A stretch of 64,000 nucleotides of DNA, from NCBI GenBank assembly GCA_025602915.1, contig JAHLJZ010000042.1:122468-186467 (forward strand), given 5' to 3'. The stretch comes from Paraphysoderma sedebokerense (taxonomy: Eukaryota; Blastocladiomycota; Physodermatomycetes; Physodermatales; Physodermataceae). The notes beneath the pieces are model-generated. The model saw only the letters and a list, made by a program, of their open reading frames with translations, was not told where the DNA came from and ran no database searches. The translations under genes and the position numbers were made by a program. This document shows positions 1 to 64,000 of this stretch, in pieces; within the stretch, counting starts at the first letter, position 1; each line of letters opens with the position of its first letter.

Positions 1-1844
1 GACCTGTAGGCTGGATAAGTGTTTACGATATCTTAATGTTATTGCAAGTACGAACCTCATTTGCTTCATGATAAATTTTATCCTCATTACCTAATCCAAT
101 TTATTCATTGTCTTTAAGGATTGTAATATCCATTTATACGAAAGTGAATTGGACGACGCCCTGAAAGTTGTCAATGAAAACTGCGATGTCGAAGTCAAAG
201 AAATATCGATTTATCAACCAGACCATGTGCAGAGGATTACGGCAGAAGAGGAAATATTTGCAGCTGATGGGAATATTGAAGAAGTGTTGGCAATCGACAG
301 AAGGTAAGTTTTTCAGTTGTCTTGACCCTCAGCTGGGTGATGCCTAATTCATTCCCAGAGATGAGATCTCAAAGGACCCCTCAGAGTCTACGGCCGAACT
401 TATTAAATTCAACGTAATCGATTTATTATGCGAAGAAATATTGTCTCAGGTATGTCATGGTTGTCAAGGCTCATGATGTAAACTATTATTCATTTGAATT
501 TGTGTTAGATTGAACCGCAATTTGAATCTTCCATGGAATCCGTCCGTACGTCTACAGCGAAGAGCAGCGCTCGTTCCACGCATTGGAAAGATAACAGCCA
601 ATTCTTAACTGATTGGGACCACAAACAACCGAGCGAATTGGACGGAGTAATGACTATCAGATCTATATCGTTACAAAGCCGAACTTCTTCAGCCCGACCA
701 ATGTATGCTCTGTGCTTATTGTTCACATAACCTGAAGTAATTTCTAATCTCAACAAAATGATTACGAATAGCACCGCCCATCAAATCCCATTTTTAGCAG
801 GTTCGAATACACCGGCCCATTCCAATTCTCTTTCACGCCCTGCAACGGCGCTACAGCTTGGAACGTCTCCGTATCTTCGGCAAAATTTATTCAGCGCGTC
901 GAATAAACGGCATCTCCCAAGTACCCGATTACCGCCCATAAATGTTACTGCAGGACGAACAACTGTTGATGCACCAACCAAGTCAAGGTGGTTTTAACTT
1001 CTTTTTCCGAGTCTTTTTGACTTGTGGCGTTAACGAAGCTTTCATATTTGCGGTTTAGTATCCCTCGGCCAATGACCACAGCCCACAGCCGACTTCATCG
1101 GTAAGCTATTAAACGCTATTCTATCGAATCCGAGGTTTTGATTAATCTTTTTCGTAAACAGAGACGACACCAGACCTAGTACTGGCGGGAATCGATTACC
1201 TCCCATTTCAGTTTCAAATGCAACCCGAATCGGGACACCATTCATCAAGCAACCAGAGAATCCATTGGTGGAGTCTTCATCCCAAAGTCATCAGAGGGTG
1301 CATTATCAGAACAGATACACTCATCTTTTGCCGTTCACTAAACCTCCCTTTTTCTACTCATAGACCTTGCGACCCCAAACCGCGATCACCTTTTCCGCAC
1401 CCAACCCAAAAGAGTCTTCTCATTCGACTCATTCGAATCCCCGCGCTTATACATCGAGGTTACCCCGATTGATATCCGCTAGTACAAGCAGGACATCCTC
1501 AGTCAATCATATCAATAACGGCAAAGATTCAGAAAATAAGGTTTATAACCTTTTTATCGTTCCCTGTTTTACTACAAAGTCTGATATTCGTTGCATTAAA
1601 ATAGCAGAGTACCCATTCAAAAATACATTCCTCAATTACAACTTCCCGCTCATCTTCGTCCCAATCTAAATCAACTCTCAATATACCCAACCCATCTTCG
1701 TCGTCCTCGTTAAATATCACGACACCTCAGCAATCACAAAACCAAAGTAAACCTTCGTCAATGTCATCAAATAGGTATTCTTCATCGTCAAATAGATTTG
1801 GGAGTTCAAGGTATAAATCAGGGAATAAGTCCAATAAAGGGTAA
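1..1844 (+). CDS. 3' part of an unrecognised Ser-rich multi-exon gene
   Basis: The gene enters from the left edge; the first bases (gacct) look like an exon tail followed by a GT donor. Coding then resumes at about 119 and can be followed through several short introns (gtaagt/gtatgt donors near 304 and 450, further introns near 704, 988, 1100, 1300 and 1540) with frame preserved at each junction. The N-terminal visible part is acidic (a stretch ELDDALKVVNENCDVEVKE, then LIKFNVIDLLCEEILSQIE), and the C-terminal third is low complexity, rich in Ser, Thr, Asn and Gln. The frame stops with TAA at 1842-1844. I do not recognise the family. The last exon could be cut further by an intron, since the stop overlaps a GGTAAGT that would also serve as a donor; the 3' end is therefore uncertain. 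Confidence 0.55.
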
Positions 1845-2490
1845 GTTCAGATTTTGGGATGAATTATTTTTGCGAATCAATAATCAATTATTCAAATCAA
1901 AACGTTGATAACGGGGGTGGAAATTTTTTCTGTACATTACTTGAAACTATAATTGTAAAATAAATATACTATTCTTTTTTATGCTTTGATAATGTTAACA
2001 ACTCTTCGAAGAATATTGTCAGGTTCAGAAAACCTTTTTAATGTTGCAGTCAAACTGTAATTTATCGTCGACTCTAGTTATTGCGATTTAAATCATAGCC
2101 TATTAGAATATTCAAGTCATTCAAATCATCTCAAAAATATTTATCACTCACAAAGTTACTCCAAGTAAATTCATTAACCTCAATAAAATTATTTTTATTA
2201 TCTGCATTCTAAATAATAACAAATAAAATCATGACCATCTCGACACAAATTCAAACCAATATCTCTCCACATCCATCCATCTTTACTACCCTGAACAAAA
2301 TATCAATATACTATCAACCCCATTTCAATCAAATTCATCACCAAATTTAATCAAAAAATATATTATTAATCCTGCACTCCTTTTTTTGTCTGCATTTTGT
2401 CGTGTATTGTTCTCCCTTTGATTTTGAGTGATCAAATGAATGGTTTAGCAGAAAACTAATATTCGACCCATCATCACCCACGTCGCGCGT
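1845..2490. other. AT-rich intergenic stretch
   Basis: I see no coding frame, tRNA or clear repeat here. The sequence is AT-rich with scattered AATAAA-like signals that could serve the upstream gene. It separates that gene from the copia remnant. Confidence 0.5.
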
Positions 2491-2494
2491 ACCC

Positions 2495-3690
2495 TTCTTA
2501 TGCAATGCAACCTACCAAGTTCAAGTTGGGGATACGCTGTCATGCATGCTAATTACCTTGCTGGTTACTGGCCCCACTCTTTTCATAACTACGCTTCGCC
2601 CAACGAAATCCTCAACATGGTACCTCAAAACTGATGCAGACCGCCTGGTTAATGAGCTACTATCTTTAAACCAAAGCTCACATTTATTCCCTTACCATAA
2701 TCATATTACAATCCGATCCATATCTTGCTCCTGCTTCTCTATTACAACCAAAAGCTAACAAACGCTCCAATAAACAGGCCCCTACGGCAGCTACTTCCTC
2801 TAATATTTCCTCCTCGCGCTCTAACGCCTCCCCTTCGTGCCCCAAATGCAAAACGCTCCCGCAAATCCTTCTCCCGCTGATCAACTTGGGACTTTACATG
2901 ACGACGGCGGGCCCCCGCATCATGCTACCCCCCAAGTTGAGGGGGAGGATGCAGACCTGAACTCGAAGGATGTCGATGATAACATTGACGTCGAAAAATC
3001 TAATGCGGATGAAAGTGATAAGTCCTGATCTGGCACCATAGATACAATATTAATGAACATATCAAACATCCTGGGGATTCTGGGGTCAATGAGACCAACT
3101 GTGATCAGATTCTCTATACTACCATTAACCATACTATAACGGCAAATGCAATTCTTGAAAAGGATCCAGACTTCAGAGTCGACTACTATACAACAATGTC
3201 GAGAACGATCTGATTGGCCGAAGTGGGAAGAAGCGATCCAAGTCGAGTTGAGCGTGAGATCAATGAAGAAACGACGAGTATTCTCAACCCCTGTCGATGT
3301 ACCGAAGAATAAAACTCTAGTAGGCTGCTTGTGGGTCTTTGTCCGCAAACGAAATGCCGAAGGCGAGATTGAGCGATATAAAGCTCTCCTTGTTGCTCAG
3401 GGCTTCTCGCAACGACCCGGAGTTGATTATCAAACTACATATTCCCAGGTTGTCGATTTAATTACGACGAGGCTACTCACAGCCTTCGTCGTCCCTCGTC
3501 GCCACCAACAAGCTTGAGATGTCCTCCATGGACGTTGTTACGGCATAATTATACGGCGAATTGGAGCACGATGTCTATATGAAAGTCCCCGAAGGCATCG
3601 AAATCCCTAATGTATTAGAAAGACCAGGGGTTAAATTAGTGAAAAGTATATACGGACTCACATAGAGCCTGAAGGCAATGGTATTAGCGA
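2495..3690 (+). mobile_element. Decayed Ty1/copia-type retrotransposon remnant
   Basis: Three pieces line up in the order of a copia polyprotein. At about 2508-2625 a frame reads LPSSSWGYAVMHANYL followed by SPNEIL, the pattern of the C-terminal integrase region (lP..lW..Av..A.yl ... tP.el). At 2837-3028 there is an acidic linker. At 3146-3500 a frame gives the reverse-transcriptase (RVT_2) start with GCLWVFVRKRNAEG, RYKALLVAQGFSQRPGVDY and TYSQVVD. After a frame change it continues with SSMDVVTA, a stop, LYGELEHDVYMKVPEG and VKSIYGL up to about 3670. Frames are broken by stops and shifts, and I cannot see LTRs, gag, protease or RNase H, so this is a dead internal fragment. Identification as copia is secure; the exact ends are not. 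Confidence 0.75.
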
Positions 3691-5523
3691 CTGATCAAGT
3701 TAGTTGATTATTAGGGGCTGAGTACATATATATAGTATATACAAAGAAGTGCTCATGAATTACAAAATATAGTGCTTACAGCTTAAAGCCCAAGCATGGT
3801 AATACTAAATAGTTGATAATATGGGTGATGTCAATCTTGAACAGATTTCAATTTTGCGCGGCTTGAGCATTGACTTGTACAAACCACGAACAGGATCAAC
3901 CATTAAAATTCAAATTTATTACTGCATTACTGGAGGCATATTAGTAATGATATGTAAACGGTGTTCGATGCCGTGATGCCGGGAAGTAATATGAGTGGTA
4001 TTAAAATAGTTATAACGCTGTTAAGTGAGAGTTAATGGAGAGAAAAGAGAGAGGGTAGTGTAATATTAGGCGTTGAGCCAAGCCACCTCAATCAACCCCA
4101 ATCAATAAATTCAAGAAGTGGTTTGATTGCTGTGCGGTTGGGTTTTGGTGTGGCAATTGGAATGGATGGGATATGGAAGGACGATAGGTTTTGAAGAGGG
4201 GATTAAAAAAATTCATCATATAGTGAAGTAATGTTATAGAGGAAGTAGTTTGGAAATTTGATAATTTTATAAACATTCATGAGAATGAAACATTGTCAAA
4301 GTCGATAGTCTATCAGCCCCCCAAATTAACATATTCCATCAAACAAGCCGTTTCAAAGTCATCACACCATGCTGAAGAAACGAAGAAAAATTTCCATGAT
4401 CACATCACAAAGCTAAATCCAAACGGGCGGAAATAAACTATCCCAATGCATTGCTTGTAATCGAATGCAAAGCTTGTACTATGTTTCCAGCCACGGAATT
4501 CATTTATCTTGAACACGAAGCCTACTATATCTAAAACCCATGAAGCGGTTCCAAATTTCCGAGCCCCGAACGCCGAGCCAAGTGATACCGCATGGAATTA
4601 AGCTTTGGTGCAATCCGTGCAAAGCCCGACCCGCCGGGTGGCAGCGAAATCGGTTGAAGGGTGGTTTGAACGTTTTAATGAATGAATGAATGGATGGTTT
4701 TTTGAGTGTTTTTCTTGTTTAATTCATGTCAAAATGTCAGAGTGTGACGCTTGTTTATTGATGGCTGTCATGAAACGTGCGTGAGGAGGCATAAAAAAAA
4801 TTTGGAGAGGCGAGGGGTGATGATGTGTTGAATCTCACGTAAGACAAGTGTGGTGGGATGTAAGAGATTTGCGACTACGAATTTCGGGAACGATTGTTGA
4901 GTTGATTTAAACAATGTTTTTACTAATACGTACGTAAGAAGTTAGCGAGCGGTTTTTGAAACCGTCAAAGGCGTTGGGCGGACATTTTGTTTTATGAGAT
5001 TTTAGGGTGATGTGTGGTAGTGAGGGATGATGTATTGACAATATGATAAGATGGGTTGACGGTTTTAAGAGCATTCTGGGAAGGGATGTAGACAATCCGG
5101 GATTGGCGATCGATCTGCGTTGCTGGGTCAAGAGGACAAGGGTTCGATTGTGGATAAGAGAGAATGTCCAACGCTTGTATTAGCTGAGTCTGCTGAGAAT
5201 AGACGAGGATGTCGCATAATGATGCGGAATAAAGGGGTGCGAAAATAGGGGTGGAATTTGACAATTCCAGGGCGGGGCGGGAGAGGGGCGCGGCGTCGGG
5301 GACAATAGCACGAGCCATAAGCTTCGCGTTCTCCCCAGCGCATGCGTCTGGTGCACAGCATTTATTTTTCATCCTCACTTAATTCGACTTTAATTATTTC
5401 CCTCGGCTCATTGCATTTACCCCCCGCCATCCCCCGTCTTGCTTTTTTTATGCCCGGAATTTCTTGTGTAGAGTTTATTTCCTCTTCCTGTTCCGCATTT
5501 CACCCCCTACTCTCTCCTTCCCT
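3691..5523. other. Long intergenic region without a recognisable gene
   Basis: About 1.8 kb holding only short open frames with no family resemblance. A short GAAT-type tandem run (tgaatgaatgaatggatgg) lies near 4677-4697. The last few hundred bases, with CT-rich tracts just before 5524, are the likely promoter and 5' leader of the F-box/LRR gene. Confidence 0.4.
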
Positions 5524-7245
5524 ATGTCGGTGTCTAAATCTACCTTTGCCGAAATTGACAATCTCATAGATTCTTTGACCTCGTCTACCCTCGCCTCCCC
5601 GCCATCTTCTCCAAGCGCAAACGCAATTTCAGCAATGTATTCAAACCAACGCTCCATCTCCGTTTTCCCCGCAGAAATACTCCTTCATATAGGTTCATTC
5701 CTAATCCCGCCCGTCACTTCAATTCAGTCCCGTCAACCTCAGAATGAATTGTACAATTTGGCACTAGTCTCTAAGCAGTTCAACGTCCTCTTTACTCCTT
5801 GTTTATACAAATACCCCATTATATCCACTCTTAATGACCTCAAAAAACTGCGGACACTTATCGAAGATAGTTCAAAGTATTACCTGAGCCATGCCTCGGC
5901 CGAGTCCCCCGCCCTAACTAGGCCCGCCCCGCCGTTACACCCATATTTTACTTTTCTGCAAGGCATTAATTTGGCGACGTTGGAGGATCATTACAGAGCG
6001 AATTCGACGGTGTCGGCTCAAATTAGAGATATTATGTCATCGGTGGTGAAACGGACTCCAGAAGTCACTGAAAAGCAGCAGTATCAAGCCGTCCTCGATG
6101 ACTTGCGGAACACACCGTCCTTGTTACTTACAAGTGGTAATTGTAGTACTAGTAATAGTAATGGTGCAGTCGAAAGATCCGCTGCGTCTACTGAACGTCA
6201 GAGAGCGGAATCGACAGACGATTTACCCAGCGCAAAGAGACGAAAGAGACATCCGTTGCTACTCTTGGACAATCATTCCGAACACATTGCTTCTAGTTCA
6301 AGTCATGTATCCTCGTCTTCGAGTGGTTCGGCTCCTTCGTCGTTGGGTTCGGGTATGAAGCGAACTCAAAGTATGTTTGATACTACGCAATCGGCCGCCG
6401 CCGCCGTCCCTACCTCAGCCGATTACCTCGACCTTTCCAACTCCAACTCCTCGTCTCCAAGATTATACAATTCTTCGTCCCGCTCATGTTCATCGACTTC
6501 GTCCAGTCCATTGTCCTCACCAATTGGATCCTCGTTCAACTCAACCCTCTCATTATCGCCTCTCCTGAATTCATCACAATTCAATTCCTACCCACCCCCA
6601 CAAATCACCTACCTCAATCTCTCATTCATCAAATCACTCCGTCACCCCCACTTTCAATCCCTCACACCCCACCTCTCAAACTTAACAGCACTCAACCTCT
6701 CCGGAATTTCCCGCTCCGACACATTCTTCTCCAAACTCCTCCCATCCTGTCCTAACCTCCTTCGACTCTCGTTATCCTGGAACTCCAACATCACCGACCT
6801 CACACTCCTCCATGTTTCGTTATCCAACAAAAATTTAACTCATTTAGATATAACCCACTGCACGGAACTTTCCTCTACCGGACTTTCCCTCGTGATACGG
6901 GAATGTTCAAAACTCCAATACTTTTCCATGAACTTTTGTCTCCGTATTTCCAAAGATATCATCAAACTCGCTCTAACGGGTTGGACACAATTGAAATGGA
7001 TTAACGCTGTGGGTTGTAGAGCTAGTAAATCCGAGATAGAAGAGTGGTGGGGACTCTTGGTTGATGGAAAAAAGTTACTGGATATGGAGAATTTACCGGT
7101 TGAGTTGTTGAAAAGTGAAAGTGAAAGTGACGAGGAAGATGAAGATGAATTGGAGGATGATGAATCGAGGAAAGAAGAAATATTGAGAGCCGAAAAGTTG
7201 ATGGTGAATCAAGATGATGGGATACCGTTTTACTTGGATTTATAA
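5524..7245 (+). CDS. F-box and leucine-rich-repeat protein, probable SCF substrate receptor
   Basis: A single-exon frame of 573 codons. The start at 5524 (MSVSKSTFAEIDNLIDS) is the first in-frame ATG; the open frame runs further upstream without one. Near residues 43-90 lies an F-box-like segment (ISVFPAEILLHIGSFLIPP, then LYNLALVSKQFNVLFTPCLY). A long Ser-rich, low-complexity middle follows. From about residue 355 there are amino-acid leucine-rich repeats of the cysteine-containing type (ITYLNLSFIKSLRHP, LTALNLSGISRS, LRLSLSWNSNITDLTLLHV, THLDITHCTELSSTGLSLV, LQYFSMNFCLRISKD). The tail is highly acidic (SESESDEEDEDELEDDES). By family, such proteins bind Skp1 through the F-box and a target through the LRRs in SCF ubiquitin ligases. 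The specific target cannot be read. Confidence 0.8.
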   Translation: MSVSKSTFAEIDNLIDSLTSSTLASPPSSPSANAISAMYSNQRSISVFPAEILLHIGSFLIPPVTSIQSRQPQNELYNLALVSKQFNVLFTPCLYKYPIISTLNDLKKLRTLIEDSSKYYLSHASAESPALTRPAPPLHPYFTFLQGINLATLEDHYRANSTVSAQIRDIMSSVVKRTPEVTEKQQYQAVLDDLRNTPSLLLTSGNCSTSNSNGAVERSAASTERQRAESTDDLPSAKRRKRHPLLLLDNHSEHIASSSSHVSSSSSGSAPSSLGSGMKRTQSMFDTTQSAAAAVPTSADYLDLSNSNSSSPRLYNSSSRSCSSTSSSPLSSPIGSSFNSTLSLSPLLNSSQFNSYPPPQITYLNLSFIKSLRHPHFQSLTPHLSNLTALNLSGISRSDTFFSKLLPSCPNLLRLSLSWNSNITDLTLLHVSLSNKNLTHLDITHCTELSSTGLSLVIRECSKLQYFSMNFCLRISKDIIKLALTGWTQLKWINAVGCRASKSEIEEWWGLLVDGKKLLDMENLPVELLKSESESDEEDEDELEDDESRKEEILRAEKLMVNQDDGIPFYLDL

Positions 7246-7855
7246 ATTTTTTTTTGTCAAGTTGTCAGTCCGTTAGTTGTCAAATCGTTCATTGAAATCT
7301 TCAAGCCAGTTAGATTGATTATTCTTTTGCTATTATTATTGTAATTTGTATGCTTCACTTCTTCAATTACCGCTGCATCTGCATGGCCTTTTTTGCGTGC
7401 CATCAGTTTCATTGCATCCGATGCGAAGTTTTGATTTATATCCTGATGACGATATATCTTATTACAATAATGTATTGACGGATTAAATACCGAGATTTTA
7501 AATAAACTCAACTTTGCAATGTAGAACTATCCAATGACTTTAGATGACAAGCATTGCTTGCAAGACTCGATACGGCGCGCTTGTTCAGCGTCCGTCCGTT
7601 TATGCTGCCACCAGGACAGCATTTGAAATTTGGATTGAGGGAAACAGAACAGTCGGTAAAGTCTATCTGAGCACAGATCCAGATGAAAGGTTCGATAACG
7701 TGTTTATTGATCATAGGTATATTCTAATGTGTACATTCGTGGGTTATCCTAATATGATACATTGCTAGAAAATTACATGTTTTTTCCAATACTTTTTCCG
7801 TTAACATAAATGCTGCAACTAGTCTACTTAACGTGTTTGTAATATACAAAAGCAT
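7246..7855. other. Convergent 3' intergenic region
   Basis: It lies between the ends of the F-box/LRR and the F-box/ankyrin genes. Short frames exist on both strands (for example 7544-7768 plus and 7257-7511 minus), but none shows a family signature. I see no tRNA. Confidence 0.4.
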
Positions 7856-8848
7856 TTAACAAGCAGCACGGATTGTAATACCAGTTTTGTTTTGTCGCAA
7901 TAGCGCTTCTTTCCTTTTAGCCAACCAGGTATTTCGTCGATGTTTCAAAGCACTCATTTCATCCGTTCTATTATTATCCAACAACATTCGAACACCTTCA
8001 TCAAATCCACCAGGATGACTCAATGCATAATACATTGGTAATTTTCCTTCAAAATCTGGCACATTGGGCTGAGCGCCCTTGGCCAATAACACTTTTAGAC
8101 AGGGCAAATCGCGGTTGATGGATACTTTGTGTAAAGCGGTGTGACCAAAAGAGTCTCGTTGGTTAATAGATTGTAAGAATTCGGGGTTTAGAGATAGCAG
8201 ATGAGAAAGAATATTGGCATGTCCATTGTCTGCTGCCGCATGGATGAGGGTGGATATCGGTAGAGACTCGGAAAGCGAAGACGACGATGAGGGTAAGGAG
8301 CGAGAGTGGTAAAATAACAACAATTTGAGAATATCTAGTGAGCCGCTTTTCACAGCATGAATGAGAGGGCTCTCTCCTCTAAAATTCTGAGCATGAATGT
8401 TGACTCGATATGAGGAGAGCAAGAACTGCACGGTTGACAAGTGGTGATTGATGACTGCGTATGCGAGTGGAGTGAAGCCGTAATTGTCGGATTGATCGAT
8501 GACGGATGCGATGGGAAGAGGAGAAGAAGATGATGAAAGTGACGAGTGATGGGCTAGCAATGAAGAGAGGGTGTGGAGATGGCCAGATTGGCAGAGGATG
8601 TGGACTGGGGTTTGCCCTTTGCGATCAGCAGTTGAGAGTGGGATCAATTGGTAGAGGGAGGGCGGGATTGGTTTAGCGAGCGATCTGAGGTTGTTGAATC
8701 TTGCGATGTGGAAGTGCAGGAAGGCTCTGTCTGAGAGGATGCGAGCGAAGCGACGGGAGGTTGGGAGAGCGGCGGCCAGGTGCAGGGGATCGAGGTTGAG
8801 GAGGATGTTGACGAGGAGTTCGTCCGGGACAGAGGCGATGTGGGTCAT
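7856..8848 (-). CDS. F-box plus ankyrin-repeat protein
   Basis: About 330 codons if translation begins at the ATG at 8848 (MTHIASVPDELLVNILLNL). This start places the F-box (VPDELLVNILLNLDPLHLAAAL, trimmed here to the first part) at the N-terminus, as is usual. The frame stays open upstream to another ATG at 9094, but that extension has no recognisable domain and is probably leader. Ankyrin repeats follow: GQTPVHILCQSGHLHTLSSLL, YGFTPLAYAVINHHLSTVQ, GESPLIHAVKSGSLDILKL, a unit with LIHAAADNGHANILSHLL, and GHTALHKVSINRDLPCLKVLL. Ser-rich loops interrupt them. The family role is substrate binding for an SCF ubiquitin ligase or a scaffold. No introns are needed. Confidence 0.75.
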   Translation of the reverse strand: MTHIASVPDELLVNILLNLDPLHLAAALPTSRRFARILSDRAFLHFHIARFNNLRSLAKPIPPSLYQLIPLSTADRKGQTPVHILCQSGHLHTLSSLLAHHSSLSSSSSPLPIASVIDQSDNYGFTPLAYAVINHHLSTVQFLLSSYRVNIHAQNFRGESPLIHAVKSGSLDILKLLLFYHSRSLPSSSSSLSESLPISTLIHAAADNGHANILSHLLSLNPEFLQSINQRDSFGHTALHKVSINRDLPCLKVLLAKGAQPNVPDFEGKLPMYYALSHPGGFDEGVRMLLDNNRTDEMSALKHRRNTWLAKRKEALLRQNKTGITIRAAC

Positions 8849-9094
8849 TTGCTTCAGATAGTGCAGTGTGGGTATCACTAGTTGTTGTTGTGGTAGAGGG
8901 AATGAGTGGAATTGGAATGAAGAGAGGGAATGAATTGAGAATGCACAGAATTGACTCCGAGTGAAGAACAGGGAACGCGTCGAGATGGCTGCCCAATCAG
9001 CGCGCGTGTCCATGCCGTGATTTCGCAGCATTTCGCTCCTCCATTTTGTCCGCCTTTGTCCTTTCGATCTGGCCAGACACAGTGCATTTGTCAT

Positions 9095-9556
9095 GACTCA
9101 TCTGTATGACTAATATCTATATTCATACTTGCAAGTGCTATAGTGTATCCATTCAATATCACGGCAGGCCTATGGGTTCATGCCGATAAGCAAGTGGAAG
9201 AGAGATTCCCCAGCAGGTGTGCCATTCAAGCCATACAAGTCCCAGACATGCATTCCCTCACTGTGTCCACCGTGGACGCGTCGCTGCCTGGAGAGTGGAT
9301 TCACCCTCTCTGCATTTATAGTATATTCACCGTACAATGGAGATGCTTTGGCACAGTCGTTGATATGTTGCCATTGTGCCGAGTCCGTATTTGTTTGAAT
9401 AAAAGACTAATAGCTGTTAATAGTCTATATCCAATCGAGATCAACACCACCGGCCCACAAGATCTGCAAGAGATTGACAGACCGACAGTCTCCCCTCATC
9501 CCAGTCAACATCTCTGAGATCATCTCTCCATCCATTACCAAACTAGCAATACAATA
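9095..9556. other. Divergent promoter region
   Basis: It lies between the F-box/ankyrin gene (minus) and the TEX9 gene (plus). Short frames here show no family features. It probably carries both promoters. Confidence 0.4.
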
Positions 9557-11460
<1,904 letters not shown>

Positions 11461-12233
11461 AAGTTGCTTGCAAAAAAAAAGTTTTATTTGTTCATAGTGT
11501 TCATACAATTGCGGTTTCCATATTTTAGAAGTGTAACGCAAGGAAACATGAAACTATTATATTTAGGTATTTTTAATATAACGATACTAAGTCTGCGCAT
11601 TGATCCATAACCACATTTGGTTGGGCGCTCTGACTTAATTTCATGTTTTCCTGGAATACTTCAATCCCGTTGTCGTGATCGTAAAAATTATTTTCATCAT
11701 CGACTGAACAGTATATTCATGAGTATAAGCGATTAAGAATAAAAATGACAAAACTCTCAAGAATGTATTGAATCGTCAAGAACAAAATGAAGTAATTTAC
11801 CATAAACCATCCTTCACGGAGTACCTAAACATCCTTCACAGTTGGTTCCAGAATACTGATTCAACCCGGTGTAGCATGGCTGCATGAATCGTTCTACAAA
11901 TGGGTGACATAAATTTTTCGAATACTCGGATTGGTATGGCCCAAATTGTACCGAATGGACATGAGTGGAGAGCAAATGAACTATTGGAAATCAATAAATT
12001 CCTAATATAGTAAATTCTTGTCTGCGCACAAAATAAAGTGTGAATCAAATATGAATTTTAACATCATATGAACATCTCATTAATTATTTTATTTCCAGCC
12101 TATAGCCCCCAAGATTGATCTGCCGTCAATGTCGTGCACGAATTTTTCTGGATAAATGCAATAAACATCAACACCAGTCACAAGGGTTCTAGACGACGAG
12201 ACGTGACGATTCATTTAGGACGCGAAATCGAGG
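11461..12233. other. Intergenic; upstream part of a tandem duplication
   Basis: No gene seen. From about 11720 to 12030 the sequence is recognisably similar to about 13960-14230 (shared stretches such as tgaatcgtcaaga, aaatgggtgac and aatactcggattggt). The duplication that produced the first two array genes therefore included several hundred bases of upstream DNA. Confidence 0.6.
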
Positions 12234-12280
12234 ATTGGTGGAGTGGATGACACGAAATCGACATACTTGGAGGAACCAAT
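12234..12280 (+). promoter_or_regulatory. Inverted CCAAT pair of array copy 1
   Basis: ATTGG at 12234-12238 and CCAAT at 12276-12280, 42 bp start to start, in the context GAGGATTGGTGGAGT ... GAGGAACCAATCCTG. A GACACGA core lies between. The same arrangement precedes the other tandem copies. CCAAT boxes are bound by the HAP/NF-Y complex in fungi; its use here is an inference. A TATA-like ataaaaa lies at 12346-12352 and the ATG at 12476. Confidence 0.65.
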
Positions 12281-12475
12281 CCTGCATTCGGGACTCGATT
12301 AAGACATAATTCTATTGTAGATTACAGAAGTCATCTCGGAAGGGGATAAAAAGGGACGTTGTTTCCTATCTTTGGAATCAGTCAAACACACCAGTTCAAT
12401 TTACCTCCTATCTCCACCAAATAAACACTCTTTCTTTTCTAGACTTCAAATCTTGATAGAAACTCTTTTAAAAAA

Positions 12476-13216
12476 ATGAAATCCATGATCGTTTTCTTTG
12501 CTCTTGTCGCTGTCGCGTTCGCTAGTCCTGTCCCTCAACAATCCAACTCTATTGTCATCGCTGGCAACAACGCCACCACTCAAACTACCACTGGCAGTAT
12601 TACCGACAACCGAAACCTCAATGGTTTCCAGTCCAATTTTATCAATTTCGCCCGTAACAACGCCCAAGGCACTCAACTCAGTGTATTATCTACCTCTGGT
12701 AACGCCGCCAGTGAGCAATTGATGCAAGCTGTTGCAAGAGAAAATAAAGCCGGGGATCAACGTACAGCTGTCGTTCAATCTTTTAATACTGCCTCAGACG
12801 CCCAAGAAGGATTGTTACAAATCGTGGGTAACCAAGCTCTCAGTAACCAAGAAAATGTGGCCATCAGCGCCAACAACCGTGCCAATACTCAATTCGCTAG
12901 AGCCCAAGTCGTCGATAACTTGAGTTTAGGACTCCAATCTAACCTTGCCAGTCTCCAAGGCAACACCGCGAATGTTCAGAACCTTGGTGGCAATATTCGT
13001 GGTAACATTGCCGGTCAACAATCCACTACCATTGAGGCCCTCCGCAACTCCGCCACTGGAGGTCAATTCTTGGGTCTCAATATTGCCGAGAATACCGCTT
13101 TTGCTGGAAAACAAGTCAACAGTGGTTTAGTCTCTGGTAACTCTGCCGCAACTCAATCAATTGAAAGCAACGTTGCTAGAAATGCCGTGAGAGATTGCAA
13201 ACTCCTGCGGAATTAA
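12476..13216 (+). CDS. Secreted Asn/Gln-ladder repeat protein, array copy 1 (altered C-terminus)
   Basis: An intronless frame of 246 codons. MKSMIVFFALVAVAFASPVP is a signal peptide. The mature part is built from about 13-14 coils of 14-16 residues with a G-N-x-A-x(2-3)-Q pattern followed by alternating hydrophobic positions (for example LSTSGNAASEQLMQAVAREN, LQIVGNQALSNQENVAISAN, LASLQGNTANVQNLGGNIRG). Such a spacing suggests a beta-solenoid; it resembles the N-x-A-x-x-x-Q pattern of bacterial curlin, though homology is not shown. Compared with copy 2, a net 10-nt deletion just after RDC shifts the frame, so the protein ends KLLRN and loses the Ser/Ala/Gln tail and its second Cys. The bases for that tail are still present after the stop. 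I infer a cell-surface or extracellular structural role. Confidence 0.85.
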   Translation: MKSMIVFFALVAVAFASPVPQQSNSIVIAGNNATTQTTTGSITDNRNLNGFQSNFINFARNNAQGTQLSVLSTSGNAASEQLMQAVARENKAGDQRTAVVQSFNTASDAQEGLLQIVGNQALSNQENVAISANNRANTQFARAQVVDNLSLGLQSNLASLQGNTANVQNLGGNIRGNIAGQQSTTIEALRNSATGGQFLGLNIAENTAFAGKQVNSGLVSGNSAATQSIESNVARNAVRDCKLLRN

Positions 13217-14438
13217 TGGCTTGCGCTCGTTCTTAGGTGTTTATCGCAAATAGACGGCAAGCTAGATAAGATTGAAGCAAAATATTTTGGATGTGTTGAA
13301 TGTAAATTTGAACTATTGTAAAATTATAAAATTTGATTTTTTGATTTTCTGTGTTATTCATTTCAACTTTCGTGGTCCGAAGATGAATAAAACTTCATGT
13401 TTCAATATTCAGTTGTCTCATTCATGCACAGCCACAATTAGCTGAGTGATCTGAACTAGGTTTCATATCTTCTAGGAATACTTCCATCATTATTGTAATG
13501 AATCAGGTTAAAGAAAGTTGAAGACATTTGAAAGTTACTATGAATGTAATATTAAGTTTTGTTACCATAATGTTATTCATACTCCATAACATAAGTAGCC
13601 TGCACGAAGTCTGTAGGCCTTAGTAGTTTCAACCCGTGATTTTGTCTTGCCTTGTATTACGTTCATCATACATTCAGTTCGTTCGTTGTCGCCTATCATT
13701 CTTTTAGATATTTCTTTATTACAAAGCTCATATATGGATGGGTGGATAAATCTACTGCCTTCGTATATTCACCGCTTTGTGGTTATTACATAGATACGAA
13801 ATAACGATATAAATCACGGTTTCTATTTCTAGGTTTGCGTCATGATCACATATATTATGTGTTCCACCGAACTTCAATCAGTTCCTCCCGTTTCGTTACA
13901 GTTATATTGCAATCAAAAGTTTTTTATTCATCCTCGTCCGAATACTTTATAGTCATGAGAATAAGCGATAAAATATCAAAGTGACATATCCCTTACAAAT
14001 GTACTGAATCGTCAAGACCGAAATGAAGTCATTTGAACAAAGAGGGCACTAAAACATCCGGTACCGTTGGTTGGGATGGTCTGATTCGACCCGGATCAAA
14101 TTCACTTGGTTTCACAGGTATAGTATGCATCGTCCTATAAATGGGTGACGCTTATTATTCAAATACTCGGATTGGTGTGGCCAAAATTTTACCAAACGGG
14201 CATGAAGAGGAAGCAAATGAAATGTTGAATTCTTTTTTGCGCACAAAATAAAGTGTGGCTTAAGTAGTAATTATAAAATCAGATGCACAACTCATGAATT
14301 ATTGAATTTCAGCCTATGAAACCCGAGGTTTATCTGCCGTCAATGTCGAGCATGAATGTTCCTGGATAAATGCAATAAACACCACAACCATTCACACGGG
14401 TGCTGGAGGTAGCGATACATTCTGACGCGAGGTTTAGG
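13217..14438. other. Intergenic spacer between array copies 1 and 2
   Basis: No gene seen. The first ~170 bases match the 3' flank of copy 2 (ttttgattttctgt and gaagatgaataaa are shared), giving a likely poly(A) signal AATAAA near 13386. The segment after about 13920 is the duplicated upstream region of copy 1. The middle (13400-13900) is unique AT-rich sequence. Confidence 0.6.
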
Positions 14439-14486
14439 ATTGGTGGAGTTCAATGACACCGAGTCCACACACTCAGAGGAACCAAT
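14439..14486 (+). promoter_or_regulatory. Inverted CCAAT pair of array copy 2
   Basis: ATTGG at 14439-14443 and CCAAT at 14482-14486, 43 bp start to start, in the context TAGGATTGGTGGAGT ... GAGGAACCAATACCG, with TGACACCGAG between. A TATA-like ataaaaa lies at 14560-14566, upstream of the ATG at 14690. Confidence 0.65.
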
Positions 14487-14689
14487 ACCGATTCATTCCT
14501 CTACTAAACAAGATTTTACTGTGTATTACAGAAAACTTTAGTCTCGAAATAAAGAAGGGATAAAAAGGACGTTGTTTCTTACCATTGGACTCAGTCAGTC
14601 AAACACATTAGTTCAATTTACCTCGTATCACCAAATAGACACTCTTTCTTTCCTAGACTTCAAATTTGATAGACACTCTTTTAAAAAAA

Positions 14690-15460
14690 ATGAAATCCAT
14701 GATTGTTTTCTTTGCTCTTGTCACTGTCGCGTTCGCCAGTCCTGTCCCTCAACAATCCAACTCTATTGTTATCAGCGGCAACAACGCTGGCACTCAAACT
14801 ACCACCGCCAGTGTTACCGACAACCGAAACCTCAATGGTTTACAAACCAATTTTATCAATTTCGCCGGTAACACCGCTCAAGGCACTCAACTCGGTGTAT
14901 TATCTACCTCTGGTAACGCCGCCAGAGACCAATTGATGCAAGCTGTTGCAAGAGAAAATAAAGCCGGGGATCAACGTACCGCTGTCGTTCAATCTTTTAA
15001 TACTGCCTCAGACGCCCAAGAAGGATTGTTACAAATCGTGGGTAACCAAGCTCTCAGTAACCAAGAAAATGTGGCCATCAGCGCCAACAACCGTGCCAAT
15101 ACTCAATTCGCTAGAGCCCAAGTCGTCGATAACTTGAGTTTAGGACTCCAATCTAACCTTGCCAGTCTCCAAGGCAACACCGCGAATGTTCAGAACCTTG
15201 GTGGCAATATTCGTGGTAACATTGCCGGTCAACAATCCACTACCATTGAGGCCCTCCGCAACTCCGCCACTGGAGGTCAATTCTTGGGTCTCAATATTGC
15301 CGAGAATACCGCTTTTGCTGGAAAACAAGTCAACAGTGGTTTAGTCTCTGGTAACTCTGCCGCAACTCAATCAATTGAAAGCAACGTTGCTAGAAATGCC
15401 GTGAGAGATTGCAGCAGTGCCAGAACTCTTCAAGAATTGATGGCTTGCGCTCGTTCTTAA
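14690..15460 (+). CDS. Secreted Asn/Gln-ladder repeat protein, array copy 2 (intact)
   Basis: 256 codons, intronless. The ATG at 14690 (MKSMIVFFALVTVAFASPVP) is preferred over one 24 nt upstream because it starts directly at the signal peptide and matches the other copies. The repeats are as in copy 1. From about 14935 to 15409 the DNA is almost identical to copy 1 (I noticed one difference, aca/acc, near 14980), whereas the first 250 nt and the promoters have many differences. The tail reads RDCSSARTLQELMACARS and has two Cys about 14 residues apart, conserved in copies 3 and 4; a disulphide is possible. It serves as the reference full-length member. Confidence 0.88.
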   Translation: MKSMIVFFALVTVAFASPVPQQSNSIVISGNNAGTQTTTASVTDNRNLNGLQTNFINFAGNTAQGTQLGVLSTSGNAARDQLMQAVARENKAGDQRTAVVQSFNTASDAQEGLLQIVGNQALSNQENVAISANNRANTQFARAQVVDNLSLGLQSNLASLQGNTANVQNLGGNIRGNIAGQQSTTIEALRNSATGGQFLGLNIAENTAFAGKQVNSGLVSGNSAATQSIESNVARNAVRDCSSARTLQELMACARS

Positions 15461-16220
15461 GTATATGCCGCGGCTGGAGTGGAAACTAGATATGATAGAG
15501 AAGCAGTATTTTTTGTATGTGAACTTGAAAGTATTTGACATTTGATTTTTGATTTTCTGTATTGTGTCTTCAATTGATGTGGTCTGAAGATGAATAAAGA
15601 TTAAGTGCATATGTCATAACCTATCTTCTGCTTCCATTTGTATACATATGGGAACATAAACCTAATCCTGTGCTTCTTATTTTCTATCGTTGTTAATACT
15701 GATTCACCGGGACAATATTTTAACCCAGGAGAATTATGCCAGTGACTTATTGTTCCCTCGACATCTCCACATTCAATATTGTGCATTCAACAAACAATAC
15801 AAGTTCTACGAGACCGCATATTTTCTTCTCAATATTCACTAACCTCTTCGGAATCCAAAAGAAAGGTCCCTAGATTGTTGAATCTCGAATGTTCGCTAAG
15901 TCATTGTTCAATGTAATCTTCATTCAATCATAGCACTTGCTAGATTCGGATGTTCCTCATAATCACTTCTTTGCAATTAGTCATTCTGTAAATACTGCAA
16001 ATAATGTATGCTGGCGGCTAGTGTGATTTTGTTATTCTGACTCGATTGGAGCATCAAAATCAAAAAAGAAAGCTCTTATAAAACTTTATAATTACCAACA
16101 GACTATTGGTACCGTTTTTAAAAATATCATAGTGTGTATGTATCTGCTAAACATACACAATTAAAAAGAACCAACCAAGGTACGTTGGCGATAAAGTATA
16201 ATGAACACGCGTATTTGAGG
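15461..16220. other. Intergenic spacer between array copies 2 and 3
   Basis: No gene seen. AATAAA near 15594 is a probable poly(A) signal of copy 2. A second 'gaggattggtgg' context begins at 16217 and belongs to the copy 3 promoter. The rest is unremarkable AT-rich DNA. Confidence 0.5.
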
Positions 16221-16267
16221 ATTGGTGGATTCCTAGACGCGAAGCGGTAAACACCAAACGAACCAAT
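16221..16267 (+). promoter_or_regulatory. Inverted CCAAT pair of array copy 3
   Basis: ATTGG at 16221-16225 and CCAAT at 16263-16267, 42 bp start to start, within TGAGGATTGGTGGATT ... CGAACCAATACTGAT. The intervening DNA keeps an ACGCGAAGCGG segment. TATA-like tataaaaa at 16333-16340; ATG at 16450. Confidence 0.65.
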
Positions 16268-16449
16268 ACTGATGAATCGCCGATTAAATAACTAATGACG
16301 CACTTTAATCAAGAAAATTAATGTCTCAGGAATATAAAAATGGGATACATTCCTAGGTTTAATACCACACAGAATAGCAAGTCTGATCAGCTAATTCAAT
16401 CACAAATCATTCTCCACTCGTTGCATTCTAATATCGTTATCTGCAAAAA

Positions 16450-17217
16450 ATGAAATCCGTGATCGTTTTATTTGCTTTCATCGCTGTCGCGTTCTCCAGT
16501 CCGGTCGCTCAACAATCTAATTCTTTGTTCATCGGCGGCAACTCCGGCAAGAATCAAGTTACTACAGGCAGTATTACAAACAACCAAAATGCCAACGGTG
16601 TTCAAACTGGTGTCATCAATTTTTCCGGGAACACCGCCAATACTCAACTCGCTGTATTGTCGACAGTCGGAAATGCCGGCAAAGACCAAATTTTTGAATC
16701 AGTCGCTTCTAGAAATGCCGCAGGTGATCAACGTACCGCTCTCGTTCAAGCTGGCAATACCGCTAAAAATTCGCAAAAGGGATCTTTACATATTAGCGGC
16801 AGTGTGGCAAATAGTCAAGAAAATGTAGTCCTCAGCAGTAAAAACAAGGCTACGACAGCAAGTACTAGCGCCGGTGTGACTGATAATTTCAGTTTCGGTG
16901 GTCAAAATAATATTGTCGGTGTGAATGAGAATCAAGCGACTACTCAAGAACTCGGTTCCAAAATTTTAGGGAACACTGCCGGTCAGCAAATAAACAGCAT
17001 CCAAAATGGAAAGAACTCCGCCAAAGGAAATCAATCTTTTAATGTTAATTTAAGCAAGAATCTTGCTTTCGGAGGAAAACAAGTGAACGATGGTGCGATC
17101 AGTGGCAATGGTGCGGGAGGTAACCAAAAGATCGTGAGCGACCTTACTGGAAACAAAGTCAAGGATTGTAGCGCTGCAAAGACTACTCAACAATTATTTG
17201 CATGCATCCAAGGCTAA
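16450..17217 (+). CDS. Secreted Asn/Gln-ladder repeat protein, array copy 3 (intact)
   Basis: 255 codons, intronless. MKSVIVLFAFIAVAFSSPVA is a signal peptide. The coils follow the same spacing with a higher Lys content (GNSGKNQVTTGSITNNQN, INFSGNTANTQLAVLSTVG, LHISGSVANSQENVVLSS, KILGNTAGQQINSIQNG). The tail KDCSAAKTTQQLFACIQG keeps the two Cys. It is clearly diverged from copies 1 and 2 and closer to copy 4, so it is an older duplicate. AATAAA near 17335 is a plausible poly(A) signal. Confidence 0.87.
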   Translation: MKSVIVLFAFIAVAFSSPVAQQSNSLFIGGNSGKNQVTTGSITNNQNANGVQTGVINFSGNTANTQLAVLSTVGNAGKDQIFESVASRNAAGDQRTALVQAGNTAKNSQKGSLHISGSVANSQENVVLSSKNKATTASTSAGVTDNFSFGGQNNIVGVNENQATTQELGSKILGNTAGQQINSIQNGKNSAKGNQSFNVNLSKNLAFGGKQVNDGAISGNGAGGNQKIVSDLTGNKVKDCSAAKTTQQLFACIQG

Positions 17218-18002
17218 ATTTGTTGCTAATTGTATATAATGTAGATGTGTATATAGCTTTTACTTAATCATATAATCGTAAACCAATCTCTATTAATTTT
17301 CGGTCAATTCTTGTGGATGAATATGAATGTGTTGAATAAAGTCAGATTTGCGTATGAGTTATAAATCTACCCTTACAGTTCAATTCCTTACCGATGAGCA
17401 CATAATTGCTTTGATTGTAGCTCTAAGAACTCGGCTTGGCTAAAATAGATCTATCCCTTGAGTGGAATTTAATTCCCGTTAATGTCAGAGAGATGAGGTT
17501 GTACGCAGGTATAAAAATTCATTGTTATTGATTCATAATATCTCCTATTTATTTGACTTTACGGCTGCAGACGTTATTAGAGTAAAGCACGCTCAGATAT
17601 ACCAATTTATTTCCTGTATGCCCTCGCCCAAATTAGTTGACATCGTGTAACTTTTGAAGTCTGAAGTAGTACCCACGCAGAACTTAAATCTTCTGCCTGC
17701 TACCCTTCACTATCTAGGAATTAAATCAGACTGATAGCATTAATTTTAAGACTGCGAATCGAAATCTGGTTTGTCTAGTGTAAATCTGCTGTTCCAAGCA
17801 ATTGCATTCCGCCGGTTTCTTCACCAACTTAGCCAACCAAAATATTAAAAGGGTAGCTCATTAAGTACCTACAGGTAACGGTCAATTATTGGCAGTCTTT
17901 CTGATAGCCAGTTGGCATCGAAATCTGCTATATGTTTACAGTCAGAAGCAACCAACCGCGATACGTTGCTACATGAAGCATATTAAACGCGCGAAGTTGA
18001 GG
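17218..18002. other. Intergenic spacer between array copies 3 and 4
   Basis: No coding frame or RNA gene recognised. Its right end carries the copy 4 promoter. Confidence 0.5.
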
Positions 18003-18049
18003 AATGGTGGGGTGGAAGACCACGAGCCGACAATCCCATAGGAACCAAT
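18003..18049 (+). promoter_or_regulatory. Degenerate CCAAT pair of array copy 4
   Basis: The downstream CCAAT (18045-18049, in GGAACCAATCCTGATT) is intact. The upstream element reads AATGG instead of ATTGG (TGAGGAATGGTGGGGTGG). This is the only tandem copy whose upstream half is damaged, and its coding region is also broken. A TATA-like ataaaa lies at 18116-18121. Confidence 0.6.
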
Positions 18050-18226
18050 CCTGATTAAATTTCAATTAATACAGCAATGTAAATCTTAAACCACGAAACT
18101 TTAATTTTCGGCGACATAAAAGGGCTTTCTTTCCCACTTCCTATCATTAACAGAGAAACAACTCGAATCTCTTGAATCACTACAATTCACTAACCCCTAT
18201 CGCGTTCCAAATTTTTATCTGCAAAA

Positions 18227-18954
18227 ATGAAATCCATAATCGTTTTATTTGCTCTCGTCGCTGCCACGCTCTCCAGTCCTATCGCTCAACAATCCAATTC
18301 TTTGTTCATCGGCGGCAATTCAGGCAAAAATCAATTTACTACTGGCAGTATTACACACAACCAAAATACCAACGGCATGCAATCCGGCTTCATCACTTTC
18401 GCCCAGATCAAGTCTTCGAATCCTTCGTTACTCTAAACTCTTCTGCTGCACAAGGTACCGCTCTAGTTCAGGTTGACAATGCCGCCAAAAACACCCAAAA
18501 GGGATCCTCAAAGATCAGTAATAACGATGCCAATATTCAACTTAATTTCGTCGAAAGCAGAAAGAACAGCGTCACTACCGCAACTACTAAAGCCGATATT
18601 ACCAATAATTTGGGTGTGAAGGACCAAAGAAATTTGGTGGATGTGAATAAAAATCGAGCAACCAAACAAGTTCTAGGATCCGCTATATCAGGTAACGTTG
18701 CCGGTGAGCAAGAAAACAAAATCCGCAATCAAAAGAACGCTGCAAAAGGAGATCAAACATTTGACATTAATTTGAATAAGAATATTGTTTTCACCGGAAA
18801 ACAAGGGAAACAAGTAAACTCTGGTGAAGTTAGTGGCAATACAGCTGATGGCAACCAGAAGGTTAATAGCGACCTTACTGGAAACGAAATTACCGCGAAA
18901 GATTGCAGCTCTGCTAAGACTCCCCAACAAGTTTTGGCATGCCTGGGGCTCTAA
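18227..18954 (+). pseudogene. Secreted Asn/Gln-ladder repeat gene, array copy 4, frameshifted
   Basis: The start at 18227 (MKSIIVLFALVAATLSSPIA) and the first coils match copy 3. After GFITFA the frame runs to a stop at 18434-18436, giving 69 residues. The rest of the gene is open in another frame from about 18410 (DQVFESFVTLNSSAAQGTAL) to the stop at 18954 with the tail KDCSSAKTPQQVLACLGL. Aligned with copy 3, a net 55 nt is missing at this point, more than one coil, which shifts the frame. No other stop interrupts the downstream part, so the lesion is recent or the allele is polymorphic. A sequencing error cannot fully explain a 55-nt loss. A small intron is unlikely, since the family is otherwise intronless. 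Confidence 0.8.
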
Positions 18955-18957
18955 GTT

Positions 18958-19449
18958 ATATTTTTAAATGTATATAGTATGGTGATTATATAATATAAAT
19001 GTAAAAAAGTCATGTAAATATTTTATAGTTTCGTTTTATGTATTGTTTGTTGTGAATCAGTTGAATAAAGCTTGGGCGGTGTTTGTGAATCTACGGGCTT
19101 CATTTCGATCCATACGGAAATATAATTTAATAATGAAAGGTTTAGGCACTGCTCATCGTTATAAGTCAGTCATACATAGCATTTAGTCCGCATCAAATAA
19201 TGTCTCTCCCATTCAATAGCTAATAAAATGTTCATTTTAAAATTGTTGATGTGGTACATCAGGTAAACTCTGTCCATTTGTGCAGGAAGAACACAATATA
19301 TACTGTCAATCTGGTGTTGTGTCAATCGATTCTATATACCAAACCCCTAAAAATATCCTCCTAATTAACAATCATTGATGGACCACCGAATACTATAGCG
19401 TTCCCAAACAGGCTCTGGTTTTATTTATGTAATATTTACAACGTCATTT
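18958..19449. other. Intergenic region after the array
   Basis: Holds a probable poly(A) signal (AATAAA near 19063) for copy 4 and nothing else that I recognise. Confidence 0.45.
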
Positions 19450-21818
19450 CTAATGTGGCTGCGGTTCACAAGGTTTTCCCAACTCAACAATTTTTTCAAA
19501 TTCATTCCTGTCCCACGGACACTTGCTGGAGGTCTCGATTAACTTTTCCGCGCATGAAGAACATAATCTATGGTGGCACGGTAGTATGACTGGATAAAAA
19601 TCGCAATTTAAATATTAAAATATCATTTCACATGAAGAAACATTGTGGGTTCAAATAGAATAGGGGAGGGTAGATTTAGAAAAAACAAAGATTGCATACA
19701 GAGTTACTCAACCGTAGACTTACCTTTACTTTCTGTGGAGTCATAGCAGAGTTGGCAATCCCCAACTTCAGATGACAGATTTGCCTTCACGATATCTAAT
19801 AGGTCGTCTGAACAATATCAATTAGGGCACACTTCGTGGGTGAATGGCTAAAAGTTTGAGGTGAGACGTACCTGACTGTAATTTAGATATCACTTGTGAA
19901 TTCTCTCTTGAACGTAACTCCTGAATCTAGAGAACAGCAAGATGATAATCAGAATATAAGCTGTTACGAAAGGGACGGTGTTGAGAGAAACAGACTTTTC
20001 TATCTTTCGCTTGCTGCAGCTCTCGTAACTTAACTCGATACTCATCTTCGATGGCTTGCATTTTTGAATCTCGCTCTCGCTGGATGAGTGCTAAGTCCGA
20101 TCTAGCGATGGCAATTCAATAAGTTGATAAGTTGGTACACAATGAATACAATGGGCGATGTAGGCCCGACGATGACAAACCGATAAGTTTCTTCGATTTC
20201 TGAAAATGTTTTCGTATAATCCGTACTGGCATTACCTTCAAAACTTTCTGGGTGGTTGCTTGAGGGTACAAACGCAATTTTCCACAAGTTAACCAATGAA
20301 ACAATTGTCTTAAACATAACAGTGCAAACATACTTGGTGATGAAACTTGGAATATTGGTTGCAGAATCATTTTCCTCATTTGGTATGTGTCCCCTTTGAA
20401 GAGATCGTATTTTTTCGACGCATAACGCTGCATTTTGTTCTAATTGTCGTCGGACGTAGTGAATATTTACATTCCCAGACTTAATTAGAATCAAACCCAT
20501 ACCATCGCAAAAAGGAAACTGTATGAATAGAGTTTCATTCACAGTAATCATGACCATAGGTTTTTCGTTGCCAATTGACTTCATTCGTGCATCAGTAACG
20601 GTGAACAATTTGAAGAGGAGTGTACAATGTTGCGGCGAGAAGGTGAGGGTAGTGTTTGATATCTCGTTATGGTTATCCGATAAAGTGGTGGCATCCGATT
20701 CCGGATACAGTAAAGAACCATCCCACAAGATTCCAGTTTCAGAAATTGTAAGAGAACCAATCCCGAGAGTGACCTTTGTGAATCTTTAGTAAGCTTGTAG
20801 TCAGACCCGTAACCAAATACGTAAAATAAGATTTACAAAATTAAAGCAGACGGAGACGTTTGGAAACTCGTTCTTCGACTGTGAGGTGAGAGATTCGGCG
20901 GTGCTGTGATCATCGGAAACCGGTTCGCAAGAATATGACAACAATTTTGTTATCATATCAGTCAGCGTCTCTTCCTTAGTTTTTATCTCATCCTCTGGTA
21001 GCTTGTCCTGCGCCTGCTCCTAATCAAATGAGATAAAATTTGGCATTTAATTATGGCGAAAGAGAATTCTCTGTGGGAATGTCCGGAGTAAACAAGACCG
21101 GATTTTAACTTACCAAATCGCATTCAGTGATGAACACGTCCCTAAATGATCCTAATCCAAAGACATCATGCTGAGTTTCCTGATTTAGGGCCGGATTCTG
21201 AACCCCAAATTCCTCGGATTCATTTATGTTTGATGAAAAATTGACGTTCAGGTCAAAAGAATAGTTTAATTCAAGATTATTCAGGGTCAGGTCCAATTTT
21301 GAATCATGTTTTTGTTTATCTTTGTTCTTTGACATTGAGCCCTTCTCTTCCGAATAATTCTGCCGAGAAGTGAGAAGAGAATTGGAAGAGGATGAGAAAG
21401 TATCATTCTTGTTTGTCGGGTCACTCTGTAGATTGGACAGGCTGACGTCGCAACTCAAGTTGAAGTCTTCATCGAATGACGGTTTAGAGACTGAGAAGGG
21501 CGAGTCATCTTCGTTGCTTCCCCAATTTAAGGATGGCATCGAAAGGGAGGAATGGGGAGATGGCATCGATACATTTGAAAATTGCTTGTTTAGGTAAAAT
21601 GCATGGGTCAACGGGGAGTCCGTGGGGATAATCGGGTTTCTCAAAGGACGGGAGGGTGTGTTGATGGAGGATGCGGAGGACGACGGGTCGGGCCTGAGGG
21701 AGAAATGAGACGACAACTGCGAGAACGAATTGCTCCTCCTCGACCAGTCCTTTGGAGTGAATGCCATCGTCGTGGATATGGAATGCAGTATGTATGCCGA
21801 CGCTCCAAGAGTGAGCAT
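19450..21818 (-). CDS. RING-type zinc-finger protein, probable E3 ubiquitin ligase
   Basis: A multi-exon gene read on the minus strand. The first exon (ATG at 21818, or MAFTPKDWS at 21767) is Ser/Asn-rich and disordered and ends at a GTAAGT donor near 21113. Middle exons include PEDEIKTKEETLTDMITKLL and a conserved-looking segment (GIGSLTISETGILWDGSLL, FSPQHCTLLFKLFTVTDARM, VNETLFIQFPFCDGMGLILI, NVNIHYVRRQLEQNAALCV). After a short coiled coil (QRERDSKMQAIEDEYRVKL, LQELRSRENS) the C-terminus carries a RING: CQLCYDSTESK, then VILPCHHRLCSSCAEKL and SSKCPWDRNEFEK, ending EPQPH. The last zinc ligand appears to be Asp (CPWD), as in some C3HC3D RINGs. Role as an E3 ligase is inferred from the RING. 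Intron boundaries are approximate. Confidence 0.65.
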
Positions 21819-21983
21819 GTCCCTTCCAACTCCGACCTGAAGAACGCGCCCAGATAAACAATTCCTTCAATTGACAATTTCAAAGCAAATAATTATATCA
21901 TTGATCCTAGCAAAACAAACTAATACATCTGATTCTAACGGTGAAATAAAACTGAATTTCATTGCTGGTTTAAAATCTAAAAT

Positions 21984-22074
21984 TGTCGTCTCCGTGGATT
22001 GAACACGGGGCCTTCAGATGACAGTGCCTTAAGGACCCTTCAGTCTGACGCTCTCCCAGCTGAGCTAAGACGAC
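21984..22074 (-). tRNA. tRNA-Phe (GAA) with an 18-nt intron
   Basis: The reverse complement folds as a cloverleaf: acceptor GTCGTCT/AGACGAC, D-arm TTAGCTCAGCTGGGAGAGC, anticodon loop with GAA, T-arm with GTTCAATCC. An 18-nt intron (plus-strand 22020-22037) sits one base after the anticodon, the standard position for nuclear tRNA introns. The exons are identical to the intronless tRNA-Phe at 37530-37602. Confidence 0.93.
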
Positions 22075-22379
22075 TTGTGAGAGACCAAGCAACAAAAAAT
22101 ATATAGCATTATTGTTGTCTTGTAAGTTGATAAAGACCACTTCAACTATCAACAGTCAAACGAATCTTAATCTATGGTAGATTTATCGATTCAATACTGC
22201 TTAATTTTGAGATTTTAACAAAAATATAATAATATATTCGATCAATCTATCAATACACGATTTATACGGATGTTTTAACCCAACCAGCATATATGCATAC
22301 AAATTTTAATTTGCAAAATCGAATTTAGAATGAAAATAAATTTCGGCCAGAATACAACCGCCTTGATGATACCGGAACT
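22075..22379. other. Short AT-rich intergenic spacer
   Basis: Between the tRNA and the 3' end of the fifth repeat-family gene. Contains AT-rich DNA with possible poly(A) signals for the minus-strand gene; no gene seen. Confidence 0.5.
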
Positions 22380-23252
22380 TTAGCACCCAGCAGCGGGAGC
22401 AGCGCTCTTTGGAGGAGCAGGGTTGTTTGCAGGAGGAGGGTTACTTGCAGGAGGAGGATTATTTGCAGGAGGAGGGTTGTTTGCCGGAGGAGGGTTATTC
22501 GCAGGGGGAGGGTTATTTGCAGGGGGAGGGTTATTTGCAGGGGGAGGGTTGGCTGGAGGAGTTGTGGTTTGTGATAGAACAGAATTTCCATTGATTAAGG
22601 CATTGAAAATGGAAGATCCAGCGCTATTACCGGAGACGGATCCGGAATTCGCTTGGCTATTCAGTGCCATGTTATCGGTAATTCTGAGAGCAAAGTCTTG
22701 GACACCGACTGCTTTGTTCGATCCGATATTTCCGATATTTACTTGAGTGACAGCAGCATTCTTTGACATGGATTGCAAGAACGCTTGATTGAAGGCAGTA
22801 TTACCAGACATATCGATGCCATTGCGTTGAGCTCCAAAAGCCATGTTGTTTTCGATACCAGCGGCAAGACCTTGAGTGCCAGTAGCGACATTCTTGGATG
22901 TTTGGATGATGTTGGTCTGACCAGAGCCGCTGACAGAACCTGTAATTCCGACCATAATGCTTTGATCTTTTGCGGAATTTTGAGCAACTTGGATACCGTT
23001 TTTCATCTCCAATGCGGCGTTATTGGCCATGATAGCATTCATGCCTTGTGTTGATCCAGCTGTATTGCCGACTGAGGCGAAGATGTTGGTTTGGAGACCT
23101 CTGAGGTCGGAGTTCCCAGATAAGACGACATTCGTAGATTGGGTACCACTTGCCTGATTACCTTGGATGGAAATGGAGTTGGTTTGAACGGGTGCCGCGA
23201 CAGATGAAGACGCCAAAGCGAGGAATGCTAAAGTAGATAATTTGGAGAACAT
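22380..23252 (-). CDS. Secreted Asn/Gln-ladder repeat protein with Pro-rich tail (fifth family member)
   Basis: 290 codons, intronless, opposite in orientation to the tandem array. MFSKLSTLAFLALASSSVAA is a signal peptide. About 13 coils follow (SISIQGNQASGTQSTNVVLS, FASVGNTAGSTQGMNAIMAN, GIDMSGNTAFNQAFLQSM, SGSVSGNSAGSS) with the same G-N-x-A-x(2-3)-Q spacing as the array genes. Sequence identity is much lower, so this is an older paralogue. The C-terminal ~60 residues are a Pro-rich stalk of seven NPPPA[N/S] hexamers and then KSAAPAAGC with a final Cys, in place of the two-Cys tail. Such Pro-rich segments often act as wall-spanning or extended linkers, which fits a surface protein. The function is not known. 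Confidence 0.85.
   Translation of the reverse strand: MFSKLSTLAFLALASSSVAAPVQTNSISIQGNQASGTQSTNVVLSGNSDLRGLQTNIFASVGNTAGSTQGMNAIMANNAALEMKNGIQVAQNSAKDQSIMVGITGSVSGSGQTNIIQTSKNVATGTQGLAAGIENNMAFGAQRNGIDMSGNTAFNQAFLQSMSKNAAVTQVNIGNIGSNKAVGVQDFALRITDNMALNSQANSGSVSGNSAGSSIFNALINGNSVLSQTTTPPANPPPANNPPPANNPPPANNPPPANNPPPANNPPPASNPPPANNPAPPKSAAPAAGC
22420..22555. repeat. 18-nt tandem repeat encoding NPPPAN units
   Basis: Seven near-identical 18-bp units (plus-strand pattern close to ttTGCaGGaGGaGGgTTa) inside the minus-strand gene. The units vary mainly at third codon positions. It is a coding minisatellite, prone to length change. Confidence 0.85.
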
Positions 23253-24071
23253 TTTTTGCTGATCGAGGAAAAATCTTCAATCTACTGAATTACTGTAAAG
23301 AATTGATATGATACCTTGTTTGAATATCTAGCTACCGTGTCGCCGTATTTATGTAGAAACTATGCTGAATGTGATCTAACATTTTAATTTTTAATTTCAC
23401 GGGTCCCCGATTTCGCGATTGGTGCATTTCGCGACACGCAAGAAACGTCAATTAATGTAATCCTAAATTTCATTTCTTTCATCAATTTATACCACACCGA
23501 AACCAATCACACAGAATATAAAAATTATATCATTTTTGCCCCGCTTATTACTTCGCAAACTTGAATTACCAGGTCGGTGATGGGTGGAATAATAGCTGGC
23601 AGATTTTCGTCAAGATTGGTGGATCATAAATTAACTTCAGGCTGAGTGAGCTGCATGCACTGGCCAATGGTTTCTGCCAACTTGTTGGATACCACTAGAA
23701 TACATTCTGTTCTTATTGATATAATCAAACCTGATTGTGGCATTCGTAGATTAATATATTCGCCTGAACATTGTGAATCCATATCGCTCACTATTGTCAT
23801 GATTTCATGCATAACTAGAATTCCGTCCCAACGTTTCTGTAAGAGCTTCGTACATCCCGCCGGAGAAAAGGGACCTAACAGAGTGAAATGACTATGTATT
23901 GCTTAATAAATGGCTGGAGAATTAAAAATTTGCAATTAAGAACGCAAACGAGAGTTGTCAGTTTCCGTTTTCTACAATCTATTCCTGACAATGTTTCGAT
24001 ATAACTTCCCAAGGATTGATTGAATATGCTTTTTTTTAATGTCCCATTTTATATTTATTGTACTATTTAAT
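23253..24071. other. Promoter of the fifth repeat gene plus unassigned spacer
   Basis: On the plus strand there is ATTGG at 23418-23422 in CGCGATTGGTGCATTTCGCGACACG and CCAAT at 23503-23507. The elements are present in the same orientation order as in the array, but 85 bp apart, about twice the array spacing. From about 23600 to 24070 only short frames without family signatures are seen. Confidence 0.5.
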
Positions 24072-27144
<3,073 letters not shown>

Positions 27145-27752
27145 TTGCAGACTAGTATTTCTCGAATAAATTAATATATATTGGTTTCTACAAGGCCCAT
27201 TAGGGACTGCTCGATATCTCTATACATTGTCACGAAATCTTTGTTTTGGCATGTGCGGCCACGACTCGGACAATGGCCAGCAAGTCCATCAACTAGTACA
27301 TCCTTATTACAACTATTTTTGCTTAAACTTTTTTATAGAAGAGATCTATTTTCAGGAGTGTTCCTTGCTCGCTTATTACGTCTCTACGATTCCGATTTGA
27401 GGAGGAACGAAGATTAGTTTTCATTGACCAGTGCTAATTCTAAAGTTATTGCTACGGCAAATCATGAATCGCTCGCCGAATAGTTTTATTATCCGCCCTA
27501 ATCAGCTATCCTATTCTTCGTTTAATTGAGCTGTTGGTGTTATAATTTTGCCGAGTTGCCGACCCATGCGTGGCAGTTCGTGAAGGTGTCCGAAAGTTGG
27601 CTGGTAATGCGCCAAAATAATGCGTCGCCGAAGATTGGCAACACGTTTGAATTAACGGATTTATCCATATGATCTTGGATTGTCTTGCGGAACCAGACCG
27701 AGGATGTATATAAATAACTAGATAGCACCCTCAAAATAAATAACCTGTGAAA
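27145..27752. other. Divergent promoter region of AFG2 and the phytase-like gene
   Basis: Only short frames. A TATA-like 'gtatataaata' lies near 27706-27716, about 40 bp before the phytase-like start. Confidence 0.45.
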
Positions 27753-29463
27753 ATGACAAAGACTCGAATTCGCATTCCCTGCTTCCACATTTCTATTTTT
27801 GTGCTGCTTGCACTTCTCTCCTGCGGTAACTCAACGCCGACATTTTTGAAGTCAGAGGGCGCTAAAGTTCCCCCTACCTTAAATAATTTGGCGGACCCCG
27901 CGGCTCCCAATAACTCTACCAATGAGAACCAAACTCTCAACTCTCAACTTATCGGGGATCCTATCTCGTTTCCGGATGTCGATTTATTGGAACTCAATAA
28001 AGGTATCTTAACAGAGGAAGATTTGAAAAATGTCAAGAAAGACTGCACGGGTTTGGGCAAGGGGGACATTTGTCGAACTAGACCTGGTTTCGGGAGTGGG
28101 TTGTTTTACGATCGTGGGAGTAAAATGTTTTACACTACTACTGGTATGTGCAGCCACTCAATAATGAGAAGATGAGTTCCAACTCTGACTGCATAAATTC
28201 TTAGATCGCGGTCCGAATCAGGATTGTGAAGATTTGGCGGCCTGGGGTTATAAGGGTAAAAATGTCGGGAACAAAGGAAAAGGCTTCCCTGTCCCTAATT
28301 TTGGCATGTATTTTCTGTTTGCAATTTCCTCGTATTTATCTCATGACGTCTAACTGTCGTCCATATATAGCTCCTACCATGACTTCTTTCAAAGTCTCTG
28401 GCAGCAACGTCGAAATTGTCAAGCATACTCCCCTCCTTATATCTAAGGCCGGCAACAAAACGGCTTCAGTTACGGGCATCTCAAACACTGCTAACGACGA
28501 CGTCGCATACGGCGCCAACTGTGACACTGATCAGCTTCCTCTGAATCCAGCGGGTGTTGACATTGAAGATATATCAGTATTACCAGGAAACAGATTTGTC
28601 GGAGTTGATGAATTTTCACCCAGCGTAGTCATATGGGATAATAGTGGATTAATTAAGCATCGATACGTTCCGTCAGGCTTAAAGGGTGTGACGACAGCGA
28701 GCGCTGGATACCCAGTTTCACCTATTTTACCGAACGTGCTAACTCAAAGGAGAGCCAACAGAGGGTTTGAAGTCGGAATAACTTCCAATGGAGGAGATAA
28801 GTTGTACGCCGTTCTGCAATCTCCACTGGGCGATAAGAAGGATAAGAAATATAAAGATTCGCTTATCATACGTGTTGTCGAGCTGGACATTTCGAACCCC
28901 GAGAAAGCTGCTTATACCGGCATGTACGCATTCAAAGCATCCAATCCGACAGATTATAAAGCGGCAAAAACTTCAAAGAAACCTGTAGATATTAAGTATT
29001 CCGCTGGATTTTGGGTTAGTGAAGGTAAGATGGTTGTTAGGGAAAGTGTGGACGAAGGCGTAAAACTATTTCTCTTGGATTTAAACGGTGCCACAAACTT
29101 GAAAGGGAAATTTGACGACAGTTTGGTCGTTGAAGAAGCTAAAGACCCGAATATAAAGCTGGCGACCACTGAAAAAAGTGATTATTTTATTAATACTTGT
29201 TAGAAACTTCGTAATTCTAATCATTCTCCCATATTCTTTTAGTCTGGGATTCCGATGACCTCCCCCAATTTCAGGATTCCCTCTGGACCGATGTCAAATG
29301 GGAGGGTTTAACTATGGTCGACCCTACTACGCTCTACATGATTTCCGATAATGATTTTTCCCTAAATAACAACCCTGCTTCAAGGATAATTCGACTTAAA
29401 CTGTCCAAACCGTTAATCGCGAATGCTGGAAGTGGATCTGGGAACAAAACAGCTGAATGCTGA
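27753..29463 (+). CDS. Secreted phytase-like (esterase-like) domain protein
   Basis: The ATG at 27753 opens a basic N-terminus and a hydrophobic signal (CFHISIFVLLALLSCGNST). Conserved family blocks follow: GFGSGLFYDRGSKMFYTTT, DRGPNQDCEDL, GKGFPVPNF, ISNTANDD, LPLNPAGVDIEDISVLPG, NRFVGVDEFSPSVVIWDN, NRGFEVGITSNGGDKLYAVL, and at the end WEGLTMVDPTTLYMISDNDF. This is the 'esterase-like activity of phytase' family, a beta-propeller fold of extracellular proteins; the true substrate of most fungal members is unknown. There are at least three introns. The second (28304-28370) fits family spacing only as a GC-AG intron (G|GCATGT donor), restoring VPNF-APTMTSF. The last intron, near 29185-29240, has two plausible donors. 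The protein ends in Cys. Confidence 0.82.
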
Positions 29464-29950
29464 TCCGCAAAATGTAGTTTGATCACCTGAAAACATTACA
29501 TGAAGCTCTCATAGAGGGCTGGCACAAAGCGTTTTGAAAGTACATTGTACCAAATGATTAAGCGACTCTCAAAGAGAGGTGACTTTCCACCATCAGCTGA
29601 TCGACCGTTCATGTTATAATCTATGTAGTTTCAATAATAAATAACTCTAGTGTTATATACTGTTTACTCTGGTAATATTCATGGAATGGCTCGTTTATCA
29701 CCTATTGTACTGTAATTCCCCTTATTCATGAGCAAATAACAGCTTAACATTATGGAACAATAGAGATTTGACACTGTCTTTATTCTTTGCGCGGCTGGAG
29801 TCGGGAAGGAAGCGAAACCAGCCCGGGCCCTTAAATACCCTGGCGTGCCCCTGTCTAATTACGTAACTTGAAAGGATATTTTTTTCCAGACATTGATTCT
29901 TGATATACTATTTTTCTCATCACTCTTTTAAAATTATTTGAAAGTCAGAA
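29464..29950. other. Promoter of the ornithine aminotransferase gene
   Basis: No gene. A GC-rich patch (agcccgggcccttaaatac) near 29817-29838 contrasts with the AT-rich surroundings and may include core promoter elements. Confidence 0.4.
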
Positions 29951-31972
29951 ATGAGCTCGTCAAAGGAAGTAATGCATCTTGAACACACTTATGGGGCGCA
30001 CAAGTATGTTCGTTTGAACTCAATTCTCAAATTCCAATTTGACAGTTTCACTGTCTCTGCTCAATTTAGTCTGACCAAACTTTTTTCCATAATTTTTTTT
30101 TAAATATACTTAATTGCAATTTTGACTCCCTTTCATCAAATATTTGCCGGTATTCATTCACCAAATGTTATCAAACTTTTTTGCTCGCATGTTTCTACTT
30201 TGTCGAAACATCCGCTATAATCATTTTTGCTAAAATATGCATCCGCAATATGATCACCTTCTCTCCAAAGTTATCACCCCCTTCCAGCCGTGTTCTCCAA
30301 GGCTAATGGAATTTGGGTTTGGGACCCCGAAGGCAACAAGTATATGGATTTTTTGTCAGCTTATAGTGCGACAAACCAAGGTAAATATTATAACATAGTT
30401 TATGATGCTTATCAGATTTTACATTATATCACTCTGTACTATACGGTAAGCTAAGAGGGACCTGGAGGTTCGGATATTGGCTTTACAAGTGATCCTTATT
30501 AGTAGACGTTGCTCGCATTTTACATTTACCTTCACACTGTTGCTAACTTTTTGGAATTGTTATAGGACACTGCCATCCAAAAATAGTGAAAGCCTTGATT
30601 GATCAAGCTCAGACACTTACACTGAGTTCTCGTGCCTTTTATAACGATCAGTATGGAAAGTATGCCAAGTACATTACAGAGGTACGGTTTGTTCCTAATA
30701 CTTTACGCTGTTCTTCATCTTTTTTCGAAGATTTACGAGGGATTTGAAATGATACTCGACAATGTTATGCTGACCTATCATCAACTAGTATTTTGGCTTT
30801 GACATGGTTTTACCCATGAACACCGGAGCTGAGGCTGTGGAAACAGCCATTAAACTTGCCCGTAAATGGGGCTACACCAAAAAGGGCATTCCTCCAAACA
30901 AAGCCTTAGTCTTTTCCGCAACCGGTAACTTCCACGGAAGAACAACCGGTATCATTTCTATGTCTACTGACCCGGAGTCGCGGGGTGGATTTGGTCCTTA
31001 TTTGCCAAATGTCGGTCCTCAATGTCCTAAAACTGGAGAACTTTTAGAGTATGGATCCCTTGAATCTCTTGAGAAGTGCCTCAAAGCTCATGCGGACCAT
31101 GCCGCCGGTTTTCTGGTTGAGCCTATTCAAGGCGAAGCCGGCATCTATGTGCCCCCAGAAGGATATCTCAAAGGTGCATATGAACTGTGCAAAAAATACA
31201 ACGTGCTGTTTATTGCTGATGAAATCCAAACTGGGTTGTGTCGATCTGGCAAAATGTTGGCGTGTGATTGGGAAGATGTCAGACCCGATATTCTCATCTT
31301 GGGTAAGGCTTTGAGTGGAGGCGTCTACCCTGTGAGTGCAGTGTTGGCGGATAAGGATATTATGCTTTGTATTAGACCCGGCGAACACGGAAGTACATAC
31401 GGAGGAAATCCCCTCGGCTGTGCTGTCGCAATGGCTGCACTTGAAGTCTTGAAAGAAGAGAACTTGGCTGAAAGGGTTAGTATATTTATGGCTTTAGAAC
31501 TCTATAATCGCTAAATATTAATGCAGACCGTTCTATAGTCAAATCAGCTCGGCCAAAAATTCCGAGAGATGCTTCGCTCCATCAATTCTCCGTATATCTC
31601 ACTTGGTAAGTTTATCCTTAATTCGCCATCACCACCTCATTCTCTTCTGTTAGTTTCGTTATCAACATTGTCTAAACTACTTTTCATATTTCTCTCCTCG
31701 CGGTTCATCATAAAAAATTAGTTCGTGGCAAAGGATTGCTGAATGCCGTCGTCATTGATGAATCCATTTCGGACAAATCTGCATGGCACATCTGCCTTCT
31801 CCTAAAACATAACGGTTTACTTGCCAAGCCTACCCACCGTAATATTATTCGATTGGCCCCACCATTATGCATTACAGAGGAAGAGTTAAAGAAAGGTGCG
31901 GATATCATCGCGAAGGTGTTGAGAGAGATTAAGGATATGAAAATTGCCGACATCCCTGGCGTCGGACTTTAA
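29951..31972 (+). CDS. CAR2: Ornithine aminotransferase
   Basis: Six exons. Exon 1 ([21 protein letters not shown] 29951) is followed by a 267-nt intron (30004-30270). Further introns lie at 30381-30565, 30682-30788, after GCTGAAAGG at 31475, and after ISL near 31603. All junctions keep the frame. Family blocks are [91 protein letters not shown] and [20 protein letters not shown], where the Lys of GKALSGG binds pyridoxal phosphate; [19 protein letters not shown] follows. It moves the delta-amino group of ornithine to 2-oxoglutarate, giving glutamate semialdehyde, in arginine catabolism and proline synthesis. No mitochondrial presequence is visible, as in the cytosolic yeast enzyme. Confidence 0.95.
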
Positions 31973-32581
31973 AACCCTGAATCATTGGACAAAAGTTGGA
32001 TCGGTGCACGCTTGCTATTGCAAATAAGTAGCGATCGTCGCTACGCAATTTACATGAATATAATAAAATTTTGATTTGAATTAGTTACCCCTTTCTCTTT
32101 CTTCAAATAATAGCGCAATCACAGATTGCAATCGATGTATTGGCAGCTGTGTTACGGTGCAAGTTGTTCCAGACCACCGGCAATTTCGCGTCTCGGTTTC
32201 CAAATAATGTTTCATGAACGTATGTCTCTTGTCTTTGTATACAGAAGGGTGCTGAATAAATGAGGTATGCAGTTTTAACTAACCATCGCCAAATAGTTAA
32301 CAGATTGGTCTAAAATAAAGTTGCATAGCTGCAGTGCTGGAGGTCTCAATTCAAATGGGGGAATCCTCCGGACTGGACATGATATCAGAATCTACAAAGT
32401 GATTAATAACAAATTTTATTATTATATGTCAAATTGGATATGAAGTATGAAGCAGTGTCGAGACAATAGCGCTCTTTTCTAGAACATTTGAACTGTTCGT
32501 GCGCTGAGGTTGAGTTGCCAGTTCTCTTGTCCCACATCCAACACAGTCGAAAAGATTAATAGCACAATTCACAAATAAACC
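31973..32581. other. Intergenic region
   Basis: AATAAA near 32061 probably ends the aminotransferase transcript. I see no gene. Confidence 0.45.
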
Positions 32582-33354
32582 ATGTCGTCTCAACCGAAAG
32601 TAGACTTTTATTATTCTTCTGTATCTGGTAATTTGATGGTATGTCTCCATTCGACTCTGCTTTTCTACGAAGACCGCTGTTGCATTCGGTCCACCATTAG
32701 TTTTGCTCAGGCGGTCGTCATCCAATATCTTCCCTATTCATTCTTTCAACTTACCCATATCAATTCAATACGCTTTGTGTAATGCGCATTCTACGGCTTT
32801 ACCTACAATTGAATACGGTAAATAACCAGATTAAGAAAAACACGGCCGCCATCGAACGAATTCTGGACTCGTATAAGATATCACATACCAAAATTGACCT
32901 TGCTAATGATGAATTCAAAGAACAGAAAGAGCATTACAGGAAATTATGCAGCGGGAAGTTGGAAATTCCTGGAGTAGTCATAAATGGGGCTTTCAAAGGA
33001 GTGAGTTAAATATTTGACTACATACCTCTTCGTGTTTTGAAACAGAACGAGGCGGACAGCCTTAAGCATCCCAGAGATGGAACCATGAAGAACAGGTTTT
33101 AATATCAGGTTGGAAACCAAAGTGATATGGTTCATATATAGAGCTTATCGATTAATACGACAATGTCGTCCGCCGGTTTGCTTCCCCTTTAGAGTGATAA
33201 TTAACTGACGCTCCCTCTTTCTTTTCTCTCCTTCACTCCTTACCATCACGGACGAAATGTGCATCGACAACAGGGATATAAGGAATTTGAAGCGGCACAA
33301 GAAGATGAAGCTCTAGATAAATTCTTCGAAATCGAAGGATTTTACAAAAAGTGA
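32582..33354 (+). CDS. SH3BGR-like small thioredoxin-fold protein
   Basis: Three exons: 32582-32638 (MSSQPKVDFYYSSVSGNLM), 32830-33000 (IKKNTAAIERILDSYKISH, KIDLANDEFKEQKEHYRKL, KLEIPGVVINGAFKG) and 33274-33354 (GYKEFEAAQEDEALDKFFEI). The product of about 101 residues matches the SH3-binding glutamate-rich (SH3BGRL) family in length, in the opening strand with SSVSGNL, in the helix with IERILDS, in the cis-Pro region IPGVVINGAF and in the final helix with DYEAFEEAxExEAL-like spacing. These proteins have a glutaredoxin-like fold but lack the CxxC active site, as does this one. Their cellular role is unclear. Confidence 0.82.
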
Positions 33355-33638
33355 AGCTTTGTCGGCCGAGTAGGAGAATAATTCATTAATTAGGTTGTGA
33401 TTCCGCCATGAGCGGTCTTGTTTCGAATTTGCTAAGGTATTGGAATGAAAGATAGTATGGTAAAAATCCATGAAGGAATGAATAGGTCACATTGACGGTT
33501 ACAAGCTTCTAACAAAATATACACAGAATAAATACAAATGTGAATGAAATCATCTGATTATTTCTTAGATATCTCCTGTGCTTCATCTCTTCGGAATTGA
33601 CAATATGAGTAATCAAACTCACTCCTTTCCGCTCTTTC

Positions 33639-36600
33639 TTAACCCAGCTTTCTTAAACCCATAAATCCCTCTACCGTCTTATCCACTTTTCCGTGCCAAT
33701 GCAGCACAATATTACTTTTCCCAGGCAAGCAGACGAATTCAATCAGATTCACTCCTGTGACACTGCCTTCTTTCATAAATCCATCTCCGTTTACTACAAA
33801 CCCACTACCATGATGCACAACATAGCTGGGACTATGAATTGCGGATAACACGCTCTCTCCGTTTATCACAACTTGTAAACTCGGTTTTGATTTTGTGAAA
33901 AATGCAAACGTGAGTTCGTATATTCCGGGTTCAAGAATATGAATTGTAGATTTGTTGATTGTGAATTTGAAATTGTCAGGGTCGGTGTTTACGGTTTCTC
34001 TGTTCCAAGGAATCGCGGAACCATGATTTAGAGTGGATGACGTCCATATCCACTGACCATATCGAAGTAACGGATGCGTGGTAGTTCGATGATGTTGCGA
34101 TTTCAGGTGAGAAACCTCAGACGCAAGTAGAAACAACTTTTCATCAAATGACTGAGAAAGTTTGTGATGAAGGATATCGTAATCATCGTATGTCAATGGA
34201 AGAGACGTAGCATAGTTGACGGGATGGGAAGCTTGGCGATATCGGTTGCCTTCGGGATTATCAGAAGTACTTTGCAGTCCGAGAGGTATCTTTATCTTTT
34301 TACTTTCTAGAAGGTCAATTAAAATTCTTTCGACCTCCTCACTATCCATTTCTTTTTTCAATGCTACTATATCCATGTTTTTTAACTTTATTTTCACCAG
34401 TCCCTCTAATTTTGATATCATCGCCTGATAAATCTCCGTATCCGGGTTTTTAAAGAAATTGGATCTGAACACATCAAGTCTGGTATTGAAATCATTGAGT
34501 GTGACATATGGCGACAGCAGTTTTTGGAAATTTGGAGGTAAATCTTGGCCAAAAACTTCGCATAAAATTTCTGATTTTAACTTGGTTATTTCGGATTGAA
34601 TGAGTTTTTGTATGCGGTCGTCTGACGATGATTTTAGAGTACTTGATCTACTCGCCCCAAGATTGTCAATATCCTCAAATCTTTCGTCTAGTCGTTTCCT
34701 CAAAGTACCGATTCTTTTTTCGAGCTGACTGAATGCTTCTTCAACCCGTTCTTCAACTATCGCTTCAAATCTTTTCTTGAGTCTATTTCCGTCGAATTGT
34801 TTTTCGATACATTTCCGCAATTCTTCTTTGGTAGCGATATGGCGAATGAGTTCTTCTAACACCATATGATCGACCTTGTTGTCGATCAGTTTTTGAAGCT
34901 TCTTGAATTCTTTCTGAAGTTGGACGAACTGTTCGACTGCAATAGTTGGGGGTAGGATAGATGGAGGCCGTAGATAAGTGGGTTCTTCGGCTGCAAATTC
35001 TGTTTTCACTTCTCGGGTCGGATCCATTTTTTGCGCCAGGGATATTGGCTTAACCGAAAGGGTGGACAATCGTCGTTCGATCTCTTGAAATCTCTGGTTG
35101 ATTTCTTCCATCGCTGCATCTATCTCCACCTTGTTGGATTTCCTCTCTACCATGTCGGTTATTTTGTCGATTTGTTCTTGCGACGTCTCCAATACTCTTT
35201 CCACCCGAGACAACAAATCAGTTGTTTTCTTTATCTTAACCTCGCCTCTCTCGTCGGTTATCTCATTTCGTTCAATTAATGACATTACAAAGTCTTTATC
35301 TGCCTTCGTATCCAATTCGCAGGTAACTTTGTCGGATAATGCAACCACTGTCTCAATGACGTCTCTGACAGCTCCATCGACTTCTGACAATTTTTTTTTC
35401 ACTTGTGAAAACTTGGAATTGCTATTATCCAGACACCTTTCTACAGCAATATCCAGGTCAATTCTTGTTATCAAATCTGATCGTTTTGCCTCGAGCTCAG
35501 AATGAGTAACATATGATACCAATAATTCATTCTGAACACGTTTTATAAGGTTGTCTAGTTGTGATGAAAGTTCGTGATGCAGAGCGTAATTAGTCAGATT
35601 CACATTGACACGCTTCATCAAGTTGTCAGCTAGAATATCAAGGTCGGTCTGTGTAGCGATTGAATTGGGATATTTTGACGACCGATTTCGCTCGGATGAT
35701 GGAGGCGCTGGGTCGATATCAAACTCGACATCGTCAAATGCTAGGTTCGCTCCGTAAACTTCACTTGGCACAGCATCCTTTGCGCCACCGAGAGGAATGA
35801 TTTTCGATGTATCAAGGAAGGCATTTTTAACGAATTGCTTCAACTCATCTCTTTTCACAAACTTATCCAGGTCCGCTGTTTCAACCTTCTTATCAATACT
35901 TTCTTTCAGTTTATCCATCCGTGAATTATGCGTTGACTCCAAGGCGGAGATCCGCTTTAATGTATTTTCCTCTTGATCTTTAAACGTACGCTCGAGATTT
36001 TCGAGACGTGCATTTACTGCTGTTTCGAATTTTTCGAGACGCTGGATTCTCTCGAGCAGTGACAGCGGTTGTCCTTGCATTTCGAAGGATGACAAGTGCT
36101 GACGTATTGGAATATCACCTTGATTCTGTACTTTTCGATATCGACTATACCCGTCGGCGATGATTGATTTTTCATTCCGTACTTTTCCAGTACTGTCTTC
36201 GATAGAGTTATTGTGACCGACGGCTGCAAGCATACTTTCAAACCCTAATTCCAAATCTTCCACACGTTTAGCCACCTCTCTCACTAAGAGATTATCGCAT
36301 TTTAACTTTACTTCTTCCTCCATTCTCGCGTTCGATATTTTCAATTGCTCTACGCTGTCTTCGATTCGAGGAATATTTGTTGAAATTGAATTGATAAGAG
36401 TAGTGTGGTCGGACAATGCACATAGCTGCTCTTGAAGGCCGTTGAGAATGTTTTTAATAGTTTCTCGGGCGACTGTCTCAGTTCATTAAGAATCGACGGA
36501 ATCCAAAAAGCGTGTCAGACGTTGCACCGTGTCGTCAAGGATCCATGAATCAAATATGAAGAGAAGGAGTAAAAACTAGTTAGAACATATACTTCATGAG

Positions 36601-37030
36601 AGTAAACATGTTGCGAGTATAGAATTAATCGGTCTCATTGAAGATTTCAACCCATGTCTCTATACCGAATGGACGTCCGAGAGGAGCCATTTCCTCGACA
36701 TGAGGAGATCAATCATGTATTATAAATCAAGTAATATCGATATAAACCTTTCGGGACTTCATTCCATCCATGCATGGTCTTATGGTTCATGAGTCCTCCA
36801 GATTGTCTACTCTGTCTTCCGTTTATGGAATGATCGTCATCTAACCGAGACTGATCTTGTCGGAGATCCTTTCCGCTCTCGATATCGAAATGACTAAAAA
36901 ATGAATCCAATGAAGATAATGAATCGTAGCCATTGAATTGAGTTTCAGCACGCCGGAGACTATTTGTGCTGAAGACAAGGGAGCTAGCCTGTGATATAGG
37001 AATGTTGGCAGAAGGAATCGGGGTTGGCAT
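33639..37030 (-). CDS. Long coiled-coil protein with a C-terminal C1q/TNF-like domain
   Basis: The main exon (33639 to about 36480) is open for more than 920 codons. It is almost entirely predicted coiled coil with repeated patterns such as LDKFVKRDELKQFVKNA, SRVERVLETSQEQIDKITDM and EERVEEAFSQLEKRIGTLRK. The last 140 residues are globular: RYGQWIWTSSTLNHGSAIPW, NKSTIHILEPGIYELTFAFF, LQVVINGESVLSA, FVCLPGKSNIVLHWHGK. The layout (aromatic opening strand, hydrophobic PGIYELTF strand, final short strand) is that of a C1q/TNF-like jelly roll. Upstream small exons probably continue it: MPTPIPSANIPISQASS (ATG 37030) and EMAPLGRPFGIETWVEIF. The join across 36480-36560 needs an intron I could place only tentatively. 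Coiled coil plus jelly roll suggests a trimer; the role is unknown. Confidence 0.6.
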
Positions 37031-37529
37031 TTATGGCGATTGGATCCAGTGAATTATTCTATGACATTTAGCGAATAATGTTAGTAGTGGAGACTGAAAT
37101 TCGTTCTACTTAGGAGATGTGTTATTGGACGTCTATGATGATTGTTGCGGATGCTGATGATGAATTGCCGGCAAGACGGTCAATAGTGGCCCCTTCTCCA
37201 TGGATCCAACGAACGACGTCGAAATTTCATCAAAAATGGCATAAAAAACAATTCACGTTATAACATGCAATGACAACTACCTCTAGGAGAATTCACTGAG
37301 TTCTTCTTAAGTTTAGGATTCAACATTAATATCAGTAGTCACTATAGTAATTCGTGTTAAGGTCGATTTTAAGTTATAGTCAAACCATTTATATCTGTGC
37401 TCCACGACCAGCTGTGATCCGTGATCAACCAAATTTCATTCAGGGCCCAATTCGTTTGCTATGACGCCAAACACTAATATTAATATTAATTTAGTATAGA
37501 AGAACACTACAGTTGTTGTCTTTCAACAA
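37031..37529. other. Intergenic region upstream of tRNA-Phe
   Basis: No gene recognised. Confidence 0.45.
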
Positions 37530-37602
37530 GTCGTCTTAGCTCAGCTGGGAGAGCGTCAGACTGAAGATCTGAAGGCCCCGTGTTCAATCCACGGAGACGA
37601 CA
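37530..37602 (+). tRNA. tRNA-Phe (GAA), intronless
   Basis: A 73-nt cloverleaf: acceptor GTCGTCT/AGACGAC, D-arm TTAGCTCAGCTGGGAGAGC, anticodon GAA in loop CTGAAGA, and T-arm around GTTCAATCC. A TTTTTT run immediately after (37604-37609) is a pol III terminator. The exon sequence is identical to the intron-containing copy at 21984-22074. Confidence 0.95.
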
Positions 37603-38467
37603 TTTTTTGATGTTGAGTTGGTTGCTTGCTTTTGAAATACGTTTACATCCTGAACGGTCAACTATCCTCGCTAGTCAGCAATATCAACTTTAATTCCAAA
37701 TCCATGACAGGAAGGCCTTAAACCTATTGTTGTTTCTGTGTCAGGTTATCTTTGTTCCGACATGTCACCAATATTTTACATGTATAGATTAAAACTATGC
37801 AAAATTGAGATGGTCACACAGTCGAAGTAGAGTTTATAAGTTCGGTCTCGCTGAATGCCTGCTTCAAGTTCACTATACGACGGACCCTGAAAGAAAAAAG
37901 ACCGCGGACATTAGGGTATTTTACGCGGATTTTCCTTTTTTTGGCAACTTGGTACAATAGTCCCAGTGAAACGTTGAATTGAAAATTTCGGTGGAGGCTG
38001 TTTGTGTTTGCGACATATATCGACTCATGGTGTATTCACCAGGCACGCTCCTGCTGAACAATACCGCAAACGGGGATATTCGGAACCGAAAATAAGTGGT
38101 GCCACATTTCGAGTGAGTCATCGAGTAGCCTGGGAGTCTGGAACAAAGGATTTGAAGCCACCTTTACTCGGTCCTTTGAGGTGCTATGGTCCTCATATTG
38201 TAGAAAAATACTTTTCAATTGTTTAATTTATCATTTATGTCGTGAGACTTCGGGCATTCGAGAAGCCTATTGTCCGAGGGCGCTTATATAGCCGCCCCGG
38301 AAGCGACGAGGAAAGAAAAAGAAAAAGCAAACCCTTGGAAAAATCCAGAACATCGATAATTTTTTTTATCTTTTCAGATAAATATCAGATAACATTACTG
38401 CGTAGTACATACTCAAACTACCAACCAACCAAGACAAACCCTTACAAGAAAAGATTTATAGCTAAAA
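37603..38467. other. Intergenic region and protoglobin promoter
   Basis: No gene recognised. Close to the start of the next gene, a cluster of GATA/TATC motifs occurs at about 38352-38392 (CGATAA, TTATCT, AGATAA, AGATAA). Confidence 0.45.
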
Positions 38468-39580
38468 ATGCAACATATTGACAGAGAAAAACTTTACACT
38501 GATCTTTCGTACCGTATTCAATATGTCACAAAGTTTGTTGATTTCGGTGAAGAAGACAGACAAGTGATAAAAAAATCTGCCGCCATTATTGCTCCTTTAG
38601 TTCCTGCTGTTGTAGATGGAGGTACAATATTCTCCTTACTTCTTCTTCTCACCAACTACCCTATTCCTTACGCTAACCCATACCCTTGCTCACAATTCAG
38701 TTTACGTGAAACTTTTCTCCTTCGATATCACCAAAGCTCATTTTCTTCCTAAAATGGAAGGTTACGAAGGAAAAGTTATCTCCAGTTTGACCGATTTACA
38801 GCAAGACAGTGATCAAATTAAATTTCGCAAAGACTTTTTGTCGAGGTACTTGGTTAAATTGGTGACTGCTGAAATCGATGAAAAGATGATTAAATACGTG
38901 AGTTGCACAGTTTTCGTGTTTATGCTTCCGCATCATCCGGGCCGTTGTTTAAATCTGCTGTAGCAGTTAAAAGATCTAAGGACTCACATCTGACATTTTG
39001 ATACATGCTTATCAATAGCTCGATTATGTCGCCAAAATCCATGTATCTTTCCCTGGGAAAAAGAGTCGTATCAACGTCGAATACATCCATAGTACGTATC
39101 ACAAGTTCACAACACAGCATCACCAACAAATCAATTCTATTTTACCACTATTCTGATAATCACCCTCTTTCTTATTTTTTCTAGTCAATGCGTTACTAGC
39201 TTACGTCGAAAACGTCCTCATCGATGCCATTAGCACCTCTACTCTTGACGCGGTCACCAAGAAGAAAGCCATCCTAGCTTTCAACAAACTCCTCTGGTAA
39301 AGATTCCATCATTATAAAAGCCCTGCATAAAATTTACAAAACTAATCAATTATATCTCTGTTATTTTATTCGTAGGATTCAAAACGATCTTTTCGCCCAA
39401 TACTACGTCCGTGACGGACACGATATTCCTGATTCTCGCGTAAACCTCGCAGGTCTCCGTACACCTACTACTGAATCTTCTTCAAGTGCTTGTAATGTAT
39501 CCAATACATCCTTATTATGTGCTGTGGGTGGAATGATTGTTGGTGTGCTTGCCGGGGTATTCGCCAAAGGAAGATTTTAG
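38468..39580 (+). CDS. Fungal globin-sensor (protoglobin) protein with C-terminal membrane anchor
   Basis: Five exons: 38468-38621, 38701-38897, 39019-39091, 39185-39296 and 39376-39580; all joins keep the frame. The product of about 245 residues opens MQHIDREKLYTDLSYRIQYV, then VTKFVDFGEEDRQVIKKSA and VYVKLFSFDITKAHFLPKM, which is the known start of fungal globin-sensor proteins. The likely haem-proximal His lies in YLDYVAKIHVSFPG, followed by INVEYIHINALLAYVENVLI and FNKLLWIQNDLFAQYYVRDG. The last 25 residues form a hydrophobic segment (LLCAVGGMIVGVLAGVFAKG) suited to a tail anchor. By family this is a haem protein that binds O2/NO; a membrane-bound sensor or enzyme role is an inference. 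Confidence 0.88.
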
Positions 39581-40507
39581 AACTTAAGAGTTGGTAATAA
39601 CCAGTGATTATAATTTCGGGTGGCTGAAATTTATATTTAATATCCAATATTTTGTTGTTGAAGTGCGACATTAATGTGATATGTGTTATTCAACTGTTAA
39701 TATAAATCGTAGTGATTTATCTACATAATTCATCAAGTCTTCTCTCTGATCAACAATGGCAAAAAAGCTTACCCATTGCCGGTGGTCTCTGACTGTTCAC
39801 TCGAGCCTTTGAGTTATTCTTGGATTCACTAGCAGCCAAGTACATCTATTAGCTTGCCTCCGCCCTTCATTAGTGACTTCTCTAGAATCGCTATATCCAT
39901 GATTGCCGATTAGAGGGAAATATATACTTTGTTACAGATCATTATTAAGTCAATTATGTGAACAGAAGTTCTCATTTATATACATCTAGCTATCTCTGAA
40001 TTAAATATAGCATTCACTATGATAAAGTCCATAAATCTGGTTTCTCTCGGTATGAATAATTTATTCGTCTCAGTAGTGACTAGATTAGGGTTCCATTTAC
40101 GCTGAAATGATTCATCTCGGGTTGCCCGCTCAAAATAAAAGATAGACTGGTGGTAGTGAATACCCACCTTTTCGCATATCATAGCCTCCGCGCTGCCGGA
40201 TCCTGTTATTAGCATATCACGCATCCACAAGATTCCCTTGGTTTGCCTAACTTTCTTGATTCCTCGGGTTTTGTGTCCATTCGCATTGGACTGTTATTTA
40301 AAGCAGTAAGGTTGTCACGCGAAGTTTGGATATTGTCTTTGGAGAAATGTGCATTCCGTAATTGAGTGTGGGGATCCTTAGACACAGCGGATAAGCTGGA
40401 TGGGTTGATGTCTTGATGCAGGGTTGAGTTCGAGTTGGTAAATGTTGTCGTGGGTGATATATGTTGGGGTTGTGATCTAGGAGGCTGTAGTCATTGAGAT
40501 AGAATGG
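39581..40507. other. Intergenic region
   Basis: No gene recognised. A short open minus-strand frame at 39976-40230 has no family features. Confidence 0.45.
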
Positions 40508-41820
40508 TTAGAAAGGTACGAAGCGTGGAAAGGATGGTGATTGGGTAGTTGAACAAACCATTCGTCTCTTCTTCCTTAGATATTTTGGTTTTTGCTTAAC
40601 CGGCTTCGGCAACTTTAAATCGAAGGTCGAATCAGGCTGTATACGTATAACAATATCGCATTTTGTGTCTCCTGAAGACCCCCCTCGCTCACTCGTACTG
40701 CTGCCTGGGTGATTCCGGATGCCATTACGCTCATTTTCTTCGTCACTATCACCCAATATCACGATGCTGACATTTTCATTCTCGATATCTTGATTAGACT
40801 GGGACTCTTCAAAGAGCTTACTAGACAGATCTATTGCGCTGACGATGCTTCTGCTGTGTTCTGCATTACTTGATTCCTCCTGCTGATTAACACGATTCAT
40901 TTTGGGTTCTTCACCATCGGTATCAGTATCGCTATCACCCAATACCTGTACTCGGACACCTTCTGTCAGCTCGTAACCATTTTCTTGATCCTCTATTGCA
41001 GTGCCAGACAGGTCTAATGACGAGTGGACATTTTTCACTGTGATCAAGTGCTGGGGAGTGGCGGGTGTTATGGTCCGGGAAGAACCTTTACGGCGAATGT
41101 AGGCCGTCTTAGATGACCTTACGGACGAGCGTGTTGATATTTTGGATTTCATGGAGGTAGAATAAGTGAGGGCTTGCTGATGGGTTGCATTAGGTTTTCT
41201 GAGGAGGGAGGCTGTGGGGTCTTGAGGCGTCAGTTCTAGGTGTTCGGGTTGAGTTATTCTAACTACGGTGGAATAGTTGGTGGTGATATGGTCAGAATTC
41301 TCACTGAGTGAATAATTTCTCATTTGTGTTGCGCTTGGCGACGATTTCACTCGATACGAAGTGTTTGCAGAGACGGTCGAGACATTTACGTGATGTTGGT
41401 CGTTCTGAGTTCGAGGAATCCTACATGTAGTCGAGACAATTAGGTTTTAAATGAAATGAATGGTATGACTCTAACCAAAATGCTTCATATGACAAATACC
41501 GGGGACGACTTTTAAATGGTAATGGAATATTCTTTTCAGTGGTTAGCTCGGGCTCAGCTTTCAGCACCACAGGTTTTCCCTATTTCGTGATTTGGAATGT
41601 CAGATTGAACCGCTTTCTCCATGAGGTATTGGTGCAAACTAAACCAATAAAGGCTCACTATTGACAGAATTTATATAATTACCTGCTCATGAAACCTCAG
41701 TTCGTATAGAGTGTTTTTGGGATGGTTCGCGAATGATGCAGCAGCTTTTGAGGGCGACAGGGAAGCGACGCAGGTGGGAGAGGCAGATGAGAGCGGTGGA
41801 TGTAGCAGTTCTGCAGTCAT
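40508..41820 (-). CDS. Unrecognised disordered Ser/Thr/Gln-rich protein
   Basis: The ATG at 41820 begins MTAELLHPPLSSASPTCVAS and the first exon ends at HEQ with a GTAAT donor. A small exon reads KPVVLKAEPELTTEKNIPL then PFKSRPRYLSYEAFW. The main exon runs from about 41400 to TAA at 40508. The protein is polar and contains two similar acidic segments (VRVQVLGDSDTDTDGEE and VSIVILGDSDEENE), an internal repeat whose DSD/DSE could be phosphorylation or SUMO-interaction-like motifs (VxVQVLGDSD). It ends in a basic patch, KQKPKYLRKKRRM. I do not recognise the family. A nuclear location is possible from the basic clusters. Confidence 0.55.
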
Positions 41821-42447
41821 TGATGAATGCAAAGAGTTTAAGTTACATTCAGTAGAGATAATTTAGTCCAGAATATGTTGTCTGTTGAAGTGAAGTTTAC
41901 AAATTGGATGCAAGGGTTGAAGAGTGGACGAATTGGACCGCGAATGAGGAACGAGGTCTGTGGGTGTCTATTTTCTCAAATTTACATTCTCAGGATATTG
42001 CCATAATTGTCTAGAGCAATACCAAAAGTCTGTCCATAATTAAGCAGCAACAATGTATATGGTGGCAGCTAATAGTTGGAGGGTGCCATCTGATTTTCAG
42101 GGTGGATATGGCAAGTGATAAGGGGCCCATGATCGATGACATCAGAGGTGAGTATGCATGCGCACAAAATGAGGATAATGAAGGGAATTTCAATAGGATC
42201 AAATAAAATAAATAAATGTCAACTAACTGCTGCAGATAGCCGATGAGGGAATGCAGAATTCCTCCCGAATTCAAAGCAGCAAAAAGCGATCAAGTGAGTC
42301 GATAACTCTGTGAGTCAGTCACTTGGATGATTTATTAATCGATTTATTAATTCATCCGACGGCCTCATTGCAGCGCACGTTCGGACTCATTCTACATTCC
42401 TTACATCTATATCACACACATACAGATACAAACTTGTATTAGCGATA
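41821..42447. other. Divergent promoter region
   Basis: Between two divergent genes; no gene recognised. Immediately before 42448 a short leader (acacatacagatacaaac) precedes the start codon. Confidence 0.4.
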
Positions 42448-43236
42448 ATGTCGGCTAGCCATCCCTCAGAACCCCCTCCTCCCCTCTCTCCTCTCTCCCT
42501 CACTTGTCCTCCCTCTCCGTCCTCACCCACGTCTCCATCGTCCCCGACTTCTCCGACCCTCTCGCAGTCCTCCTACGATGAGATAAACATCTCAGACTAC
42601 GAGACTGATATCGAGGTATCCTCTTGGGACGTCTTGTCCGTATCCACATTCGGACAACCCTCCTCTCGTCAATCCTCCGCCCCTCCCTCTCCTACCCTAT
42701 CCCCATCGCTCCCAAATGGCTCTCCATCTTCCCTTAATAAAACTTACTCTTCCGTCGTTTCCTCCTCCGTCCCTCGCCATTCTTTACCACGGCCTCAAAT
42801 CTCTCACACTCGCCATGTTCTAGCGAAGTCCAACCTCACACAAGTCCTCTCTTCCCTCACAATCTCTTCTGCTCCTCCACGCACATCTTATAACGTCGCT
42901 TCATTGTCCCCTCCGAAATCTGCACCTCCAATTCCAAACACCTCAATGGAAACTCTGTCCTTTGAGAAGGAAATTCAAAAAGAAGCGACTTCTCAAAAAC
43001 GGTTTCACAATCTTCATGATCGACGTAAACTAGAAATGAAGACGAAGAGACTACACAAAATAGAAGAACAAAAAAGACATGTGTATTGGAAAAACTTGAG
43101 TCGTTTACAAAACCCACCTATTCCGGCTGACGGACTTGAAATCAAGGAGGTCAAAAAGAAAAAAAATAACGGCCCAAAGGGTGACAAGAAAGGGAATTTG
43201 AGTAAAAGTGGTAGCGGTCGATTCGGAGGAAGATAG
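42448..43236 (+). CDS. Unrecognised Ser/Pro-rich protein with basic C-terminus
   Basis: A single exon of 262 codons. The N-terminal 170 residues are low complexity (PPSPSSPTSPSSPTSPTLSQ) with an acidic SYDEINISDYETDIEVSSW. After about residue 165 a charged helix appears (LSFEKEIQKEATSQKRFHNL, DRRKLEMKTKRLHKIEEQKR), and the end is Lys/Gly-rich (KKKKNNGPKGDKKGNLSKS, SGRFGGR). The basic GR/K end suggests nucleic-acid or nuclear association. No family recognised. The start fits, since an upstream stop precedes it. Confidence 0.65.
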   Translation: MSASHPSEPPPPLSPLSLTCPPSPSSPTSPSSPTSPTLSQSSYDEINISDYETDIEVSSWDVLSVSTFGQPSSRQSSAPPSPTLSPSLPNGSPSSLNKTYSSVVSSSVPRHSLPRPQISHTRHVLAKSNLTQVLSSLTISSAPPRTSYNVASLSPPKSAPPIPNTSMETLSFEKEIQKEATSQKRFHNLHDRRKLEMKTKRLHKIEEQKRHVYWKNLSRLQNPPIPADGLEIKEVKKKKNNGPKGDKKGNLSKSGSGRFGGR

Positions 43237-43844
43237 AGGTTTTAAGTAGTCGGAATTATGAATTATAACATCTCCAGTAACTGGATAGAGGTTTATCGAA
43301 CTCAACAGGGTTTTAAATTCAACTCTCTCGGTATTGCCATCTACAACCCTTGCCCAAGATACACGCCCTTTCGCTTCCATTTATAGCAAATCATTGCGTT
43401 CATTTCTTTCTTCTTGAAGTTTCATCATTCTTTAGTTTTTATAATAATTCTCTCCATTCTTTTCAAATCGGACTTGCTTCGTCATGACTCGTGTCCGTTT
43501 ATTGAATTCCTGTAATTTTTTTCTCAACATTTCAGATTGTATTCAATGCTAAATCTCGTCCGTTGTTGTAAATTATGTATATAAAAATGTATAGTGTGGT
43601 TTCTCAAGAAAATGATTCTATATAATAATTGTTGCCTGTGGATGTCCAATACTGTGGTACTTTCACCTTACCGTTTTGAGGACAATTAGGAGTAATAATA
43701 TTTTAACACGAAAAATACTAGTACTAACTAAAAAAACGACCAAAAAACAGGTCTGTTGATATGACAGTATTCACTGTAAACGTTATATTAAAATTAACTA
43801 ATGCGAATGCTTAACCTAAACATTTAACAGAGAACCTGCACAAT
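43237..43844. other. Convergent intergenic region
   Basis: Holds AATAAT/ATAAAA-type poly(A) signals for both converging genes; no coding frame recognised. Confidence 0.4.
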
Positions 43845-45487
43845 CTAAATTGACAACACTTGCCAGTCGCTCACTTGAACTGAGACCCCTTGTTCCCTAT
43901 TCACGCTGTTACAGTTACAAGCCTTCACGATTTCTACCACTTGATTAACATTCACGGATGAGGTTGCACCAGAACTGGTATTAGAGCTAGCGTTAGATTT
44001 AGAGCTACCGATATTCCATTTTGTGATTTGCGTCAACACTGGATCCAGGTTCCCAAAGGCTGCAGAAGTAATAGTGAAATCTAGATGGTAGAGGTTGAAG
44101 TGTACATCTGTTGTTGTCGGTGAAGAAGCGGTAGATGTAGATGGTGTAGATGGAGTGGAAGAATTGCAGATAGAGTTAGGAGAGAATGCTGAGGAAGAAG
44201 TGGGAAGAGGAGGAAGGTTGGATTGGATTGTTGAGAAAAATACTAAGAATACGAAAATAATAGCGTGAACAGATTTAAAATTAGTCAACGAAAGGAAAAT
44301 TAGCAAGTTTGTAAAGTTAAAAGCACACACTTTTCAAGGCCTCCAACACTTTCTTTTCAACCACAATGTTGAATTCCCCGTTCAACCGTCTTCTAAAATC
44401 ATCTTCATAGTTTTTCCAACTCGTGAGTTCATTTTCTTGCTCCACTTCTGTCGTGACCTATTGTTGCGTTGTATATTGCCATGTTAACTTCCGGAAAGAA
44501 AGAAAAATGAAAAACGTAAATTATCACAAACTATAAAAACGGATTTTCTATTTCCAACATCGAGATCGACATCTTCGTTCTCCAACGATAGTACTTTGAC
44601 AGTGTCCAACACAGCTAGCTTAAATGGATAAGGTTGAAAATATACCGTATACCGAAGTTTATAGCGATGATTGGATTGATATTTATCGGGATGTATTTGA
44701 TCTATTAACATTGGAGTTAGGTCGACCGAAAATTAGGATTCTACGGCGAAAAGAAGACAAACGTTTTAGGGCGACTTTGGCACCGTTTTCTACCATCTTG
44801 CTTAAACAAACTAATTCATTTGAAATCAGTTTCTCTTGAATTGGTACAACTTTGTTGCTTCCAGCTTCCTGTATTTGTGATTCACTTTGCATATAATTAG
44901 CTGCATGAATTGGCGATTGAACGGACCATAAGCTACTTGGTGAAGAAGACGAGGAAAGGAAAGTCGAAATAAATTGAGGAAATTGAAAAGGAATAAGAAA
45001 TGGCCGAGGCATAAACGAAGGAAAAAGCCATCGCGGGTTCGACGCTGAGGTTGCGGAGAGTGGAGCAGTTGAATGAACAAGTATACTGGAAGCAGACAAC
45101 AAAGGAACAAAATTCGTCCAATCTAGCACTATCATCTCCCAATCAAATGGTAACCCCAAGACGAATGTGTAAGATTGGCGCGATTGGAGCATTGACGACT
45201 CGGGCGTTGTGGTAGGAGTGAATGCTGCGGATTCTTGGAAAGATTGCGGAGGAGAGGAAGAGGCGGATGGCGCGGGAGAAAAGGGTAGGGGAACTAAATT
45301 GATCAGACAAGATTCGGCATCCGTAACTTCAATTGAAGATGGAGGGTTAGAGATGGCTTGCGCGATGTGTATAGATACTTTTGTAGGGAAAGTGACGGAG
45401 GGTAACGAGATATCAGTTCGCGGAGGAGGAGCAGAAAACAGTGGCGAAGGACCGGATAGTTTCGCAGGCTGGGTACGACAAAATCAA
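43845..45487 (-). CDS. Ser/Pro-rich exons downstream of the TTLL12-like gene (same gene or separate)
   Basis: An acceptor near 45480 (CCCAG|CC) lets the upstream frame continue as KYP-PAKLSGPSPLFSAPPP, then a long exon with IEVTDAESCLINLVPLPFS, YTFVLGLPFDWEMIVLDW, SNKVVPIQEKLISNELVCL and LKRLSSFRRRILIFG. Further exons read LAVLDTVKVLSLENEDVDL, ENELTSWKNYEDDFRRRL, FNIVVEKKVLEALK and FNLYHLDFTITSAAFGNLD, up to TAG at 43845. None shows an ATP-grasp motif of a tubulin-ligase domain. An alternative ATG at 45192 could begin a separate gene. I do not recognise a family. Confidence 0.4.
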
Positions 45488-45542
45488 ACATAAAGACTAC
45501 ACTGTCAGCCCGTGCAAAACAGTTCAAAACGAATACAATGAC

Positions 45543-47631
45543 ACAAACCGGGTATTTTTCTATCAACTCTTTTGGCACTGAACTTCCGCCAAGTCCTCTC
45601 GCTGCCCAAAGGTACGACTTTCTCACATCCTTCTCATCCACTGCATCGAAATATTTCTCAGAACCGTTACTAACCAAGCTCAAACTTCTCCGTTTTCCTT
45701 TCAGCCCTGCAGATGTCGAGGTTTTTCTTCCTCTCCTGCCGGAGCCAGAGCCACTAAAATAGGATGGTACCAAATCCCTAACTACTTTGTCATCTTTCTT
45801 GAGATCTTCGATAGGCCATAGAAGCGAATACCCCATTAATGTTGATTTTCCGCCAGATTCCGAAGATGGATCAAAATCAAACGAACGGAATAGGAAAGGA
45901 GATAATCGAACATTTAGCGGAATGGAGTGGGGGATTGATGAACCTACTTCATCATTTATGTACCAAAACGATTGAGATTGAGTAGGACGTGACGGGGCAG
46001 GACGGGAGAAATATTGGTATGTTTCCAAGTGCCTTCATTATATTTAGAATGGTGGAAAGCAAATTGTGAGGATATCCCTTTTTAAAAATTCAAGAATACG
46101 GAATCAACAAACCTCCAAGCCTTTCGAATCAATTTCCACATTTGTTTCTCTTCCTCTGTATCTTCCTTGTTTGAATCAAAACCCCCGGCTTTGATATATC
46201 CCCTATCTTCGTCCTCCTGATGCAGAAATAACCGATCCCAATCGTTATCATTCTTTTTCACCATTGATACAACCAGCACGTCCTTCTGTACGGTCCAAGT
46301 CGTCTCATTGCTACGAATGTTCGAAAACAACTGCCCACCAAGTAATTCCGAAAATTGATCAGTACGCTTAATTTTGATCGACAAGTGAGACTCTGTGACG
46401 GTGACAGAAATGTCCCCAGAATTATAATATGTTGGCTTGGGAGGAAGCAAAATGGTGAGATCAATATATCTGAGTTCTTCGCCGTCATCCGATTCGCTGT
46501 ATTGTGTCATCGAATAAAAAGGAGTACTGACGACATTTGTTGTCGGTTTATTTACTGTGTGAATAATCGAACGTTAGGTAAATGATAATGTCGTAACTTG
46601 TTAGGAAGGGAGCAAAGAGGGTAAATTAACTGACTTGACATCTGCATTTCGATTCGCTTTTGCAGTTCGCTGGTGTCGGGCTCGTCAAAGGTAGCCTCCT
46701 ACATTTTTAACAATAAATTACCCTGATAAGCATCTAGCGCTGTTTGATAGTTTTAACAATGCTTCTTCCCCACTTACCACGATAGCATTAAGAACCTCCC
46801 ATTGGTGCTTTCGTAGCAGTCGCAATGCCTCTTTTTCATCAACATTGGCATTCTTCATGACCACATAGACAGCTGAATAATATTGCTCTAAATCATCAAG
46901 ATGTTGAACCTTATTTCCATCTGAACAATTATTGTTTCCTTGGGTAGACGGGACAGCTTCGACCACAGTGTCATCATCCAGCGTCACACCACATAGACTT
47001 GCCAAACGCTCCTGCAACTGCGCATACTGCTTGATTTGGGAAACTGAATCGGTCAAGGATGTCGTCCATGCATGGTCTACTACATAAACATCGCTAAATA
47101 AAGATTATACCGGAGGGGAGCAATCACAACGAAATGTATAGTCAGGGCCAATCAAAACAAACAATAACGTCAGGCTCGATTCGAATCTCATTCATAGCAG
47201 GATTAACTTGACAAACCTATTTTTTTCTATTCCTCCTTCTTTAGTCACAAATAAGCTATAAGGCGATGCAGATCCTCCACTTGAGGGGCGGAGTTCAAAT
47301 ACTGAACCAGCGTCAAACACTTGTTCATTCAGTTTCCTGTAAAGACGCTGTTAAAACGCACAAGCATGTTGTCAGTTGACTTTGACTCAGTTCGTAAATA
47401 TTGTGTCAAAAATTTATATTTTCATACTCGCCTTCCATAAATGAGTAGGTAACCCGATTTGCTGCAATTGGAAGGAATGGGTGATTTCAAAATTTGCGTA
47501 AAGTTCTCTTGCAGCCAAGAGGGCCGACGGGGACTCAATTGGAGAATCTATCACTCAGATGTTAAGGAGAGAAGTAATGCCTATAAATCAAGATAGCACG
47601 GAGCAAACATACTTTCAGCAGAATTGGTCAT
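45543..47631 (-). CDS. TTLL12-like protein (N-terminal region) with inserted UBA-like and CS-like domains
   Basis: From the ATG at 47631 (MTNSAE) several small exons give LLAARELYANFEITHSFQLQ, GLPTHLW, RKLNEQVFDAGSVFELRPSS, YSLFVTKEGG and VYVVDHAWTTSLTDSVSQIK. Later exons give FWYINDEVGSSIPHSIPLN and LMGYSLLWPIEDLKKDDKVV. These match, in order, the N-terminal module of TTLL12 (EVFDAGE, VIVTRESG, DHAWT, WYIMDEFGS, YTLLWPLRDL). Between the DHAWT and WYI blocks lie a helical UBA-like part (NVDEKEALRLLRKHQWEVL) and a CS/p23-like domain (LRYIDLTILLPPKPTYYNSG, LSIKIKRTDQFSELLGG, TTWTVQKDVLVVSMVKK). The tubulin-ligase-like ATP-grasp domain that should follow is not recognisable downstream. TTLL12 proteins are linked to tubulin and histone biology but lack proven ligase activity. 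Confidence 0.6.
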
Positions 47632-47955
47632 TTAGTCAACAATTCGTTGGGGAACGAAAAGGAAGGGAAAATCTGCGACGAGGTGCCAAACTCAGAAATT
47701 CTTGATGATCTCTTGGTCCATCTTTCATTGACATATAATAACGAGCATTTCAACTTATATTCAATACTCCAGTAATATTAACTCATTATTTTATTTGAGA
47801 ATATAATTAATAATATACCAAACATAGAATTATTTATTAAGTTGAACGAAGGATTGATCTTCATATTTTTTTTGACATGTACGGCGGGATCATTATATAC
47901 GCACTCCAGATCTCTACTGGTCCTTTTCACACTGCATTCGGCTCTACAGGTTTCC

Positions 47956-50048
47956 TTAATTTGTAAAATCCTTATAGCAAACTCCAGCTTCACTGAATAG
48001 TTGTCCCAACTGTTGAAATCGGGGGCTAATTCTAACTTTATATGGATGTGGACATACACTAATTCCGAATACTTCCTCCAAGTTGATTGGCTTGTCGTCA
48101 GCGCTTTCAAATTTAAATGCATAAAACAATTTCGAAGCAGCTGTAAATAATTCTTTATGCGCTAAATGTAGACCAACGCAAACTCTTCTTCCACCTCCAA
48201 ATGTATATATATTTGTCGCAGACTCGCTAATTTTTTCGTGAAGGAACCTATCAGGATTAAAGGCTTCAAAATCAGCTTGATCTTTATAGCTCGATTGAGT
48301 AACGCTTTTGACATTGATTAGCATCTGAGTGCCCTTGGGGATAACATAGCCGTCGAGAACATCGTCCTCAATAGATGCACGAGGTACGAGTGGAATTACA
48401 GGACGAAATCGAAGAGTTTCCTTGATGCTCGCCCGAACGAGCGGTAAAAAGGGAAGATCCGTCGGATTGGGTAACCGTGTCTTATTCAATAAATTATCAA
48501 CTTCTTCAAAGAGGCGATCTTGGACGGAAGGATTATTCGCCTAATGTTATGAGAGTATCGTTAACCTCCTGATTATTCCATATTGAAAATATTTTTAAGC
48601 AAACCATAATGGCAATCATCCAATTCAAGGTTGTCGCAGTGGTATCCTGTTTCGATTTTCGCCGTTAATTTAAGTCTATCTTTCGCCATTAAACCAAAAA
48701 TTGTACCAATCCGGCCAAAAGCATGTCAAGCATTAATAGTTTTATGTCCTTTTTGGTCAACCCTTCTTCATCCATACGATATAGCAGATCTTTTGCAAAG
48801 CAGCTTCCGAATTGCTGCGCCACACCCTTTTGTCTTTCCATTTCAACTTCAGTCTCCAATCTGTTGATTTCTCTCATCAATATATCATCAATTTTTAACT
48901 TTAACTCTCTCATTTCTCTAACCACTTGATTAGGAACAACTCTCAGAAACGGCATAAAATCTGCTAAAGATCCGAAAGGAGCAACCTCGAAAATACGATG
49001 TATTGTGCGACTAACTTCGAGATATTCGGGTGATTCAACGCTTCCGAGTCTGCGACCGAATGATTTTGCAAAGATAATGTTAAGAGAATAACGACTGCAT
49101 AAATCGCGGACGTTGATGGGCTTTTTTTCCAGAGCAGCTTGATACATAGGTCCTAGTAAGCAGTAAGACTCATAATTGATAGGATCATCCATTTCTTCCA
49201 ACGCTTTAGGAGTAAGTATGGCATGAGCTATAAATAATTTCAATTGATAAGTGATGCTTCATACTGCAATATCATGCAAGTTTATTTCCCAAATTATGCT
49301 TACCTGCTTTTCGAACTTTTCGCCATCTATCTCCATACATAGACTATCATGTATTTAAATCTGTGTTAGTTTAAATCACAACCGATTCATACCGACTTAC
49401 CCAGAAAACGTTCTTCTACTAGATAATAAATTTTATAAACGTACCATAGCCTATCCATTGGACGATAGAACATCAAAGGTGGTCGAGTATAATCATTTTT
49501 GAGCCGTTAATGAACGTGGCATGAGAGGATGTACGCACAAAATCTATGAATTACCAAGTCCCCGTAACTTTCGGTTAAAATCTCACCAAGCAAATATGAT
49601 TTAGGTTTGTCTGCCTAAATTAACAAGAGTTATGAGAACACTTCAACGAAACAATATGATAAATACTTCTGAACGCATAATGAAACAAGAGTAAACCCAA
49701 ATGATAATGGAAATATCGTTGCGAACTTACGTAAACACGACCCTTGCCGCTTAACACTTCCTTCGCCAATTTCTCGTCGCTCACAATCACCACCGTCTCT
49801 TTTCCAAATCTTAACCCCATAAGACTACCATACTTCTTGGATAATGCATCCAATGTGTCAGGCGGATATTTCGAAGCCATATAATGAAGATGACCAATAA
49901 TTGGTAAGGCTGGTGGACCCGGCGGAAATTTGGATTTACGGGGAGAATTATAAAGTAAATTGGAAAATAAGAAAACACAGGAAATAGAGAAAGCAATCAA
50001 AATAGCAGCAGCATCAAGTGTGATGTTGTTTGAAAAGGTTTCTTGCAT
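47956..50048 (-). CDS. Cytochrome P450 monooxygenase
   Basis: The ATG at 50048 (MQETFSNNITLDAAAILIAF) starts a membrane anchor followed by the Pro-rich hinge FPPGPPALPIIGHLHYM. Introns separate about eight exons. The I-helix reads LLAGLDTTATTLNWM across an intron near 48690, fitting the AGxxTT oxygen-binding motif. The ExxR motif is IKETLRFRPVIPL, the PERF-like motif FNPDRFLHEK, and the haem loop TFGGGRRVCVGLHLAH with the axial Cys in RVCVG. All key residues are present. By family it sits in the ER membrane and oxidises small molecules using a P450 reductase. The substrate cannot be told. C-terminal NQxxFSE-like tail is unremarkable. Middle exon ends are approximate. Confidence 0.9.
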
Positions 50049-50595
50049 TTTTTGTTATCAAAGTCGTAGCCAATAAAATTCAAATACAGAATTCCAGCTG
50101 AACTTGCGGCTTTCCATCTCAATTATAGTTTTTATATTCTACGGCGCAGAAAAAAATAAAAGGAAGCGGTTGGTCTATATTTAGAATGACTTATAGACGG
50201 AGAAATGGCCTAATGGGTATCATTTCTGTGTCGTGCTGGTGCCTATTGCTCTATTGCTGCTCCATTCACCACTCGGAACATTCTGTCGAATTGTAATGCA
50301 GTTGTCATGTATATCAAGATCCATTAATAGACCCTGACTCCCGATTTCACATTGTATGAGCGCACGGATAAACCGAACAAAAAGCATGATGAAGCCTCAA
50401 CTTCAAGGTTCCATACTGGTTCCGTATATAGGACCTTTAACAGAAACATATGCAAGTTGATGTTGAATGACCTGTAGATCATAGAACACGCGGAACCAGC
50501 TGCCGCATGATCGATTTTAATTCAATACACACAAATACACCAATCAAAATAGCATACAGGACAGAAATTACTAAAACAATCTCTACACATAACAA
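50049..50595. other. Intergenic region
   Basis: P450 promoter and Aquarius 3' flank. No gene recognised. Confidence 0.4.
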
Positions 50596-53500
50596 TTAAG
50601 CTTTTTCCCCATCACCGTCTTCCGCAGCCTCCTCAGCTCGGTCATTGCCACTTTCTTCCATTTGCGCATCTCCTTCATCTCCTTCATTTCCCGGACTGAC
50701 AGTTTCAGAGTCTGAACCTACGACATGCTTACGAACATGTTGAACTTGCTCTTGCATCATTTGATACACAAAAGCACCCATGTGAACGACATCCTCAATC
50801 GTGTTTGCTTCAACTGATACATCAGATTCCTGTCAATCCAAAAACAGCGATTATGAGTGATCTAAACCGAAGCCATTTCACTAAAAAGAGCGGAAAAGCT
50901 ATCTAGCATACCTTTCTCTCGCATTTGCCAAACATCTCTCCACTCACTACTTCCAACTTAGTGCACTTCTCCTTGTTCAATAATTGACTAAATACTGGTT
51001 CCAATTCATAAATCTTTTCAAATAAGCTTTGTCTTCCGAATATGTATAGTCCCAATCGTGCACGAGACATCGCGACAATTAAACGACGAACATCTCGAAT
51101 ATGGCCCACATGCTTTGTTCTGACTAGTGAAAGAAGAATGTCTGTAGCAGTGGGCATTGAAAAAGGAAAAATGAGTGAACATCAAAAATTTACACGGGTA
51201 GCAAATTGAAAACATACAATCATTCTGTTGGCCCTGATACTTATCCACGGTAGTGATCTTACTAGGTTTACCAAACATACTATTCCAAGAACACCGCTGT
51301 TTCAGCACATCCTTGATTAAAGCTTTTTGCCCATTATAAGTAGTCAAAATAGCAATTTTCTCAGCTGGGTAGCCCAATAATCTCATGTATTGATAGACAG
51401 CAACAACATATTCCGCTTCACCAAGGTTTTGGTAGAAATATGGCACAGGAGCAGATTCACCTCGCTTATTGTAGTCTTCGACATTGATAAATTGGAAGGG
51501 ATGTAAGAACCCAGGATTGGCGAGTGAAAACGAGGAGATACCGGAAATGTGAGGAAGAGTAGTCAAATCAGTGTAACGCCAACTGTACAAGGATGCGATC
51601 GATGGACGTGCCCGACCCTAGGAATAAACAGAACTCTTATCAGCACACTTTCGTACCACTAAAATCCGAGCAGACTATTCCATACCTGCTTGTCTAACTG
51701 AACATATGGGACCCCTAGCCTAATCAATCTCGCAAACATGCTTTGCTCCATGTTGGCATGCCTGGCTAAAGGCATATTCTTCACAACTGGCGGCAATTGG
51801 TGGTGGTCACCAATTAGTACCACGCGTTTCAACCCGGTATACTTCGCTCTATCATGCGCTTCAATCGACTGTAACAGCATCGGGATGAAAGTTTCAATTT
51901 CTAGAATCTGCGCCGATTCCTCCATTATTATGTTGTCATACTTAAAGCCAAGGGATACCAAATCATCGCGCTAATGGAATTGAATAGCCACAGAAGATAA
52001 GAATTGATGTAAGGTATGTTCTGATCGGAAGAAAGGAAAATTATTAGCAGTCACGCACCTTCAATGCTGCATGTGTGCAAGTCAGGGCCACAATTCGAGC
52101 TTCCTTCACCAACAGATAATTACTCCTGTCTCTTTCAGTTCTCAGCAACTCAAACGCTCGAACTTCTTCTAACTGTTCAAAAATGTTTTTTATATATCTC
52201 CAACATCCCATCACTTCTTCCTTTACATCTTCAACACTTTTTCCATCACTATTGCAAAACAGATCGAGTGGAGCACCGGATGGATCGAAGCTGAAGAAAT
52301 TCGTGAACGGAAAGTGAGTGATTATATCGGATACAGAAAGTGAGGATTTGGTGGAGAGGAAATTAAAGTATGGTTCCCATTTGGATAGAATATGGTAAGT
52401 GAAGAAGTATGAAGCTGTTTCACATGTGGAAGCATGTTCTCCGGGAATGGAAAGAGAATTAGAAAGTCGAGAAACTTCGGAGAGAAGTTGCAATCGTTTC
52501 TCCTGAGTTGGCAAGAAAGGTTAATAAAAGACAACGCCTGGCTGTGATAAATGGCAAATTCAGTGAAAGCCATACCAGAAATGACGCCACCCGTCCTGCC
52601 TTACCCCATCCTTCACCGCCGTCTTTATTCCCACTTTCCAATTCCAACTCTTCTTCCCCATGTCCCAATCGTAATAGATGTCTGGGATCAATATCTAACT
52701 TGACAATCTTTTCGAACAAACTATTCAGTGCCTGATTACTATGCGTTACTAGCAATGTTTTCTGATTTGGGAAATTGTGATACAGATTCGAGATAATTTG
52801 AACAGCTACATCGGTTTTTCCTGTACCAGGTGGTCCGACGACAAGCGTCAAACCTGGGCAGGTACCAGAATAAATTGCTTGAACTAAAGTAATTTTAGAT
52901 ATAAGTTAGAACATTCGTGATTGGAAAGTTGATGAAGGAACATCAACCTTGAGCTTTTGTGAACCGAACGCCATTTCTCTTAGCTTTCATGAACTTGTAC
53001 GGTCCCATTCTTTCTTTCTTGTACGTATTCACTAATACTTTGTTGTCAACATCGCTGATTTCCTTATCCGGACCATGATCATTTTTATTTTTACGTTTCG
53101 TGGATTTGCCGGTAGGTAAATTGGGAGTGGAGCTAGTAAACGTGAGAACGAAGGGTGGCTCGGTTGGAAGACTAGTCGAAGGCGGCGATGGAACGACATT
53201 CTAGGCCACTCTAGTCAGCGCGAATTTTTCTCACAGACAGACTCTCAAATAAGCAGACAAGCAAACCTTATCCCAGCACTCTTTTAAATGCTCTGAATCT
53301 AAAAATGTGTCGTTGAAATCAATCTGCCTTCCTACCCTCTTCAGCAATTCCGTGCCTTTAGCTCCCTCGACTCCTTCTCCATTCAATCCATAATCTTCCT
53401 CCAAAGTTTTTAGCATATTTTCTCTAGTAACTGCTTTCGGATCTCCATAACCTAAGAAAGTATTATGAAGCCAATCAGGGACAATCACATCAGATTGCAT

Positions 53501-56262
53501 TAACGATCTGATCGTAGACAGGATTGACTTAAAATTGTTTTCCTACATCCATGTCAAAATAAAAAATCATAGGGAAACAACGAGTTAAGGAATAAGTACA
53601 TATGGGTGATTGATACAATATTGACGTACTTGTGGTTTACGGCGCATGATGATATTAAAAGTAGTGTACAGATCTTCTGCTCCTGAATTGATTTCATCCA
53701 TGTCACGCTAAGATTTGGGTGATCATGCAGCTGTCAGCTAATTTACCCTCGGGAGGGACTACGGATTAAAAGGCTAGCCAAACGTACCATATACTGATTG
53801 GAATCCAGCAAAACTCTGATCGTCCTCTGGGACCCTCCTCTCGGTTTCTTGTCCGCATCTGTGTTGAAGACATTGATTGAGTTTCCTTCTTCATTCAACA
53901 CATCCGCAATTTCGCACCCACGAATATATTTTATTCCGTAGTAAGATCTGATATGAAAGAGAGATTTGTTAACACGGTCTCATCATGGAACTGTACCTCA
54001 CAGACGGAATATATGGAAGGAAAGTAATAGTGCGAACCGAAAATCTGTTTTTTCGGTAAACGCCTCGACCCCAGTTGTGGGGTTGGCTACCAACGAGATT
54101 AGAAAGCAGACATCATGGGGCTTAAGTTGGTTCCATTCGTGACGGATTGAGTCGGTATAGCGAGACAGGTTAAAAGTTACCTAAATTTTATTGTTTGTTT
54201 GTGATATTAAGTAGAAGAGAATCAGTTCACCGCATCTGAAATACCGTAAAAACAACGAGAAAGAAAGACGTATGGAGAAGAGGTACACACATCAGCTTTA
54301 ACAGTACGAGGTCTTCTTCCTTCAAGTTCTAATTCCATTTTTCCCACTTCAACGATATCGAACCGTGAAATAGGAACAGCCATCCGAGCCCAACCCGTAA
54401 AAACAGTCCTTCCCAATGAATAATCCCACCTGGGGGCCATTCTTTCCACGACATCTTCGACATCCTGTCGGATTTCATAATTTGATTCCAACCTAAAGAG
54501 TGTAAAATTGCGGAGCAGATAATCATGGATAGTCAAAAACTGGAGGTTCAGTTTTGGAAGGGCGAGAGGATGATCGTGAGTGAAGGATTGTGCAGTTATA
54601 AGTGATGGATCTGAGAAGAGATCCAGTTCGGTAGGATAGAGTGGAGTGCTGTTGATTTCGGAGAGGTGAGATGGCCGCCTTTGGAAGTGTTGGATGAGGG
54701 CCTTTACTATAAAAGCAGTCGGGTAGGGTTCGGTTGAGGAGGACTCAGTGGCATTGGAGATAGGCTGAGTACGGACGGCCAATTCTGAACACAGGGCATG
54801 AAGCTCCGTGGAAGAGAGTGCGGAAAAGTGAGATTCAAGCGCCTCCGGTGTGTCGATTGCCGCTATATTTGTTAACGCCAAATCCATTAAGGATTCCCGA
54901 AATTTGGTGAATGCAAGACGCTGACGAAAGAATGAGATTATTAGATATAAGAGAATGAATATTCGATATTGCATAACTTACCTGTAACGCCATTAATCTC
55001 TGCTCATGCCTCTCCAGTCTCTCATCCTCAGTTAAACTGGCACCGGTGAAGTCATCCATCTCAAAATTGGCATAAAATTTAAGCATATCTAGGAGTCGTA
55101 TGAACAAAATCTTCTCCGATTCTTTTTTTGACCGCTGTTGTTTCGTGAATTGCGAGTCCTCGATTGACACTAGAATGTGATGATCATCAAATAGTGTGTT
55201 GAAATATCTCCGCGTGGGCAATTGAGACAGCAAATCGATCAAGAATTCGAGGAAACGCTCCAAATATTTGACTTCAATTGAATCAGACTGCATGGTGACT
55301 TCATCGTTGTTTGGGTCTTCGGGCAACACGGAACTTCCATCGGCCTCAGTGTCCATGTCCATTCCATTTGGATCCTTTGTTCCGATATCAGAAATTTTTG
55401 CGTCCCTTTGTTCGAGAGGTATACTGTTTAAGACATCTAAAAATTGAATCATAAATTTACTCAGAAAGTGTTTCTCAAAGTCGAGGCGTTCTTTCACTTC
55501 GTCTGAAGATGAATTGTATCTCTTATTCAGATGTTTCCAAAGTTTCACCAACTGGGGCTGTTCAGAAAGCACCTTTTGCAAGCGTAGTGGAGGCGATAGA
55601 TTGCTGTAAATCGTAAGCTGTACTAGTCTATTTAGAGATGACAAAAACAAGCGAAAGGGTGTTGGTAAGAAAATGAGGTTGTCGGTCAAATATCTCTGGG
55701 ATAGAAATGTAAAAATTTAAGAGAAGACGTGTGCCAAACAAAACTTACTTCAGACATTCAGTTCGAACTATGTTATTCTCCAGAGATTGAAAACATCGGA
55801 TAGTAAACTCTAACACGGACAACTTGTCTTCCATAGGGAGAGCCGGATCAAGATTTAATTTCATAGCTGAATGAAATAACTCTGAGAATTTCACTGAGGC
55901 CACTTCTTGATCGTCTGCCTTTGTCATGACATCTTTTAAATCAATATCATCTTTCAGTCAGACGAACAATTCAAGCCGTATACGACCACGAGAGAATCAA
56001 TCATCAGGTAATTACCCCAAACACCCACAAGGCCATCCCGAAACTTAAGGTTAATGGCTTTGACTATTGCCAATACACTCTCTGTAGTAGATTTGTCCGG
56101 AGAGTAAGCAGACCAGGCATGATAGAGATCGGACTGATCATTTGAGGTCGATTTTACAGCCAGATCGGGGAGGGACGCTGAAGACGAGGCGGCCGAGGTG
56201 GAAGCCGAAGCGGAGAGTTGGGCCTTGGCAGGGGCTTTCTTCCGAGTTCTTTTTGGGGGCAT
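50596..56262 (-). CDS. AQR: Aquarius-type intron-binding RNA helicase
   Basis: A large multi-exon gene from the ATG at 56262 ([20 protein letters not shown]) to TAA at 50596. The N-terminal armadillo-like part matches [82 protein letters not shown], and then the domain with [20 protein letters not shown] and [17 protein letters not shown]. The C-terminal SF1 helicase has Walker [18 protein letters not shown], motif Ia-like [17 protein letters not shown], motif II region [17 protein letters not shown], motif [20 protein letters not shown], motif [13 protein letters not shown] and motif [20 protein letters not shown]. The tail is acidic. AQR works in activated spliceosomes, contacting the intron upstream of the branch point. 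All helicase motifs appear intact. Confidence 0.93.
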
Positions 56263-56429
56263 ATCGTAGATAAATTGTTGTCCGAAATGATAGTTGTAGT
56301 TTGAATTCGAACTCTCTGTTTATCGTTCGAACTCGCGAGCCGTTTTGTCGTAAGGAGTAAACAAAGATTTCTGTTCGGGCCGATTTCCACTCTTTCATTC
56401 CTTATCAAGACTTTTGTCGCTTCCATAGA
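56263..56429. promoter_or_regulatory. Short bidirectional promoter of AQR and eIF2B beta
   Basis: Only 167 bp separate the two divergent start codons. No TATA box is evident. Both genes are housekeeping genes. Confidence 0.55.
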
Positions 56430-58222
56430 ATGTTGCATCTGTCTCATCAGATATTAGCGGAGATAGACTCTTTTATTTCAAAATTAAAACGGCGGTTTGT
56501 TTCTTATACCTTGATTTTGTCCTCGCTTCCGCTATCCTTGATTGAATGACCGGCCTCTGTCTACAGTCAAGTCTTTGGGTCGCATGCCGTGTCAAACGAG
56601 ACCCTGAGGATACTTCGAATAATTGTATCGCAAGGAAAATGGCCGAACGCTCAAGCACTCATCAATTTATTGAAGTCTGTCGGCAAGAGATTGGCAGAGG
56701 CGCAACCAATAGGTAAAAGTCGGATGAGCATACTCTCTCTTCCCATCTCTGTTGTTATATATGGTTGATTTATTCGTGCGATTTCCGTTGCTTAAAGAGT
56801 TACAACGTCTATTTCTTACCTTCACTTTTTTCTTTTTATTTTATTTTTGAATTTATTAGAATTGGCCGTCGGTAATACTGTCCGTCGGGTTTTGCACCAA
56901 ATTCGAGAGGAATGTGACGCTATTGAATCGGATCAACCAGATGAACAAAAGGAACTCGTAATGACTAGATCCCTATCTTATACTTCTGGTCTGGTCAATC
57001 TGATGGGTGATACAGAAAGCTCCACAATCAATTATACAACAATATCTAGCAGGATGTCAAAGACGTTGTTTGTGGAAGCCATTCACGATTTAATGGAAGA
57101 TATGAAGGAGTTACATAACAATATTGCAATGCATAGTTTACAGCACATTCATTCAAAGTTTGTTTTTTTTTCTATTCTTCGTTCTCCTTTCTTCGTTCGT
57201 CGTCGTGGGGCATGACACTAATAAATTAAACTGTCCTTCATCTGTTCGAAAAATAGCGAAATCATTCTTACTTGCGGTAAATCAACCACCGTCGAAACTT
57301 TTTTTAAATATGCTGCCAAGACGAGGCAATTTCAAGTCATTGTTGTAGAGTCTGCACCTAACTATAGTGGCCGAGAATTGGCTGTTAACTTGTCCAAAAT
57401 GGGAATCGAAGTTACCTTCATTCCGGATTCGGCGGTATTTGCAGTGATGTCTAGAGTAAATAAAGTTATCTTGGGCACACATGCTGGTTTGCTTATCCTT
57501 TTGCTTACCGTGCCGTTGCACTTTTCAATGTTCGCTAACTGTCAGTCTTTTCCTTCACCGCCAACATAGTGCTGGCCAACGGCGGTCTCATTTCTCTGTC
57601 TGGTACTTCTGTCATCGCCTCTGCCGCAAAGTACTATTCTGTGCCAGTTGTCTGTCTAACTGGTCTATATAAATTGACACCATTGTACCCTTACGATTTA
57701 TCGATCTTCAACACCCTCATCTCCCCAGACTCTATTTTCGACTATTCCGCTTCTTCTCCGTCGTCTTCCTTGTCATACTCACAAAGCAATGTGGACGGCG
57801 ACATTACAGTCGACATACAGAATCCTTACTTTGATTACGTTCCGCCGGAAAGCATCACGTTATTTTTAACTAACGCTAACGGATATTCCCCCGGGTACAT
57901 CTACAGATTGTTAACGGAGAGTTATTACAAAGAAGATTACGTATTGGAAAGTTCGCCTTCATATTCCTCGAAATATGCATCCGGGTTGATGAAAGATACA
58001 ATGGACGCCATAGGAAATGTTACAGCAGGAGGAAGTGGGCTGGACTCTACTTTATCGTTGGATGATTCGAAATCGGCGAAGAAGGATTTACGAGCGACGT
58101 CAAAAACCGCTTTTGAAGATGGTGATGGTGAGGAGGATGAACTAGATGATGGCGAGGATGGGGTGTCTGTCGAATCCGAGTTCGATGATAATAGCGATGA
58201 CGGACTAGATGATGGTCTTTAG
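56430..58222 (+). CDS. GCD7: Translation initiation factor eIF2B, beta subunit
   Basis: ATG 56430 ([20 protein letters not shown]). Introns at 56496-56566 and 56713-56859 and later near 57160-57245 and 57485-57569 keep the frame. Family blocks are [152 protein letters not shown] and [14 protein letters not shown]. The subunit is in the regulatory core of eIF2B, the nucleotide exchange factor for eIF2. After the usual end the protein continues about 90 residues into an acidic tail ([15 protein letters not shown]), which the usual family members lack. A Ser-rich insert follows LISPDSIFD. Shares a promoter with AQR. Confidence 0.92.
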
Positions 58223-58568
58223 ACTATTTGACAATCTGAATTCATGGCGCTTCAATCTGTCAAGTTATTGTGCTGACAAAAATAACCGTTTATCTGATTG
58301 ATCGAAATATTGTGTCTGAATCCCCATTTCTAAAATCAAGGAACCAAACGAGCGGTGTGACCTACATGGCCTGAAAGCAAACAATGAAATTTGATAAAGA
58401 AAACAACTTGTAATATTCACGCTCGTTCCTCAATTAAAACGAACATGAACACAGATGAGGCAACATGAGCTCCTACCATATTATACCATATTATAGCATG
58501 TGCGGCTGTATTTATGTGAAATCTGGCTTCAACTCGAATCGAAACATCCAAGATAAAACTAGCAAAAA
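58223..58568. other. 3' flank of eIF2B beta and tRNA-Ala 3' flank
   Basis: No gene recognised. A short direct repeat (ataccatattata/ataccatattatagc) lies near 58478-58499. Confidence 0.4.
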
Positions 58569-58660
58569 TGGAGATCCAGGGCATCGATCCCTGTGCCTCT
58601 CGCAGCCTTAATCCGAGATGATTTGCAAAGCGAGCGCTCTACCATTTGAGCTAGATCCCC
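58569..58660 (-). tRNA. tRNA-Ala (TGC) with a 19-nt intron
   Basis: The reverse complement has acceptor GGGGATC/GATCTCC with the G3:U70 pair that identifies Ala, D-arm TAGCTCAAATGGTAGAGC, anticodon stem CTCGC/GCGAG, anticodon TGC, and T-arm CAGGG/CCCTG with loop ATCGATG. A 19-nt intron follows the base after the anticodon. TTTT after the 3' end (CATTTTT on the minus strand) is a pol III terminator. Confidence 0.92.
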
Positions 58661-60111
58661 TATGTTTCAGATCCGCATTAAACTACAGAATTAAAATAAG
58701 CCGGGGTCATGAGGTAATGTAGGGAGATTGCCCTCAAGAAGACTTCAGGCACCAGAATAAGATGAAACAATATATGGGTTTGCGAGAATATATACCATCA
58801 AACTCGGTTCTCAAAGGTGAAGGAAGCGAGAAACGATTGATGGACAAGGGTGTCTGAAAGCAGTTATGGAAGAAAGTTTGATGGAACTGTTCGTAATTAC
58901 TTGTTTTATTGTTTTGAATAGATTGACTGGTCAATCAATAATATTTAACGATTGGGTTAGAAAGATATCACACGCTTTTGCTAGTTATTTTTTCTTTCCT
59001 ACACTTAATCTTTAGTCCGTTTCGCTTTCGTTTCGCTGTCTGTCATTCCAGTCAGAAGTTTTAGAAACGCTTTTCGCTTCTTTTGTGGCAAAGCGAAGTG
59101 GAATACAAATGTTACATGTTCAAACTGCAAAATATGGTTAATAAGATAATTATATTATAAATTAAAATAAAAGATTTTTGATCTCTTATAATAATAATCA
59201 TTAAAAATCGTTATCTAAATATGATAATAAATGATTATATAGTAATGAAAAGGCGACTCTGTCAGTGTTAAAATTACACTTAATGCTGCGCTGTTTTAAT
59301 AGGATGGATCAATATAATCATATGAACTATGTTTTCACAATATTTCGGATGAAGGCATCGGACCTAAAATTAGAGACCCGCGGCAGGATACTGGTACATA
59401 TATGGACGCCTTTACTTCATCTTAAAAATCGTGGTACGCTTGATAAATGTATCTGAACATATCGACACTTCAATTACATTAAGAGCACCGCCAAGCTCAA
59501 CAAGAACCACGCCATCAGGTACTGTGGCGGGAAAGATCTGAATTACCAATGATTTGAAAGATATGGCATTAGAAACGCTGCAACCCAAAGTGTAATCCTC
59601 ATCCAAAGTTGCGATTTGCATATGGATCCAGACAATGTGCTCGTCAGAATTTTACTACGACTTTAAACTATTCACAGTCACTCAAATTTTCTAAAATAAT
59701 GCGATATAAAAACGGAAAATATACTAAGAGCACCTTTTAAAGTAGTCTCTGAAACGATGAGATTAGTCTTAAATCAGCATTACAGTGTTCAGTTGATCAG
59801 CTGTCTATATGCATGAATTATCTTCAATAAGATGGAAGAGACAAACATATTTACGACTGACGGAAATATATTTGAGTGTGGAGTTCGCATTTTCAAGGAA
59901 GCCTTGTTCGGACGCTAACGATGGTTCTGCTTCAGCGCCAATCACTGAAGTTGTGTATAGTGCACTTAGCGGGCAAAGGGTATTCTCTGAAGCAAAAAGT
60001 GATATTTTTTATGAATCTTCTATGATATGAATACAAAAACGTATTAATTTAGTTCATTTACAAATCTCTAGATCTAAAGTAATCTCGTCGATAATTATAG
60101 CGTTTTATCAA
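58661..60111. other. AT-rich intergenic region
   Basis: About 1.4 kb with strongly AT-rich sequence at 59130-59240 (runs of ATAATAAT type). Two short frames (59412-59621 minus and 59809-60030 plus) are not convincing. A repeated gtttcgctttcgtttcgct motif lies near 59018-59037. Confidence 0.4.
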
Positions 60112-60827
60112 TTATTGAGTTTTGGCTTGAAATGTTTGACTGCCGCCACATTGAACTTTGAATGGAGCTGAAACAAATCTATGTCTAGATCTATCCATAT
60201 TCATAGCATTGTGAGACTCAAATTCAATCATGTAACTACCAGTAGGGAGTGTATCAGGGATATTCCAGGAGATCTCGCCGCGACCGTTACGAGCTCTACC
60301 GATTGCAGCAGTACGCTTTCAATGATAAGACAAGGAAGTCAGATATAACAGTTAATATAAAAGGCTTAGAATAATGTAAATGTACCTCTTCCTTAACGGC
60401 ATCGGCAGTTTTGCTGCGGTTAATTTCTTCAACTTTGTTACCGTTGGAGTCGATAAGAGTGAATTTGGCTCTAGAAATACGCTGAGGAGGTATCGAAAGT
60501 TAGAAATCTTTGTCTCGCTGATAGATTCATTCATGCTTAAATACTCACCCAGAATGATCCAAAACCAAAAGTGTTGTATTTAATATTAACACTGCTTCCG
60601 CAAACCCATTCAGTTTGAACATTGGGGACCAAGAATTCCATCTTGGCATGGCGTTGTTTGTCGAGACTTGTTGCTCCGTTCACTGCAAAAGCCGTAGCAC
60701 CAACAATACCAGCAGCACCAACAGCTCCTGCTGCCACTGCAACCGCTGGGGCTATGACCGGTTCAGCGATTGTGGATGACACGAGAGCAGCAGCGACAAC
60801 AGCAACAGTAGCGATTTGGGAAATCAT
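60112..60827 (-). CDS. Small secreted KNH/Ser-Thr-rich GPI-domain-like protein
   Basis: Three exons on the minus strand. MISQIATVAVVAAALVSSTI is a signal peptide, then an Ala/Val/Gly-rich stretch (IAPAVAVAAGAVGAAGIVG). The mature domain reads EWVCGSSVNIKYNTFGFGSF, RAKFTLIDSNGNKVEEINRS, ARNGRGEISWNIPDTLPTG, SYMIEFESHNAMN, SAPFKVQCGGSQTF. The pattern (G..V.I.W-like strand, then W.IP..L..G.Y.I.., then S.F.V) is that of the yeast cell-wall Kre9/Knh1-like Ig-type domain. Two Cys (WVC and VQC) could form a disulphide. Length is about 195 residues; no clear GPI signal at the end, so it is probably released or wall-bound by other means. Confidence 0.7.
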
Positions 60828-62729
60828 TATCGAATTGATAGAAGTATTGATTGGGGAGGTTAAAGAGAACTGTAGGCAGTTTAAGGTGAGATTGATAGTG
60901 TATTTTGAGGAAATACAGGGCAATTTATATTTTTCGGAGCAAGTAATCTCTGTCCGTTTTCCCCTTGCACTGACTATCCAGACAGTTTGAGGAGATAATA
61001 CGGGGGCGCAGCGCATTTTCAAATATGATAAAATATATGTTTCATTTCCCTGAGTACGTGCTAAGCGCCGATTATAGATGCGTGCTTATCTAAACGACGT
61101 ATGGGGCAGGCATTATTTCTTGAACAATTATTTTCGGCTGTAACTAGGGGCACGCACCGTATAGAGGATCTCACTCCGTTTCTATACTGTCTACGCGTCC
61201 GAAAACCAATCAACGACACTGCGGCATCACTGCATCCTCAGGGGTAACCTCGGGTTAATACCATTCCTGCAATCTGGGCGTTCTGCTTGATAGTCAATGC
61301 TGAATTGCTGATTTGTCCAACCAGTCAACTTACTGTTACATCTACGGATAGCTTCAGGAGTTGATATTGTAGATTCAAACTGTACTGATCTCGGATGGTC
61401 CAAACACTGAGCGGAAGGGTGCATCAATTATTTCAGGGAGTAGTGATTGCATAGAATCGATTTCCCTATAACACTAGGTCACCGAACCCGTCAACGGAGT
61501 ACTTTCTGATCGTAGATTTGCGGCCGGCACCGGCTCCAAATAGCAAATTGGATGTTTGTGGGCAAATGTTTCGTTGGAAGAACTAGGAATCGGTTGCTCG
61601 ATACTCAATTTTGGAAAATATACAGGCGGGCCAAGAATGATGTTATTTAGTAGCATAGTTCAGTAGTCAGATGTTGCAGTTGGATTAACGTCAAAATTAT
61701 TCATGCTTGTCCTCGGACATAAGGCAATTGACTTTCAAGGAACGCAATTGATGCGATGTATTAAATTCAGCTGAGTTGTCGTTTCACGAATACATCTAGT
61801 AGGACATAACCGAATGATCGGTCATTTCTAGCCGTTTGGAACAAAGAAAGGAAAATGGACGTTCTGTCTCTGGTCGTTTGTAGGGACACACCTGATAGGA
61901 TGATACGCATCTAAAGGGAAACGCCCTGCGCGATTGCGATGGATGTGGAATCTCGAATGTTAGTCGAATCTCCCTAGTCCCTCCACCCAGGACCCAGGCC
62001 CAAGTTATCTCAAGGCTAAGTCCCAAGTCCAAGTCCCAACCTGCATCAGTTGTATGAATATGACTATGATGTCCGCTCTGGTCAACATACCATGGACCTC
62101 GGTCATAGGGGGCCGGGCCGCCGGGGGCGTGTTGAAATTGTAGAATGTGGTCAGATGTGGTCAGATAATAGTCAGATTTAGTGTGAAATGAGAACACTTA
62201 AAGGCACGTGACAAAATTATACGGGCTGAAGAACTGTCATCCTCTGAAAACAGTATCGCAGAGGTATCGCAGGCCATGCTAATAGATGTTAATAGTACGT
62301 AGTGACACTGGTGACTGGAGTAGCAGTTCTGATATGCATCAGTGCAACAAAATACAACGGACGGTAACCGCTGTCAGCCCTCCTTATGATATATTAATGA
62401 ATGGTATTACTAAATTGGTGTTCCATGGCCCCTCGACACTCCCTCGACCACTGACCAGTGATCGGTCCACTGTCTCTCCCTTGCGAGACATCACTGCGGT
62501 AATGCGGTTAGCTTGTGTCTCGACCAGGGGTGTGATTACACCTGCAAATGCCGGCGATTGGGAGGCTGCAAGGAACCTGGCGCCGGCGATTCGAAAGCCC
62601 GTCGGCGACCCCAGTTCCGCCAGTTTCGTGACTGGTTCCGGCAATGGGAAGCCTGACCGGCGAACTTATTTGTGATAATTCTTCTTATTTTAGTGCATTT
62701 CTATCCAATACTTATTTAAACAGTAAATC
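60828..62729. other. Long intergenic region, possibly part of the transposable element near its right end
   Basis: No convincing gene. A direct repeat tgtggtcagat occurs twice near 62147-62167, and a run of repeated caagtcc units near 62010-62038. From about 62400 to 62660 the DNA is richer in GC than its surroundings and open on both strands (62286-62675 plus; 62384-62644 minus), but neither product resembles a known family. The shift in composition could mark the hAT element. A cagtgcaac motif at 62340 is TIR-like, but the partner end is outside the window. Confidence 0.35.
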
Positions 62730-64000
62730 ATGTCTCACAACGCTTCTAAAAGAACCATTCGTGACTTCTTTGGATCCAGAGACTCAAGTACAACCGAAAC
62801 TGCCTTAACTCCCACAATTTCTCAGGGTGACCCAAACATTCCCAATCCCGCTAGTCAACGTGATCCTGCTTCTCCAACTACTCATAACTATTTGGGACTA
62901 GCACATATCTTAAACCCTGAAGATGGCTTGGATGATGACTTATGGAGTGAGGTAGATGAAGAAAGTAACGATTTAATTCAAATTGACTTTGAAGTCAGAA
63001 ATGTGGACGCGACTCAAAATGATACGGAAAACTTATCGGACGCTGGTGGTAGCGAATACCTTGACAATGATGGAAGTTCAGGTGACGAAGTAGCTGTATC
63101 GAATCCATCCAACACCATCAACCGGAGGAAACGCAGCTTGACATCAGTCGGTGCCCGCAAACGTCACAAAACTTACTTTCGTCTCGATTGGAAGAAAACT
63201 TTCAAGTGGCTTGTAATATCAAACGATCGTCGCCGGGCGTTTTGCTCTATTTGTATCAATCATGGAAGCAAGAAAGAAGGTCCGTTTGCTGACCCCAAGT
63301 TGGGGGCAAGAAATGCGAAGACATCCGCTTTAATCGACCACCAAAAATCAGCTCCGCATGTTGCAGCGCTGAATAAGAGGTTGCAGCAAAAGATGTGGGT
63401 AAAGGCCCAAGCCAACGCTCAGCGCTTGGCAGAACAACAGGGATCCTCGATGGATAGCTATATCTCGTCACTTTTCAAGACTGCATATTGGGTGGCCAAA
63501 CATGAGCTCCCGTTGACAAAATTCGACGCAGTGTTGTCATTATACAAGACCATTAGATTTCATGCTGTTACCAATACAACCCTCTCCAGTCATCAGCAGC
63601 GTTGGTCGTGTCGTGACTTCATGATCGCTATTGCGGCGGATTTGGAATTGGGCCTTTTCAATCGATTGAAAGATTCTCCGTATATCAGCATAATCATTGA
63701 CGAATCGAACGATATTCGTGATTCCAAACTCCTGGTGATCTACATATTGTATATCCATCAAGCACGCCCGAAAGTTGAGTTCGCTACCTTCTTAGAATTG
63801 GAAGCCCAAGATGCAGAGACCATAACCTCGAGTGTTCTACAATATTTGCGTAAAGCCAAGATCGATGTAAATAAATTGATAGGCTTAGGTAGTGATGGAT
63901 GTTCAACAATGATTGGCCGTCGAAATGGAGTTTCTGTCAGGTTGAGAAGACTAAGCCCATTTATGATCAATGTTCACTGTATAGCGCATCAGTTGGCATT
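62730..64000 (+). CDS. hAT-superfamily transposase-like protein (5' part, runs off the window)
   Basis: An uninterrupted frame from ATG 62730 (MSHNASKRTIRDFFGSRDSS) to the window end, 423 codons without a stop or intron. The N-terminus is acidic and Ser-rich with a basic block (RRKRSLTSVGARKRHKT). A TTF-/BED-like zinc finger follows: RRAFCSICINHGSKKEG, ARNAKTSALIDHQKSAPHVA. Then comes the transposase core of the ZNF862/DUF4371-like hAT group: YISIIIDESNDIRDSKLLVI with the first catalytic Asp in [44 protein letters not shown] with the second Asp, and INVHCIAHQLA. The domesticated or active state cannot be judged without the 3' half. Confidence 0.85.
   Translation, partial: MSHNASKRTIRDFFGSRDSSTTETALTPTISQGDPNIPNPASQRDPASPTTHNYLGLAHILNPEDGLDDDLWSEVDEESNDLIQIDFEVRNVDATQNDTENLSDAGGSEYLDNDGSSGDEVAVSNPSNTINRRKRSLTSVGARKRHKTYFRLDWKKTFKWLVISNDRRRAFCSICINHGSKKEGPFADPKLGARNAKTSALIDHQKSAPHVAALNKRLQQKMWVKAQANAQRLAEQQGSSMDSYISSLFKTAYWVAKHELPLTKFDAVLSLYKTIRFHAVTNTTLSSHQQRWSCRDFMIAIAADLELGLFNRLKDSPYISIIIDESNDIRDSKLLVIYILYIHQARPKVEFATFLELEAQDAETITSSVLQYLRKAKIDVNKLIGLGSDGCSTMIGRRNGVSVRLRRLSPFMINVHCIAHQLA

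Follow-up and report, generated by a model that had tools for sequence, protein, structure and literature searches.

Paraphysoderma sedebokerense, described as a blastocladiomycete fungus and a parasite of green microalgae, probably encodes a family of proteins that are secreted and fold stably into beta-solenoid rods, and members have to date been seen in this genome alone. Five members lie in the window, that is, the whole 64,000-nucleotide stretch of contig JAHLJZ010000042.1 that was analyzed, and two relatives lie outside it: L006, some 40 kb upstream of the window within its contig, and L008, on a different contig. Columns of Gln and Asn that recur at a fixed spacing along these proteins are seen directly in their sequences, and two confident structural models, together with the pattern of substitutions among paralogues, support a beta-solenoid in which these columns would be stacked.

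Gene copies and their surroundings

Whole-genome searches (27.3 Mb, 195 contigs) with copies 2, 3, 5 and L008, each used singly, returned the same seven loci; the searches were intron-blind and the locus count is a lower bound. The initial annotation had proposed four tandem genes and a fifth one, and all five are found at their positions (Table 1), but copy 4 does not stand as an intact frame, since translation from the ATG at 18227 meets a stop at 18434-18436 after 69 codons. The public match to the family, a hypothetical protein of P. sedebokerense (P0002), is the exact product of copy 4 once the 59-nt GT-AG stretch is removed. This stretch may be either an intron or an annotation artefact, and copy 4 either a spliced or a decaying gene.

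Table 1. Members of the family and other features of the window, with the number of Q-x8-N matches per protein.
Feature	Positions	Strand	Description	Q-x8-N
Copy 1	12476-13216	+	Open frame: leader and putative solenoid coils	16
Copy 2	14690-15460	+	Open frame, 256 aa: leader, 15 coils, predicted C-terminal helix, two Cys	16
Copy 3	16450-17217	+	Open frame, 255 aa: arranged like copy 2 as judged from sequence, with 53% identity to it	14
Copy 4	18227-18954	+	Straight frame broken; public model P0002 of 222 aa	11 (public model)
GT-AG stretch of copy 4	18348-18406	+	59 nt, missing from public model P0002	
Copy 5	22380-23252	-	290 aa: leader and, as judged from sequence, solenoid coils, then a Pro-rich (PPPANN)n tail with a final Cys	11
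Tandem repeat in copy 5	22408-22550	-	18-bp repeat coding the Pro-rich tail (TRF: period 18, 7.9 copies)	
L006			Relative outside the window	11
L008			Relative outside the window	10
ATTGG...CCAAT pair	12234-12280	+	Upstream of copy 1	
ATTGG...CCAAT pair	14439-14486		Upstream of copy 2	
ATTGG...CCAAT pair	16221-16267		Upstream of copy 3	
Open frame	3140-3517		Possible Ty1/copia-type reverse transcriptase fragment, by its wording	
F-box gene	7856-9094	-	F-box and ankyrin-repeat protein	
tRNA-like gene	21984-22074	-	Anticodon unnamed by ARAGORN; possibly an intron-containing tRNA	

An N-terminal leader is clear by hydropathy in all seven proteins, with a peak of 1.95-3.31 compared to at most 1.44 elsewhere, in agreement with the signal peptide that had been proposed; the cleavage site used throughout was assumed rather than predicted by a program. 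The mature proteins are basic (pI 8.1-9.6). The C-terminal part varies among members: copies 2, 3, 4 and L008 (four of the seven) carry two Cys near the C-terminus, while copy 1, whose 3′ end is unlike that of copy 2, ends early, with one Cys and without the segment containing the second Cys and the helix. In copy 5 and L006, which are 88% identical across 238 aa, the solenoid part has no Cys and the Pro-rich tail ends with one.

The ATTGG...CCAAT pairs upstream of copies 1-3 were considered as a shared promoter, a candidate that we rejected: these words are common across the window and, because they turn up roughly 1.4 times in every 450 nt, we claim neither co-regulation nor a function for the pairs.

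Residue spacing and predicted fold

The periodicity of the proteins is above chance, the strongest autocorrelation lags of Asn and Gln being 14, 15, 29 or 30 in all seven (z 3.4-7.9, 500 shuffles) with the highest value for Gln at lag 15 in L008 (z 7.9). In copy 2 the turn-to-turn spacing is 14, 15 and 16 residues in 7, 5 and 2 of 14 cases, respectively, and these are the coil lengths given in the initial annotation; its estimate of 13-14 coils per protein was too low for the copy 2 model, which has 15, and for L008, which has about 18.

The motif Q-x8-N, found 10-16 times per protein (Table 1), occurs on average 2.4-3.5 times and at most 8-9 times in shuffled sequences, the margin being small for L008 (10 vs a shuffle maximum of 9), and nine is the most frequent Gln-to-Asn distance, among distances of 3-21, in each of the seven proteins. 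Fifteen of the 16 matches in copy 2 coincide with its 15 coils and one is out of register. By comparison, N-x-A is more frequent than in any of 2000 shuffles in five of the seven proteins (copies 1, 2, 5, L006 and L008), without excess in copy 3 (9, maximum 10) and copy 4 (6, maximum 8), and the looser form N-x-[AVSGL]-x(1-4)-Q exceeds the shuffle maximum in just three. A hand count in copy 2 gave an Asn-to-Gln distance of 5, 6 and 7 residues at 7, 5 and 2 of the 14 junctions, with the Gln-to-Asn distance constant at 9. Q-x8-N is the cleaner rule; the N-x-A...Q pattern originally described holds in part, and its wording is partly misleading as it spans the variable distance instead of the constant one.

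AlphaFold2 was applied to the mature parts of copy 2 and L008 (with the assumed cleavage site), using the seven family sequences as the alignment. Copy 2 reached a pLDDT of 97.0 and a pTM of 0.92 (96.1-97.0 over five models) and L008 a pLDDT of 89.2 and a pTM of 0.85 (79.7-89.2), although model confidence on such a regular repeat may flatter. Both models are beta nearly from end to end, with a single C-terminal helix. In the copy 2 model each of the 15 coils consists of an eight-residue strand starting from Gln and a turn of two residues, the second being Asn, followed by x-Ala in 12 coils and then by a link of variable length, so that Gln stands at position 1 and Asn at position 10 in 15/15 coils and Ala at position 12 in 12/15; no charged residue occurs at positions 1, 3, 5, 7, 10 and 12 (0/90). 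At the same coil positions L008 has Gln in 14/18, Asn in 12/18 and Ala in 9/18 coils, with 2/108 charged residues, counting 16 listed coils plus two placed by position (turns at 43 and 73), where DSSP assigns no turn. A clear break at the link is given by DSSP in 14 of the 16 listed coils of L008; in copy 2, strand or bridge runs throughout 9 of the 15 post-turn links, and for this reason the corner before Gln is poorly defined. Inward and outward positions were assigned from the strand limits and their alternation rather than from coordinates. The handedness of the two models is not fixed, because both rest on seven sequences and because AlphaFold2 with sparse alignments is reported, in the available text of PMC10192328, to have given the wrong handedness for curlin at equal confidence.

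The models thus agree with the stacked Asn/Gln beta-solenoid suggested by the initial annotation. In the fold that we propose, each coil of 14-16 residues would start with an eight-residue strand from Gln, with side chains 1, 3, 5 and 7 taken as inward, and would continue with the two-residue turn closed by Asn, a few residues that include an Ala, likewise taken as inward, and the variable link to the next Gln; stacking of the coils would produce continuous Gln and Asn columns, probably hydrogen-bonded along the rod. The two ends of the rod would differ. The helix predicted at residues 230-238 in copy 2 (Cys 224 and 236) and 271-279 in L008 (Cys 276 and 282) overlaps one C-terminal Cys in both models, and a disulfide between the two Cys together with the helix would form a likely cap. 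At the other end the solenoid begins a few residues after the assumed cleavage site, with the first coil uncapped in both models, and therefore the N-terminal end looks open.

Such an uncapped coil would allow these proteins to be a eukaryotic functional amyloid, whose rods, like curlin, join end to end into fibers, either on the surface of the fungus or where it touches the alga. We consider this unlikely. The C-terminal helix, predicted in both models, suggests that one or more members are closed at this end and, with the Cys pair of four of the seven, would block one end of the rod; curlin is just row 36 in the Foldseek search with L008 (E 0.88, prob 0.01), and many beta-solenoid domains are described as non-polymerizing in the available text of PMC10192328.

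Divergence, relatives and proposed role

Substitutions were compared in eight chosen paralogue pairs of the 21 possible, with copy 1 excluded. The inward strand positions 3, 5 and 7 are identical in 166/341 comparisons and the outward positions 2, 4, 6 and 8 in 122/454, a difference whose Fisher p of 3e-10 is overstated since the pairs share sequences; Gln is kept in 89% and the turn Asn in 82%. The direction is the same in all eight pairs, being weak in copy 5/L006 (37/42 vs 46/56). This check is only partly independent of the models because they used that same alignment. Overall, the core of the predicted solenoid is conserved and its surface drifts. Moreover, dN is lower than dS in all six computed pairs (0.062/0.357 for copy 5/L006 and 0.39/1.00 for copy 2/copy 3), and therefore the proteins of the family are under constraint. 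Copies 1 and 2 are identical in six consecutive 60-column blocks (12826-13185, 360 alignment columns), with 53-59/60 per block at the gene start, 30-56/60 in the upstream flank and 45/60 or fewer downstream; identity inside diverged flanks is likely the result of recent gene conversion.

An outer face that diverges faster than the core, as in copies 3/4 (63/75 identical at positions 1, 3, 5, 7, 10 and 12, vs 28/74 at the other positions up to 12), would also be expected if the secreted proteins served as effectors or decoys aimed at the algal host, their stable scaffolds presenting a changeable surface that binds the host wall or host proteins. Tandem duplication, and the fact that no relative was found outside this genome, point in the same direction. 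We regard this reading as unlikely, given that dN below dS in each computed pair shows no signature of positive selection at the level of whole genes and that the homologue searches see only fairly close relatives. As for ice-binding beta-solenoids, the outward face has no regular Thr array (2/15 coils of copy 2 at positions 2 and 4, with a highest outward count of 5/18, at position 4 of L008), which makes them hardly credible here.

Among about 5.8 billion proteins, the searches returned either nothing or only copy 2 of the window and the public record of copy 4; the method requires shared five-residue words, and one run scored just the 7991 candidates with the most such words in common, so that distant fungal relatives could escape it. 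By sequence, the PDB gave no match for copy 2 (E 1) or for a seven-row profile (E 10), all Pfam rows for the family proteins were below cut-off and of unrelated families, and four proteins had no NCBIfam match at E 0.1. Scans of genome contigs with copy 2 and of viral contigs with L008 returned pattern matches and no relative. By structure, neither model had a row at E 0.001 in the Foldseek search of the PDB, the first row for L008 being an alginate epimerase (E 0.044), and the viral library BFVD gave weak rows only for copy 2 (best E 5.2e-3). Four uncharacterized proteins of the algal virus Tetraselmis virus 1 are among these weak rows, and a phage protein that bears the name 'Curlin associated' stands at row 13, with E 0.073 and prob 0.21. 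In the part of the PMC open-licence literature that was covered, no title or abstract opening names these proteins and no expression or function is reported for them; the available portions of PMC9123766, PMC9224648 and PMC11797010 hold nothing on them, and PMC9224648 mentions a dual-transcriptome study.

Secreted, basic and stable rods with a drifting surface would fit a coat or adhesive role, and this is the role that we infer for the solenoid family. The rods may be exported and serve, at the surface of the fungus or in its matrix, as a coat or an adhesive, those of the copy 5 type being displayed on a Pro-rich stalk, and may pair or stack through the open N-terminal end. Amoeboid propagules become fixed to the alga through a sticky linkage before they encyst, according to the available text of PMC6446968. 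The family provides concrete, testable candidates for surface proteins of a fungus that parasitizes farmed microalgae.

Comparison with curlin and other known systems

For the beta-helix of SufB/SufD the identity is 6% and 3%; both proteins work inside the cell in Fe-S assembly and are not known to carry a leader. The functional amyloid FapC (9u4u) is the first Foldseek row for copy 2, with E 6.5e-3, prob 0.10 and TM 0.11, and no sequence relation between FapC and the family was found. The fungal Als/Flo adhesins, which in the available text of PMC6023273 cluster at the surface via short amyloid cores rich in Ile, Val and Thr, would be alike by analogy of role only, as clustering surface proteins, and are set apart by that description, their cores being short and not whole-chain solenoids. 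The same text describes adhesins as rarely reported outside Ascomycota and has Blastocladiomycota among the phyla listed.

With the curlins CsgA and CsgB (PF07012) the family shares a leader, many short coils, a predicted beta-solenoid, and Gln and Asn columns beside small hydrophobic residues. After re-alignment of structures, the solved CsgA of Pontibacter korlensis (8c50_A) ranked top for L008 and fifth for copy 2. The repeat itself is different: coils are of 14-16 residues in the family compared to 23 ± 5 in curlin, where N-x-psi-x-psi-x-Q forms the strands and X-G-X-X the arcs (PMC10192328, available text), and the family does not show this repeat. The Gln-to-Asn distance is 9 in the family and 5 in CsgA/CsgB, whose Asn-to-Gln distance is 6-7, besides the whole-coil 17-18. 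According to our models the family strand starts with Gln, and the strand order would be opposite to that of curlin. The predicted C-terminal helix, the lack of a sequence-profile match and the occurrence in a eukaryote are further differences.

The fold match and the N-x-A...Q wording could suggest true curlin homologues acquired from bacteria, which we judge very improbable on account of the different period and spacing and of the profile searches. The curlin repeat profile (PF07012, Curlin_rpt) had no match across the genome, with the E. coli control detected, and its cut-off was not reached by any of the seven proteins (copies 1, 2, 3, 5, P0002, P0003 and P0004), compared to 95.8 bits for CsgA and 86.3 for CsgB; hhalign of the family against CsgA/CsgB gave a probability of 0.2% over nine columns, with two sequences on the curlin side, and the scan of genome contigs contained no relative. 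The likeness to curlin that had been noted therefore stands in part for architecture and not for membership: the build is curli-like, with shared ancestry apparently absent.

An independently evolved eukaryotic counterpart of curli, with a shorter coil of reversed order, assembly through the N-terminal end into surface fibers, helix-capped members as terminators and Pro-rich-tailed ones as anchors at the sticky contact with the alga, seems to us quite improbable as a whole. If the proteins polymerize, they would be a eukaryotic analogue of curli. The solenoid family suggests that a Gln/Asn ladder can arise with a coil length and residue spacing unlike those of curlin, which would help to tell the requirements of the ladder as such from features that curlin has inherited.
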